Shown: positions 1 to 64,000 of the stretch, in pieces
Position numbering within the stretch: position 1 is the stretch's first letter
How the letters are laid out: each line of letters starts with the position of its first letter
Assembly: GCF_002095395.1 (NCBI RefSeq)
Contig: NZ_MJEI01000106.1
Span: forward strand, 124,001 to 188,000
DNA length: 64,000 nt
Direction of reading: 5' to 3'
Source: Williamsia sp. 1135
Lineage (GTDB): Bacteria; Actinomycetota; Actinomycetes; Mycobacteriales; Mycobacteriaceae
The notes under the pieces: model-generated
Database searches by the model: none
Told to the model about the DNA's origin: nothing
The model's input: only the letters and a program-made list of their open reading frames with translations
Translations under genes and position numbers: made by a program

Positions 1-636
1 CTCGCGACCGAAGCCGTCGTTCCGGATGTCGGGTCTGCGGTGGAGTTGTTCCGGCGCAGCGACATCGACCGGATCTGGTTGTCGAGGACGTTGCAGGATG
101 AACCGAGTCGGCTGCTGTTCGTGGGGCATGCGAGTGCGGCGCCCGGCGACGCCGGATACGCCGAGCGCGCCGCGATCCACCTGGCGTGCGAGGAGAGCAT
201 CCCGGGGTACGCAGATGTGGTCGGAACGCACCGCCCGTTCACCGCGGCTGATCTCCTGGCGGATACGTCGCGGTGGCCGATGCCGCCGCGGGTGGCGTTG
301 GTGGCGTGTGCATCTGGCAGCGACTACCGATTCGACGAAGCGACGGGCATGGTTGCTGCGGTGATCCTGGCGGGTGCGGAGGTCGTCACGGCGACTCTGT
401 GGTCACTGCCCACGACTGCCGGTTACCGTCGATTTCGAGGGGAATCAGCGAACGTCGAGACCGACCTGATGGCGGAGCTGATCGTCGCGGTCGACACTGC
501 CCATCGGGCCGATGATGCGGCACGGTCCGTCGGTCGTTGGCAGCGAGCCCAGATGCGACGATGGCGAGATGGCGATCACGGCGCCCACCCCATCTACTGG
601 GGTGCGCTCGTCACATACGTCGTAGGCGCCGATTGA
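1..636 (+). CDS. CHAT-domain protein, C-terminal part (runs in from left edge)
   Basis: The frame is open from base 1, so the gene starts outside the window; an internal GTG at 40 is not needed. What is visible is the end of a CHAT domain, the caspase/separase-like peptidase fold. Its two catalytic positions fit: His in LLFVGHAS and Cys in LVACASGSDY, followed by the typical ATLWSLPTTA strand and a C-terminal IYWGALVTYVVG. CHAT proteases usually act as effectors in conflict, signalling or cell-death pathways, often behind TPR or repeat sensor domains, but the sensor part is not in the window. It may be functionally linked to the unrecognised genes at 2785-5257, but opposed and decayed genes lie between, so this is only a possibility. 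Confidence 0.75.
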   Translation, partial: LATEAVVPDVGSAVELFRRSDIDRIWLSRTLQDEPSRLLFVGHASAAPGDAGYAERAAIHLACEESIPGYADVVGTHRPFTAADLLADTSRWPMPPRVALVACASGSDYRFDEATGMVAAVILAGAEVVTATLWSLPTTAGYRRFRGESANVETDLMAELIVAVDTAHRADDAARSVGRWQRAQMRRWRDGDHGAHPIYWGALVTYVVGAD

Positions 637-656
637 GCTCAGCTGTGGTGAACACC

Positions 657-732
657 GCCGACCGGGCCGGACCGACCGCCGACCGTGCCGAAACACCCAC
701 CGACCGTGCCGAACCGACCGCCGACCGTGCCC
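657..732 (+). repeat. 21-bp tandem repeat, about 3.6 copies
   Basis: Units begin at 657, 678, 699 and 720, each built around GCCGACCGTGCC with a 21-bp period. Read in one frame they encode an ADRAxPT-like heptad, but that frame has no other sign of coding. The repeat lies in the 239-bp gap between the CHAT gene and the HNH pseudogene. The rest of that gap is unusually AT-rich near 790-870 and probably holds the downstream promoter. Confidence 0.7.
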
Positions 733-875
733 TTCGCGTGTGTCTTCGGCGATGTCAGACCTCGCCGATATTCTGGGTGCGGGCAGCCTGCGATTTGATG
801 AAACATGTTGCTGGACAATGAAATAAGTATTTTCGAACACTTGTGCTAGCGCGAAGATCGCGGTAGCCTTGAGTT

Positions 876-1976
876 ATGAACTTGCGGGGGCTGTTCGAAC
901 ACTTATCAACACTGGCGGCGGATCCACTGCTGCTCGCGCCACTGGACGATCTGGCGTTGTCGGAGGAGACGGTCTACGCGTTGCGGGCCAAGAACGTGTT
1001 GGACGTGCTGAAAGGTCTCAATCACATCGATCGACGTGATCCGGATCTGTCGGAGTCCGACCGCGATGACTGCGTGCGTGGGTTGTTGACCGAAGCCCGT
1101 GTGTCGACGCCGGCGGCGGTGAGCCGGCGAGTCCACGAGATGGCTATCGCCCTGTCCCCACCGGACAAGGAAGTACCGGACGCCGAAAACGATGACCTCA
1201 ATGAAGTGTCGTTCGGGACCGGCGACGACGGCCGTACCCACGGCACCCTCGACCTCGACAAAACCCTCGGCGAGAAACTGGCGACCGCGTTGCGTCCCCT
1301 TTCCAAGCTGGTCCCAGAACCCGACGGGTCACCCGACCCCGCAGTACACCGCAACGTCTGTCCGAAGCCCTCGGCACGATCCTGGATGTGTTCTTCGCCC
1401 ACCAGGAACGGCCCACCGAAGGTGGAGTGAAACCGCGGGTGACGATGACCGTCTCCGCCGAGCAGCTCCTGGCGTTTCAGATGAACGGTATCCCTGGCGC
1501 GAAAGTACCCACCGCGGCCGCGACGTTCGAGTGGACCGGACCGGTGGCGTTGCCCACCGCCCAGATGACGGTGTGCGATTCGGTGATCACCAAGATCCTG
1601 CTCGACAACGATGGTGTGCCGCTGGATGTCGGACGTGAGTTCCGTACGGTTACACCAGCGATTCGGAAAGCACTGATGGTGCGGGACATGGGGTGTGCGT
1701 TTCCGGGCTGCGGGTGCCCTGCCGGTTGGACGGACGTGCATCACGTCAAGTTCTGGAGTCATGGCGGCGAGACCAGCCTGTCCAACACAGTTTTGTTGTG
1801 CCGCCGGCACCACAACTACATCCATCACAAAGGCTGGACCGTGTTCATCGGCGGAGACGAAGCGGAGCGGAGCTCGACCCATGTGGCAGACGGACTGGTT
1901 CGTCAAACCCGGCACCACCACGCCCATGCGGTCGCACGCCAGACGGACCATGACCAACGAACCACTCGCCGCCTAA
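876..1976 (+). pseudogene. DUF222 / 13E12-family HNH endonuclease, frameshifted
   Basis: The N-terminal part (876 to about 1340) carries the DUF222 helical region (GTLDLDKTLGEKLATALRPL). Homologous sequence then continues in another frame (LSEALGTILDVFFAHQERPT). Adding one C to the C4 run at 1337-1340 would join them as PDPRSTPQRLSEAL. The HNH nuclease motif follows around 1690-1830 (CAFPGC, DVHHVKFWSHGGETSL, CRRHHNYIH). A second break near 1860-1890 returns to the first frame, where a family-like tail (WFVKPGTTTP...) ends at 1976; staying in the middle frame would run to 2068 with atypical sequence. These genes are multicopy in mycolata and often behave like mobile or decaying elements. Two indels suggest a true pseudogene, though sequencing error cannot be excluded. 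Confidence 0.75.
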
Positions 1977-2083
1977 CAGGCCTACAAGTTTACGAGAAAC
2001 TACTTCGACGACGCAGTCCGAAGTTACTACCGCAGCACCCGATGACACCGGTGCGGCTGGAACATTGACAACTCCACAGTGTG

Positions 2084-2665
2084 TCAGGCCCTGGGAACCG
2101 TGATCGCGATCGTCGATTCGTCTGCAGGCCGATAATAGACGGCGATCACGCTCCCCGGCGCCACCGAGGCCACGGATGTGGCTGGAATGTAGGCGGTTTC
2201 ACGGGCGGCGAATTGTCCACCGTCGGTCTTGCTGACCATCAAGTCGACAGTGATCTTCCGATGGTCCTCGATCACGTCGCCGGTGACGCGCACCGCGGTG
2301 ACCACGCCCTGGGATCGGTTCCCCCGTCGAACGAGATCGATCTTCTCGGTGGTCGTGAGTCCTTTACGGATCAGCATGTGGTCGAACGCTGCACGCGCAG
2401 CGATCATGTCGTCGGCGAGGGTGAGATCGGTCCGCTTGTCCGGATCGAACCTGACCGCGATGACCACTCCGGGCCTCAGGTCGAGGGCCGCGCCGTGACA
2501 GGAGGAGGTGGTGAGCGCCCCGCGAAAGCGTTCGCCTGAGACGGTTTCGACGTCGACGGCCACCGCGGAGCCCGGACAGCCTTCGGCGGCGGCCGACACC
2601 GTCCCGAGGCCGATGGCGGATTCTGGGGGTCGCGCCGGGCCTCGTCGATATCGGTTGGGCGTCAT
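2084..2665 (-). CDS. Unrecognised beta-rich protein with an internal duplication
   Basis: About 193 aa with no signal peptide or membrane segment and no family I recognise. Two segments look alike: LRPGVVIAVRFDPDKR in the first half and VAPGSVIAVYYRPADES at the C-terminus. Each is a strand-turn-strand ending a small beta module, so the protein is probably two related beta-barrels around a charged helical stretch (TTTEKIDLVRRGNRS). The start is uncertain: ATG at 2665 (no good ribosome-binding site) or ATG at 2701, which would overlap the upstream region of the divergent gene. It is convergent with the HNH pseudogene. Confidence 0.55.
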   Translation of the reverse strand: MTPNRYRRGPARPPESAIGLGTVSAAAEGCPGSAVAVDVETVSGERFRGALTTSSCHGAALDLRPGVVIAVRFDPDKRTDLTLADDMIAARAAFDHMLIRKGLTTTEKIDLVRRGNRSQGVVTAVRVTGDVIEDHRKITVDLMVSKTDGGQFAARETAYIPATSVASVAPGSVIAVYYRPADESTIAITVPRA

Positions 2666-2784
2666 CGAGGAGGTCTTCAGGTGGGAAAGTCGTGTTCGCA
2701 TGCGTCAACGTTCTCGTCCGCCGGCGGCTACCGATCCCAACTTCGGCACTGGTTCCGTCCGGGGCCCCGGTCTACGATCGCCTG

Positions 2785-4124
2785 ATGAGTATGGGGCTGC
2801 AGGTGGCGACCGACGTGTCGGTGGCCCGGCCACGACGGGCGGTGATCGATGAGGCGTGGCGTCGTATCGGTCCGGGACTCGAAGTGCTCAGCAGCACCGA
2901 CGGGGGACCGCTGCGTCGCACTGTCAAACGCATCATCGATCCGCTGGTGTTGCGGCTGCGCGTGAATCCGCAGTTCTCCACACCGATTCTCGCTGGTGAC
3001 GCCGCGGCCGCCGTCGATGCTCTGATCGCAGCTCATGGCCGCGAACTGGTGCTGACCGCCGGGTGGTTCAGCTACCTGAAGAAGGCTCGCAGGCGGCTCC
3101 GGATCACCACCGGCAATGCCCAGGAGATGTACTTTCCGGTCTGTTTCGAGCTGGCCGTCACTGTAGGGGAGCCGCCGGCCGACGCAGACACCGTCGCAGA
3201 GACGATGCTGCTCGAACTGCATGGGGACAGGGACCGAACTGCGGGTGCAGTTCTCACCGATCACCTGTCCGATCCTGCCGTGGTGGACAAACTCACCCGG
3301 CAACTGGCAGCCAGCTGGGGTGACGTGTCGCCGGGTGGCGCGATCATGGGGCCGTTTCTTTCGGGCCTGCCCGCAGTGTTGGGGCCTGCCGACGATCACA
3401 GCTCCCGCGGCGCCCGGCAACGGGTGTGGTCCGCGCTCATCGCCGATGAGACACCGTTCAACCTCGGGGCCCTCGCTCGGGACGAAATGTCGGTGCTGCC
3501 GTGGTCTATCGTCGACGTCGGTCTGAGTTCGGTTGCTCCACAACAACGTCCGACCGTCCTCGGTGAACAGCGTGGCGAGCGGCCGCTCGATCGGACGGTT
3601 GCCGAGCGGGTCCGGGCTACCCTCCGCCGCGGCCTCGACCAGACCGAGCCCCTGACGTCCCCCTGCTGTGCGACGAGGAGGTGGACCGCGCGTGTGCGCC
3701 ATGGGGCCTGCTCGGCGAAGATCGGCAGGCCACCCTGATCGCCGGCATCGAGGTCGCCGTCGACCTCGCGCCCCTCGATGAGAAGCACGGTCCCAAGACC
3801 GCTTTGGCGACGCAGATCCAAGCGCGACTGCGCAAGGAGGCGTATGTGCTGCACGCGCGGCGCTGCCTTGCCGGGGGCACCGCGTTGCATCCGCGCCAGC
3901 AGCGGGTCGTCGATGATCTCCGGGCGTTCGCCCGCCCGTACCTGAGCCGGCTGTGGGCCAGACTGCACGGTCGCGATGTGTGGCAGGAAACATGCGCCGA
4001 CGTCGACGATGTCCGAGCGCTGCTGGATGGGGTGGCACGGTCGACGAGTCTGGACCAGCGCCAGCGCATCAAGGCGATGTTGGAGAATCAACTGGCCCCG
4101 GCATCGGGTGCGGCGGCGATATGA
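2785..4124 (+). pseudogene. Unrecognised ~446-aa protein, interrupted by one frameshift
   Basis: The first frame (ATG 2785) codes for about 290 aa with features such as AGWFSYLKKARRRLRITTGNAQEMYFP. Homology-like composition then moves to another frame at 3649-3652, where adding one C to the C4 run would read EPPDVPLLCDEEVDR and continue to 4124. The C-terminal part is helical and charged (QARLRKEAYVLHARRCL, AFARPYLSRLWARLHG). The stop overlaps the next start as ATGA (4121-4124), so the two were translationally coupled. I do not recognise the family. The break could be a real mutation or an indel error in a C homopolymer; if it is an error, this is an intact gene. Confidence 0.55.
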
Positions 4125-5257
4125 GACTGCACTCGCAATCGAGGCTGTGGACCATCGGCGCAGACACAGAAGGTCCGCCGCTGGTTGCCGTACTCGAGGT
4201 CGGTGGCGCGGTGATGTCGTGGACGGTTGATGCGCCGGGCCCGCCTCAGATCACCTTTCTCGACCACGATCAGGCGGACTGGCTGTGGCATGTGGTCGGG
4301 GAGGCCGGCCATATCGCACTTGCCACCGGTATGGCAGATCCGGCTGTCAGGTCGGACTCTCTCGAGATCGATGACGTCGAGATCGTCGCAGGCGCACTCG
4401 AGGTGCCGCGGCGGCTCGCGCTCGGACACTGGCTGCGTCGCTGGTGGCCGACCAGTGTTCGCGACGCGATCGGACCGCTGGACCAAGCCCTTCTGGACGC
4501 CGAGGTCGCGGTACTGACGGCGGATGCCCAACATTTCTTCCCCGCCGAGTCCTTCGACTCCGACGTGGCCGCGTTGCTGGCACCGCACGCGGTTGCTCTG
4601 ACCAGGCACGTACGTGGTGGCGATCACCGGATCGTGGAACTGATCTCTCGCGCAGTCGAACTGGTGGAGGAGACCGGCGCCGGCGCGGGCCCTGATGCGG
4701 CGCTGTGGCTCGATCTCGCCGACGCGCTGGACAACTCGGATCTGCACGCGACGGCCGGAGACGGCCGGCAGGACGAGTACGCCCTCGCGGCGGGAAACAC
4801 GACCGGTATGAATGTGAGCGCGATCGCGCGGGGTACGGCGACGATCAAGTGGGGCGCGGTTCCGCCGCACACCTTCGATGCCGCCGAGAACACAGCGGAA
4901 TGGCTGATACCAGCCGATTCTGGCGACACCGCCGCAACAGCGGTCGTCCGGACCATGACGATCGGGGGCGACCCGACGGGTATCGCTGTCACCTTGCGGG
5001 CGGGTGCGATTGCCGGCTCGGCCGAACTGGACGGCACTGGTGCCGCCAGGATCGCGCTCAGAACCGGCGAGAACGTTCCATCGGAATCAGAGTTGTGGGG
5101 CCATGATTGGTCGTCGGCCGCACTGACGGTGGGGGCGGCGGTATCAGAGCCGGCACAAGCCCGCGAACGGGTGCGGGCCTTCGTGCGTGCGCGACTCGCC
5201 GCGCCGCCCGCCGACGCCTTCCTTGCCGAGATCTTGGCGGCCGAATCCGACTACTGA
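4121..5257 (+). CDS. Unrecognised protein coupled to the preceding gene
   Basis: About 378 aa, starting at the ATG that overlaps the previous stop (ATGA). The open frame extends further upstream, but the overlap decides the start. No transmembrane segment, signal peptide or known catalytic motif is visible. The middle is helical (EVPRRLALGHWLRRWWPTSV, HRIVELISRAVELVEE) and the C-terminal half is beta-rich and Thr/Ala/Gly-rich with repeated ITVT-like strands. It resembles a partner protein of the gene at 2785 rather than an enzyme. Together with the upstream CHAT gene it could form a conflict-type island, but that is speculation. A strong hairpin follows immediately. Confidence 0.6.
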   Translation: MRLHSQSRLWTIGADTEGPPLVAVLEVGGAVMSWTVDAPGPPQITFLDHDQADWLWHVVGEAGHIALATGMADPAVRSDSLEIDDVEIVAGALEVPRRLALGHWLRRWWPTSVRDAIGPLDQALLDAEVAVLTADAQHFFPAESFDSDVAALLAPHAVALTRHVRGGDHRIVELISRAVELVEETGAGAGPDAALWLDLADALDNSDLHATAGDGRQDEYALAAGNTTGMNVSAIARGTATIKWGAVPPHTFDAAENTAEWLIPADSGDTAATAVVRTMTIGGDPTGIAVTLRAGAIAGSAELDGTGAARIALRTGENVPSESELWGHDWSSAALTVGAAVSEPAQARERVRAFVRARLAAPPADAFLAEILAAESDY

Positions 5258-5270
5258 CCTGCCCGCGCAT

Positions 5271-5336
5271 CCGGATTTGGTGGGTTTTGGCGACGCTGAC
5301 CTGCGGAAATGGTCGCCAAAACCCACCAAGATCGGG
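5271..5336. terminator. Bidirectional hairpin terminator, repeat family copy 1
   Basis: A perfect 18-bp stem (5277-5294 with 5312-5329, TTGGTGGGTTTTGGCGAC) closes a 17-nt loop containing GACCTGCGG. It lies between the convergent genes ending at 5257 (+) and 5337 (-), so it can stop transcription from both sides. The same design, including the loop core, occurs at 40531-40597 and, in inverted orientation, at 56837-56877. Confidence 0.8.
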
Positions 5337-6233
5337 CTAATGGCTGGCGACCGAGCGGTAACGCCAGAGCGACAACGGCACGAACACGAGGAGGATCGCG
5401 GCGCACGTGAGGACTGAATAGAGCACTGCGTTGTCTGCGACCCAGCCCGTCGCCTGCGGGAAGTCGGCAGGCGCCGGGTTGCCGAGCAACTGCCGAGATG
5501 CGGTGGCCACAGCGGTGATCGGGTTCCACTCCGCGATTGTCTTGAGCGGCCCAGGCAGGCTCTGCGCGGAGATGAACGCGCTCGAGAGGAACGTCATCGG
5601 GAACATCCACACGAAGCCGACACTCTGCGCCACCTCGACATTGGGTGCCATGAGGCCGGAGAACGCACCGACCCACGACATCGCGAACGCGAGCAACAGG
5701 ATCAGGCCGAGGGCGATCAATGCATCGAGCGCGCTGCCGCGGATGCGCCAGCCGATGACCAGGCCACACAGAGCCATGACGGCGACGCTGACGATGCTGA
5801 CCAAGAGATCGGAGAGTGTCCGGCCGAGCACCACCGCCAACGACCACATGGGCAGCGTACGCAGGCGGTCGACAATGCCGGATTGCAAGTCCTGGGCGAG
5901 TCCTACGGTGGTGAAGGCCGAGTTGAAAACGACTGTCTGCGTGAAGATTCCTGCCATCAGGAACTCGCGGTAGGACGCGCCGCCGAGGGTCGCACCGAAC
6001 ACGTACGCGAAGAGGAAGACGAACATGAACGGCTGCACGGTGGCGCTCACGAGCAGCGTCGGTACCCGGCGGATGGTCAGTAGATTTCGCCCCGCCATGA
6101 CCGAACTGTCGGAGAACAGTCCGCCACCTTTCGCGGGAAGGAAGTCCTCAGAGCCCATCGACGTCGCGCTCACCTTGTTCGGTTTCTCCTGCTTCGTGGC
6201 GTCGGGAGTCGGCTGTGCCGATGTTGTCGTCAC
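5337..6233 (-). CDS. ABC-2 type export permease, DrrB-like
   Basis: About 298 aa. The start is the GTG at 6233-6231, which overlaps the stop of the ATPase gene as GTGA; the longer upstream frame is antisense-like sequence inside the ATPase gene. A soluble N-terminus of about 60 aa is followed by roughly six hydrophobic segments (e.g. TLLVSATVQPFMFVFLFAYV, IALGLILLLAFAMSWVGAF, LLVFVPLSLW), the ABC-2 permease pattern of daunorubicin-resistance DrrB proteins. With the ATPase it should form an exporter. Being the last gene of the NRPS operon, its likely cargo is the NRPS product. Confidence 0.88.
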   Translation of the reverse strand: MTTTSAQPTPDATKQEKPNKVSATSMGSEDFLPAKGGGLFSDSSVMAGRNLLTIRRVPTLLVSATVQPFMFVFLFAYVFGATLGGASYREFLMAGIFTQTVVFNSAFTTVGLAQDLQSGIVDRLRTLPMWSLAVVLGRTLSDLLVSIVSVAVMALCGLVIGWRIRGSALDALIALGLILLLAFAMSWVGAFSGLMAPNVEVAQSVGFVWMFPMTFLSSAFISAQSLPGPLKTIAEWNPITAVATASRQLLGNPAPADFPQATGWVADNAVLYSVLTCAAILLVFVPLSLWRYRSVASH

Positions 6234-7216
6234 GCAGCACGCTCCTCGTTCTTGTCGGGGGTGGTCGACGTCAGGTTCAAGAAGACGTCGTCGAGCGTGG
6301 GGGCGTCGACGGTGAAGTCCGACACGATCACGCCCGTCTCGGACAGCGCCTGGATGACCGCTGCCGCACTGGCGTTGCCGTGCGCGACCGGAACATGCCA
6401 AGCCATCGAGTGCGCGTGACTGTATGGTTCGCCGGATCCGTATTCGGTCAGCACGGCGATGAGCCGGTCCCGGTCATAGCCCTGCGCCACTTCCACTGTC
6501 AGCAGGGTGGACTGGGACGCGGCCTTCAGTTCGGCGGCGGTGCCCTTGGCGACCACCACGCCCTTGTCGATCACCGTGATGATGTCGGCGAGCGCGTCGG
6601 CCTCCTCGAGGTACTGCGTGGTCAGGAGCACGCTGGTGCCCGTGCTGACGAGATTCTCGATCAGTGCCCACATCTCGCGTCGACCGCGTGGATCGAGACC
6701 GGTGGTGGGTTCGTCGAGAATGACGACGCCGGGCCTCGCGATCAGCGAGCCGGCGAGGTCGAGTCGGCGGCGCATGCCTCCGGAGTAGGTGCGCGACGGT
6801 CGATCTCGTGCGTCGGTGAGCCGGAAGTCGTTGATCAGTTCGTCGGCGCGAGCGCCGGCGGCCTTCCGCTTGAGGCCGTACAGCCGCGCGACCATGCGGA
6901 GGTTCTCCCAGCCGGTCAGGTTGCCGTCCACCGCGGCGTACTGTCCCGAGACACCGATGCTGCGACGAACCTTGGCGGGATCGGCCAGGGCGTCGGTGCC
7001 CAGAACGGTGACCGTGCCCTCGTCGGGTTTGAGCAGAGTGGAGATCACCCGCACGGTCGTGGTCTTTCCGGCCCCGTTTGGTCCGAGGAGAGCATGCACG
7101 GTACCCCGCTTGACCTGCAGGTCAACGCCCCCGAGTGCGCGATGAGATTCACCGCGACCGAATTTGCCACCGAAGGTCTTGGTCAGCCCGGAGACCTCGA
7201 TCGCATATTCATCCAT
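6230..7216 (-). CDS. ABC transporter ATPase, DrrA-like
   Basis: About 328 aa. Walker A GPNGAGKT (about residue 45), signature YSGGMRRRLDLA, Walker B VVILDEPTTGLDP and the D-loop are all present. The usual H-loop His is Gln in LLTTQYLEEAD, as is normal for DrrA-type ATPases, and the C-terminal extension ending in DVFLNLT is also typical. The ATG at 7216 lies 8 nt inside the end of mbtH and the stop overlaps the permease start, so NRPS, mbtH, ATPase and permease are translated as one coupled unit. It powers export by the adjacent permease. Confidence 0.92.
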   Translation of the reverse strand: MDEYAIEVSGLTKTFGGKFGRGESHRALGGVDLQVKRGTVHALLGPNGAGKTTTVRVISTLLKPDEGTVTVLGTDALADPAKVRRSIGVSGQYAAVDGNLTGWENLRMVARLYGLKRKAAGARADELINDFRLTDARDRPSRTYSGGMRRRLDLAGSLIARPGVVILDEPTTGLDPRGRREMWALIENLVSTGTSVLLTTQYLEEADALADIITVIDKGVVVAKGTAAELKAASQSTLLTVEVAQGYDRDRLIAVLTEYGSGEPYSHAHSMAWHVPVAHGNASAAAVIQALSETGVIVSDFTVDAPTLDDVFLNLTSTTPDKNEERAA

Positions 7217-7449
7217 TGATCCACCACTTGTCGTCGCGGACCGCGCGGGCTCCGTGCTTACGTTCGGACATGGACTGCTTGAGGCTCATCGGAGCGATGT
7301 CGCGCCAGTTCTCCTCGACGTACTGCAGGCAAGCTTCTCGGCCGGATGGCCCGTGCTGCGAGGTCCACCCACCGGGTACCGGCGCGAAATCCGGCCACAG
7401 GGAGTGCTGGCCCTCGTGGTTGACCAGTACGCGGAACGTACCCCGCTCG

Positions 7450-7469
<20 letters not shown>
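7209..7469 (-). CDS. mbtH: MbtH-like NRPS accessory protein
   Basis: 86 aa from the first of two adjacent ATG codons (7469 and 7466). It shows the family signature: NPFDDERGTFRVLVNHEGQ, HSLWPDFAPVPGGW, and the C-terminal WRDIAPMSLKQ pattern. MbtH proteins bind adenylation domains and are often required for their solubility and activity. The start lies 20 nt inside the 3' end of the NRPS gene and the stop overlaps the ABC ATPase start. This one-to-one placement says it serves the adjacent NRPS. A longer open frame upstream is a shadow of the NRPS gene. Confidence 0.95.
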
Positions 7470-21297
<13,828 letters not shown>

Positions 21298-21551
21298 AAC
21301 GCCCCTCCCGTGGTTTTCGTTGTGCAGTCTGTCTGTATCTCGGTAGTCGTTCGGGCTGAAGTCAACGCCGGATGGGTCCTCAGGGGCATTAAAGATCAGA
21401 TGACCGAAGTTAGATGCGCACAGGGGCTACGTGCTACACAGGGACATCGAAATAACTTCTCGTTTCGTTACCCTGCGTCGGAATGCGGTAAACGTAAGTC
21501 GACTTCGGTGGAAGTTCGCGTGGCTAAGCGCATTACGGCAAACCTGCGGGG
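21298..21551 (-). promoter_or_regulatory. Intergenic region upstream of the NRPS operon
   Basis: 254 bp between the TetR gene and the NRPS, both on the minus strand. It is clearly more AT-rich than its surroundings at 21430-21500. The only site I can place is the NRPS ribosome-binding sequence (GGGAGGGG, minus strand, about 21303-21310). I do not see a convincing -35/-10 pair or a clean TetR palindrome; the operator, if present, should be here or in the gap upstream of the regulator. Confidence 0.4.
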
Positions 21552-22139
21552 TCAGTCAAGTCCTGCGGTCATCATGGCGCTGAGCATGTCGACGATCTCG
21601 TCCGGCTCGGAGTCGGATTGCTCACCGAGCTCGGTGCGCCGTTCGTAGTCTGCGATGAGTGAGAACATCGCGGTGGCCACTGCTGTGACCCGGCGAATCC
21701 TGGCCGGTTTGTCGGCCTTGATTGATTTGTTCAGTTGGTCAAGAACTTTCGGCCATTCGGTGTAACCTGTTGGGATGGATTCGTCCGGCCAGTGTGGGCG
21801 GATGGCCTCCAGAAAACGGGCGTAGTGCGTGCCCTTCATCTGCAGGATGGGCAACACCAGCACTTCGATCAGATCGCGGACTGTTGGTTGTTTACCTTGT
21901 GCGGCAAAGGCTTCGAGCATATTTGCCCGTTCGCTTTCCATCGGACCGAGGCGGCGGGCCACAACTGCTGCGATGAGTCCCTGGCGGTTGCGGTAGTGGT
22001 ATTGCACGGCTGAGTTGTTGCGGTGTCCGGCTGCCACGGCAACGTCCCGCAGGGGCACCTCATAGCCGCGGGTCGCGATCAGCCGTTCGGCGGCGTCGAG
22101 CAACTCACGTTTCCTGTGGTCGGCCCCGTTGTCTGCCAT
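21552..22139 (-). CDS. TetR-family transcriptional regulator
   Basis: 195 aa from the ATG at 22139, which has GGAGG 4 nt upstream; an ATG at 22163 would add 8 aa. The N-terminal DNA-binding domain is clear (RKRELLDAAERLIATRGYEV, then LRDVAVAAGHRNNSAVQYHY). The C-terminal ligand-binding half has HYARFLEAIRPHWPDES and ends in a Glu/Asp-rich tail. It sits directly upstream of the NRPS operon in the same orientation, so it is the obvious candidate to control it, perhaps sensing the product or a precursor. The target site is not identified. Confidence 0.9.
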   Translation of the reverse strand: MADNGADHRKRELLDAAERLIATRGYEVPLRDVAVAAGHRNNSAVQYHYRNRQGLIAAVVARRLGPMESERANMLEAFAAQGKQPTVRDLIEVLVLPILQMKGTHYARFLEAIRPHWPDESIPTGYTEWPKVLDQLNKSIKADKPARIRRVTAVATAMFSLIADYERRTELGEQSDSEPDEIVDMLSAMMTAGLD

Positions 22140-22242
22140 GTGACCTCCGAGCTTATCGTCCACTCATCACGCTGAGCGTTGACATGGTTTACTTCTCGCC
22201 GGGTGACGCATTCGTGGGTACTGACGTTCGGGGGAATCGCAA

Positions 22243-23236
22243 GTGAGACGGCAGCTTTCGATAATCATAACTGCAGTGATCCTCTGTGTCATTTGTGAGC
22301 TTGGGGTGCCATCGACAGCGTCCGCCGTCCCTGCCGGTCGAGAACGGGTGGAGCAGGCCGAGATGCGATCGATGGTCATGGTCACGCCGCATCGGGCCGA
22401 GCTCACGGTCTACTCGCCCGCCATGCCCCGAGCCGTCCGGGTCGACGTACTCCTGCCGACGAAGCCTCGGCCGAGCGCACAGCGTCGCACCCTCTACATG
22501 CTCGACGGCATCGACGCCGGCGTGTACAGCGGGTACACGCAGAGCGGATGGACCCAGTACACGGACATCGTCGACTTCATGGCCGACAAGAACGTCAACG
22601 TCGTACTGCCGATCGGCGGTACCGGGAGCTACTACACCGACTGGCAGCGCGATGACCCCGCGCTCGGCAGGAACAGGTGGGAAACATTCTTGGTCGAGGA
22701 ACTCGCCGTTGATCGACGCGACCTTCCAGGGCAACGGGCGCAACGCCGTGGAGGGACTGTCGATGGGGGCGACGGGCGCGATGATGCTCGCGGTGCGTAA
22801 CCCTGACCTGTACGCCGGCGCGGTGCTGCTCAGCGGCTGCCTCGATCTCGGTGACCCCGCAGCGCAGAACGCGACCACGGGATCGGTTCGGACCCGAGGC
22901 GGTGAACCGGAGAACATGTGGGGGTCGGTCTACAACAAGACCTGGGAGGCGCACGACCCAGGGGTGAACATCTCGGACTTGCGTGGAAAGCCGCTCTACG
23001 TGGCGGTCGGCAGCGGGTTGCCCGACCCGGCGCTGGGACTGGCGGGCCTGGCCTCGCCGGTCGGCGGTCTGCTCGAGGCGGCGGCCCTGGCGTGCACCCG
23101 GTCCTTCGAGGCGAAGGCGGACGCCGCAGGTGTGGAGATCACGTTCGATTACCGCGAAGGCTTGCACCCCTGGGGCTATTGGAACGAAGACCTTCATCGG
23201 TCCTGGCCCACGATCGCCGAGGCGCTCGATATCTGA
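22243..23236 (+). pseudogene. Antigen 85 / mycolyltransferase-like esterase, frameshifted
   Basis: It begins at GTG 22243 (GGGGGA upstream) with a signal peptide (hydrophobic core IIITAVILCVICELGV, cleavage near ASA). The first frame has TLYMLDGIDAG and DKNVNVVLPIGG, as in Ag85 proteins. Near 22702-22705 one extra base shifts the frame; removing it would read EELPLIDATFQGNGRNAVEG and lead into the nucleophile motif GLSMG. The rest continues in the second frame to 23236, including LHPWGYWNEDL, the family's His-Trp end. These secreted esterases transfer mycolic acids in the cell envelope. All visible catalytic surroundings are preserved, so this is either a recent pseudogene or an indel error. 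Confidence 0.8.
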
Positions 23237-23280
23237 GGTGACCATCTTCCTCCGTTAAGCGGACGTGCTTATATGGTCGC

Positions 23281-24045
23281 ATGACCGTTGCCGTGCAGAA
23301 CCCTGGCCTGTCCGCGCTCGCCGGAAAGGTCGCGGTCGTGACCGGGGCATCGTCGGGACTCGGAGCAGCCGTTGCCCGACTGCTGGCGTCGCGTGGCGCG
23401 CGAGTTCACGGTCTGGCACGAGACGAGGGTCGTTTGTCCGAGGTGTTTGCCGAGGTGCCGCAGGGCCGGTGGCGTGTCACCGACCTCGCCGATCCCGGTG
23501 CCTGCGCTGACGCGATCTCCGATACCGTCACGGAGTTCGGCCGTATCGATGCACTGGTGTACGTCGCGGGCGCGCACACCATGCGTACCCCCGCGGTCAC
23601 CGACGACGAGTGGCACCGTGACCTCGCCGTCAACCTGAACGGCCCGTTCTTCCTGTGCCGCGCCGCCCTGCCGCATCTTCTGCGGACGGCGGGCAACATC
23701 GTCAACGTCGCGTCGACCGCAGGAACCCAGGGACAGGCCTATTCGGCAGGATACTGCGCCGCGAAACACGGACTCGTGGGACTCACTAGGGCTTTGGCCG
23801 TCGAGTTCGCGCACACCGCGGTGCGGGTCAATGCGGTCTGTCCTGGCGGCATGCTGACCCCTCAGGTCAGCAATTTCGTCGCACCGGACGGCGCCGACTT
23901 CGACCTCATCATGCGAACCGCATCGCCGCGGGGCATGTCGAAACCCGACGAGGTGGCACAACTCATCGCCTTTCTGGCCAGCGATGACGCTTCGGCAGTG
24001 CACGGCGCCGTGTACGCCGCCGACAACGGCCGCTCGGCCGACTGA
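23281..24045 (+). CDS. Short-chain dehydrogenase/reductase (SDR)
   Basis: 254 aa. Rossmann fold motif TGASSGLG near residue 22, NAG replaced by VAG in YVAGAHT, catalytic Ser in VNVASTAG, and Tyr-Lys in YCAAKHG. The end DDASAVHGAVYAADNG is the usual SDR C-terminus, with V/A instead of the common TG-VDGG. The substrate cannot be told from the sequence. It stands alone on the plus strand after the esterase remnant and converges on the VOC gene. A 6-bp GC hairpin separates them. Confidence 0.88.
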   Translation: MTVAVQNPGLSALAGKVAVVTGASSGLGAAVARLLASRGARVHGLARDEGRLSEVFAEVPQGRWRVTDLADPGACADAISDTVTEFGRIDALVYVAGAHTMRTPAVTDDEWHRDLAVNLNGPFFLCRAALPHLLRTAGNIVNVASTAGTQGQAYSAGYCAAKHGLVGLTRALAVEFAHTAVRVNAVCPGGMLTPQVSNFVAPDGADFDLIMRTASPRGMSKPDEVAQLIAFLASDDASAVHGAVYAADNGRSAD

Positions 24046-24054
24046 CCCCGGGTG

Positions 24055-24071
24055 GGCCGGGAGATCCGGCC
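24055..24071. terminator. Short GC hairpin between convergent genes
   Basis: GGCCGG (24055-24060), loop GAGAT, CCGGCC (24066-24071), in the 33-bp gap between the SDR and VOC genes. No T-run follows. It does not belong to the long ACCTGCGG hairpin family found between other convergent pairs. Confidence 0.35.
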
Positions 24072-24078
24072 GATGGGC

Positions 24079-24594
24079 TCAACGCTGCCAGGGGTTCGCG
24101 TACCCGTGCGGCACCAGGCCGTCGAACATCGACCGCATGTCGTCCGAGAGCTTCATCAGTTCGACGTACGACCCAAGGGTGCCGCCCTCGATGTAAACGA
24201 ATTCCATTCCCACACCGGAGAATTCGCCGGATTGAACGATGTCGACGCCGGCTGTGCGTAGTTGTTCGACGGTGCGGTCGAAGTCCTCCGGAATCCAGGC
24301 GACGTGATGGAGGCCTGGTCCATGGGAGCTCAGGAACTCGGCGTACAGATTGTCGCCTGCCACGGGTTCGATGAGTTCGAGCTGCTGTCCACCGGCATAT
24401 CCGAGAGACACGTGGATGGTGTAGTCGGCGGGCCGTCCGCGATAGGTGCAGCGTTCGGGCGTGAACGCGACATCAGGGATGCGGAGCCAGGAGTCGACGC
24501 CGTAGGCCGCCGTGAACTCTTTCTCGGCGGCCGCGATGTCGGCTACGACCCAGGCGAGTTGAAAGATCGGCCCGTGCGCATACGGCGGCGTCAC
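24079..24594 (-). CDS. VOC-superfamily (glyoxalase/dioxygenase-like) protein
   Basis: 171 aa from the GTG at 24594, which overlaps the stop of the upstream gene as GTGA; the longer frame is a shadow. It has two beta-alpha-beta-beta-beta modules: FQLAWVVADIAAAEKEF with LELIEPVAG in the first, and HHVAWIPEDFDRTVEQLRTA with VELM in the second. The metal-type positions His (HHVAW) and Glu (YVELM, LELIEP) are present, suggesting a metal-dependent lyase, epimerase or dioxygenase. The substrate is unknown. Its coupling to a small membrane protein gene is not informative. Confidence 0.8.
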   Translation of the reverse strand: MTPPYAHGPIFQLAWVVADIAAAEKEFTAAYGVDSWLRIPDVAFTPERCTYRGRPADYTIHVSLGYAGGQQLELIEPVAGDNLYAEFLSSHGPGLHHVAWIPEDFDRTVEQLRTAGVDIVQSGEFSGVGMEFVYIEGGTLGSYVELMKLSDDMRSMFDGLVPHGYANPWQR

Positions 24595-25106
24595 AGGCCG
24601 TCCAGGGCGAAGGCGAACCACATCGCGCCGACGAGCACGCAGAGCAGGGTCACCAAACCTCCGACGATGATTCCGGTCCACGCCTGCGCCTCACCGGATT
24701 CGTTCGGCCGGTCTCTGATCTGCCCGAGCCCGATGATGCCGAGGACCACGCCGACCGGCGCGAGTGCCAACCCGAAGCACATGAAGACACCCGGGATGGC
24801 GACCAGTGAGCAGACCATCGCCGCAGTCGACATGGCGTTCGTCTTCGGCGGGGCCGCCAGATGCGGAGCCATCAGATAGGGATTGAGGGAGTAGGGCCCC
24901 GGGAAGTGGCTCGGCGGGTACGCGACAGGATAGGGCGGATACAGCTGATCGAGGGCGGCGAGGGGGTCGGCCTGGTACGGCGGGTACGGGTCGTACGGCT
25001 GCCAATACTCGGCATCGGCCGCGGGCGGTGCGGGGTACTTGTTCAGATCCGGCCCGGTGTCCCGATCCCCACCCGTGGTCCGATTCGCCCCGTCAGCATC
25101 GGTCAT
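24591..25106 (-). CDS. DUF4190-type two-TM protein with Pro/Tyr-rich N-terminus
   Basis: 171 aa, ATG at 25106 with GAGAGG upstream. The first 85 residues are disordered and rich in Pro and Tyr (PYDPYPPYQADP). Two hydrophobic hairpins follow: AMVCSLVAIPGVFMCFGLAL, then APVGVVLGIIGLGQI with a short loop, then IIVGGLVTLLCVLVGAMWFAF. This is the DUF4190 layout, in which the soluble tail probably faces the cytoplasm. Function unknown. The stop overlaps the VOC gene start. Confidence 0.8.
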   Translation of the reverse strand: MTDADGANRTTGGDRDTGPDLNKYPAPPAADAEYWQPYDPYPPYQADPLAALDQLYPPYPVAYPPSHFPGPYSLNPYLMAPHLAAPPKTNAMSTAAMVCSLVAIPGVFMCFGLALAPVGVVLGIIGLGQIRDRPNESGEAQAWTGIIVGGLVTLLCVLVGAMWFAFALDGL

Positions 25107-25230
25107 CGGTGCCTCTCGTCGACTGTGGCCGCCAGTTTAAAGGAAGCGGGGTGGGGGCTGGTGTGATCTGTCCGACGTTCGAAGGACGGGAGAAGGTGAG
25201 GGCCGCAGGTGGCGGGGGAGCGGATACAGC

Positions 25231-25262
25231 GATGCCCGGCCACGTGAACGTTGCCGGGCATC
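25231..25262 (-). terminator. Terminator hairpin of the lipoprotein gene
   Basis: GATGCCCGGC (25231-25240) pairs perfectly with GCCGGGCATC (25253-25262) around a 12-nt loop, 22 bp beyond the lipoprotein stop. No T-tract, as is common in this GC range. The rest of the gap 25107-25230 shows nothing else clear. Confidence 0.6.
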
Positions 25263-25283
25263 GTCAGAGGGTGACCGTCGGGA

Positions 25284-25814
25284 TCAACCGCCGTGGCTGC
25301 CGCCCATCGAGGCGAGATCGGCGATCGAGGTGGACGAGAGCTTCCACTGCCCGCCGGCGTTGACGAAGGTGACCGGCATGGCAACGGGCGCGGGTGCGTG
25401 AGGGCTCGCAACCTCGACGTTCACGGTCGCCGTGTCGGCCCCGTCGGCCGTCACGGTGGTGACGGTGAACTTGTCGGGTGTGTATCCGGCCGCGGTGAAG
25501 CCGCGCGCGAGTCCGGACAGCTGCATCCCGATCCCGGGGTCGGTCGAGTCGACCAGCTTCGCCGCCTCCGCGGGGTCCGTGTCGGGCGAGAGAACAGTAC
25601 GCAAGGTGGCCTGAGCCTCGGTGACCTCCAGTGCACTCGCGGTTTCACTGCCGGCACCCGAACTGCTCGACGTCGAGGCCTCGGCCGACGTCTCGGCGGC
25701 AACCGAACTCGTCGTCGTGGACGAATCCGAGCTGCTGTCGTCACTGCACGCGGCGGCACCGAACACGGCCAGACCGATCAGGGCCGCCGTGGCCGTACTC
25801 TTGCGGATGTTCAT
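25284..25814 (-). CDS. MTB12-like lipoprotein
   Basis: 176 aa, ATG at 25814 with GAGGAG upstream. The signal peptide ends in a lipobox (VFGAAAC, Cys23), so the protein should be lipid-anchored on the outer face of the membrane. A Ser/Thr/Glu-rich linker of about 35 residues follows, then an alpha/beta domain ending in MPVTFVNAGGQWKLSSTSIA. That end matches the low-molecular-weight antigen MTB12 (CFP-2) fold of mycobacteria, here on a lipid anchor instead of fully secreted. Function unknown. It is divergent from the ribosomal operon. Confidence 0.82.
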   Translation of the reverse strand: MNIRKSTATAALIGLAVFGAAACSDDSSSDSSTTTSSVAAETSAEASTSSSSGAGSETASALEVTEAQATLRTVLSPDTDPAEAAKLVDSTDPGIGMQLSGLARGFTAAGYTPDKFTVTTVTADGADTATVNVEVASPHAPAPVAMPVTFVNAGGQWKLSSTSIADLASMGGSHGG

Positions 25815-25899
25815 ATCTCACTCCTCGACACCTGGTTGGTAAGCCAACACTAACCTAGCTTCGCGAGGCGTCCGCGGGCCATGTGGCAGCCACAGTGAT

Positions 25900-25940
25900 T
25901 TGGTTTCCACCAGGGAGTTCCCTACACTAGAACGGTTGCC
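25900..25940 (+). promoter_or_regulatory. Promoter of the first half of the spc operon
   Basis: TTGGTT (25900-25905), 17-bp spacer, TACACT (25923-25928). Bases 25916-25940 are identical over 25 bp to 32537-32561 upstream of rpsH, the same distance from a TTGG -35 element. About 90 nt of leader precede rplN. Confidence 0.6.
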
Positions 25941-26029
25941 TGGGCACTTCCGTGTCGCGGGTGGCAAGACCGCGCGCGTCGGGTCGGAAATCCGGCGGGC
26001 ATATTTGCAAACCAGGTCAAGGAGAAAAA

Positions 26030-26398
26030 GTGATCCAGCAGGAGTCACGCCTGCGGGTTGCCGACAACACCGGTGCCAAGGAAATCTTGTGCATCCGCGT
26101 GCTCGGAGGCTCGTCACGGCGCTACGCCGGCATCGGGGACGTCATCGTCGCCACTGTCAAAGACGCCATCCCCGGCGGAAACATCAAGCGGGGAGAGGTC
26201 GTCAAGGCGGTCATCGTGCGCACCACCAAGGAGCGCCGTCGTGCTGATGGTTCGTACATCAAGTTCGACGAGAATGCCGCCGTCATCATCAAGAACGAGA
26301 GCGATCCTCGCGGAACCCGCATCTTCGGCCCGGTCGGCCGCGAGCTGCGCGAGAAGAAGTTCATGAAGATCGTCTCGCTGGCTCCGGAGGTGCTCTGA
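26030..26398 (+). CDS. rplN: 50S ribosomal protein L14
   Basis: 122 aa from GTG 26030 with AAGGAG 5 nt upstream, reading [18 protein letters not shown], the universal L14 start. Full length, ending [10 protein letters not shown]14 binds 23S rRNA next to L19 and bridges to the small subunit. It is the first gene of the spc operon half here; the neighbouring S10 operon genes (rpsQ etc.) are not upstream, since a lipoprotein gene diverges instead. The rplX start follows after one base. Confidence 0.97.
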
Positions 26399-26399
26399 C

Positions 26400-26714
26400 A
26401 TGAAGGTTCACAAGGGTGACACCGTCATCGTCGTCGCAGGCAAGGACAAGGGCGCAAAGGGCAAGGTCATCGAGTCCTACCCAGCGCGTAACCGCATCCT
26501 CGTCGAAGGCGTCAACCGCATCAAGAAGCACACTTCCGCCTCGCAGAATGAACGCGGCGCATCCTCGGGCGGCATCGTCACCCAGGAAGCCGCCATCCAC
26601 GTCTCGAACGTGATGGTTGTTGATTCCGACGGCAATCCGACGCGCATCGGCTACCGCACCGACGACAACGGCAAGCGCGTCCGCATTTCCCGCAAGAACG
26701 GGAAGGACATCTGA
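26400..26714 (+). CDS. rplX: 50S ribosomal protein L24
   Basis: 104 aa. The KOW motif near the N-terminus ([18 protein letters not shown]) and the NRIKKHTS segment identify L24, an early 50S assembly protein. One base separates it from rplN and one from rplE, so it is co-translated in the operon. Confidence 0.97.
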
Positions 26715-26715
26715 C

Positions 26716-27294
26716 ATGAGCACCACTGAGAAGATCCAGCCTCGGCTGAAGCTCCGCTACCGCGCGGAGATCAAGGACGCGCTCAACGAGCAGTTCCAGT
26801 ACGACAACGTCATGCAGATCCCCGGCGTGGTCAAGGTCGTCGTGAACATGGGTGTCGGCGACGCCGCCCGTGATTCCAAGCTGATCAACGGCGCGGTCAA
26901 AGACCTCGAGCTGATCACCGGCCAGAAGCCAGAGGTCCGCAAGGCCCGCAAGTCGATCGCGCAGTTCAAACTGCGTGAGGGCATGCCCATCGGTGCGCGC
27001 GTCACTCTTCGTGGCGATCGCATGTGGGAGTTCCTCGACCGGCTCGTCTCCATCGCGCTGCCTCGTATCAGGGACTTCCGCGGTCTGAGCGATCGCCAGT
27101 TCGACGGCAACGGCAACTACACCTTCGGTCTCAACGAGCAGTCGATGTTCCACGAGATCAACATCGACAACATCGATCGGCCCCGCGGCATGGACATCAC
27201 CGTCGTCACCACCGCGACCAACGATGACGAAGGTCGGGCACTGCTGCGTCAGCTCGGCTTCCCGTTCAAAGACCCCAACGTGAAGGACAACTGA
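26716..27294 (+). CDS. rplE: 50S ribosomal protein L5
   Basis: 192 aa from ATG 26716; an upstream in-frame ATG would overlap rplX and is not used. Shows [14 protein letters not shown], the [15 protein letters not shown] segment and the C-terminal [15 protein letters not shown] of L5. L5 contacts 5S rRNA and the P-site tRNA. One base separates it from the next gene. Confidence 0.97.
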
Positions 27295-27295
27295 C

Positions 27296-27481
27296 ATGGC
27301 AAAGAAGGCTCTGGTCAACAAGGCCAACAAGAAGCCCAAGTTCGCCGTGCGTGGCTACACCCGGTGCAACCGTTGCGGACGCCCGCACTCGGTCTTCCGC
27401 AAGTTCGGCCTGTGCCGTATCTGCTTGCGCGAGATGGCACACGCGGGCGAGCTGCCCGGTGTGCAGAAGAGCAGCTGGTGA
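27296..27481 (+). CDS. rpsN: 30S ribosomal protein S14, zinc-binding short form
   Basis: 61 aa (type Z; also called rpsZ) with the two zinc ligand pairs CNRC and CRIC. The zinc form indicates the ancestral copy that is used when zinc is available. In related genomes rpsH follows directly; here the operon breaks off at this gene, with a long hairpin 20 bp beyond the stop. Confidence 0.96.
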
Positions 27482-27501
27482 TTTTGTAGCCTCACGGCTC
27501 G

Positions 27502-27569
27502 CAAACGCTCCACTTTTACAAAGACGCTCCACCTATTGGTGGAGCGTCTTTGTGTTTCCGGAGCGTTTG
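27502..27569 (+). terminator. Nested long hairpin ending the first spc half
   Basis: Inner stem of 16 perfect bp (27518-27533 with 27538-27553, ACAAAGACGCTCCACC) around a TATT loop. Outer arms CAAACGCTCC (27502-27511) and GGAGCGTTTG (27560-27569) also pair, giving a two-part cruciform separated by 6-nt bulges. It closes rplN-rplX-rplE-rpsN and also faces the convergent DUF4262 gene. Confidence 0.8.
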
Positions 27570-27595
27570 TCGGAATGAGATACCGCGGGCTGTGG

Positions 27596-28198
27596 CTACT
27601 TTCGGCGCCGGTGTGCCTGCCGTCGGTGGGCTCTGTTGGGTCCACGTGCGTGAATGATGTCGTGAGGTCCACCAGGTTGCTGCCGCCCCAGTGGCATCAC
27701 CCCCTTGACCTGTTGGTCATCGGGCAACAGAGCGTAGTCATCCATCCACGGATACCTGCCGTGCTCGTCGGACCAGACGACCTGGAGGGCAGCCGAATTC
27801 GGGAACAGCTCGTTGGTGATCAGCAGATCGCTCTTGTCGACGAGTTCGATCAGTCGGACCGGTGCTTGCAGTGCGCGTAGCGACAACTCGATGCCCTGCG
27901 CGACGATGGCGCTCCACTGGTACCCATGGAGAAGGTCGCCCAGTTCGTCGAGCACCCGCCCACTGGTTCTCGCGTTCAGTCCGTACACCGCCAGTTCGGG
28001 CAGCGAATGCATCACCAGGCCGGTCGTATATGCGAATGAGCAGTCGGGCGGTCGGCAGTCGTCCGAGTCGCATTCGCATTCGTCGCTGACGGCGGTGATG
28101 AGCCACCGTTCTGTCTTGACCCTGCTGATCGCCGAATTGACCAGCGGGTGGGGATGCCAGCGCGGAAGGCTCCTGATCGCCTCGGTGTAGTCCGACAT
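27596..28198 (-). CDS. DUF4262 domain protein
   Basis: 200 aa from ATG 28198, chosen because AAAGGAG lies 6 nt upstream; the longer frame to 28249 lacks a site. It has the DUF4262 pattern: CSFAYTTGL near residue 55, HSLPELAVYGL, and a C-terminal VWSDEHGRYPWM. A Cys/Asp-rich insertion (CECDSDDCRPPDC) before it is unusual and could bind a metal. Function unknown. It is the first of four genes inserted between rpsN and rpsH. Confidence 0.75.
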   Translation of the reverse strand: MSDYTEAIRSLPRWHPHPLVNSAISRVKTERWLITAVSDECECDSDDCRPPDCSFAYTTGLVMHSLPELAVYGLNARTSGRVLDELGDLLHGYQWSAIVAQGIELSLRALQAPVRLIELVDKSDLLITNELFPNSAALQVVWSDEHGRYPWMDDYALLPDDQQVKGVMPLGRQQPGGPHDIIHARGPNRAHRRQAHRRRK

Positions 28199-28251
28199 GT
28201 TCGCTCCTTTGTTCGATGTTGAGACGAGTGGAGCAGTGCCTGCTGACAAGT

Positions 28252-28299
28252 GGCGATCTTTGTCCCCTTAAGGACAACCGGACGGGAATGTTCCCTCCG
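28252..28299 (+). repeat. Left flanking repeat of the DUF559 gene
   Basis: GGCGATCTTTGTCCCC (28252-28267) is inverted, with one indel, at 29230-29245. GGGAATGTTCCCTCCG (28284-28299) is repeated exactly and in the same direction at 29204-29219. The pair brackets the DUF559 reading frame. Confidence 0.65.
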
Positions 28300-28351
28300 T
28301 GACTACGGAAAGGGCCGATTTTCACCACGAGTGAACCGGTACCCGTCTGCC

Positions 28352-29248
28352 ATGCGTCGGATGGTCATGGATGGTGGTGTCTACAGCCGAAACGAGCTGC
28401 GCCGACTCGGGGTCGACGAACCCCACCTGCGCAGGTGCGTGCGGGACGGCTCGTTGACCAGGCTGCGCTCTGGCTGGTATGCGACTGCCACGCCGGATCC
28501 CGATGTGGCGGAGGCGGTTCGGCGCGGGGGAGTTCTCGGGTGTGTCTCGGCCTTGCGCAAGCACGGGCTGTGGGTCCCGCCCGGCTACTACGACCGCCTG
28601 CACGTCCGCGCGAGCAAGCACGGCAAGCAGCTACGGGCCGGATCCTGCCAAGGTCCCGGTCGACCGAGGCCGGCGGACGCGGCGCTCGATTCCGTTCCGG
28701 TTGCGCTGGGTTGCGCGTCCCGGTGCATGTCGGCCGAGGATTGGGTCGTCGTCTGCGATTCGGTCCTGAACACCCTCGGACTGACCGTGTCGAAGTTGCA
28801 GCTGGAGATGGGGACCATCTCAGGGCAAATCAGGAACCTGATGGACAAGTGTGACCAGCGCTCTCAGTCAGGTACGGAGTCGCTGGCCCGTCTCAGGTTG
28901 CGCGCCGCGGGGTTCACCGTGCATGTCCAGCCGTCGATACCAGAGGTCGGATGGGTCGATCTGCGCGTGGGACGACTGCTCATCGAATGCGATAGCAAAG
29001 AACATCACACCAGTTTCGACAACTACCAGAATGACCGACGCCGCGACCGAAATGCGTTGGTCGGCAGGTGGTTGACCATGCGGATCACGTATGACGACGT
29101 GCTGTACGGCTGGAACGAAGTCATGGCTGATGTCCGGGCGATCACCCAGACCGATCGTCACCGGATGCGACAGCGAAACTCGGCCCGGTCAGCGCCGGCC
29201 GAGGGGAATGTTCCCTCCGCCCCACCTGAGGGGGACAAAATCGCCTGA
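28352..29248 (+). CDS. AbiEi-type N-terminus plus DUF559 nuclease-like protein
   Basis: About 298 aa from ATG 28352 (the start is uncertain; GTG 28331 or ATG 28250 are possible and none has a strong ribosome-binding site). The N-terminus is a winged-helix AbiEi-like region (GGVYSRNELRRLGVDEPHLR, LTRLRSGWYATA). The C-terminus is a Vsr/DUF559-type PD-(D/E)xK fold: ESLARLRLRAAGF, VDLRVGRLLIECDSKEHH, then NDRRRDRNALVGRW. Such proteins are common and multicopy in mycolata; their biological role is not known, though restriction or toxin-antitoxin roles are suggested by the folds. The last 15 codons are built from the right flanking repeat. Confidence 0.75.
   Translation: MRRMVMDGGVYSRNELRRLGVDEPHLRRCVRDGSLTRLRSGWYATATPDPDVAEAVRRGGVLGCVSALRKHGLWVPPGYYDRLHVRASKHGKQLRAGSCQGPGRPRPADAALDSVPVALGCASRCMSAEDWVVVCDSVLNTLGLTVSKLQLEMGTISGQIRNLMDKCDQRSQSGTESLARLRLRAAGFTVHVQPSIPEVGWVDLRVGRLLIECDSKEHHTSFDNYQNDRRRDRNALVGRWLTMRITYDDVLYGWNEVMADVRAITQTDRHRMRQRNSARSAPAEGNVPSAPPEGDKIA
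29204..29245 (+). repeat. Right flanking repeat of the DUF559 gene
   Basis: Contains the direct copy GGGAATGTTCCCTCCG (29204-29219) and the inverted copy GGGGGACAAAATCGCC (29230-29245) of the left repeat. It lies inside the 3' end of the reading frame. Confidence 0.65.
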
Positions 29249-29250
29249 AC

Positions 29251-30654
29251 CTACCGCCCGAGTAAACCGCCGAGGCCGCCTTGCACACCGGATTGGCTGC
29301 CGCCGCCGGTACCGCCGATCAATCCGCCCGGTGGCATCTCCGACGGTTGGACGACGACGAAACCCTGTCCGCTGAACGCGAGGGTGAAACGCTCGCCGGT
29401 GCTGCGACCCATGAGCGTCCCGAGATTGAAGGAGTCGTTGCGCTTGACGCTGGTCTGCAGACTCGACGACCACGCGACCGCGGCGTTGGGGTCGGCAAAG
29501 GTCTGCTGATCGACGGTCAGGACCACCGGGTTGCCGTCGGTGGTGATCGCGATGCGACCACGACCGGTGAAGACACAGTTGAACAGTCCGGCGTTGCCCT
29601 GGGCGCCGGCACCTTGGACGCGTTTGACGTCGTAGGTCAGGGTGGAATCGAACGCGAGGACGTTGGCGCCGTTGATGGTCAGGCCGTCCGACCCGTCGAG
29701 GTCGATCAGGTGGACGTCGCTCGCGGCGTCGGCGAGGAACAGGTCGCCGCGGCCGGTCACCTTCATCAGCGGCACACCCTCGCCCGTGAGGGTGTTGCGG
29801 ATGGCGCGGCTGATGCCGCCCGAGCCGAGCGCCTCGAACTTCAGATCGCCCTGATAGGCGACCATCGACCCGGACCGCGCCATCACCTCGCCGTTCATGC
29901 CGACCCGGCACATCTTGCTGCCCTGCTTCTGGATGCCGGTTCCCGACACCTCCGCGTGTGCCGGGTTGAAAAGGTCACTGTTCATGGCGTGAACTCCCTG
30001 CTGCTGGGGCGAAGGTGCGGGCGGTGGCGTCTGCGGGTAGGCGGGTTGCGGCGGCGGCGGTGAGCCCTGCGTGGCCGGTGGTGATCCCTGGCTCGCAGGT
30101 GGCCACGGCATCGGATCGGGTGTTTGCGCAGGCGGCGGGGGATCGTCGTCGACCTGGATCCCGAAGGCCCGGGCCAGACCTGCGAGTCCGTCGTCGTATC
30201 CCTGGCCGACGGCGCGGACCTTCCAGGTGTCGCCGCGCCGGTAGACCTCCATACACACGACACCGGCCTCGGAGGTCAGTTGCGCCGGGGTGAACGACAC
30301 CGTGGGAGCGCCGGAGCCGTCGCGGAGCTCGGCCCGAAGCGTGCCCGCCGTCGCGAAGGCGGTGGGCCCGGTGCCGTCGAGGCTGGCCGTGATCGCGACC
30401 GTCTCGATGTCGCGGGGCAGGCGCGTGGTGTCGATGGTGATCACGTCTGTTCGACCGGCACTGCTGTAACTGACACCGGGACCGGACGCCTGGTTGTAGA
30501 AGATCAGGTCGTCGTCGGAGCGGACCCGGCCCGATGTGGTCAGCAGCACCGCCGACGTGTTGACCGGCGACGCACAGGTGACCGTTACGCTGACCTGCGG
30601 TGATGGTAGGGGAGTGTTCTCTCCCGGAGCGAGTTCTCTCATGACCTGCTCCAT
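29251..30654 (-). CDS. TerD - AIM24 fusion protein
   Basis: 467 aa. Residues about 1-175 form a TerD (tellurium/stress) domain: SDDDLIFYNQ, DVITIDTTRLP, VCMEVYRRGDTWKVRAVGQG. A Pro/Gln-rich linker of about 50 residues follows. Residues about 225-467 form an AIM24 (TIGR00266) beta-prism: SKMCRVGMNGEVMARSGSM, FLADAASDVHLIDL, and a Gly-rich tail. TerD proteins bind calcium and are linked to stress and phage defence islands; AIM24 is of unclear role. The start may be ATG 30654 or ATG 30642, which has the better-placed GGAG. It lies in the segment inserted into the spc operon and follows the membrane hydrolase gene by 16 bp. Confidence 0.85.
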   Translation of the reverse strand: MEQVMRELAPGENTPLPSPQVSVTVTCASPVNTSAVLLTTSGRVRSDDDLIFYNQASGPGVSYSSAGRTDVITIDTTRLPRDIETVAITASLDGTGPTAFATAGTLRAELRDGSGAPTVSFTPAQLTSEAGVVCMEVYRRGDTWKVRAVGQGYDDGLAGLARAFGIQVDDDPPPPAQTPDPMPWPPASQGSPPATQGSPPPPQPAYPQTPPPAPSPQQQGVHAMNSDLFNPAHAEVSGTGIQKQGSKMCRVGMNGEVMARSGSMVAYQGDLKFEALGSGGISRAIRNTLTGEGVPLMKVTGRGDLFLADAASDVHLIDLDGSDGLTINGANVLAFDSTLTYDVKRVQGAGAQGNAGLFNCVFTGRGRIAITTDGNPVVLTVDQQTFADPNAAVAWSSSLQTSVKRNDSFNLGTLMGRSTGERFTLAFSGQGFVVVQPSEMPPGGLIGGTGGGSQSGVQGGLGGLLGR

Positions 30655-30670
30655 TGTTCCAGGCGGTGGG

Positions 30671-32431
30671 TCAGTCTCGATTCAAGAGCGGGACCAGGGC
30701 CTCGGTTTTCGCCTGGTCCCATCCCGGCGGGTCGAGAATCGCCGCCCACGCGTAAGGAATGGCCGACAGGTAATTGTGACCATGGCCGTCGGGGACACCG
30801 GTCGACACCGCCAAGTCTGCCGAGACCTGTAAGAACGACACGAACGGGATCCACCGGGTCGACGACAGGACGTCGTCACCGCGGGTTTCCTTCAGCCAGT
30901 CCGGCTCGTTCAGGATCAACCGGGGACTCCACCAGGCGATCGGGTCGCTGGCGTGCTGCAGGTAGACGATCCGTGACTGCTTCCAGGGCGCATCCGGTCG
31001 GTCGAGGTCTGTTTCATCGGCGATGAACCGGACCTGGCTGCCGTTGTCGTAGATCGGGAGGATCTGGGGCGAACCGGCATCACGATCTGCTGTCGTGTCG
31101 TTCCACAGCGTGTTGTTGAACGTCGGACCGCTGAAGAGTGCACCGTCGGTGCGCGCGGCCAGCGCCGGGATGCTGCCGAAGGCGGACTCGCCGGCAAACG
31201 ACCCGAGACTCTCTCCGAAGACCACCAGTTTTGGTCGCTGTGCCTCCGGGATCGCCTGGACCCGTTCGGAGATCGCCTCGAAGAGCGCCCGGCCGGCTTG
31301 CCGGGCACGCTCTTTGTCGACGAGGAACGACAGCCAGCTCGGGAGGTACGAATACTGCATGCTGACGATGGCGGTGTCGCCGTTGTACATGTATTCGAGC
31401 GAGTCCACGGTCCCCTTGTTCAGCCAGCCGCTACCGGTGCTGGATCCGACCGCGACCACCTGGCGCTCCAGGCCGCCGGTCCGGACCAGTTCTTCGGCCG
31501 CGAGTTCGGCGATCTCGCGGACCGAGTCGGCGGACTCGAGGCCGGCGTACACGCGGATCGGCTCGGTGGCGGGAACACCGTTGAACCGGGTCAAAGCCTC
31601 GACGTCCGGGCCCTTCGAGATGAACACCCGACCCTCGCGGCCGAGCGAATCCCAGGACACGAGCGACCCGGGGCCGCCGGAACGGAGTGAGGATGTCGGT
31701 GGCGATGAGTCGGCTTTCGTTTCGTCGTTTGCGGCGGCGAAGCTGGCGTTGAGGGCCTGCATCGAGTAGTTCACGATCACCCCGTTGAGGATGAACACCG
31801 TCAGGACGACGACGACACCGGCACCGATGACCGCGGAGATCCGTGGCGGCGCGACCTTGTTGAGCTGTCGTACGCACCATCGCACCGCGAACCCGAAGCC
31901 CTGACCCAGAGACATGAGAAGGAAGAACACGATGAGCCCGACCACCGCGATCGTCGGGTACGCACTCCAGCTCAGGTGATCGACCCCCATCAGGTCGCGG
32001 ATCTCGCTCTGCCAGGAAGCGAACCAGACGAGCATCAGCGACGTGCCGACCACCGCAGACGCCGCGAGGACCAGCCAGGCCACCCGGCCCGCGCTGCGCC
32101 AGGGTTCGTCCCGCGAGATCATGAACCGCACGAGCCAGGTGAAGAACACGCCGAGGCAATAGCCCAGCGCAGCGGAGCCGCCACTGACGACACCCTGGAA
32201 CAATGGGCCCCGCGGAAGCAGCGACGGTGTCAGCGACAACAAGAGGAAGACGAGCGCGACCACCATGCCGGCGTATGCGTACCGCTGTAGGTGTCGACGC
32301 CACCACGGCGGCTCTGATGCATGAACCGGTGCGCCCGCCGACGTCGCAGCGGAGTCCGGCGGGTCTACGGGCGCACCGGGCGCGTCAGCACCGGAGGTGT
32401 TCGCCGAGGAGATGTCACTGTGGGCTGCCAC
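30671..32431 (-). CDS. Membrane alpha/beta-hydrolase (Abhydrolase_9 type)
   Basis: 586 aa from GTG 32431 with GGGAG 9 nt upstream. After a disordered N-terminus of about 55 residues come five hydrophobic segments (e.g. YAGMVVALVFLLLSLTPSLL, WLVLAASAVVGTSLMLVWF, ISAVIGAGVVVVLTVFILNG). From about residue 270 there is a periplasmic alpha/beta hydrolase domain with the nucleophile elbow GESLG in VFGESLGSFAGESAF. This two-part layout is the Abhydrolase_9_N / Abhydrolase_9 pair of actinobacteria. Substrate unknown; a lipid or envelope ester is likely. First gene of a two-gene minus-strand unit with the TerD-AIM24 gene, divergent from the second spc promoter. Confidence 0.82.
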   Translation of the reverse strand: MAAHSDISSANTSGADAPGAPVDPPDSAATSAGAPVHASEPPWWRRHLQRYAYAGMVVALVFLLLSLTPSLLPRGPLFQGVVSGGSAALGYCLGVFFTWLVRFMISRDEPWRSAGRVAWLVLAASAVVGTSLMLVWFASWQSEIRDLMGVDHLSWSAYPTIAVVGLIVFFLLMSLGQGFGFAVRWCVRQLNKVAPPRISAVIGAGVVVVLTVFILNGVIVNYSMQALNASFAAANDETKADSSPPTSSLRSGGPGSLVSWDSLGREGRVFISKGPDVEALTRFNGVPATEPIRVYAGLESADSVREIAELAAEELVRTGGLERQVVAVGSSTGSGWLNKGTVDSLEYMYNGDTAIVSMQYSYLPSWLSFLVDKERARQAGRALFEAISERVQAIPEAQRPKLVVFGESLGSFAGESAFGSIPALAARTDGALFSGPTFNNTLWNDTTADRDAGSPQILPIYDNGSQVRFIADETDLDRPDAPWKQSRIVYLQHASDPIAWWSPRLILNEPDWLKETRGDDVLSSTRWIPFVSFLQVSADLAVSTGVPDGHGHNYLSAIPYAWAAILDPPGWDQAKTEALVPLLNRD

Positions 32432-32519
32432 CGGCTGCGCTCCCTTGGTTCGGATCAGCCACCGTATCAGCGCCGGCTCCTCACCGACCCTGCCGGCGAC
32501 CAGTCGATGATCTCAGTAA

Positions 32520-32561
32520 TTTGGCCTGAGCAGCACAGTTCCCTACACTAGAACGGTTGCC
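32520..32561 (+). promoter_or_regulatory. Promoter of the second half of the spc operon
   Basis: TTGGCC (32521-32526), 17-bp spacer, TACACT (32544-32549). The right part (32537-32561) is identical to the rplN promoter core at 25916-25940. The left part (32520-32539) matches the infA promoter at 51902-51921 in 17 of 20 positions (TTTGkCCTGAGCAGC...). It looks like a mosaic of two ribosomal promoters. The gap 32432-32831 (400 bp) holds this promoter and the leader below. Confidence 0.6.
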
Positions 32562-32637
32562 CAGGGTGGGATGTGTTCGCGCACGTCCAAAACGCCCCTG
32601 GTGACCACCATTTTTCTTGGCCATCGAGCTTTGAAAA

Positions 32638-32697
32638 CTCCCGAGTGCATCCGTGCACTCGGGGGAGCAACACCCCTGACCGGCAACGGTCGGTCAG
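32638..32697 (+). promoter_or_regulatory. Leader hairpins upstream of rpsH
   Basis: CCCGAGTGCA (32640-32649), TCCG loop, TGCACTCGGG (32654-32663), a perfect 10-bp stem. It is followed by CTGACCG (32676-32682) pairing with CGGTCAG (32691-32697). They lie in a leader of about 270 nt. They could be an attenuator or a ribosomal-protein feedback site (S8 is the classical spc regulator in enterobacteria), but I cannot match a known motif. Confidence 0.4.
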
Positions 32698-32831
32698 GAC
32701 GCAAAACTCACTTCGTAGTAGGCCCACGATGTGACGTGCGAGGCCCGCAGTCCTTCGGCGAGAGTCGAGGGCGGGGAACCGGTGCGCACATGCTGCATGG
32801 GAACCGCCGCGAGAAAGGTTGACGGTCTGTT

Positions 32832-33230
32832 ATGACCATGACTGATCCGATCGCAGACTTCTTGACTCGTCTGCGCAACGCCAACTCGGCGTACCACGAT
32901 GAGGTGACCCTGCCCGCATCGAAGATCAAGGCCAACATCGCCGAGATCCTCAAGCGCGAGGGCTACATCACCGATTACCGCACGGAGGACGCAGAGGTCG
33001 GTAAGAGCCTCGTCGTCTCTCTCAAGTACGGCCCCACCCGCGAACGGAGCATCGCCGGCCTGCGTCGCGTCTCCAAGCCGGGTCTGCGGGTCTACGCAAA
33101 GTCCACCAATCTGCCCAAGGTGCTCGGCGGCCTGGGCGTGGCGATCATCTCCACGTCCTCGGGTCTGCTGACCGATCGCCAAGCCGCCAGCGCGGGCGTG
33201 GGCGGCGAAGTCCTCGCGTACGTCTGGTAA
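32832..33230 (+). CDS. rpsH: 30S ribosomal protein S8
   Basis: 132 aa, starting [17 protein letters not shown], ending in the conserved [10 protein letters not shown]8 binds the central domain of 16S rRNA and in other bacteria represses the spc operon. The ribosome-binding site is weak (GAGAAAGG about 15 nt upstream). First gene of the second spc half, 5.35 kb from rpsN. Confidence 0.97.
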
Positions 33231-33242
33231 GGGGCAAAAACA

Positions 33243-33779
33243 ATGTCGCGTATTGGAAAGAACCCGGTCGCCATCCCGGCCGGAGTAGACGTGAAGATCG
33301 ACGGCCAGACCGTCAACGTCAAGGGCCCCAAAGGGACTCTGTCGGTTGACATCTCGGAACCGATCAATGTCGCTGTTGAGGACAACACCATTGTGGTGAC
33401 CCGTCCCAACGACGAGCGCAAGAATCGTGCGCTGCACGGTTTGAGCCGCACCCTGGTTGCCAACCTGGTCACCGGTGTCACCGAGGGATATGTCCGCAAG
33501 TTGGAGATCTTCGGTGTCGGTTACCGTGTCGCGCTCAAGGGCAGCGACCTAGAGTTCGCGCTCGGGTACAGCCACCCGGTGCCGATCAAGGCGCCTGCGG
33601 GCATCACCTTCGCGGTGGAATCGCCCACCAAGTTCTCGGTTTCGGGAATCGACAAGCAACAAGTCGGACAGATCTCGGCGAACATCCGCCGCCTGCGCCG
33701 TCCGGACCCGTACAAGGGCAAGGGCGTTCGCTTCGAGGGTGAGCAGATCCGTCGCAAGGTCGGAAAGACGGGTAAGTGA
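33243..33779 (+). CDS. rplF: 50S ribosomal protein L6
   Basis: 178 aa with both L6 repeats ([15 protein letters not shown] at the start; [20 protein letters not shown] in the middle) and the C-terminal [17 protein letters not shown] lies upstream. L6 sits near the sarcin-ricin loop and the GTPase centre. Confidence 0.97.
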
Positions 33780-33780
33780 C

Positions 33781-34185
33781 ATGAGTGAAGCAACAGTAAA
33801 GCCAAAGCGTCTGCCCCTGGGCAAGGACGTCTCCACCCGTCGCCGGGTCTCCAACAACCGCCGCCACTTCCGGCTGCGCAAGAAGGTCAGCGGCACTCCT
33901 GAGCGTCCCCGTCTGGCCATCAAGCGGTCGTCACGGCACATCCACGTGCAGTTGATCGACGACCTCGCAGGCAACACCCTCGCCGCCGCCTCGACCATCG
34001 AGGCAGACGTGCGCAGTGCCGGCGGCGACAAGTCGGCACAGAGCAAGAAGGTCGGCGAACTGATCGCCGCCCGCGCCAAGGCTGCCGGCGTGCAGACCGT
34101 GGTGTTCGACCACGGTGGCCACGGCTACCACGGTCGTATCGCCGCTCTGGCGGACGCCGCCCGCGAGGGAGGGCTCGAGTTCTGA
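33781..34185 (+). CDS. rplR: 50S ribosomal protein L18
   Basis: 134 aa from ATG 33781, one base after the rplF stop; a longer frame upstream overlaps rplF and is rejected. Contains [20 protein letters not shown] and the end [17 protein letters not shown]. Binds 5S rRNA with L5. Confidence 0.97.
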
Positions 34186-34222
34186 TGATTGATACGAATA
34201 CTTGCAACGGAAGGACCATCTG

Positions 34223-34891
34223 ATGCCGGGACGTCAGCGGCGTGACGGCGGTACCGGAAGCGGACCCGCCGGAAGCAACAGCAATGACCCCAACGCCAAC
34301 AACGCAGGCGGCGACCGCCGCGGTGGCGGCGGCAATCGCGATCGGCGCGACAACCAGCGCGGCGGTGGCCGGGAAGACAAGAACCAGCTCGAGCGCGTGG
34401 TTGCCATCAACCGCGTCTCGAAGGTGGTCAAGGGTGGACGTCGGTTCTCCTTCACCGCCCTCGTCGTCGTCGGTGACGGCAACGGACTGGTCGGCGTCGG
34501 CTACGGCAAGGCCAAAGAGGTCCCTGCCGCGATCCAGAAGGGTGTCGAGGAGGCTCGCAAGAGCTTCTTCCGCGTCCCGATGATCGGCGCGACCATCACG
34601 CACCCCGTGCAGGGCGAAGCCGCTGCCGGTGTCGTGATGCTGCGTCCGGCCAGCCCCGGTACCGGTGTGATCGCCGGTGGCGCGGTGCGTGCCGTGCTCG
34701 AGTGCGCGGGTGTCCACGACATCCTCGGCAAGAGCCTCGGCAGCGACAACTCGATCAACGTCGTGCACGCGACCGTGGCTGCGCTCAAGCTGCTGCAGCG
34801 TCCCGAAGAGGTGGCCGCACGTCGCGGACTGCCGATCGAGGACGTCGCTCCGGCCGGTATGTTGCGTGCCCGTGCAGGACAGGGAGCATAA
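34223..34891 (+). CDS. rpsE: 30S ribosomal protein S5 with long disordered N-terminus
   Basis: 222 aa from ATG 34223 (GGAAGGA upstream). The first 50 residues are Gly/Asn/Arg-rich ([20 protein letters not shown]), much longer than the short tail of E. coli S5 but common in actinobacteria. The dsRBD-like fold starts at [20 protein letters not shown] and includes [17 protein letters not shown]5 controls decoding accuracy and mRNA entry. Confidence 0.97.
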
Positions 34892-34895
34892 CGAC

Positions 34896-35075
34896 ATGGC
34901 AGAGCTGAAGATCACCCAGGTGAAGAGCACCATCGGGCAGAAGAGCAATCAGCGTGACAGCCTGCGGACCCTCGGTCTCCGAAAGATCCGCCAGACCGTC
35001 ACCCGCGAGGACAACGCCCAGAACCGTGGATTGATCAAAGCGGTTCGGCACCTCGTGACAGTCGAAGAGGTTTAA
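34896..35075 (+). CDS. rpmD: 50S ribosomal protein L30
   Basis: 59 aa, start ATG 34896. Reads [19 protein letters not shown] and [14 protein letters not shown], the L30 signature. It follows rpsE by 4 bp and precedes rplO by 5 bp. Confidence 0.96.
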
Positions 35076-35080
35076 CCGCA

Positions 35081-35521
35081 ATGACAATCAAATTGCATCA
35101 CCTTCGCCCCGCTCCGGGGTCGAAGACAGACAAGACCCGTGTGGGTCGCGGTGAGGGATCCAAGGGTAAGACCGCGGGTCGCGGCACCAAGGGCACAAAG
35201 GCGCGCAAGAATGTGCCTGCTCGTTTCGAGGGTGGGCAGATGCCCATCCACATGCGGCTGCCGAAGCTCAAGGGCTTCACCAACCGCAACCGGATCGAGT
35301 ACCAGGTCGTGAACTTGGCCGACATCAACCGGCTGTTCCCCGACGGGGGCACCATCGGTGTCGAGGACCTCATCGCCAAGGGCGCGGTTCGCAAGAACGA
35401 ACTGGTCAAGGTGCTCGGCGACGGAGAGCTGACGGTGGCCGTGCAGGTCACCGCCAACAAGTTCTCCGCCTCTGCCACCGAGAAGATCGCCGCCGCGGGC
35501 GGATCCACGACCGTCCTGTAA
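35081..35521 (+). CDS. rplO: 50S ribosomal protein L15
   Basis: 146 aa. Basic N-terminus ([18 protein letters not shown]) that threads into 23S rRNA, then [12 protein letters not shown] and the globular C-terminus. Last ribosomal gene of this operon half; secY follows after 186 bp. Confidence 0.97.
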
Positions 35522-35564
35522 GGCGGCCGTAGTCCATCGATCACCCAGGACTCGCTACAGTGGC

Positions 35565-35594
35565 GGACGGCGCGGCATCATCGCTGCGTCGTCC
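35565..35594 (+). terminator. Hairpin between rplO and secY
   Basis: GGACGGCGCGGC (35565-35576) pairs along its length with GCTGCGTCGTCC (35583-35594), with two G-U pairs and a 6-nt loop. No T-run follows, so it may attenuate rather than stop read-through into secY. Confidence 0.45.
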
Positions 35595-35707
35595 GTCACT
35601 CCGGCAGTCACCCAACGTGGTTCCAACAAGGTGACTGTTAGAGTTCAAGAGTTGTTTGTAGCCCGGTGCAACGCTGCTGCCGGAGCGACATTGCCCAGGA
35701 GGAGTTA

Positions 35708-37033
35708 GTGCGTTCCGCCGTCATATCGGCCTTCAGGACACCCGACCTGAGGCGGAAGATTCTCTTCGTTCTGGGAATCATCATTCTTTATCGTCTCGGC
35801 GCGACCATCCCGTCGCCCGGTGTGGACTATCAGCAGGTCCAACAATGTCTTGACGATGTCTCGCGTGGAGATTCCGCAGGCATCTACTCCCTGATCAACA
35901 TGTTCTCCGGCGGAGCCCTGCTCCAGCTGTCGGTGTTCGCGATCGGCATCATGCCGTACATCACGGCCAGCATCATCGTCCAGCTCCTGACCGTGGTGAT
36001 CCCACGGTTCGAGCAGCTGCGTAAGGAAGGTCAGTCCGGCCAGGCCAAGATGACGCAGTACACGCGCTACCTCACGGTGGCGTTGGCGTTGCTGCAGTCG
36101 ACGGGCATCGTCGCACTCGCCGACCGCGGTGACCTGCTGCGAGACTGTCAGAACGGTGACCAGATCCTGCGGGACCAGTCCATCTTCGGCCTCTTCATCA
36201 TCGTCTTGGTGATGACCGCGGGCGCCTGTGTGGTCATGTGGTTCGGCGAGCTGATCACCGAGCGTGGCATCGGTAACGGTATGTCGCTGATGATCTTCGC
36301 CGGTATCGCCGCGCGTATCCCGTCCGAGGGCAAGACCATCCTCGACACCCGCGGTGGCCTGGTGTTCTTCCTGGTCATCCTGGCGGCGCTCGCGATCGTC
36401 GCCGGTGTGGTGTTCATCGAGCAGGGTCAGCGCAGGATCCCGGTGCAGTACGCCAAACGCATGGTCGGCCGCAAGATGTACGGCGGATCGTCGACGTACC
36501 TGCCGCTCAAGGTCAACCAGGCCGGCGTCATCCCGGTCATCTTCGCGTCGTCGCTGCTGTATCTGCCCAACCTGATCTTGCAGCTGACGCAGAGTCAGAC
36601 CGAGGAACCATCGTGGTGGCAGCGCGCGATCCAGACCTACCTGGTGGATCCGAGCAACCCGGTGTACATCCTCATCTACTTCCTGATGATCATCTTCTTC
36701 ACGTACTTCTACGTGGCGGTGACATTCAACCCGCAGGAACGCGCCGACGAGATGAAGAAGTACGGCGGCTTCATCCCCGGTATCCGTCCGGGTCAGCCGA
36801 CCGCCGACTACCTCGGCTACGTGCTCAGCCGGATCACGCTGCCCGGCTCGATCTATCTCGGCACCATCGCGGTCCTGCCCAACCTCTTCTTGGAGATCGG
36901 CAATTCCGGCGGTGTGCAGAACATTCCGTTCGGCGGCACCGCGGTGCTGATCATGGTCGGTGTCGGTCTGGACACCGTCAAACAGGTCAATTCGCAGCTC
37001 ATGCAGCGTAAATACGAAGGGTTCCTGAAGTGA
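35708..37033 (+). CDS. secY: Preprotein translocase subunit SecY
   Basis: 441 aa from GTG 35708, chosen for AGGAGG 6 nt upstream. Ten hydrophobic segments, from [23 protein letters not shown] to [13 protein letters not shown]. The pore and plug region [19 protein letters not shown] and the C-terminal [12 protein letters not shown] are conserved. Forms the protein-conducting channel with SecE and SecG. The stop overlaps the adk start as GTGA. Confidence 0.97.
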
Positions 37034-37575
37034 GACTGGTTATTCTCGGCCCACCCGGAGCCGGCAAGGGTACGCAGGCAGAGCTGCTGTCCGAGAGCGC
37101 GGGTATCCCGCACATCTCGACCGGCGACCTGTTTCGCGCCAACATCTCGCAGGGCACCCCGATCGGTGTCGAGGCGAAGAAGTACCTGGATGCCGGAAAC
37201 CTCGTGCCGTCTGAGATCACCGTCGACATGGTGCGTGCGCGCGTCGCCGAGCCCGATGCGACCAAGGGGTTCATTCTCGACGGGTTCCCGCGTTCCACGA
37301 CTCAGGCGGATGCGCTCACCGAGATCCTGTCCGAGCTCGACACCAAGCTCGACGCAGTGCTGTCCTTCGGCGTCGATGAGGATGTCGTCGTCAAGCGCAT
37401 GCTGGCCCGCGGCCGCGCGGATGACACCGAAGAGGTCATCCGCAACCGTATGCACGTCTATCTGAGCGAGACCGCGCCGTTGCTGGAGTACTACGCCGAC
37501 ACGGTCAAGACGATCGACGCGATGGGCGACGTCAACGAGGTCCATCAGCGCGTGCTCCGCGCTCTGGGCGCCTGA
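37030..37575 (+). CDS. adk: Adenylate kinase
   Basis: 181 aa, GTG start overlapping the secY stop. P-loop GPPGAGKGT near residue 8, NMP-binding [11 protein letters not shown], and [10 protein letters not shown]. The LID is the short form without a zinc site ([16 protein letters not shown]), normal for actinobacteria. Converts AMP + ATP to 2 ADP. Confidence 0.97.
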
Positions 37576-37614
37576 CGTTTCGGCCCTCGCGGCAGAGTAC
37601 GAGAATGCGCAGGT

Positions 37615-38412
37615 GTGAAGATGGGTTTTCGTAAGCCCAAGCCGGTGCCGTTTCGTAGCGCCGGTGAAGTCGACGCCATGGCCGCGGCCGGCGCAATCGT
37701 CGGCAACGCGCTGGTGGCAGTGCGTGAAGCTGCGCGGCCCGGTGTGAGCACGCTGGAGCTCGATCAGATCGCGGAGTCGGTGATCCGAGACGCGGGCGCG
37801 GTGCCCTCATTCCTCGGCTATCACGGCTTCACCGGTTCGATCTGTAGCTCGGTGAACGAGGTTGTGGTGCACGGCATCCCGTCAAAGGATGTGATTCTCG
37901 CCGAGCATGACCTGGTGTCAATCGACTGCGGCGCGATACTCGATGGCTGGCATGGTGATTCGGCCTGGACGTTCGGGGTTGGCGAGTTGTCGCAGGCCGA
38001 TCAGGATCTGAACGCCGCCACCCAGCAAGCCCTCGACGCCGGCATCGCCGCGATGGTCGACGGCGGCAGGCTCACCGACATCTCCCACGCGATCGAAACC
38101 GCAACCCGCGCAGCGGAAAAGACCTTTGGTCGCACTTTCGGGATCGTTGCCGGGTACGGCGGCCACGGTATCGGCAGGCAGATGCACCTCGACCCGTTCC
38201 TCGCCAACGAGGGTAAACCGGGCCGCGGCCCGGTCCTGGTGATCGGTTCGACGCTGGCGATCGAGCCGATGCTCTCGCTGGGTACCGTCGACACCACCGA
38301 GCTCGACGACGGCTGGACCGTGGTCACCGATGATGGGACCAGGGCTTCGCACTGGGAGCACACGGTGGTCGTCACCGGCGATGGTCCGCGGATTCTCACC
38401 ACCCGTCCGTAG
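37615..38412 (+). CDS. map: Methionine aminopeptidase, type I
   Basis: 265 aa from GTG 37615, or 263 aa from ATG 37621. The five metal ligands are visible: Asp in VSIDCGA, Asp in WHGDSAWTF, His in GYGGHGIG, Glu in LAIEPML and Glu in HWEHTVVV. Removes the initiator Met from new proteins. It ends the secY-adk-map unit. Another hairpin-like pair (38436-38444 with 38488-38496) with a long loop follows but is weak. Confidence 0.96.
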
Positions 38413-38516
38413 GCCCACGTCGAAAACTCCCTGACATCGTCCCCCTGGCGGGTGTTCGCGGGCACTATGCCGCTCATGGCCGCAGATGGGGACGATCTCG
38501 GGGCGCCAGCGTCGAG

Positions 38517-38954
38517 TCACACTTCGAGTTCGATCGTGACCGGGCCGTCGTTCACCAGCGAAACCTGCATGTTCGCGCCGAATCTGCCGGTTTCGACGTG
38601 GGCTCCCGATGCTCTCAGGGCCGCGACCACCGCCTCGACGAGTGGCTCGGCGACCGAACCCGGCGCCGCCGCATTCCACGACGGGCGACGTCCCTTGTCG
38701 GTATTGGCGTACAGGGTGAATTGACTGATGACGAGAACGGGTGCGTCCAGGTCTGCGGCGGACTTCTCGCCCTCCAGGATGCGCAGCCGCCAGATCTTGT
38801 CGGCGAGTTTGGCAGCGGTGTCGGGAGTGTCGTCGTGCGTCACACCGATCAACGCGACGAGTCCGTGGGTACCGGCAGGGATGGTCAGTTCGCCGACCAC
38901 CTCACCGTCGACGCTCACCGATGCAGACGTGACCCTCTGTAGTACAGCTCTCAT
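38517..38954 (-). CDS. dtd: D-aminoacyl-tRNA deacylase
   Basis: 145 aa, full length. [20 protein letters not shown] at the start, [10 protein letters not shown] (the SQxT active-site motif) and [11 protein letters not shown] with the Gly-Pro motif at the end. Removes D-amino acids, and glycine from tRNA-Ala, wrongly attached to tRNAs. It follows the lipoprotein gene by 9 bp and is probably co-transcribed with it. Confidence 0.95.
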
Positions 38955-38963
38955 CCAGCCAAC

Positions 38964-39605
38964 CTAACGACTGAACAGTTCGTAGGCGACGGCCACCTCA
39001 ACCGTTCGTGTCGGGCCGGAGTCGTCGCCGCCTTGAACCGTCCACCGATCCGACGTGCGGTCGATGACGTACCTCACCGGATTACCGATCTCCGCCAGGG
39101 GTTCGACGTACACGCCCTGGGTCGGGCCGTCCGTGCACTCGTAGACATGGACGAATCGTTCGTTTCCGGTCGCCATCGCCATCGGGTTGCGGCCGAGGGT
39201 GCAGCGCGAACCGTCGGCCAGGTCGAGGCCGGCGGGAACGTACGGGCTCACGTCGGTCATGAACGTGAGAGTTGCGCCCACAAGGCCGAATTCGGTATCT
39301 CGCGGATCGGCGAGACACGCTGCCGTGCTCTCGCCGGCCTCGACGCAGAAGCGAAGACCTTCCGGAGTGTCCGAGCAGCGCAGGCCGCCGGTGATATCGG
39401 TGAAGCAGTCGAGCGGTGCGAACGTCGGCACGTCCCGTGCGGTGTAACCGGGCATCGGGGTGCCGCCCGCGTCCACCGGCTCGATCGTTCGAACTTCGGT
39501 CACGGATCGGGATGGTGCACTCTGGTCGGTCGAGCCCCCGTCGCCGGACGCACAGCCGACAAGTCCTGTCAGGAGCGAAGCAGCGAGAACGACGGTCATC
39601 CGCAT
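38964..39605 (-). CDS. Putative lipoprotein of unknown function
   Basis: About 213 aa from ATG 39605 (ATG 39599 also possible). Signal peptide VVLAASLLTGLVGC with the lipobox Cys, then a short Ser/Asp/Gly linker. The mature part has six further Cys (CFTDITGGLRC, FCVEAGESTAAC, CTLGRN, YECTDG), so several disulfides are likely outside the cell. I do not recognise the family. Confidence 0.75.
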   Translation of the reverse strand: MRMTVVLAASLLTGLVGCASGDGGSTDQSAPSRSVTEVRTIEPVDAGGTPMPGYTARDVPTFAPLDCFTDITGGLRCSDTPEGLRFCVEAGESTAACLADPRDTEFGLVGATLTFMTDVSPYVPAGLDLADGSRCTLGRNPMAMATGNERFVHVYECTDGPTQGVYVEPLAEIGNPVRYVIDRTSDRWTVQGGDDSGPTRTVEVAVAYELFSR

Positions 39606-39717
39606 GCGGCCGACAATACGGACATGTGTCCTGGTATCGGTGTTCTCGCGAAACAATTGCTGCGCACGAATGACGCCCGGTGGAATGGCCTCCGCGTTGG
39701 GGGAGTTGCATTGGAGT

Positions 39718-40527
39718 ATGACTGGATTCGGAACTCATGGGGTGTGGGCCGGCTTTTCGGCGATATCCCCGCAACAGGCACTGGAGATCGAGAAACTCGG
39801 CTACGGCACGATCTGGCTGGGAGGTTCGCCGCGGTCGCTGACGCCGGCACGCAAGGTCCTCGAGGCGACGTCGTCGATCCGGGTGGCGACGGGTATCACG
39901 AACATCTGGAACACCGAAGCCGCGGAGATCGCCGAGCAGTTCAACCAGCTCGAGACTGATTTTCCGGGCCGCTTTCTGCTGGGCATCGGGGTCAGCCATC
40001 CGGAGGCCGTGCAGGAGTACAGAAGTCCCTACGACTCGCTGGTGGCCTACCTCGACGTCCTCGACGAGGGTGGGGTCCCCGCGGACCGCAGGGTGATCGC
40101 AGCCCTCGGACCCCGCATGTTGCGTCTGGCCCGAGACCGCGCGTTGGGCTCGCACCCGTATCTCGTACCAGCAGCTCATACGGAGTACGCCCGCAAGATC
40201 CTCGGCCCGGACAAGTTCCTGGCACCCGAGCACAAGGTCGTGCTGACCGAGGACGCCGAACTCGCCCGATCTGTCGGCCGACCCTACGTGGACCAGCCGT
40301 ACCTGCATCTGCAGAACTACACGAACAACCTCAAGCGCTTCGGCTACACCGATGCCGACATCGCCGACGGCGGCACCGATGCGTTGATCGACGCACTCGT
40401 CGCGCACGGCAGCGCGGAGGTGGTCCGTGAACAGCTCGATTCACACCTCGGCCAGGGCGCCGACCACGTCGCCATCCAGATCCTGGGTGATGTCGACATC
40501 GTCGAGGAGCTCGCGAAACTCATCTGA
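39718..40527 (+). CDS. LLM-class F420-dependent oxidoreductase
   Basis: 269 aa from ATG 39718 (the upstream frame is longer, but GGGGGAG and WSMTGFGTHGVWAGF favour this start). Luciferase-like TIM barrel: EIEKLGYGTIWLGGSP, IRVATGITNIWNTEAAE, FLLGIGVSHPE, and the C-terminal GADHVAIQILGDV. This layout is typical of the F420 family in mycolata. Substrate unknown. It converges on the molybdopterin oxidoreductase with hairpin copy 2 between. Confidence 0.85.
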   Translation: MTGFGTHGVWAGFSAISPQQALEIEKLGYGTIWLGGSPRSLTPARKVLEATSSIRVATGITNIWNTEAAEIAEQFNQLETDFPGRFLLGIGVSHPEAVQEYRSPYDSLVAYLDVLDEGGVPADRRVIAALGPRMLRLARDRALGSHPYLVPAAHTEYARKILGPDKFLAPEHKVVLTEDAELARSVGRPYVDQPYLHLQNYTNNLKRFGYTDADIADGGTDALIDALVAHGSAEVVREQLDSHLGQGADHVAIQILGDVDIVEELAKLI

Positions 40528-40530
40528 CCC

Positions 40531-40597
40531 CCCGATCTTGGTGGGTTCTGGTGAGTCCGACCTGCGGTTTTACTCGCCAGAATCCACCAATTCCGGA
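40531..40597. terminator. Bidirectional hairpin terminator, repeat family copy 2
   Basis: Arms 40538-40556 and 40572-40590 (TTGGTGGGTTCTGGTGAGT) pair over 19 positions with two G-U pairs. The 15-nt loop holds GACCTGCGG, identical to copy 1. The arm on the right encodes the last codons of the molybdopterin oxidoreductase, whose TAA lies at the loop edge (40570-40572). Confidence 0.8.
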
Positions 40598-42822
40598 GCT
40601 TGGGAGGCCAGGTGGGCGCGGATCGACTGCTCGAGCGGTGTCACCTCGATGGGCACGCCGGTCATGTTCGCCATGCCGGCTAGTCGTTCGAGATCCTCGG
40701 GATCGGACGAGATGAGGGCGTTCACGTTCGCACCGCCGCTACCGAGTTCATTGGACGCGGCATCGTTCGCCTTCGTCCAGCCACCGGTGCCGTTGTGTCC
40801 CCAGCCGTGAGGAATGGCGACGACCCCGGGTTTGATGTCGTCCGTGACGCTGATCGGCAGGGCGATCTGTCCGTGCCGGGACGTCACCGTGACCAGGTCG
40901 CCCTCGTCGAGGCCGCGAGCGCTTGCGTCCGCAGGGTGCATACGGGCGCTGTGAGCGCGTCCGCCGCGCAGGAGCAGCGGCGCATTGTGCTGCCAGCTGT
41001 TCTCCGACCGGATCTCCCGCATTCCGATGAGCCGCAACGGGTACGACGGGTCGTCGGCAGGGTCGAGCCGGTCGATCTCGGCGAGCAATTCGGGTGCGTC
41101 GAGGCGGATCTTGCGGTGCCGATGAGTGACGAACTTACCCAACTGACCTGGTTCGAGATGGTCGGCGACGATGGTGCCGTGCGGGAACTTGTCGAGCAGC
41201 CGCTTGAACGTGAGTCCGCCGCGGCGTAATCCGAAGCGATCCCCACCCGTTCCCAGCCGGACCACCAGATCCGAGAGTCTTGTCGGTGTCCAGGGTTTGC
41301 CGATTCGGGCGGCGAGCTTGTTGAACAGATGCAGCCCACGGAGTGCCGGTGCCTGGGGAGCGAGCGCGGCGACGAGCTCGTTGACGATCTGCCACTCCTC
41401 GCGGGCTTCGCCCATGGGCGGGATGACCGCGTCGGTCGCCTGTTTGAAGGGTGTGGTGAACAGCGGCTGGAAGGGGATCAGGAAGTCGGCCCGCTCGTAC
41501 ATGGTGGTCGTCGGCAAGATGTAGTCGGCGTGGGCATTGGTCTCGTTCTGATAGAAGTCGAGCGACACCATCAGGTCGAGCCCGCCGAGGGCTTTGACGA
41601 GTTCGTCGCCGTTCGGCACCGACAGCACCGGATTGCCCGCGCTGACGAACAGTGCCTTGAGCTGTCCCTTGCCCGGGGTCAGCATCTCTTTGGCCATCAG
41701 CGACGCCGGAGCGGTGCCGAGGACCTGCGGCAAGCCGCCGACCCGACTGCGCCGACCGTTCCACGCGAAGTTCGAAACATGCTGCATGGCAGTGACTCCG
41801 ACGCGCTGTCCGGGTATACCCAGGTCGCCGAACATCGAGCCGCCGACCGCGTCGAGGTTGCCCGCGACGAGGTTGACGATGTCGAGCAGCGCCGTGGTCA
41901 GGGTGCCGGTCCGGCCGAGTGAGGTGCCCACCCGGCCATAGAGTGCCGCGCGGTCGGTGAGCACCAGGGTGCGGGCGAGGTCCCGCACGGTGTCGGCGTC
42001 GATGCCGGTGCGCTCCGAGGTCAGCTCCGGCGGATATTTCGCCGCCAGCGACTTGATGGCCGCCACCCCGGTGGCCTGTTCGCGAAGCCGGTCGTCGTCG
42101 GCGAGCTTCTCGTCGAACATCACGTGCAGCAACGACAGCAGCAACAGGGCATCGGTGTCTGGGACGATCGGCTGCCAGTCGAACTCTCGGGCCGTCTCGG
42201 TGCGCCGTGGATCGATGACCAAGACCCGACCGCCGCGCTTGGTGATCGCGGTGAGCCCCTCGCGGATACGCGGCGAACTCATCACGCTGCCATGCGAGAC
42301 AACGGGATTGGCGCCGATGATGACGAGGAACTGGACTCTGTTGATGTCGGGTATGGGGGCGGCGACAGGGGTGCCGTAGAGAAAATGGCTGGCCACGAAG
42401 CGGTTGTTCACGTCCTGAGAGCCAGCGGAGTAGACGTGGGGCGTGGCGAGCAGCGTGGTGAAGTTGGCGACCCAGAGGGTGTGGCCCGTCGAGAAGGTCG
42501 CGGGATTGCCGAAGTACCAACCGATACCGGACGCTCCGTCGCGCTTGTGTATCGCGGCCAGTTTCTCGGTGATCTCGCTCATCGCGGTGTCCCACGAGAC
42601 CTGTTCGAACTCGCCGAACTCGTTCTTCCGCAGCGGGTGCAGCACTCGATCGGGGTCATTGACGATTTCGCTGAAGGCGATTCCCTTCGGGCAGGCGAAC
42701 CCCTTCGACAGAGGGTTCTCCTTGTCCGGCCGCAGGGAAAGCAGCTTGCCGTCTTCGACGGTGGCGATCATCCCGCACAGCGGTTCGCAGATTCGGCAGA
42801 AGGTTGTTTTGTTCTCGGCCAT
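40570..42822 (-). CDS. Molybdopterin-dependent oxidoreductase with one 4Fe-4S cluster
   Basis: 750 aa from ATG 42822 (GGGAG upstream; the longer frame is not used). An N-terminal Fe-S motif CRICEPLC with a fourth Cys in FACPKG, then WDTAMSEITEKLAAIHKRDG, the cofactor region GANPVVSHGSVMSSPRIRE and VIDPRRTETA, and the C-terminal molydopterin-dinucleotide domain (HPADASARGLDEGDLV, HGWGHNGTGGWTKAND). It resembles the stand-alone assimilatory-type/formate-dehydrogenase-like group common in actinobacteria. Substrate unknown. No maturation or electron-transfer partner gene is adjacent. It lies downstream of the rhamnose regulator on the same strand with a gap of 112 bp. Confidence 0.88.
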   Translation of the reverse strand: MAENKTTFCRICEPLCGMIATVEDGKLLSLRPDKENPLSKGFACPKGIAFSEIVNDPDRVLHPLRKNEFGEFEQVSWDTAMSEITEKLAAIHKRDGASGIGWYFGNPATFSTGHTLWVANFTTLLATPHVYSAGSQDVNNRFVASHFLYGTPVAAPIPDINRVQFLVIIGANPVVSHGSVMSSPRIREGLTAITKRGGRVLVIDPRRTETAREFDWQPIVPDTDALLLLSLLHVMFDEKLADDDRLREQATGVAAIKSLAAKYPPELTSERTGIDADTVRDLARTLVLTDRAALYGRVGTSLGRTGTLTTALLDIVNLVAGNLDAVGGSMFGDLGIPGQRVGVTAMQHVSNFAWNGRRSRVGGLPQVLGTAPASLMAKEMLTPGKGQLKALFVSAGNPVLSVPNGDELVKALGGLDLMVSLDFYQNETNAHADYILPTTTMYERADFLIPFQPLFTTPFKQATDAVIPPMGEAREEWQIVNELVAALAPQAPALRGLHLFNKLAARIGKPWTPTRLSDLVVRLGTGGDRFGLRRGGLTFKRLLDKFPHGTIVADHLEPGQLGKFVTHRHRKIRLDAPELLAEIDRLDPADDPSYPLRLIGMREIRSENSWQHNAPLLLRGGRAHSARMHPADASARGLDEGDLVTVTSRHGQIALPISVTDDIKPGVVAIPHGWGHNGTGGWTKANDAASNELGSGGANVNALISSDPEDLERLAGMANMTGVPIEVTPLEQSIRAHLASQAPELVDSGE

Positions 42823-42934
42823 GAGCAGCTCCCTGGTGATCCGTCTCACATCTGACAACGAGTGTTCCACAATGGTGGCCGGAAACACCAGGGATGGCGG
42901 TCGGAGGCCTCGTTGGTCCGACCCGATCAGCGGG

Positions 42935-43945
42935 TCAGGCGGGAGCGGTGGAGGCCCGGATGACCAAGCGCGGCTGGAAGAGCACATGGCGGGGCGGGGT
43001 CTGCGGAGACCGAGAGATCTCATCGACGAGGAGCTCGATGGCGCTGGACCCCAGCTGGCGGCTCGGCTGGCTGATCGATGACAGGGGGACCACGGCGGAC
43101 TGGGCGAAGTCGATGTCGTCGTAGCCGATGAGCGCGATGTCGCGGGGTACCGCGATGTCGCCGAGCATCGTCAGGGCCTGCAGGATCCCGATGGCCAGGA
43201 GGTCGTTGGCGCAGAAGACGGCGTCGGGACGCTCGTTCGCCGGACGCCTGCGGATCTCCTCGCCCGCGGCGCGGCCTGCCAGCACACTCAGCGACGGCGT
43301 TTCGATCACCTCGAGCGTTGCGTCGGGTACCCGAGCGATCGCCTCGTTAGCGCCGCGCAGTCGGTCGGCCACCTGGTGCAGACCGCGGGGGCCGCCGACG
43401 AAGGCGAGCCGACGCCTCCCGGTCTCGTACAGGTGCGTGCACGCCAGCGCGCCACCGGCGACATCGTCGACGGCGACCGACGGAAACACCGTCCCCTGCC
43501 CGTTACGGTCGACGAGAACCACGGGCGTTCCGCGCTGGTGCAATGCTTCGAGCCGACTCAGATCGTCGCCGACCGGCGACACCAGAACGCCGAAAACCCG
43601 CTGCTCGTCGAAGGTCTCGATGTACATGTGCTCGCGGGCGACATCGTCGTCGGACGTACCCAGCAGGAGGGTGAGGTTGTTCTCCGCCGCCTGCCGCTCT
43701 GCGGCCCGGGCGAGATCGGTGAAGAACGGGTTCCCCACATCGAGGACGATCAGGCCGACGCAGCGCGACCTACCTGCTTTGAGTTGCCGCGCAGCGTCGT
43801 TGCGTACGAAGCCGAGTTCGGTGATCGCCTTGTGCACTCGATCGACAGTCGCCGGCGCTACCTTGTCGGGGGCGTTCAGCACATTCGACACGGTCCCGAT
43901 GGACACCGACGCGGCTGCGGCCACCTCGCGCATGCTCACCGACAT
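42935..43945 (-). CDS. LacI-family regulator of the rhamnose operon
   Basis: 336 aa from ATG 43945 (GGGAAG upstream); the frame to 43978 is longer without a site. HTH SMREVAAAASVSIGTVSNVL with hinge AARQLKAGRSR, then the periplasmic-binding-like ligand domain (GLIVLDVGNPFFTDL, VVLVDRNGQG, DAVFCANDLLAIGILQALT, IALIGYDDIDFA). It is the last gene of the rhamnose operon, 57 bp after lldD. The perfect palindrome TTGAAACGTTTCAA at 51791-51804, of the form LacI proteins bind, and the near copy at 49917-49930 are its probable sites; rhamnose or a pathway intermediate is the likely effector. Confidence 0.85.
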   Translation of the reverse strand: MSVSMREVAAAASVSIGTVSNVLNAPDKVAPATVDRVHKAITELGFVRNDAARQLKAGRSRCVGLIVLDVGNPFFTDLARAAERQAAENNLTLLLGTSDDDVAREHMYIETFDEQRVFGVLVSPVGDDLSRLEALHQRGTPVVLVDRNGQGTVFPSVAVDDVAGGALACTHLYETGRRRLAFVGGPRGLHQVADRLRGANEAIARVPDATLEVIETPSLSVLAGRAAGEEIRRRPANERPDAVFCANDLLAIGILQALTMLGDIAVPRDIALIGYDDIDFAQSAVVPLSSISQPSRQLGSSAIELLVDEISRSPQTPPRHVLFQPRLVIRASTAPA

Positions 43946-44002
43946 CGCTGCTTCCCTTTCCGACCTCCGGGTGGACACCCGACCCCCGCGTCCCCCGACA
44001 GG

Positions 44003-45247
44003 CTAGCGCGGAGCCAGTCGGGTCAGCTGCGTGACGTGCGCCGGGGTCAACTCCTCGAGCGAGGTGACACCCAGTAGTCGCATGGTGCGTTCGACCTGTT
44101 CGGCGAGGATGTCGACGGCCCGGTTGACGCCTGCTTCGCCGCCTGCCATGAGGCCGTAGAGGTAGGCCCGGCCGATCAGGGTGAAACGCGCGCCGAGCGC
44201 GATGGCCGCGACGATGTCTGCCCCGGACATGATGCCGGTGTCGAGGAGGACCTCGGTGTCGGAACCGACCTCACGGGCGACGTCCGGGAGCAGATGGAAG
44301 GGGATCGGTGCCCGGTCGAGTTGCCGTCCACCATGATTCGACAGCACGATGCCATCGACACCCAGGTTGACCACAGCTTGTGCGTCGGCCACGGTCTGAA
44401 TGCCCTTCACGACGATCTTGCCGGGCCACTGATCGCGGATCCAGGCCAGGTCGTCGAAGGTCACCGTCGGATCGAACATGGTGTCCAGCAGTTCGGCAAC
44501 GGTGCCCGACCAGCGATCGAGGGAGGCGAAGGCCAGCGGTTCGGTGGTGAGGAAATCGATCCACCAACTCGGGCGCGGCAGCGCGTTGAGGACCGTGCCC
44601 GGGGTGAGCGCAGGAGGGATCGACATCCCGTTGCGCTTGTCCCGCAGGCGCGCGCCGGCGACCGGGACGTCGACGGTGACGAGCAGGCTGTCGTAACCGG
44701 CCTTGGCGGCCCGGTCGACCAGCGCCATCGAGCGTTCGCGTTCCTTCCACATGTAGAGCTGGAACCAGTTGCGGCCCTGCGGATTGGCCTCCTGGACATC
44801 CTCGATGGACGCGGTACCCATGGTGGACAGCGAGAAGGGGATGCCTGCCCGTGCCGCGGCATGGGCGCCGGCGATCTCGCCTTCGGTCTGCATCATGCGG
44901 GTGAAACCGGTGGGCGCGATACCGAACGGCAACGACACCGGGGCGCCGAGGACCTCCCAACCGGTGCTCACCTTGGAGACGTCACGCAAGATCGCCGGAT
45001 TGAACTGGATGTCTGCGAAGGCTTCCCGGGCACGGCCGATGGAGATCTCGGCCTCGGCAGAACCGTCGGTGTAATCGAAGGCGGCCTTCGGGGTGCGGCG
45101 TTTCGCGATGCGGCGCAGGTCCTCGATCGTGAGAGCGGCATCCAGTCGCCGCTTCTTGGCGTCGAACTCCGGCTTCTTGAACTTCATCAGGGGCGCGAGG
45201 TCATGGACCTTCGGCAGTTGTCGTTTCATAGCGCTGTGTCGTGTCAT
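44003..45247 (-). CDS. lldD: FMN-dependent L-lactate dehydrogenase (LldD type)
   Basis: 414 aa from ATG 45247, which overlaps the rhaB stop as ATGA. Alpha-hydroxy-acid oxidase fold: [16 protein letters not shown] near residue 60, [41 protein letters not shown], and the substrate/FMN-binding [21 protein letters not shown] and [10 protein letters not shown]. Catalytic His in SNHGGR. In this operon it should oxidise the L-lactate formed from lactaldehyde to pyruvate, feeding electrons to the membrane. Such placement inside a rhamnose operon is known in actinobacteria. Confidence 0.88.
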
Positions 45248-46716
45248 CGGGTTGCCTTCAGGTGGTGTGCGGCCGCTGTACGCGGCTCGAAACGTTCGGG
45301 TGGGAAGGTGGCGGCGACCAGCGCGCGTGCGCTCTCGGGATCGTCGGCGACCAGCTCTTTGGTGCGGGCGGAGACCAGGATGTTGCCGATCGCGGTGGCC
45401 TCGACGGGGCCGGCGAGTACCGGCATGCCGAGTCGATCTGCGGTGAGCTGACACAGCAATCGATTTCGGGAGCCGCCGCCGACGATGTGCACGACCTCGA
45501 CCTCGGTGCCCGAGAGGGATGCCGCCTCATGGACACGACGGGCGAAAGCGCCGGCGAGGCTCTCCAGAATGGCTCGAACCATCGGGGCGCGGCCGGCCGG
45601 GGCGGGAAGACCTCGGCTGGTGTACCACCGCGCGATACGCGCCGGCATGTCACCGGGTGTCAGGAACTCCGGGTCATCGGTGTCGAAGAGTTCGACCGGG
45701 GAGTGTGCCTGTGCTGCCTCGTCGAGCAAGCGGGGCAGCTCGACGGCAGCGCCTTCGCGCTGCCATTGCCGTACGGACTCACTCAGAAGCCACAGGCCCA
45801 TGACGTTGCGGAGGAATCGTATTCGACCGTCCACCCCGACCTCATTGGTGAAGTTGGCGACTCGAGCCGCGGGATCGACGACCCGGTCGGTCAACTCGAC
45901 ACCGACCAGCCCCCAGGTGCCGCACGAGATGTATGCGGCCGATTCGGGGCGCATCGGCACGGCGACCACCGCCGAGGCGGTGTCGTGCGAGGCAACGGCG
46001 CTCACTGTGACCGACGACGGCAGTCCGAGCTGCGTGACGATCTGCGGCAGGACCGGACCGAGTTCGGAGCCGGGTTCGATGAGCGCGGGAAACAACCCGG
46101 TGGGCAGCCCGAGCGTGCGTTCGAGTTCGCTGTCCCAGATGCCGTCCGCGCCGAGCAGCCCGGTGGTCGAGGCGTTGGTGCGTTCGGTCGCCATCTGACC
46201 GGTGAGCCAGTACCCGATGAGGTCCGGGATCAGCAGTGCCCGGTCGGCGAGCTCGAGTGTCCCGGCCTGCTTTTCCGCCATCAGTTGGTACACGGTGTTG
46301 AAGGGCAGGAACTGCAAGCCGTTGCGGGCGTGGAGCACTGCGGGATCGATCCCTCGGTGTACCGCCGAGACACCGGCGTGGTTCCGGTCATCGCGGTAGT
46401 GGTAGGGCAGGCCGAGCAGGCGCCCGTCGCGCAGCAACCCGTAATCGACTGCCCACGAGTCGACCCCGATCCCGATCAGATCCGTGGCCTGACGTGCCGC
46501 CGACGACAAGCCGTCGCGGATATGCGAGTACAGGCCGGGTAAGTCCCAGTGCAACGCAGTTCGGTGGCCGTCCCAGATAGGGAGGGGGCCGTTGGGGAAT
46601 CGATTCACCTCGCGAATGTCCAGCCGGCCGCCGCCGACCTCGGCCAGCATCACGCGACCGCTGGTCGCTCCTAGGTCGACGGCGGCAAGCTCGGCCACGC
46701 GTGAGCCCTTGCTCAT
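45244..46716 (-). CDS. rhaB: L-rhamnulokinase
   Basis: 490 aa from ATG 46716, overlapping the aldolase gene stop (ATGA). FGGY carbohydrate kinase fold: [15 protein letters not shown] for phosphate binding, [50 protein letters not shown], and [20 protein letters not shown]. All typical of RhaB. Phosphorylates L-rhamnulose at O1. The longer upstream frame is a shadow of the aldolase gene. Confidence 0.93.
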
Positions 46717-48749
46717 CGCAGGAATGCCGCGGCCACACCGGCATCGACGGGCACGTGCAGGCCGGTGGTGTGCGACATGTCGGAGCTGCACAGCACGAAC
46801 GCCGCGTTGGCGATGTTCTCCGGCAGCACTTCGCGTTTGAGCAATGTGCGCTGGGCGTAGAACTCGCCGAGATCTTCTTCGGCGACACCGTAGACGGCCG
46901 CTCGCTTCGCGCCCCAGCCGCCGGCGAAGATGCCCGATCCGCGGACCACCCCATCTGGGTTGATGCCGTTGACCTTGATGCCGTGCTCGCCGAGTTCGGC
47001 GGCGAGCAGTCGAACCTGATGTGCCTGATCGGCTTTGGTCGCCGAGTACGCGATGTTGTTCGGGCCGGCGAACACCGAGTTCTTCGACGAGATGTACAGG
47101 ATGTCGCCGCCCATCTGCTGATCGATGAGTGCCTTCGCGGCAGCCTTCGACACCAGGAACGATCCGCGGGCCATCACGTTGTGCTGCAGGTCCCAGTCTG
47201 CCGCGGTGGTGTCGAGAAGCGATTTCGACAGCGAGAGTCCCGCGTTGTTGACCACCAGGTCGATACCGCCGAACGCGAGGACGCACGCATCGATCGCGGC
47301 CTGCACCTGCGCCTCGTCGGTGACGTCGGCGCGGATCCCGATGGCGACGTCGGACCCGCCGATCTCTTCGGCCGCAGCTGCTGCCTTCTCCTCGTCGAGG
47401 TCGGCGATCACGACACACGCACCTTCGGCGGCGAGCCGGGTCGCGATGGCCTTGCCGATGCCCGAGGCGGCTCCGGTCACCAGAGCGATCCGGGTGGCCA
47501 GCGGCTTGGGCTTGGGCATCCGGGCGAGCTTGGCCTCTTCCAGGGCCCAGTACTCGATGCGGAACTTCTCGACTTCGTCGATGGGCAGGTAGTGCGAGAT
47601 CGACTCGGCGCCGCGCATGACATTGATGGCGTTGAGATAGAACTCGCCGGCCACCCGGGCGGTCTGCTTGTTCTTGCCGTAGCTGAACATGCCGACGCCC
47701 GGGATCAGCACGATCGCCGGGTCGGCCCCGCGCATGGCGGGGGAGTCCTCGGTGGCGTGCCGGTTGTAATACGCGGTGTAGTCGTCGCGGTAGGAGCTGT
47801 GGAGCTCACGCAGACGTGCGATGCAGTCCTCGATGGGCGCATCGGCCGGCAGGTCGAGCACCATCGGCTTGACCTTGGTGCGCAAGAAGTGATCGGGGCA
47901 TGACGTCCCGAGTGCGGCGAGCCGGGGATGCTCGGCGCCGGTGAGGAATTCGAGGACCGGGTCGGTGTCGGTGAAGTGCCCGACCTGGGCGTTGTCGGTG
48001 GACGCCAGTCCGCGCAGGGTCGGTGCCAGCGCAGCGGCTTTCGCGTGACGCTCGGCCGGACTCAGCGGTCCGAAGCCCCGCAACGGCGGGCCGAAGGGTT
48101 GCTTCCGGCCGTTGGCCGCGATGAATTCCTCCGCGGCCGAGATGATCTCGAGGGAGTTGGCTTCGGCCGCCTCGGAGGTCTCGCCCCACGCGGTGATGCC
48201 GTGGCCCCCGAGGATCGTGCCGATCGCCTGCGGATTCTGGCGTTTGACCTCGGCGATATCGAGTCCGAGCTGGAAACCGGGTCGCCGCCACGGAACCCAG
48301 ATCACCCGGTCGCCCCAGATCTGCTTCGTGATCGCCTCACCGTCGGCGGCGGTGGCGATCGCGATACCGGAGTCGGGGTGCAGGTGGTCGACGTGGTCGG
48401 CGTCCACCAGGCCGTGCATGGCGGTGTCGATCGACGGCGCCGCGCCGCCGCGACCGTGCAGCGTGTAGTCGAATGCGGCGACCATCTCGTCCTCACGGTC
48501 GACGCCGGGATACACACCGGTCAGCGCGCGCAGGCGGTCCAGTCGCAGTACCGCGAGACCGTTCTCGGTGAGGGTGCCCAGGTCTCCGCCCGAACCCTTG
48601 ACCCACATGAGGTCGACGTCCTGGCCGGTCACCGGGTCGCGCTCGGTGCCCTTGGCGGAAGTGTTGCCGCCCGCATAGTTGGTGTTCTTGGGGTCGGCGC
48701 CGAGCCGGTTGGAGCGTTCGATCAGTTGGGTGACGGTTTCATTGGTCAT
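46713..48749 (-). CDS. rhaEW: Bifunctional rhamnulose-1-phosphate aldolase / lactaldehyde dehydrogenase
   Basis: 678 aa. Residues 1-420 are a class II aldolase (NYAGGNTSAKG, VKGSGGDLGTL, HVDHLHPDSGIAIATA with the zinc His pair). Residues about 425-678 are an SDR dehydrogenase: TGAASGIGKAIATRLAAEGA, NNAGLSLSKSL, ISSKNSVFAGPNNIAYSATK with Tyr-Lys. This is the fused form known in Bacillus and actinobacteria, splitting rhamnulose-1-P to DHAP and L-lactaldehyde and oxidising the latter to L-lactate. It is preceded by rhaI with a 36-bp gap. Confidence 0.93.
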   Translation of the reverse strand: MTNETVTQLIERSNRLGADPKNTNYAGGNTSAKGTERDPVTGQDVDLMWVKGSGGDLGTLTENGLAVLRLDRLRALTGVYPGVDREDEMVAAFDYTLHGRGGAAPSIDTAMHGLVDADHVDHLHPDSGIAIATAADGEAITKQIWGDRVIWVPWRRPGFQLGLDIAEVKRQNPQAIGTILGGHGITAWGETSEAAEANSLEIISAAEEFIAANGRKQPFGPPLRGFGPLSPAERHAKAAALAPTLRGLASTDNAQVGHFTDTDPVLEFLTGAEHPRLAALGTSCPDHFLRTKVKPMVLDLPADAPIEDCIARLRELHSSYRDDYTAYYNRHATEDSPAMRGADPAIVLIPGVGMFSYGKNKQTARVAGEFYLNAINVMRGAESISHYLPIDEVEKFRIEYWALEEAKLARMPKPKPLATRIALVTGAASGIGKAIATRLAAEGACVVIADLDEEKAAAAAEEIGGSDVAIGIRADVTDEAQVQAAIDACVLAFGGIDLVVNNAGLSLSKSLLDTTAADWDLQHNVMARGSFLVSKAAAKALIDQQMGGDILYISSKNSVFAGPNNIAYSATKADQAHQVRLLAAELGEHGIKVNGINPDGVVRGSGIFAGGWGAKRAAVYGVAEEDLGEFYAQRTLLKREVLPENIANAAFVLCSSDMSHTTGLHVPVDAGVAAAFLR

Positions 48750-48785
48750 GGTGTTGTTCCTTCGAAAATGGTGATGCGGGAATGC

Positions 48786-49955
48786 TCAAGCGCCCCAGGA
48801 GGACTGCGTACCGCCGACGCGGGCGGCGGCGATCTCTTCCTGGTATCCGGAGTCGGCGAATGCGGCCATCGGATCGGCCGGGAGACCGCGCTCGATCCGC
48901 CAAGTCGCAAGATCGGGCCGGATGTCGGTGTAGAACGCGTCCATGAAGATTGCGTTGGCGCCCAGCACATCTCCCGCCTCCTGGGCGGCGGCCAGCGCGT
49001 CTGTGTCGACGAGCAGCGCGCGGGCGGTCATCTCCTGCACGTTGAGCACCGACCGGATCTGACCGGGGATCTTCTCTTCGACGTTGTGGCACTGATCGAG
49101 CATCAGGGCGACCGGTGACCCGGTGGCGAGGCCGCCGCCGCGGATGACCTCGAACATGATGCGGAACAGCTGGAACGGATCTGCCGCACCGACGATCAGG
49201 TCGTCGTCGGCATAGAACCGCGAGTTGAAGTCGAACGAACCGAGCTTCCCGAGCCGCAGCAACTGCGCCACGATGAACTCGATGTTCGTCCCCGGCGCGT
49301 GGTGGCCGGTGTCGAGGCAGACCAGGGCACGTTCGCCGAGAGCGCTGACCTGGGCGTAGGAAGTTCCCCAGTCGGGCACATCCGTCATGTACGTCGCGGG
49401 CTCGAAGAACTTGTATTCCAGCACCATTCGCTGCTCTTGACCGATGTGCTGGTAGATGGTCGCGAGTGACTCCGCGAGGCGATCCTGCCTGCCGCGGATG
49501 TCACCCTGGCCCGGATAGTTCGTGCCGTCGGCGAGCCAGATCTTCAGGTCGCGAGAGCCGGTCTCGTTCATCACCTCGATGCATGCGAGGTGATGATCGA
49601 TCGCTTTTTGCCGCACATGCTTGTCGGTGTGGGTCAGGCTGCCGAACTTGTAGTCGTCGTCCTGGAAGGTGTTGGAGTTGACCGTTCCCAGGCCGACTCC
49701 CAGGTCGGTGGCATAGGTGCGAAGCGCCCCGAAGTCGTCGACGAGATCCCAGGGGATGTGGAGTGCGACCTTCGGTGCCAGTCCGGTGAAACGGTGCACG
49801 GTCGCGGCGTCGGCGATCTTCTCCTCGACGGTGCGCGGGGTGCCGGGGGTGCCGAAGACCTTGAACCGCGTCCCGGAGTTCCCGAACGCCCAGGAGGGGA
49901 GTTCGATGGCCAGATTCTGAAACGTTTCAATTGCGTCGGAGTCGAAGTTTCTCAT
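48786..49955 (-). CDS. rhaI: L-rhamnose isomerase
   Basis: 389 aa. TIM-barrel sugar isomerase of the RhaI type. Metal ligands and neighbours visible: Glu in VLEYKFFEP, Asp/His in CLDTGHHAPG, Asp in FDFNSRFYADDD; MLDQCHN near the end. Converts L-rhamnose to L-rhamnulose. One base separates its start from the MFS transporter stop. Codons 9-13 contain a near-perfect copy of the operon's operator. Confidence 0.92.
   Translation of the reverse strand: MRNFDSDAIETFQNLAIELPSWAFGNSGTRFKVFGTPGTPRTVEEKIADAATVHRFTGLAPKVALHIPWDLVDDFGALRTYATDLGVGLGTVNSNTFQDDDYKFGSLTHTDKHVRQKAIDHHLACIEVMNETGSRDLKIWLADGTNYPGQGDIRGRQDRLAESLATIYQHIGQEQRMVLEYKFFEPATYMTDVPDWGTSYAQVSALGERALVCLDTGHHAPGTNIEFIVAQLLRLGKLGSFDFNSRFYADDDLIVGAADPFQLFRIMFEVIRGGGLATGSPVALMLDQCHNVEEKIPGQIRSVLNVQEMTARALLVDTDALAAAQEAGDVLGANAIFMDAFYTDIRPDLATWRIERGLPADPMAAFADSGYQEEIAAARVGGTQSSWGA
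49917..49930 (-). promoter_or_regulatory. Second LacI-type operator, inside rhaI
   Basis: CTGAAACGTTTCAA on the plus strand, 13 of 14 identical to the perfect operator at 51791-51804, 1874 bp away centre to centre. It could act as a roadblock site or allow DNA looping, as in the lac operon O2. A chance hit is possible but unlikely for a 13/14 match in the right operon. Confidence 0.5.
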
Positions 49956-49956
49956 G

Positions 49957-51351
49957 TCAGTTTCCTCCTGCGTTGCCTGCTGACGCCGGCACGTTCACCG
50001 TCGGGGACGGCTCCTGTCGAACCGGATCCCGTCGAGCTGCAGGTGTGGTGGTCGTCAGTTCGGGACTGATCGGCTCGCCGTAGCGCTCGATCTCGATGTC
50101 CTTGAGCTCCTTGCCGCGGGTGTTGGGGGCCCAGACAACCCCGACGATCAGCGAGGCCGTCAGGCAGATCATCAGGATGAGTCCGACCCAGGCCAAACCG
50201 GTGGCGGCGAGCAGGGTGGGGAAGAAGTAGCTCAGCAGGCCGGTGGCCGTGCGGACCACGAAGAACATGATGCCCTGGGCGCTGGCCCGGTAAGGGGTCG
50301 CGAACAATTCGCTGGCCCAGAGGCTGTAGAAGGCCTGCGCACCGACACCGCTCGAGATGCCCCAGCAGATCGCGAAGATGAGAAGGGTGGTCATGCCGCC
50401 GTCGGTGAACAGGACCAGCACGCCCCAGGCGAAGATGCCGGGGATCGCGCCGAGAGCAAAGAGCAGTCGCTGCGACATGTGGTCGGCGAGCCGCATGAAG
50501 ACGAAGTAGGTCGCGAGCACTGTCATGCCCCAGACCAGCACCTGCAGCAGGTTCTGCTGGACCTCGCTCTCGAGGCCTGCGGTCTCGTAGACGCGCGGCA
50601 TGAAGATGCCCGCCTGGCCGGCGACGGTGTTCCAGAAGCCGTAGATGCCGATGAGCACGAGTAGTGCGGTGATGTTGACCTTCTTGGAGAACAGGCCGCG
50701 CAGTCCTTCGCCTCCCGAGGCGGACGTCTGCGGCGCGTCGACGTTCTCGCGGCCCTCGTCCTTCCAGATCTTCGACTCGACCAGGCCTTGACGGATCCAC
50801 CAGACCACAGCGGCGACGACGAACAGGTGGAGGAAGATGATCCGTGATCCCAGGAGTCCCAGCGGGGCGAGCGCGGCGGCCAGCGCGAAGCCGACGAGCG
50901 GTCCGACCGACCAGGCGAGCTGGGCGGTGCCGACGTGCTTGGCGCGAGCGCCAGAAGGGGCCTGCTCGGCAATGTAGGTCCACGACGCGGGGACGCCGGC
51001 GCCGACCGCGATACCGGTGACCACGAACGCGATCATCAGCATTCCGAAGTTCATGGCGAACGCGGCCAGCAGAACGCCGACCATGTAGACGATCAGGTCG
51101 TAGGTGTAGATCGCCTTGCGGCCGTAGCGATCACACAGCGGACCGCCGATCGCGGCACCGATCGCGGCACCGAAAGCGTTGGCGCTGAGCGCGGCGAGCA
51201 ACCCGACGGCGAAGTTGCTGATGCCGAACTCGTCCTGCCAGAAGCCGAGGGTGGTGGCGATGGCGATGATCGAGCCGGCCTCGATGTAGTTGGACATGGC
51301 GACCGAGATGGTCGCCTTCCAGCCGGTGGTCTTCTTTGCCCCGATTTTCAT
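49957..51351 (-). CDS. MFS sugar transporter, probably rhamnose importer
   Basis: 464 aa, ATG 51351 with GAAGGAG 5 nt upstream. Twelve transmembrane segments; the sugar-porter loop GGPLCDRYGRKAIYTYD after TM2 and the SWTYIAEQAPSGARAK segment are typical. The C-terminal tail is long and Pro/Thr-rich. Its place between rhaM and rhaI indicates rhamnose (or a related deoxysugar) as substrate. Confidence 0.88.
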   Translation of the reverse strand: MKIGAKKTTGWKATISVAMSNYIEAGSIIAIATTLGFWQDEFGISNFAVGLLAALSANAFGAAIGAAIGGPLCDRYGRKAIYTYDLIVYMVGVLLAAFAMNFGMLMIAFVVTGIAVGAGVPASWTYIAEQAPSGARAKHVGTAQLAWSVGPLVGFALAAALAPLGLLGSRIIFLHLFVVAAVVWWIRQGLVESKIWKDEGRENVDAPQTSASGGEGLRGLFSKKVNITALLVLIGIYGFWNTVAGQAGIFMPRVYETAGLESEVQQNLLQVLVWGMTVLATYFVFMRLADHMSQRLLFALGAIPGIFAWGVLVLFTDGGMTTLLIFAICWGISSGVGAQAFYSLWASELFATPYRASAQGIMFFVVRTATGLLSYFFPTLLAATGLAWVGLILMICLTASLIVGVVWAPNTRGKELKDIEIERYGEPISPELTTTTPAARRDPVRQEPSPTVNVPASAGNAGGN

Positions 51352-51400
51352 GGGGTCTCCTTCAGGGGTTTATGAGATGGGAGGGTACTGCGGCACAAAA

Positions 51401-51442
51401 CGAGGGAAAAACGAGGGAAAAAACGAGGGAAAAAACGAGGGG
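51401..51442 (+). repeat. Tandem repeat CGAGGGAAAAAA, about 3.5 copies
   Basis: Units of 11, 12, 12 and 7 bp start at 51401, 51412, 51424 and 51436. It lies in the 95-bp gap between rhaM and the MFS gene. On the transcribed (minus) strand it reads CCCTCG alternating with T-runs, so copy-number change or T-tracts could influence expression of everything downstream of rhaM. Confidence 0.75.
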
Positions 51443-51446
51443 AGGG

Positions 51447-51764
51447 TCACGCGAGGTGGAAGTAGTCGTCGAGAACGGTCATGGCGGTGTCTGGATCGGT
51501 GCCGGTGTCGAAGTACTGGGCCATCCGGCTCTGCCACTTCTCGTTCACCGCGGTGTTGGCCATCAGCTCGCGGGCCCGGTCGAAATCATCGGTTTCGAGG
51601 TATCCGACGACGAGTCCGTCGTCGGGCCGCAGGAACAGCGAGTAGTTCTGCCAGCCGGTCGTGCGCAGGGCCTCGAGCATCTCGGGCCAGACGTCCTGGT
51701 GGGCGGCGAGGTAGTCGTCGATGCGGTCTGGTTGCAGATTCATCGTGAAACACACTCTTTGCAT
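51447..51764 (-). CDS. rhaM: L-rhamnose mutarotase
   Basis: 105 aa. MQRVCFTMNLQPDRIDDYLAAHQDVWPE matches the RhaM fold, with the catalytic His (AAHQDVW) and the end NEKWQSRMAQYFD. Interconverts anomers of L-rhamnose. First gene of the operon. The start codon has a poor ribosome-binding site, but the length agrees with the family. Confidence 0.92.
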   Translation of the reverse strand: MQRVCFTMNLQPDRIDDYLAAHQDVWPEMLEALRTTGWQNYSLFLRPDDGLVVGYLETDDFDRARELMANTAVNEKWQSRMAQYFDTGTDPDTAMTVLDDYFHLA

Positions 51765-51790
51765 GCGGGGCCTGTCGGTGATGAACGTAT

Positions 51791-51849
51791 TTGAAACGTT
51801 TCAATTTGTGAGTGGAGTCACGGTAAACCGCCGAATGTGATCGCGTCAA
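51791..51849 (-). promoter_or_regulatory. rha operon promoter with LacI-type operator
   Basis: On the minus strand TTGACG (51849-51844), 18-bp spacer and TACCGT (51825-51820) form a plausible promoter. The perfect palindrome TTGAAACGTTTCAA (51791-51804) lies just downstream of the expected start, about 10 bp in, where a bound LacI protein would block transcription. Confidence 0.65.
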
Positions 51850-51902
51850 GAGGGACTTTTGAGCCGGCGTCGACGACCGGGGGTGGGGGATATCGGACTT
51901 AT

Positions 51903-51931
51903 TTGTCCTGAGCAGCGCAGCAGCGTAAAGT
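51903..51931 (+). promoter_or_regulatory. infA promoter
   Basis: TTGTCC (51903-51908), 17-bp spacer, TAAAGT (51926-51931), about 165 bp before infA. The -35 and spacer start (CCTGAGCAGC) are shared with the second spc promoter at 32520-32539. The gap 51765-52095 holds this and the divergent rha promoter. Confidence 0.6.
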
Positions 51932-52095
51932 AGATCAACGGTGCACCCGCGCCGGGTTGTTTTCGTGCCCAGATCCGCAGAACTCTGTCGAGTCCTCTGC
52001 CAGCTGTCACTCGAATATCCGGGACACGGGCGTGCCATGAAGGTAATCGAACAGAACTGTTCAGGTGTGGTGAACACACCAGAATCGTGGAGGCT

Positions 52096-52314
52096 ATGGC
52101 CAAAGAAGGCGCGATCGAGGTCGAGGGTCGAGTTGTCGAACCCCTGCCCAATGCAATGTTCCGCATTGAGCTGGAGAACGGCCACAAGGTGCTCGCCCAC
52201 ATCAGTGGCAAGATGCGGCAGCACTACATCCGCATCCTGCCAGAGGACCGCGTGGTCGTGGAGCTGTCGCCCTACGACCTGACCCGCGGCCGCATCGTTT
52301 ACCGGTACAAGTAA
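52096..52314 (+). CDS. infA: Translation initiation factor IF-1
   Basis: 72 aa from ATG 52096 (GTGGAGG upstream; the GTG at 52087 is not used). [18 protein letters not shown] and [16 protein letters not shown] are the IF-1 OB-fold signature. Binds the ribosomal A site during initiation. Starts the infA-rpmJ-rpsM-rpsK-rpsD-rpoA-rplQ cluster. Confidence 0.97.
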
Positions 52315-52398
52315 AGGCTTCCCGGACACCTCCGGGTAAGAACACCAGCTGTGGTGCAGCTTTGCGCTGCGCCTCGGGGCTTTGAAGGAGATCGAGAC

Positions 52399-52512
52399 GT
52401 GAAGGTTCAGCCGAGCGTCAAGCCGATCTGCGAGAAGTGCAAGGTGATCCGGCGTAACGGCCGGGTCATGGTGATCTGCGACAACCTGCGTCACAAGCAG
52501 CGTCAGGGCTGA
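52399..52512 (+). CDS. rpmJ: 50S ribosomal protein L36
   Basis: 37 aa from GTG 52399 with GAAGGAG upstream, reading [20 protein letters not shown], ending NLRHKQRQG. The zinc ligands Cys-Cys (CEKC), Cys and His are present (C+ form). Confidence 0.95.
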
Positions 52513-52612
52513 TCAGCACCCTCGCAAGATCGCTTGCAAGAGCGAGACACAACTGAATACAGGCATGAGAAGACCTTCCAGCACCAGCGGCGATAAACGG
52601 ATCACCGCCTAC

Positions 52613-52650
52613 CCCCGGCACGGAGGCCGGGGCCCCTCGCAGAGCAGGGG
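52613..52650 (+). promoter_or_regulatory. Leader hairpins before rpsM
   Basis: CCCCGGC (52613-52619) pairs with GCCGGGG (52626-52632), directly followed by CCCCT (52633-52637) pairing with AGGGG (52646-52650). They lie in the 180-nt gap between rpmJ and rpsM. In other bacteria S4 represses this operon through its leader; whether this is such a site is not known. Confidence 0.35.
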
Positions 52651-52692
52651 ACGGACTGGGAGCAGACCTCCGAGAACCAAAGGAAACGCCAC

Positions 52693-53061
52693 ATGGCACG
52701 TGTTGCTGGTGTAGACCTCCCGCGCGAAAAGCGCCTGGAGATCGCACTGACTTACATCTATGGAGTTGGTCGTACCACCTCCAAAGAGATCCTTGCCGCG
52801 ACCGGTCTCAGCGCCGATCTGCGGGCCAAGGATCTCACCGACGAAGACGTTCTGAAGCTTCGCGAGTACCTCGAGGCCTCGGTCAAGGTCGAAGGTGACC
52901 TGCGCCGTGAGGTGCAGGCCGACATTCGTCGCAAGATCGAGATCGGCTGCTACCAGGGTCTGCGTCACCGTCGTGGACTGCCTGTCCGTGGACAGCGCAC
53001 CAAGACCAACGCCCGGACCCGTAAGGGCCCGAAGAAGACCATCGCCGGGAAGAAGAAGTAA
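52693..53061 (+). CDS. rpsM: 30S ribosomal protein S13
   Basis: 122 aa. [20 protein letters not shown] at the start, GIGR-type loop [13 protein letters not shown], and the basic C-terminus [19 protein letters not shown]. Head protein contacting the P-site tRNA and L5. rpsK follows after 3 bp. Confidence 0.97.
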
Positions 53062-53064
53062 TCC

Positions 53065-53472
53065 ATGCCTCCTAAGTCACGTAGCGCCGGCCCCAAGAAG
53101 GGCACTCGTCGTCGCGAGAAGAAGAACGTCCCGCACGGCAGCGCGCACATCAAGAGCACGTTCAACAACACCATCGTCTCCATCACCGATCCGGCCGGCA
53201 ATGTCATCGCCTGGGCGTCTTCGGGCCACGTCGGCTTCAAGGGTTCGCGTAAGAGCACCCCGTTCGCCGCGCAGCTCGCCGCCGAGAGTGCTGCCCGCAA
53301 GGCGCAGGAACACGGCGTCAAGAAGGTCGACGTCTTCGTGAAGGGCCCGGGTTCGGGCCGCGAGACCGCAATTCGATCACTGCAGGCCGCCGGCCTCGAG
53401 GTCGGCACCATTTCCGATGTCACCCCGCAGCCGCACAACGGTTGCCGTCCGCCCAAGCGGCGTCGGGTCTAA
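53065..53472 (+). CDS. rpsK: 30S ribosomal protein S11
   Basis: 135 aa. [39 protein letters not shown] and the end [18 protein letters not shown] are diagnostic. Platform protein near the mRNA exit. Confidence 0.97.
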
Positions 53473-53494
53473 CGGGAAAGAAGAGGACTAGAAA

Positions 53495-54100
53495 ATGGCT
53501 CGTTATACCGGACCCGCAACCCGCAAATCTCGCCGTCTGCGCGTCGACCTCGTCGGCGGAGACCAGGCGTTCGAGCGTCGCCCCTACCCGCCCGGCCAGC
53601 ATGGCCGCGCGCGGATCAAGGAGAGCGAATACCTGCTCCAGCTGCAGGAGAAGCAGAAGGCCCGCTTCACCTACGGCGTGATGGAAAAGCAGTTCAGTCT
53701 CTATTACAAAGAAGCCAACCGTCGCAACGGCAAGACCGGTGACGAGCTTCTGCGTCTGCTCGAGACCCGTCTCGACAACGTCGTGTACCGCGCCGGACTG
53801 GCTCGTACCCGTCGTCAGGCCCGTCAGATGGTCAGCCACGGACACCTCACCGTCAACGGTGTGAAGGTCGACGTCCCGAGCTACCGCGTCTCTCGCTACG
53901 ACATCATCGATGTCCGCCCGAAGTCGTTGCAGACCACGCCGTTCCAGATCGCCAAGGAAATCCAGGGCGATCGTCCGGTGCCGGGCTGGTTGCAGGTCGT
54001 GCCCAGCACGCTGCGCATCCTGGTGCACTCGGAGCCTGAGCGCGCACAGATCGACGTGCCGCTGCAGGAACAGCTCATCGTCGAGTTCTACTCCAAGTAG
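53495..54100 (+). CDS. rpsD: 30S ribosomal protein S4
   Basis: 201 aa. Basic N-terminus without zinc cysteines (ARYTGPATRKSRRLRVDLVG), GQHGRARIKESEY, the S4 RNA-binding domain (LETRLDNVVYRAGLARTRRQ, ARQMVSHGHLTVNG). Early 16S assembly protein and regulator of its operon in other bacteria. Confidence 0.97.
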   Translation: MARYTGPATRKSRRLRVDLVGGDQAFERRPYPPGQHGRARIKESEYLLQLQEKQKARFTYGVMEKQFSLYYKEANRRNGKTGDELLRLLETRLDNVVYRAGLARTRRQARQMVSHGHLTVNGVKVDVPSYRVSRYDIIDVRPKSLQTTPFQIAKEIQGDRPVPGWLQVVPSTLRILVHSEPERAQIDVPLQEQLIVEFYSK

Positions 54101-54203
54101 TCCACGAACCAGCCCAGCGCTGATTCGGTTTCCGCGGCAACCGCCGCACAGTTTCATTGTCTAGGGCGTCATATAGCGGGCGTTCAAGAGGAGAAGAAGA
54201 TAC

Positions 54204-55259
54204 ATGCTGATTTCACAGCGACCCACACTGTCCGAAGAGATCATCGCGGAAGACCGCTCGAAGTTCGTCATCGAGCCGCTTGAGCCAGGATTCGGTTACA
54301 CCCTCGGTAACTCGCTCCGTCGCACCCTGCTCTCGTCGATCCCCGGCGCTGCTGTCACCAGCATCCGGATCGACGGGGTGCTGCACGAGTTCACCACCGT
54401 CCCGGGAGTCAAGGAAGATGTCACCGACATCATCCTGAACCTCAAGGGCCTGGTCGTGAGCTCGGAAGAAGACGAGCCGGTCACCATGTACGTGCGCAAG
54501 CAGGGACCCGGCGCGGTCACCGGCGCCGACATCGTGCCCCCGGCCGGCGTCACCGTGCACAACCCGGATCTGCACATCGCCACCCTGAACGACAAGGGCA
54601 AGTTGGAGATCGAGCTCGTCGTCGAGCGCGGTCGCGGCTATGTCCCCGCCGTCCAGAACAAGGCGTCCGGCGCCGAGATCGGCCGTATCCCGGTCGACTC
54701 GATCTACTCGCCGGTGCTCAAGGTCACGTACAAGGTGGAGGCCACCCGCGTCGAGCAGCGCACCGACTTCGATCGGCTCGTTCTCGATGTGGAGACCAAG
54801 AACTCCATCACCGCGCGGGACGCGCTGGCCTCGGCCGGCAAGACCCTGGTCGAACTGTTCGGACTCGCTCGTGAGCTCAACGTCGAAGCCGAAGGTGTCG
54901 AGATCGGACCCTCGCCCGCCGAGGCCGATCACATCGCATCGTTCAGCCTTCCGATCGAGGACCTGGAACTCACCGTCCGGTCGTACAACTGCCTCAAGCG
55001 TGAGGGAGTGCACACCGTCGGCGAGCTCGTGGCCCGCACCGAATCGGATCTCCTCGACATCCGGAACTTCGGCCAGAAGTCGATCGACGAGGTCAAGGTC
55101 AAGCTGCACGCGCTCGGCCTGGCACTGAAGGACAGCCCGGCCAGCTTCGATCCGTCCCAGGTGGCCGGATACGACGTTGCCACCGGCACCTGGTCCGACG
55201 ACGCTGCATTCTCCGACGACGCTGCCGGCGAAGACTTCGCGGAAACCGAACAGCTCTAA
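54204..55259 (+). CDS. rpoA: RNA polymerase alpha subunit
   Basis: 351 aa, AGGAG upstream of ATG 54204. N-terminal dimerisation domain ([20 protein letters not shown]), C-terminal domain with [20 protein letters not shown] and [19 protein letters not shown]. The acidic tail is slightly longer than in E. coli. Assembles the polymerase and contacts activators. Confidence 0.98.
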
Positions 55260-55311
55260 CCAGACCCCAGCTCACGACCGAGAGGTCGAGAGCGAACCCT
55301 AGGAGTTCGAA

Positions 55312-55893
55312 ATGCCCAAGCCCACAAAGGGTACCCGCCTCGGCGGGTCGGCTTCGCACCAGAAAGCGATGCTGGCGAACCTCGCCACCTCGCTCTTCGA
55401 GCACGGCCGGATCACCACGACCGAAGCCAAGGCGAAGAAGCTGCGTCCCTACGCGGAGAAGCTGATCACCCACGCGAAGGCCGGTAACCTGGCCCATCGT
55501 CGTGAGGTGCTCAAGGACATCCGCAACAAGGACGTCGTGCACACCCTGTTCGCCGAGATCGGCCCGTTCTACGCGGATCGTCCCGGTGGCTACACCCGCA
55601 TCATCAAGACGCTGCCACGCAAGGGCGACAACGCCCCCATGGCAGTCATCGAACTGGTGAAGGAAAAGACCGCTTCGTCGGAGGCCGACCGCGCGACCCG
55701 CGCAGCCGCCTCCAAGAAGAAGGCCGATGAGGCTGTCGTCGAAGCCGATTCGGCTGACGACAACGTGGTCGAGGCCGTGGAGGCCGACGCCACCGATGCC
55801 GAGGTCGAGAACGCCGAGGCAGTTGCCGAAGGTCTGACCGATGAGACGACGGCCAAGAGTGCCGCCGAGATCGTCGACGAGGACAAGAAGTAA
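55312..55893 (+). CDS. rplQ: 50S ribosomal protein L17 with long acidic C-terminal extension
   Basis: 193 aa. The L17 core ([59 protein letters not shown]) ends near residue 125. About 65 more residues follow, dominated by Ala, Glu, Asp and Val ([20 protein letters not shown]), predicted disordered. Mycobacterial L17 also has such a tail, here among the longer ones. Function of the tail unknown. Confidence 0.96.
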
Positions 55894-55923
55894 GACGCCT
55901 GCGCGTCAACATTTTCTGGCGAG

Positions 55924-55953
55924 CCCGTCACCGGTACATCCGGTGGCGGGTTT
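55924..55953 (+). terminator. Terminator after rplQ
   Basis: CCCGTCACCGG (55924-55934) pairs fully with CCGGTGGCGGG (55940-55950), one G-U pair, 5-nt loop, followed by TTT. It is only 22 bp before truA, so it probably limits read-through from the ribosomal operon. Confidence 0.65.
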
Positions 55954-55974
55954 CGTCATAGTAGAAGGGCCGTT

Positions 55975-56817
55975 ATGCGGTTGCGGATGCAGATCGGCTA
56001 CGACGGAACCGATTTCGCAGGTTGGGCCAGGCAACCCGGACAGCGGACGGTGTGTGGGGTTCTCGAAGAAGCGCTGAGTACGGTGCTGCGTGAGCCGGTC
56101 ACCCTCACTGTTGCAGGCCGCACCGACGCGGGCGTTCATGCGACGGGCCAGGCCGCACACTTCGACGTCAGCGAAGCATCGTTTCAGACCCGGTCGATCG
56201 CGGGGGATCCGGGAAAGCTGGTGCGCCGACTGGCGAAGATGCTGCCCACCGATGTGCGGGTCAAGGACATCGACGAGGCCCCCGTCGAATTCGATGCGCG
56301 GTTCTCCGCGCTCCGCAGACACTACGAATACCGGTTGGCCGATGACCCGTGGGGCGCCGAGCCGGTGTCGGCCCGGACGACCGCGGCGTGGCCTCGCCCG
56401 CTGAATGCCGATCTGCTCGAAGAAGCGTCGGGTGTGTTGTTGGGGCTCAACGACTTCGCTGCGTTCTGCCGCCGCCGCGATGGGGCCACCACCGTGCGCG
56501 AGCTGCAACATTTCAGCTGGATGCGCGACGACTTCGGGGTCCTCGTTGCGCAGGTCAGCGCCGATGCATTCTGTTGGTCGATGGTGCGTTCACTCGTCGG
56601 GGCGGTTGCGACCGTGGGTGAGGGCCGCCGATCAGTGCAGTGGTGTGCGGGACTCCTACAGCAACGTAGCCGCTCGAGTGAGGTCCCGGTGGCGGCGGCA
56701 TGCGGTCTGAGTCTGGTCGGTGTCGACTACCCGGCCGATAGCAGGTTGGCGCAGCGCAATGCCGTGACCCGCGAAACCCGTACCGCGATCGACCCGAACG
56801 GCTGCTGCGGCGACTGA
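55975..56817 (+). CDS. truA: tRNA pseudouridine38-40 synthase TruA
   Basis: 280 aa. Catalytic Asp in [12 protein letters not shown] near residue 50, [19 protein letters not shown] at the start and [14 protein letters not shown]. Modifies positions 38-40 of many tRNAs. In mycobacteria truA lies between rplQ and the ESX-4 locus, and the same order holds here. Confidence 0.95.
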
Positions 56818-56836
56818 CCCCGTCCCGAAAATGGGC

Positions 56837-56877
56837 TGTTCTGGCGAACAAAACCGCAGGTGGAGTCCGCCAGAACA
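56837..56877. terminator. Bidirectional hairpin terminator, repeat family copy 3 (inverted)
   Basis: TGTTCTGGCG (56837-56846) pairs with CGCCAGAACA (56868-56877). The loop contains AAAACCGCAGGT, the exact reverse complement of the ACCTGCGGTTTT loop of copy 2. It lies between the convergent genes truA and the TM2 gene. Confidence 0.75.
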
Positions 56878-56898
56878 ACACATCATCGGTGCACGGAG

Positions 56899-57384
56899 TC
56901 AGTCTCGCAGTTTGAGTCCGCGGGAATCGCGGACGCTTCCGGTGAAGATCATGATCGCGTCGACGATCACCCAGATGCCCAGCCCCAGCAGGATGATGTA
57001 GCCGATCAGGACGATCGCGAGCACCCACCCCGCGATCAGAGCGCACAATTGCCCGATCGCGATGCCGTTGGAGCCGATGTAGAAGCGGCCGGCGCCGAAG
57101 CCGCCGAGGAACAGTTGCAACAGACCGGCAACCACTTTCGACTTGTCCGAAAGGGGTTCGCCGGTGTACGGATCGCGTCCGAAGGGCGCGCCCGGATCGC
57201 CGGAGAATCCGGCGACAGGGCCGAACCCAGCAGGCCCGTACGTGGGTTGTCCGTAGGGGGCAGGCGCCGGATACATCGGCATCGGTGCCTCGTAGGGTGC
57301 CGGGTATCCCGGCGAACCCTGATGTGGCTGGCCGCTCTGCCACTCCGGTTTGCCTGAATTATCGTATGGCCCTGGGTAACTCAT
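56899..57384 (-). CDS. TM2-domain membrane protein
   Basis: 161 aa. The first 85 residues are Pro/Tyr/Gly-rich and disordered (PAPAPYGQPTYGPAGFGP). Then the TM2 domain: KSKVVAGLLQLFLGGFGAGRFYIG, with the conserved Gly-x-x-Arg-Phe-Tyr turn, and IGYIILLGLGIWVIVDAIMI with the conserved Asp. Function unknown; such proteins are common in actinobacteria. Directly downstream of the ParA-like gene. Confidence 0.85.
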   Translation of the reverse strand: MSYPGPYDNSGKPEWQSGQPHQGSPGYPAPYEAPMPMYPAPAPYGQPTYGPAGFGPVAGFSGDPGAPFGRDPYTGEPLSDKSKVVAGLLQLFLGGFGAGRFYIGSNGIAIGQLCALIAGWVLAIVLIGYIILLGLGIWVIVDAIMIFTGSVRDSRGLKLRD

Positions 57385-57414
57385 CTTTTCACCTTACTGG
57401 TCGGCCGGGGGAGA

Positions 57415-58968
57415 TCAGGAACTGGTGTACGGCTCGTTGCGTCTGATCGTGGTCGACGGGAAGTCGTCCGCCACCGTGGCCGCCATCTCCACCAACGCCC
57501 GCCGTGTCGGTTTGCCGAGGAGATCGAGGTCGACCTCCGCGCCCTCTGCGAGATGATCGTCGAATGGGATCTGCTGAACCGCGCGGCATCTGGTCAAGAA
57601 GTGTGCGCTGAGCTGATCTGTGTCGATGGACGATGCGCCCGGACGTGAGGAGCTCAAGACCACCACTGCACTGCTGACGAGGTGCCCGAAACCGTGTGCC
57701 TGAAGCCAGTCGAGCGTGGCCCCCGCACTCCGGGCACCGTCGATCGCCGGTGAGGTGACGAGGATGAGCGCGTTGGCCATATCGAGAACACCGTTCATCG
57801 CCGAATGACTCAGGCCGGTACCGCAGTCGGTGATGATGATGTTGTAGAACCGCTGTAGAACGGTCATCACACCGCGGTAGTCGGTTTCGCTGAACGCTTC
57901 CGCGACGGCCGGATCGCGCTCTGAGGCAAGAACTTCCAGCCTGCTCGGCGCCTGTGAGGTGTGGGCACGCACATCGGAATAGCGGTAGATCGACTCGTCG
58001 GACAGCAGATCGCGCACCGTCGAACGGGTTTGCTGCGGAATCCTCTGGGCAAGTGTGCCCAGGTCGGGATTGGCGTCGACGGCGATCACGCGATCACCCC
58101 GCAACGATGCAAAGGTCGAACCCAATCCCACTGTGGTCGTGGTCTTGCCGACCCCGCCCTTGAGGGAGAGCACCGCGATGCGATAGTCGCCGCGGACGGG
58201 TTGGTTGACGCGCTCCAGTAATTGTTTGTAGACCAGGTCATCTGGCGACTCACCCGGATTGATGGTGCCCGCGGACAGTTTGTGGACCGTACGCCGCCAC
58301 CCGCTCGCAGGGGCGCGGCGTGCTTTGCGGAGCAGGGCGACCTCATCGAGACTGGCCGGGCCGTAACCACCGTTGCCATAGGGGGGAGGTTGTCCGTAGC
58401 CGGGCTGTTGCAGACCGGGTTGGGGTGGGCCGGGCCGAGATGGATACTGCTGTCCGGGAACAGGTTGCGGCGGCCCGGGCTGCGGCGGGCCCTGCTGGGG
58501 AGGTCCGGGTGGTGGGGCATAGGCCGCCGGCGGCGCAAAGCCCTGGCTGTGCCGGGGTTCTGCTGCGAACTGAGCCGGACCGGCCGGTGGCGCGGCGTGG
58601 GGAGGCCCTTTGGTGTGCAGGGGGGCGGGTGCGAATGCCGCGCCCGGTGCCTGCGCGGGAATCCCGTAGGGCTGCGGCTGTGGGTACGCAGGTGGTACCT
58701 GCGCAGGCGGCCCCTGCTGAGGCGGAGTGGGTTGCGCATCCACCGGCGGAGGTGCGGGGGCGGCCTGACGGTCGGTCGCGGCGGTCCACTGCGGAGGCAC
58801 GTCGTCAGCACCGTGCCGGGTGGGCTCGGCGTCGGCGTTCGGCAGCGCCGGCGATGGATCTGGCTGTCGCGCTGGGGTTTCCGGTCGTTCGAATTGCGAA
58901 AGATCGATGTCGGCGTCGGCCTGCAACCATGGCGGCGGCGCCGGCACATCGGCATTGTTGTAGCTCAC
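57415..58968 (-). CDS. EspI-like ATPase (MinD/ParA type) with Pro-rich N-terminus
   Basis: 517 aa from GTG 58968, chosen for AGGGGG 8 nt upstream; the longer frame is not coding. Residues 1-215 are disordered and Pro/Gln-rich (PPQQGPPAQVPPAYPQPQPY). Then RTVHKLSAGTINPGESPDD, as in EspI, and a MinD/ParA domain with deviant Walker A LKGGVGKTTTTVGLG (near residue 275), VIAVDANPDLGTLA and IIITDCGTGLSHSAM. EspI proteins are linked to type VII secretion loci and in ESX-1 couple secretion to ATP levels. It is divergent from the ESX genes, supporting this role. Confidence 0.85.
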   Translation of the reverse strand: MSYNNADVPAPPPWLQADADIDLSQFERPETPARQPDPSPALPNADAEPTRHGADDVPPQWTAATDRQAAPAPPPVDAQPTPPQQGPPAQVPPAYPQPQPYGIPAQAPGAAFAPAPLHTKGPPHAAPPAGPAQFAAEPRHSQGFAPPAAYAPPPGPPQQGPPQPGPPQPVPGQQYPSRPGPPQPGLQQPGYGQPPPYGNGGYGPASLDEVALLRKARRAPASGWRRTVHKLSAGTINPGESPDDLVYKQLLERVNQPVRGDYRIAVLSLKGGVGKTTTTVGLGSTFASLRGDRVIAVDANPDLGTLAQRIPQQTRSTVRDLLSDESIYRYSDVRAHTSQAPSRLEVLASERDPAVAEAFSETDYRGVMTVLQRFYNIIITDCGTGLSHSAMNGVLDMANALILVTSPAIDGARSAGATLDWLQAHGFGHLVSSAVVVLSSSRPGASSIDTDQLSAHFLTRCRAVQQIPFDDHLAEGAEVDLDLLGKPTRRALVEMAATVADDFPSTTIRRNEPYTSS

Positions 58969-59160
58969 GGAACAGCCCCCTGTTGGCACGCTCGGTCTTC
59001 TGCGGCAAATCGACGCAGGCAAACTGTGCACTTCTAGCCGCCCCCGACCGTTTGTTAAGGGGAGCATAGACCAAGAGAAGAAGCGGTGAATGTCTGAGCA
59101 CCACTTCGCCGGTGTTGTGGGTATCCTCTCCAGCCAGGGGTCGAACAAGGGGGGACATCC

Positions 59161-59472
59161 ATGGCTGCGGCGACTTCGCGCACCGGGACCATCACAGTGG
59201 TGACGACAGATCAGGGCTTGCCGACGGCGGTTCGGCTCGAGTCGACGGAGTTACGCAAAGATCCGTCGGCCCTGGCCGCAGAGGTGCTACGGCTGTGTCA
59301 GCAGGCTGCCATGCACGCGGGGGTGGCGCGTCGCGAGGAGCTCAGGGCAAGCGGCGTGAGCTCCGACATCATCGACCACATGAACCTGCCGAGGGCCGAC
59401 GATCTGGCGCGGGCCGAGTATCAGGACGACGCCGACGCGAGCGCGCCGAGCAGTTGGATGAGGTCGGTATGA
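59161..59472 (+). CDS. YbaB-like ESX-associated small protein
   Basis: 103 aa, ATG 59161 with AAGGGGGG upstream. RTGTITVVTTDQGLPTAVRL and KDPSALAAEVLRLCQQA look like the C-terminal half of the YbaB/EbfC fold, followed by a helical DDLARAE tail. Small YbaB-like genes are frequent partners in actinobacterial ESX loci, but their role is unknown. The stop overlaps the next start as ATGA. Confidence 0.65.
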   Translation: MAAATSRTGTITVVTTDQGLPTAVRLESTELRKDPSALAAEVLRLCQQAAMHAGVARREELRASGVSSDIIDHMNLPRADDLARAEYQDDADASAPSSWMRSV

Positions 59473-59834
59473 GTTGGGCGATGGATGAACTGGAGGCCAG
59501 GGCCCGGCGGCAACTCGACGGACTGCACGAGGTCAACGAGCGCCTGGCCGCGATCTCGGCGCGTGAGACATCGCCGGGCGATCACGTCACCGCGGAAGTC
59601 GACGGGGTGGGGACGCTGACCGGGTTGTGGTTCGCGCCGTCTGCGCTGACCCTGGGCTCCGATGCGCTCGGTGAGCTGATCGTGGCTACTGCCGGGGTCG
59701 CAGCAGGTCGGGCATTCGCCCGCCGTGCGGCGATACTCGAGGACTTCAACACCTCGTTCGCCGAACTCGTCGACTCGCGTCCGGCATCACTGACATCGAC
59801 TCCGTCGACGCGGGGAACCGGATCGGGGTCGTAG
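59469..59834 (+). CDS. YbaB/EbfC-family protein
   Basis: 121 aa from ATG 59469 (ATGA overlap). N-terminal coiled-coil helix (MDELEARARRQLDGLHEVNE), then the YbaB sheet (VTAEVDGVGTLTGLWFAPSA) and a second helix (LIVATAGVAAGRAFARRA). EbfC-type proteins bind DNA; the ESX versions may instead be chaperone- or secretion-linked. Coupled to the preceding related gene, giving a likely heterodimer. Confidence 0.7.
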   Translation: MSWAMDELEARARRQLDGLHEVNERLAAISARETSPGDHVTAEVDGVGTLTGLWFAPSALTLGSDALGELIVATAGVAAGRAFARRAAILEDFNTSFAELVDSRPASLTSTPSTRGTGSGS

Positions 59835-59847
59835 GCGTCAGATACGT

Positions 59848-59885
59848 CAGATGCCGCAGCCGGGGGTCTGGCACGCCGGCATCTG
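59848..59885 (+). terminator. Hairpin between the YbaB pair and the EspC-like gene
   Basis: CAGATGCCG (59848-59856) pairs with CGGCATCTG (59877-59885) across a 20-nt loop. May separate the first two genes from the following ESX unit. Confidence 0.35.
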
Positions 59886-59932
59886 CGAACCAGTTCGTGA
59901 GTAATTCCAGGTTCACACCACATGGGGGAAGA

Positions 59933-60250
59933 ATGTCCGAGATCACCGCGGTACCAGCCGCGATAGAGGCTTACGCAGACACCGCCGCGGTGATGTCCGC
60001 CGCGGTGGCCACCGCCGGGTCGATCAACGCGGCTGCCAATGTCGCGACGATGGTTCCGGTGTTCGGACTCATCGGCCAGGAGTTCCTGCTCGCTTTCGCG
60101 CAGGCGCAGGCCAGCCACCTGCTCGCGGTGGGTCAGCTCGCGGCCGTGCACGCGGGGACCGCAGCCGCCGCCCTGGCGACAGCCGCCGAGTTCACCGAGA
60201 CCGACGACGGAGCGGGCAGCCAGTTCAGGGCCATCGAGTCAGCGCTGTAG
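59933..60250 (+). CDS. EspC-like ESX secretion-associated protein (DUF2580 type)
   Basis: 105 aa from ATG 59933 with GGGGGAAG upstream. All-helical, Ala-rich, with two long helices (AIEAYADTAAVMSAAVATAG and SHLLAVGQLAAVHAGTAAAA) and an ATAAEFTETDD end, the pattern of DUF2580/EspC proteins and related to the WXG100 hairpin. The sequence YxxxD/E-type signal is not clear. EspC is co-secreted with EspA in ESX-1; here the following gene is the candidate partner. Confidence 0.7.
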   Translation: MSEITAVPAAIEAYADTAAVMSAAVATAGSINAAANVATMVPVFGLIGQEFLLAFAQAQASHLLAVGQLAAVHAGTAAAALATAAEFTETDDGAGSQFRAIESAL

Positions 60251-60269
60251 CGACCGGTCGGGGGACCAC

Positions 60270-61598
60270 GTGAGCACACCGAACTTCACACCGAATCCTG
60301 TGGCGGCGCCGCTGGATCCGACCATCCGCGAACTCGTCGAGTCGAGTCCGCTGGGTCCGATCCTGGATACACCGGTCAGCAAGGTCCTCGCGGATCTCGG
60401 CCTGCCCGGCCTACCGGAATTGTCGGCCATGCCGCCACTGCCGGGTCTTCCGCCGCTGCCGCCACTCGATCTGAGTGTGTTGATCAAGCCGATCACCGAC
60501 CTGCTCGGTGGCTTCGGGACAGGCAATCTCGGTGGGGGAGATCTTGATCCGACGATGATCCTCGAGGGCCTGTCGCAGATACTAGAGATGTCCATGGGGA
60601 TGGGCTCGGGCGCACTCGAGGCTCTCGACCAGGTGTGGACCGGGCAGGCGGCCGCGGCCACCACGGTCAAGGGCGCGCAGGCAGGCGCTGACACCGCGGC
60701 GTTGTCCACCCAGGGCGGGGTGATGTCGATCGACACCCAGGGCGCCGCCGCGATCGTGGGCACCGGGCTGTCCCTGGTCCAGGGGATCATCGCCAAGACG
60801 ATCGGGATCATCGCCGCGTCGGCGCCGATCCTGGTGACACCACCGGGTCAGGCGCTCGCGCTGGGCGTCGCGGCCGAGGGGCTCGCCGAGGCAACCGCTG
60901 TGGTCACGGCCACGCGGGCCCAACTTCTCGCACCCACGAGCCACATGGTGTTGAACGGGCAGCCCGTCCCGGTGACGGGTGCCCCCGCCGCCGGACCCTC
61001 GCCCTTCTCCATCGCGAGCACAGTGCTCGACGGGGTCGGTAAGCCGATGGTCACCGGGGTAAGCAAACTCGGCACCATGACCAGTTCAGCGGGTGGCCAA
61101 CTCCTGAAAAGCCATGAGGCTCAACTGAAGAGTGCGTATGCCACCAAAAACGGTGAACTGGCGACAACAGTTCCTGCCGGACTCGCGGGTCTGCGGGGTG
61201 CAGGTGGCGGTGGCGGTGGTGGCGGCGGCTCGGGGCCCGGCGGCGGTGGTGGACCAAGTCCGCTCAGTGCACGGACGGCGCCGGGTTTGATGAGTGGGCC
61301 GAGCCCGGAGGGGGCGGGAGGGCCATCGAATCGCAATCAGAGCACCGTCGTGCCCGCCGGAATGGGTGGTCCGATGGCTCCGATGGGCGCGATGGGAGCC
61401 GGACGCGGCGCCGGCGAGTCGGATGATCAGCACGAGACCGCCGACTACCTGGTGACCGAGCTCAACGGGAGCCGCATCATCGGGGAGATCTCAGATGTCG
61501 CACCTGCCGTGATCGGCGAGACGCAGACAACTGACCCTGCGCCGTCGCCGGATGTGCGGCTGCGGCTGGGTCCACCGGCCCGCGATCACGAAGTCTGA
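60270..61598 (+). CDS. EspA/EspB-like ESX substrate
   Basis: 442 aa from GTG 60270. Pro-rich start, then a long helical region with a WxG-like turn (QVWTGQAAAATTVKGAQAGA), hydrophobic stretch IIAKTIGIIAASAPILVTPPG, and a Gly-rich linker (about residue 310 onwards) before the end HETADYLVTELNGSRIIGE. This domain order resembles EspA/EspB substrates. It is probably secreted through the ESX apparatus encoded to the right. The family assignment is by layout, not by a clear match. Confidence 0.6.
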   Translation: MSTPNFTPNPVAAPLDPTIRELVESSPLGPILDTPVSKVLADLGLPGLPELSAMPPLPGLPPLPPLDLSVLIKPITDLLGGFGTGNLGGGDLDPTMILEGLSQILEMSMGMGSGALEALDQVWTGQAAAATTVKGAQAGADTAALSTQGGVMSIDTQGAAAIVGTGLSLVQGIIAKTIGIIAASAPILVTPPGQALALGVAAEGLAEATAVVTATRAQLLAPTSHMVLNGQPVPVTGAPAAGPSPFSIASTVLDGVGKPMVTGVSKLGTMTSSAGGQLLKSHEAQLKSAYATKNGELATTVPAGLAGLRGAGGGGGGGGGSGPGGGGGPSPLSARTAPGLMSGPSPEGAGGPSNRNQSTVVPAGMGGPMAPMGAMGAGRGAGESDDQHETADYLVTELNGSRIIGEISDVAPAVIGETQTTDPAPSPDVRLRLGPPARDHEV

Positions 61599-61638
61599 CC
61601 AATCAAAATTTCTGACCTGAAAGCAACGGGGAGCAACA

Positions 61639-61944
61639 GTGGGCAGCGATCAATTGAATGTGGATTCCGACGAGTTGTTGAGGGCGGCCATCGAATTGGA
61701 CACGCTCGCCGACGGATTGGAGGTAACGCTGGCGCAGGAGAAGCCGAACTTATCGGTCGATCCGGCGGGGCGCGACGAGGTATCGGTTGCGGCGGCCACC
61801 ACCTTGTCTGCGGTCGCCGAGACGTTTGTCGGGGGTGCCTCTGTAGGCGTGCACGAGCTCCGGAAGATCGCCGCAGTACTGCGTGCGCAGGCCGTCGGAT
61901 ACCGGGGGGCCGAGGAGACGATCGAGGAGGCCTTCCGCCTCTGA
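61639..61944 (+). CDS. PE-like protein
   Basis: 101 aa from GTG 61639. LNVDSDELLRAAIELDTLAD and DPAGRDEVSVAAATTLSAVA match the PE helical hairpin (PAGxDEVS is a PE hallmark), with a YRGAEETIEEAF C-terminus like PE35's. PE proteins pair with PPE proteins and are exported by ESX systems. The next gene is its PPE-like partner. Confidence 0.72.
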   Translation: MGSDQLNVDSDELLRAAIELDTLADGLEVTLAQEKPNLSVDPAGRDEVSVAAATTLSAVAETFVGGASVGVHELRKIAAVLRAQAVGYRGAEETIEEAFRL

Positions 61945-61964
61945 TCAGGCGGTGAGGACAGACG

Positions 61965-63008
61965 ATGACAGGTTTCACGAATGTGGTCTGGCAGGCCAGA
62001 CCGACCGAGCAGTTGGCGAAGGATCTCGGCGACGGCGCCGGGGTGGGTTCGTTGGCAGATGCCGGTGCCGGCTGGACCCGGTTGTCGGTAGTCCTCGCCG
62101 ACTCCGGTGCCGACTATCTGAGAATCATGGCCAGGCTGGGTATTTCGTGGGAATCGGCGCACTCCGATCACGCGTTCGCAAAGCTCGGGGCACTGGCACC
62201 GTGGTTCGTCGATGCGGCCACGGCCGCGGCAGACAATGCCGGACGGGTGGCGGCTCAGTGCGCGGCCACCACAGTCGCCCGGCTCGCCATGCCGAATCTC
62301 CCCGAGATCGAGGTCACCAAAGGGGTGCGGGACACGGCCGCGGCGGTGGGAGCAGCGCTGGGCAGCCCCATCGGGGGTGTGGCAGCCGACGCCGAACGTG
62401 CCCTGCACGACCAGAAGCAACGAGCTGCCCGCGTGATGGAGGCCTACGAGTCGGCGTCGGAGCCACTGGCCCGTCCATGGACGGAAACCCTTCCGCCGGA
62501 GATCGTCTCGTCCGTAGCACTGACATCGGAGGAGGCTTCCCGGCAGCACCGCTCCGTGCCCGAGGCGCCGGTGTCGCCGACGGTGCCAGGTGGATCGGTG
62601 GGAATGGGGCCTGTGGCGATGCCGGTCACCGTCGCCGCGCCTCGCGAGAAATCGCGATTCGCGGCCACGGTGGTGGCGGGGTCGAGTGTCGGGCCGATCG
62701 TCGCGGAGCCAGCGGCCTCCACCACAGCGCCCAGGCCGGCGTCTCCGCTTCCGCCGATGGCTCCGATGGTGGGCGGTCTCGTGCCGAACAGCGAAACACC
62801 CATACGTCAACCGCGTTCGGTTCCGTCGGCGGGTATCGACCCCGCCGGAACCGAGACCGCGAACACCGCGATCGACTGGGCTCATTTCGATCAACCTGCA
62901 GCCGCCGCCGTCGAGCATTCTGATCCCCGGTACAGCAGCGGTGTGCTCGATCTGCATACGAACACATCGATTCCCGCCGTGCTCGGCGCCGGGGACCAGG
63001 ACCGGTGA
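61965..63008 (+). CDS. PPE-like protein
   Basis: 347 aa. The N-terminus VVWQARPTEQLAKDLGDGAG follows the PPE pattern W-x-A-R-P-P-E, with Thr replacing the second Pro. A WxG-type turn (ISWESAHSDHAF) follows near residue 65. The C-terminal half is Pro/Ala-rich. Expected to form a heterodimer with the PE-like protein, recognised by the EspG-like chaperone encoded next, whose start overlaps this stop (GTGA). Confidence 0.75.
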   Translation: MTGFTNVVWQARPTEQLAKDLGDGAGVGSLADAGAGWTRLSVVLADSGADYLRIMARLGISWESAHSDHAFAKLGALAPWFVDAATAAADNAGRVAAQCAATTVARLAMPNLPEIEVTKGVRDTAAAVGAALGSPIGGVAADAERALHDQKQRAARVMEAYESASEPLARPWTETLPPEIVSSVALTSEEASRQHRSVPEAPVSPTVPGGSVGMGPVAMPVTVAAPREKSRFAATVVAGSSVGPIVAEPAASTTAPRPASPLPPMAPMVGGLVPNSETPIRQPRSVPSAGIDPAGTETANTAIDWAHFDQPAAAAVEHSDPRYSSGVLDLHTNTSIPAVLGAGDQDR

Positions 63009-63835
63009 GCGACATGTGGACGATGGAGACCGCGCCCGGTTATGAGCTGACCGACGACCACCTGGATCATCTCGGAATGCTTCTCGGGCATCAGACGTGG
63101 CCTCTGGTCTTGGCCATCGAACCCGGGTACGAGTATGTCTCGGCGCGTGATGCCGCACTGTCGTCGGCCGTCGACGAACTGACCTCACTGGGGATTCTGT
63201 GCGACGACCCGCATGCACACCGAGGCGTGGCCGAACCACTGGCGGATGCGCTGTCGATACTCGCCAATCCGGAGATGCTGATCGAGACAAGGGTTTTCGG
63301 TTCCGAAGGATGTGCGCGGTCGTGTCTCGCCCGGCAGGGTCCCAGACATGTACTGGCCAGGCGCACGGGCGTGGGTGTCGAGGTCCGAGAAGTACCCGTT
63401 CACTCCGTGAGGGATGTGGGTGCCATCGTCACGAAGCACCTCGGGGTGGCGGATACATCGGCCCTCCCGGCGTTCAGCGCTCCGGCCGGCGAATTGCGTG
63501 TACGACTCGATCGCGCACGGTCCGCGGCGGACTACTCGGATGCGTTGCACGCCATGGGCGCAGGCGATCAGGTGGCCGCAGGCTACGCCGCCGCGTTCGA
63601 ATCGTGCACAGCCCATGCCGAGATCGTTGCCATCGAGTCAGGGCAGGGGCGGACGGTTCGATCCGCCGGTGCCGTCGCGATATACGACACCGCGCGTGGT
63701 CGGATTCTCGCCGGCCCGAGCACGTCGCCGGACGGACGGATCTGGACGACGTTGTCGGGCGGTAGCCCACACAAGATTTCTCAGGCAGTCGAGCTTCTCG
63801 TGGAAACACTGCCGTCGGGGAGGTGGTTGCCGTGA
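63005..63835 (+). CDS. espG: EspG-like chaperone
   Basis: 276 aa. YELTDDHLDHLGMLLGHQTW at the start, then the EspG alpha/beta fold ending with YDTARGRILAGPSTSPDGRI and HKISQAVELLVETLP. EspG binds PPE proteins and delivers PE-PPE pairs to the ESX machine. Coupled to the PPE gene by GTGA. Confidence 0.82.
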   Translation: MSDMWTMETAPGYELTDDHLDHLGMLLGHQTWPLVLAIEPGYEYVSARDAALSSAVDELTSLGILCDDPHAHRGVAEPLADALSILANPEMLIETRVFGSEGCARSCLARQGPRHVLARRTGVGVEVREVPVHSVRDVGAIVTKHLGVADTSALPAFSAPAGELRVRLDRARSAADYSDALHAMGAGDQVAAGYAAAFESCTAHAEIVAIESGQGRTVRSAGAVAIYDTARGRILAGPSTSPDGRIWTTLSGGSPHKISQAVELLVETLPSGRWLP

Positions 63836-63969
63836 TCCGAAGGGCACGGGCGGGCGCAGGTCGCGAAATCGATCTTCGTTCGCCGCGTCTGCGGGGGCGG
63901 AACCAGACGTTAGATCCGTGGACATCATCTGATGCCGCGGCAGCCATACAAGAAGGGGAAGAAAGATGA
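63832..63969 (+). CDS. Possible small ORF, 45 aa
   Basis: GTG 63832 overlaps the espG stop as GTGA and its TGA (63967-63969) overlaps the next ATG as ATGA. It is Arg-rich at the start and ends QEGEER. No homology is recognised. The double overlap suggests it is translated, but the ribosome-binding site of the next gene lies inside its last codons, so chance is possible. Confidence 0.35.
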   Translation: MIRRARAGAGREIDLRSPRLRGRNQTLDPWTSSDAAAAIQEGEER

Positions 63970-64000
63970 CCAACGGTCTCGAACTCGACGTCTCGGCCGG
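63966..64000 (+). CDS. Start of next ESX gene (runs off right edge)
   Basis: ATG 63966 with AAGGGGAAGAAAG upstream. Only MTNGLELDVSA is visible. From the locus an Esx (WXG100) or a further ESX protein is expected, but 11 residues do not show which. Confidence 0.55.
   Translation, partial: MTNGLELDVSA

Follow-up and report, generated by a model that had tools for sequence, protein, structure and literature searches.

The ribosomal-protein genes of the spc operon lie in two blocks in Williamsia sp. 1135, and a promoter-like site with the same core stands ahead of each. The question raised by this locus is how the blocks came to be separated and how the second one is expressed. A preliminary description attributed the arrangement to breakage of the operon by an insertion or rearrangement, with capture of a copy of the ribosomal promoter to keep the second half expressed at the same level. 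The analysis presented here points to another account, which as a whole we consider probable: an spc operon organized in two units and served by a family-wide promoter class, with recurrent exchange of cargo genes at the junction and RNA control of rpsH translation. The features of the window (the whole stretch of 64,000 nt that was analysed) are as follows.

25897..25940, + strand: predicted rplN promoter of the ribosome-synthesis class (GATTTGG; TACACT at 25923-25928; GGTTGCC at 25934-25940, at or just past the expected start)
25972..26000, + strand: rplN leader hairpin, a long stem around GGUCGGAAAUC (regex pattern)
26030..27481, + strand: rplN-rplX-rplE-rpsN, first half of the spc operon (Pfam L14 and S14; rplX and rplE assigned from position and from conservation in tblastn)
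27502..27569, + strand: nested hairpin 3' of rpsN, terminator-like
27596..28198, - strand: DUF4262 gene, cargo (Pfam; diverged relatives in the same gap in 9/9 genomes of the genus)
28250..29248, + strand: AbiEi_4/MTES_1575-like ORF, cargo (both Pfam matches below cut-off; a relative in 7/9 genomes of the genus)
29251..30654, - strand: TerD + AIM24 gene, cargo (Pfam; TerD/AIM24 in the rpsN-rpsH gap of six genera)
30671..32431, - strand: Abhydrolase_9 gene, cargo (Pfam; in the same gap in 3/9 genomes of the genus)
32518..32561, + strand: predicted rpsH promoter, of the same class as that of rplN (AATTTGG; TACACT at 32544-32549; GGTTGCC at 32555-32561)
32711..32818, + strand: conserved RNA element covering the ribosome-binding site of rpsH (outer stem, AGGYCC/GGRAACC core, 3' end AGAAAGG)
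32832..35521, + strand: rpsH-rplF-rplR-rpsE-rpmD-rplO, second half of the spc operon (Pfam S8, L6, S5 and L15; rplR and rpmD by position only)

Anatomy of the divided operon

Pfam searches and RNA folding bore out the gene order given in the preliminary description, in which a long nested hairpin closes rplN-rplX-rplE-rpsN and four unrelated genes come before the operon resumes at rpsH. The four genes fill the 5.35 kb between rpsN and rpsH, and three of them face the opposite strand. The arms of the hairpin (27502-27533 and 27538-27569) are 81% complementary, with an energy of -56.7 kcal/mol over 94 nt, and all eight congeners carry a hairpin-rich stretch after rpsN with raw energies of -51.8 to -55.6. 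The first unit, rplN-rpsN, would end at this putative terminator, and the second would begin at the promoter of rpsH itself.

A mobile-element origin of the gap is unsupported, as the four cargo genes include none that Pfam recognised as a transposase, an integrase or the like, and the gap has the same GC content as the window (0.653). Among the 20 of 37 repeat families listed, the sole exact long repeat flanking the gap is the promoter core. It is also very improbable that the gap represents a functional insertion, with the two units still co-transcribed or the cargo forming part of ribosome regulation. The recurrence of TerD/AIM24 in the gap, and its place directly ahead of rplN in two genomes of g6, would fit such a role; however, the cargo varies even within the genus, and both the antisense orientation of three genes and the strong hairpin after rpsN argue against it.

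Recurrence of the split and the promoter class

The TTGG-N19-TACACT layout reported for both promoters was confirmed by reading the sequence (25900-25903/25923-25928 and 32521-32524/32544-32549). So was the identical core: the 25-mer AGTTCCCTACACTAGAACGGTTGCC is exact at 25916-25940 and 32537-32561, and it had no match in 100 shuffles of the window, even with three mismatches allowed. Its inner 14-mer occurs exactly twice in the 5.98-Mb assembly. This identity favours a copy made in the lineage, as do the promoter flanks, which are slightly more alike within than between genomes (raw differences of 0.36 vs 0.30 upstream and 0.44 vs 0.39 downstream). In contrast, all eight congeners have a related rpsH promoter. 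Their rplN/rpsH core scores range from 14 to 24 of 25, with cores that differ at 1-11 positions, and the 25/25 seen here is therefore the top of that spread. The identity of rplN and rpsH cores is 18.4/25 within genera and 18.3/25 between them (permutation p 0.17), and the spacers show no within-genome excess (0.35 within vs 0.36 between). Given this equality of the cores, and with the slight flank excess taken into account, a recent copy was rejected.

The premise that the spc genes are normally contiguous in actinobacteria proved wrong. The rpsN//rpsH junction is split in 46/69 scorable loci sampled from one family; the split loci represent 16 of 28 genera retrieved, with at least eight changes of split state on a weakly supported tree. 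The rplN promoter of M. tuberculosis, like that of Williamsia, starts the spc operon; it is regulated by ResR/McdR, with the regulator site just upstream of the -35 box, and, unlike in Williamsia, the ten genes rplN-rplO are described as a single operon (PMC10336103, available part of the text). Contiguous and divided forms therefore coexist in the family. A split found across the whole order, accompanied by promoters of unrelated sequence, had been named beforehand as evidence against capture; half of this was found, in that the split is widespread and the promoters are related.

Both sites fit ATTTGG-N19/20-TAnnnT-N5-GGTTGCC, each having a TAnnnT -10 box, GGTTGCC at the class distance and, 25-26 nt before the -10 box, ATTTGG. 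TAnnnT-N5-GGTTGCC gave 52 matches in 11 genomes and a backward control pattern was nearly as frequent, with 40 (raw counts in the same genomes, neighbours aside). Ribosome or translation genes lie downstream of 39 of the 42 matches examined, namely rpmB (10), rplN (7), 16S rRNA (7), rpsH (6), rpsF (4), yceD (4) and smpB (1), and other genes downstream of three; Pfam was used to check one product each of rpmB, rpsF, yceD and smpB. The 16S rRNA is 210-309 nt downstream of its seven matches, which come from six genomes of the family. A strict TTGG/-10/GGTTGC rule retrieved from the Williamsia genome the two spc sites and one match on another contig. The third class match in this genome belongs to rpmB, contrary to the expected rRNA promoters, and TAnnnT-N5-GGTTGCC is absent from the rRNA promoters at the two of four loci read upstream. 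A PWM run on 284 kb of the contig added convincingly only rpsJ, where ATTTGG is followed by CATACT-N5-GGTTGCC, i.e. with CATACT as the -10 box. A GGTTG-start site of like layout precedes contiguous rpsH in 26/28 Streptomycetaceae loci (a raw count, with no shuffled baseline), and the class promoter is missing at rpsH from Corynebacterium-like split loci (4/4 in g3 and the one split locus in g4). Judged from the sequences, the shared core is the consensus of a putative promoter type common to ribosome genes rather than a rescued copy.

The letters of the mycobacterial CL1 motif are, as we take it, those of GGTTGCC. CL1 is located just past the -10 box of the mycobacterial rRNA promoter PCL1, and the string GGTTGCC was not found in the available part of the text that describes it (PMC10218544). 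As at PCL1, TAnnnT with GGTTGCC five bases on stands upstream of 16S rRNA in genomes of the family. Unlike PCL1, the same start region here precedes ribosomal-protein genes, and the rRNA promoters of the Williamsia genome do not have this form at the loci that were read.

The class promoter is present at rpsH in 41/46 split loci vs 3/23 intact loci, an association that also speaks for capture in this lineage. Nevertheless, with 16 genera split, core identity no higher within genera, a class consensus, the promoter in unsplit genomes and a gap of the same GC content as its surroundings, capture of the rplN promoter to repair a break specific to this lineage can hardly be the explanation. What stands of that proposal is an operon in two units with matching ribosome-type promoters.

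Capture may instead have been ancient: in one event or a small number of them, early in the history of the family, the rplN promoter region would have been copied to rpsH at the first break, for instance by tandem duplication and subsequent loss, with only the functional letters staying alike. We regard this as unlikely, although split and promoter co-occur at the tips, and neither feature occurs in the sampled mycobacteria (save the promoter in L013) or in the loci of g10, g22 and g26, which cluster with named members of Rhodococcus and Prescottella. The Streptomycetaceae sites before contiguous rpsH (again without a shuffled baseline) argue against it, as do the rRNA, rpmB and rpsF promoters, which share the consensus without any break. 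Four members of the family (L139, L140, L148 and L013) have the promoter and a strong hairpin between contiguous rpsN and rpsH with no insertion, an arrangement that re-closed splits could also leave. In a tree-based set of 84 rows, the promoter was scored in 34/43 split and 4/41 intact loci, with a -35 filter that counted Nocardia L022 and L024 as promoter-less, though their site sits behind a GTTTGG -35 box. A kinship-aware test on this tree had low power: supported branches yielded only three independent pairs, and the median p of the sign test was 0.5. Because split and promoter states are clumped phylogenetically and yield only these pairs, neither the association nor the order of events is proven, and an ancient capture, had it happened at the base of several clades, would leave the same picture. 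In the two-unit reading that we prefer, the promoter would predate the insertions.

The RNA element over the rpsH ribosome-binding site

The element at 32711-32818 matched its covariance-bearing model with 37 bits (E 2e-6), the sole significant match in 284 kb of the contig, and in this genome a second AGGCCC...GGGGAACC lies within the loop. RNAalifold gave 10 pairs, 7 of them with two-sided changes. The model, built from 18 sequences, matched 61/66 held-out loci, always at rpsH, and these loci are not independent since 27/66 are Streptomycetaceae; no match occurred elsewhere in 1.27 Mb at E 0.1. Of the 68 named loci that did not go into the model, all but L017 and L059 made up the held-out set of 66, which included one MAG labelled Acidobacteriaceae (L011). 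The model search found no rpsH element in four named Microbacterium/Pseudoclavibacter loci, and Rfam 15 contained no match to it. Paired cells amounted to 95.5% vs 83.5% in shuffled and 37-46% in slid controls. Pairing counts on the motif-selected set are biased because its rows were chosen by motif, and the 18 rows of the model were drawn from that set. Of the 150 rpsH leaders, the motif regex missed L010, and the pairing set omitted eight more that lack AACC; the model later recovered L010, L050, L069, L075 and L076, all missed by the regex. Covariation of the outer stem and the held-out matches are thus fairer evidence for the element than the pairing counts.

The element ranges over Streptomyces, several Micrococcales and Mycobacteriales, and it is a candidate autogenous leader of the ribosomal-protein type. 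The uS8 control site of E. coli lies further upstream in the spc operon; unlike that site, the element here is directly at rpsH. As in the autogenous control of spc by uS8 in E. coli, where an RNA structure in the spc mRNA is thought to govern translation (PMC10931766, available part), the element would act within the spc mRNA. Unlike the E. coli operator, which mimics the uS8 site in 16S helix 21, it yielded no sign of rRNA mimicry: neither of two rRNA operons gave a convincing match (best E 0.29, on the minus strand), and helix 21 of 16S was compared by eye only. In the uS2 passage of the same 2024 review, a leader need not resemble rRNA. The element also resembles the candidate leaders that Eckert and Weinberg described in 2020 (PMC7247131), being a conserved, covarying ribosomal-protein leader. 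The available text of that paper has none of the words rpsH, uS8, rplN, uL14, rpsN, rplX and rplE, and mentions "ribosomal protein S8" in two references only. Both the promoter class and the rpsH element are apparently undescribed in the open-licence literature searched, which was partly accessible as main texts.

The rplN leader pattern was present in 63/74 Mycobacteriales leaders scanned by regex on sequence alone, with L134 among the 63 off register and several of the 11 misses being near variants. Before rplN outside Mycobacteriales, a loose regex found AGGC...GAACC in 42/60 leaders, several of them clearly false, with pairing of 61% at best; this motif may be related to the element at rpsH. 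The rpsJ leader had no Rfam match.

Proposed control of the two units and its significance

Both promoters would belong to a class that serves rRNA and several ribosomal-protein operons across the family, its conserved letters corresponding to the -10 box and to GGTTGCC at the presumed transcript start, a region that growth-rate or stringent control may read. The rpsH half is probably regulated in translation as well, by the RNA structure over its ribosome-binding site and through some ribosomal protein. Because rpsH owns a promoter and an RNA leader, genes placed between rpsN and rpsH should cost little, and the junction would therefore have repeatedly gained, exchanged or lost cargo. A broader proposal has about an even chance of being right: a common rRNA-like start (GGTTGCC/GGTTGG) would coordinate ribosome production in actinomycetes, together with a class-wide RNA operator at rpsH and free splitting of the operon. 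If this is true, the promoter and operator of the second half would permit free splitting, and hence the recurrent breaks at rpsN//rpsH.

The locus illustrates the recurrent breakage of a highly conserved bacterial operon at a single junction, each side being under its own control. The signature shared by rRNA and ribosomal-protein promoters gives the coordination of ribosome synthesis in actinomycetes a sequence basis that can be tested. The available part of the 2024 review (PMC10931766) regards spc control in B. subtilis and in species other than E. coli and, presumably, V. cholerae as unknown, and this is the setting in which the rpsH element may matter: with its occurrence in Streptomyces, several Micrococcales and Mycobacteriales, it can be taken directly into binding and reporter assays.

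The divided operon and its two promoters

The spc operon is divided between rpsN and rpsH, and the preliminary description was correct in its anatomy: the same 25-mer at two places, a hairpin, intervening cargo genes and a resuming rpsH half.

Features of the divided operon (window positions; the window is C48:124001-188000 of the assembly)
25916-25940: 25-mer AGTTCCCTACACTAGAACGGTTGCC, core of the rplN promoter
26030-27481: rplN-rplX-rplE-rpsN, first spc part, then a hairpin
32537-32561: the same 25-mer, core of the rpsH promoter
32711-32818: conserved RNA element over the rpsH ribosome-binding site
32832: start of rpsH, 5350 bp past rpsN

The hairpin 3' of rpsN (-56.7 kcal/mol) is followed by DUF4262, AbiEi-like, TerD/AIM24 and Abhydrolase_9 genes, in that order. 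Pfam confirmed the identities of L14, S14, S8, L6, S5 and L15. The ribosomal cluster contains a second break, as the S10 operon lies ~41 kb ahead of rplN; rpsJ starts at C48:103888 (S10 by Pfam) and rpsQ ends near C48:109.2 kb (translation judged by eye). Between the S10 operon and rplN, the minus strand encodes a 4615-aa non-ribosomal peptide synthetase (7450-21297) with AMP-binding, condensation, carrier and thioesterase domains.

The 25-mer has no third copy in the window with up to three mismatches allowed and zero matches in 100 window shuffles, and its inner 14-mer occurs exactly twice in the 5.98-Mb assembly. The sequence ATTTGG-N19/20-TACACTnGAnCGGTTGCC, or a near form, lies 5' of rpsH at 45 of the 70 loci, and 5' of rplN at 39 of them (some loci do not reach rplN), with five nucleotides between the -10 and GGTTGCC. 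Among 31 genomes of 16 genera that have both sites, the mean rplN/rpsH core identity is 18.4/25 within a genus and 18.3/25 between genera, and a permutation test gave 18.54 (by its own averaging) versus 18.32 (sd 0.23, p 0.17). Spacer likeness is 0.35 within genomes versus 0.36 between them; as raw values, the flanks are slightly closer within genomes (upstream 0.36 versus 0.30, downstream 0.44 versus 0.39). Across the nine genomes of the window's genus the core identity ranges from 14 to 25, the latter in the window alone. The two promoters thus follow one consensus and are not a recent duplicate. The evidence supports a divided operon whose two promoters are of the ribosome type and coordinated; it does not support the capture of a promoter copy after a break, as originally proposed.

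Recurrence of the split and its cargo

The S8 protein was searched against 161 genomes of the family, and the rpsH region was fetched from 69, covering 28 of 30 genera. With the window included, 46 of 70 loci are split, 23 are contiguous and one, with rpsH close to a contig end, was unscored. Contiguous denotes 80-297 bp from rpsN (rplE if no rpsN was found there) to rpsH, and six loci without rpsN in the ~16 kb fetched upstream of rpsH were scored as split. Split members occur in 16 genera, two of which (g4 and g14) have both states; as such, the split is frequent in this family. Among named loci, the split was seen directly in Williamsia herbipolensis, three of four Nocardia and two of four Corynebacterium, the sequence covered for the remaining Nocardia and Corynebacterium loci including no upstream partner; those of Mycobacterium, Rhodococcus, Prescottella and Streptomyces are contiguous wherever rpsN is in view. 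A tree of L14, L24, L5 and S8 (84 rows, of which 43 are split and 41 intact; a quick method with many weak branches) requires at least eight changes of split state and groups the window's genus with W. herbipolensis, g9 and g15, a placement that suggests an organism like Williamsia or Gordonia. The rpsN//rpsH junction breaks recurrently, rather than by one recent accident.

The cargo varies even inside the window's genus, where nine of nine genomes have DUF4262, nine TerD, seven the AbiEi-like gene and three Abhydrolase_9; TerD/AIM24 occupies the gap in six genera. Matching inverted ends surround the AbiEi-like ORF (28230-28330 and 29190-29250), with GGCGAT(C)TTTGTCCCC outermost and GGGAATGTTCCC inside. 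Two close congeners (L102 and L107) have ends like these; four more distant congeners carry the gene, 62-66% identical, without them, and two lack it. Together with its ends, the ORF may form a mobile cassette for defence or of the toxin-antitoxin kind.

Four loci with no inserted gene, L139, L140 and L148 (contiguous among the 70) and Mycolicibacterium L013, nevertheless have an rpsH promoter and, 3' of rpsN, a 95-nt stretch with a strong hairpin of -47.5 to -59.9 kcal/mol. They are consistent with a promoter that could exist free of a break and make the junction insertion-tolerant; re-closed splits would look the same. The short rpsN-rpsH spacer also carries TAnnnT-N5-GGTTGG (GGTCGG once) in 26 of 28 Streptomycetaceae loci, an uncontrolled count, and independent split/promoter pairs on supported branches number only three. 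Overall, the sequences suggest that the rpsH promoter likely predates the insertions.

A putative class of ribosome-synthesis promoters

The pattern TAnnnT-N5-GGTTGCC has three matches in the window's genome, at rplN, rpsH and rpmB, and 52 over 11 genomes of 10 genera (12 and 40 in two scans). The 42 matches read precede rpmB (10), rplN (7), 16S rRNA (7, gene 210-309 nt downstream), rpsH (6), rpsF (4), yceD (DUF177; 4), smpB (1) and others (3); two of the 10 further matches coincide with rplN sites already identified in the locus comparison. Downstream products were confirmed by Pfam once each for rpmB, rpsF, yceD and smpB; the other members were assigned by BLAST and, for yceD, by reading. 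A backward control pattern gave 40 matches in the same genomes (counted by number only), so the motif by itself is not rare; it is the position of the matches, not their frequency, that is far from chance. A PWM trained on other genera ranked rplN, rpsH and then rpsJ (CATACT-N5-GGTTGCC) on top in 284 kb of contig. The smpB site, before a trans-translation gene, was seen in one genome (L214, G136). A strict TTGG/TAnnnT/GGTTGC rule has its third match in the window's genome on a different contig, at G000:C55:159685-159721.

The start region GGTTGCC after the -10 resembles CL1 of the mycobacterial promoter PCL1, in what we take to be the CL1 letters. As PMC10218544 describes it, PCL1 is an rRNA promoter whose -10 box is followed by CL1. 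The class is absent from the two of the window genome's four rRNA loci whose upstream DNA was read and from rpsH in Corynebacterium-like genomes, which speaks against its generality.

A conserved RNA structure in the rpsH leader and a hairpin motif in the rplN leader

Comparison of rpsH leaders revealed an element covering the ribosome-binding site, consisting 5' to 3' of an outer stem, AGGYCC, a 3-132 nt loop, GGRAACC, the stem's second arm and AGAAAGG, ahead of the start codon. RNAalifold on 18 diverse sequences gave 10 pairs, seven with two-sided changes; in the pairing count, 95.5% of cells are paired, versus 83.5% when shuffled (reached in 0 of 500) and 37-46% when slid. A covariance model built from these 18 sequences, Streptomyces absent (cut-off E 0.1), found a single match in each of 61 of 66 other named loci, each just upstream of the rpsH match, although 27 of the 66 are Streptomycetaceae and the matches are not independent. 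In L010 it lies ~100 nt upstream, where the start may be misplaced. Five loci gave no match: L018, whose spacer is very short, and the Microbacterium or Pseudoclavibacter loci L072, L080, L087 and L088. No match occurred away from rpsH in 1.27 Mb (E up to 0.1), and in 284 kb of contig the sole significant one is that of the window (E 2e-6; next E 1.3). Rfam 15 yielded no match to the element and only chance-level matches to a short relative. Since contiguous operons have the element too, the operon was broken on its upstream side and the element stayed with rpsH.

By eye, the window's genus has a second AGGCCC/GGGAACC pair inside the loop, two such nested units recur in g15 and g17 leaders, and g6 and g29 show them with a GGCACC variant; the core looks doubled. 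An rRNA mimic was looked for with the element, and no convincing one was found in two rRNA operons; purely by analogy with E. coli, S8 is the obvious first candidate for the protein bound. A passage of PMC10931766 calls spc regulation unknown in B. subtilis and in species beyond E. coli and presumably V. cholerae.

The rplN leader in turn carries a separate conserved motif, GGUCGGnAAUC, a putative hairpin that a regex matched in 63 of 74 leaders. In Streptomyces, Micrococcales and others (e.g. L028, L032, L040, L083 and L084), the rplN leader carries (C/A)-AGGCUC...GRGAACC-(G/A)GC, which resembles the core of the rpsH element, with weak pairing in the loose regex set. Judging from this likeness, one protein may read both spc halves. 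The results of greater value are a class of rRNA-like promoters and an RNA element that is widespread at rpsH.
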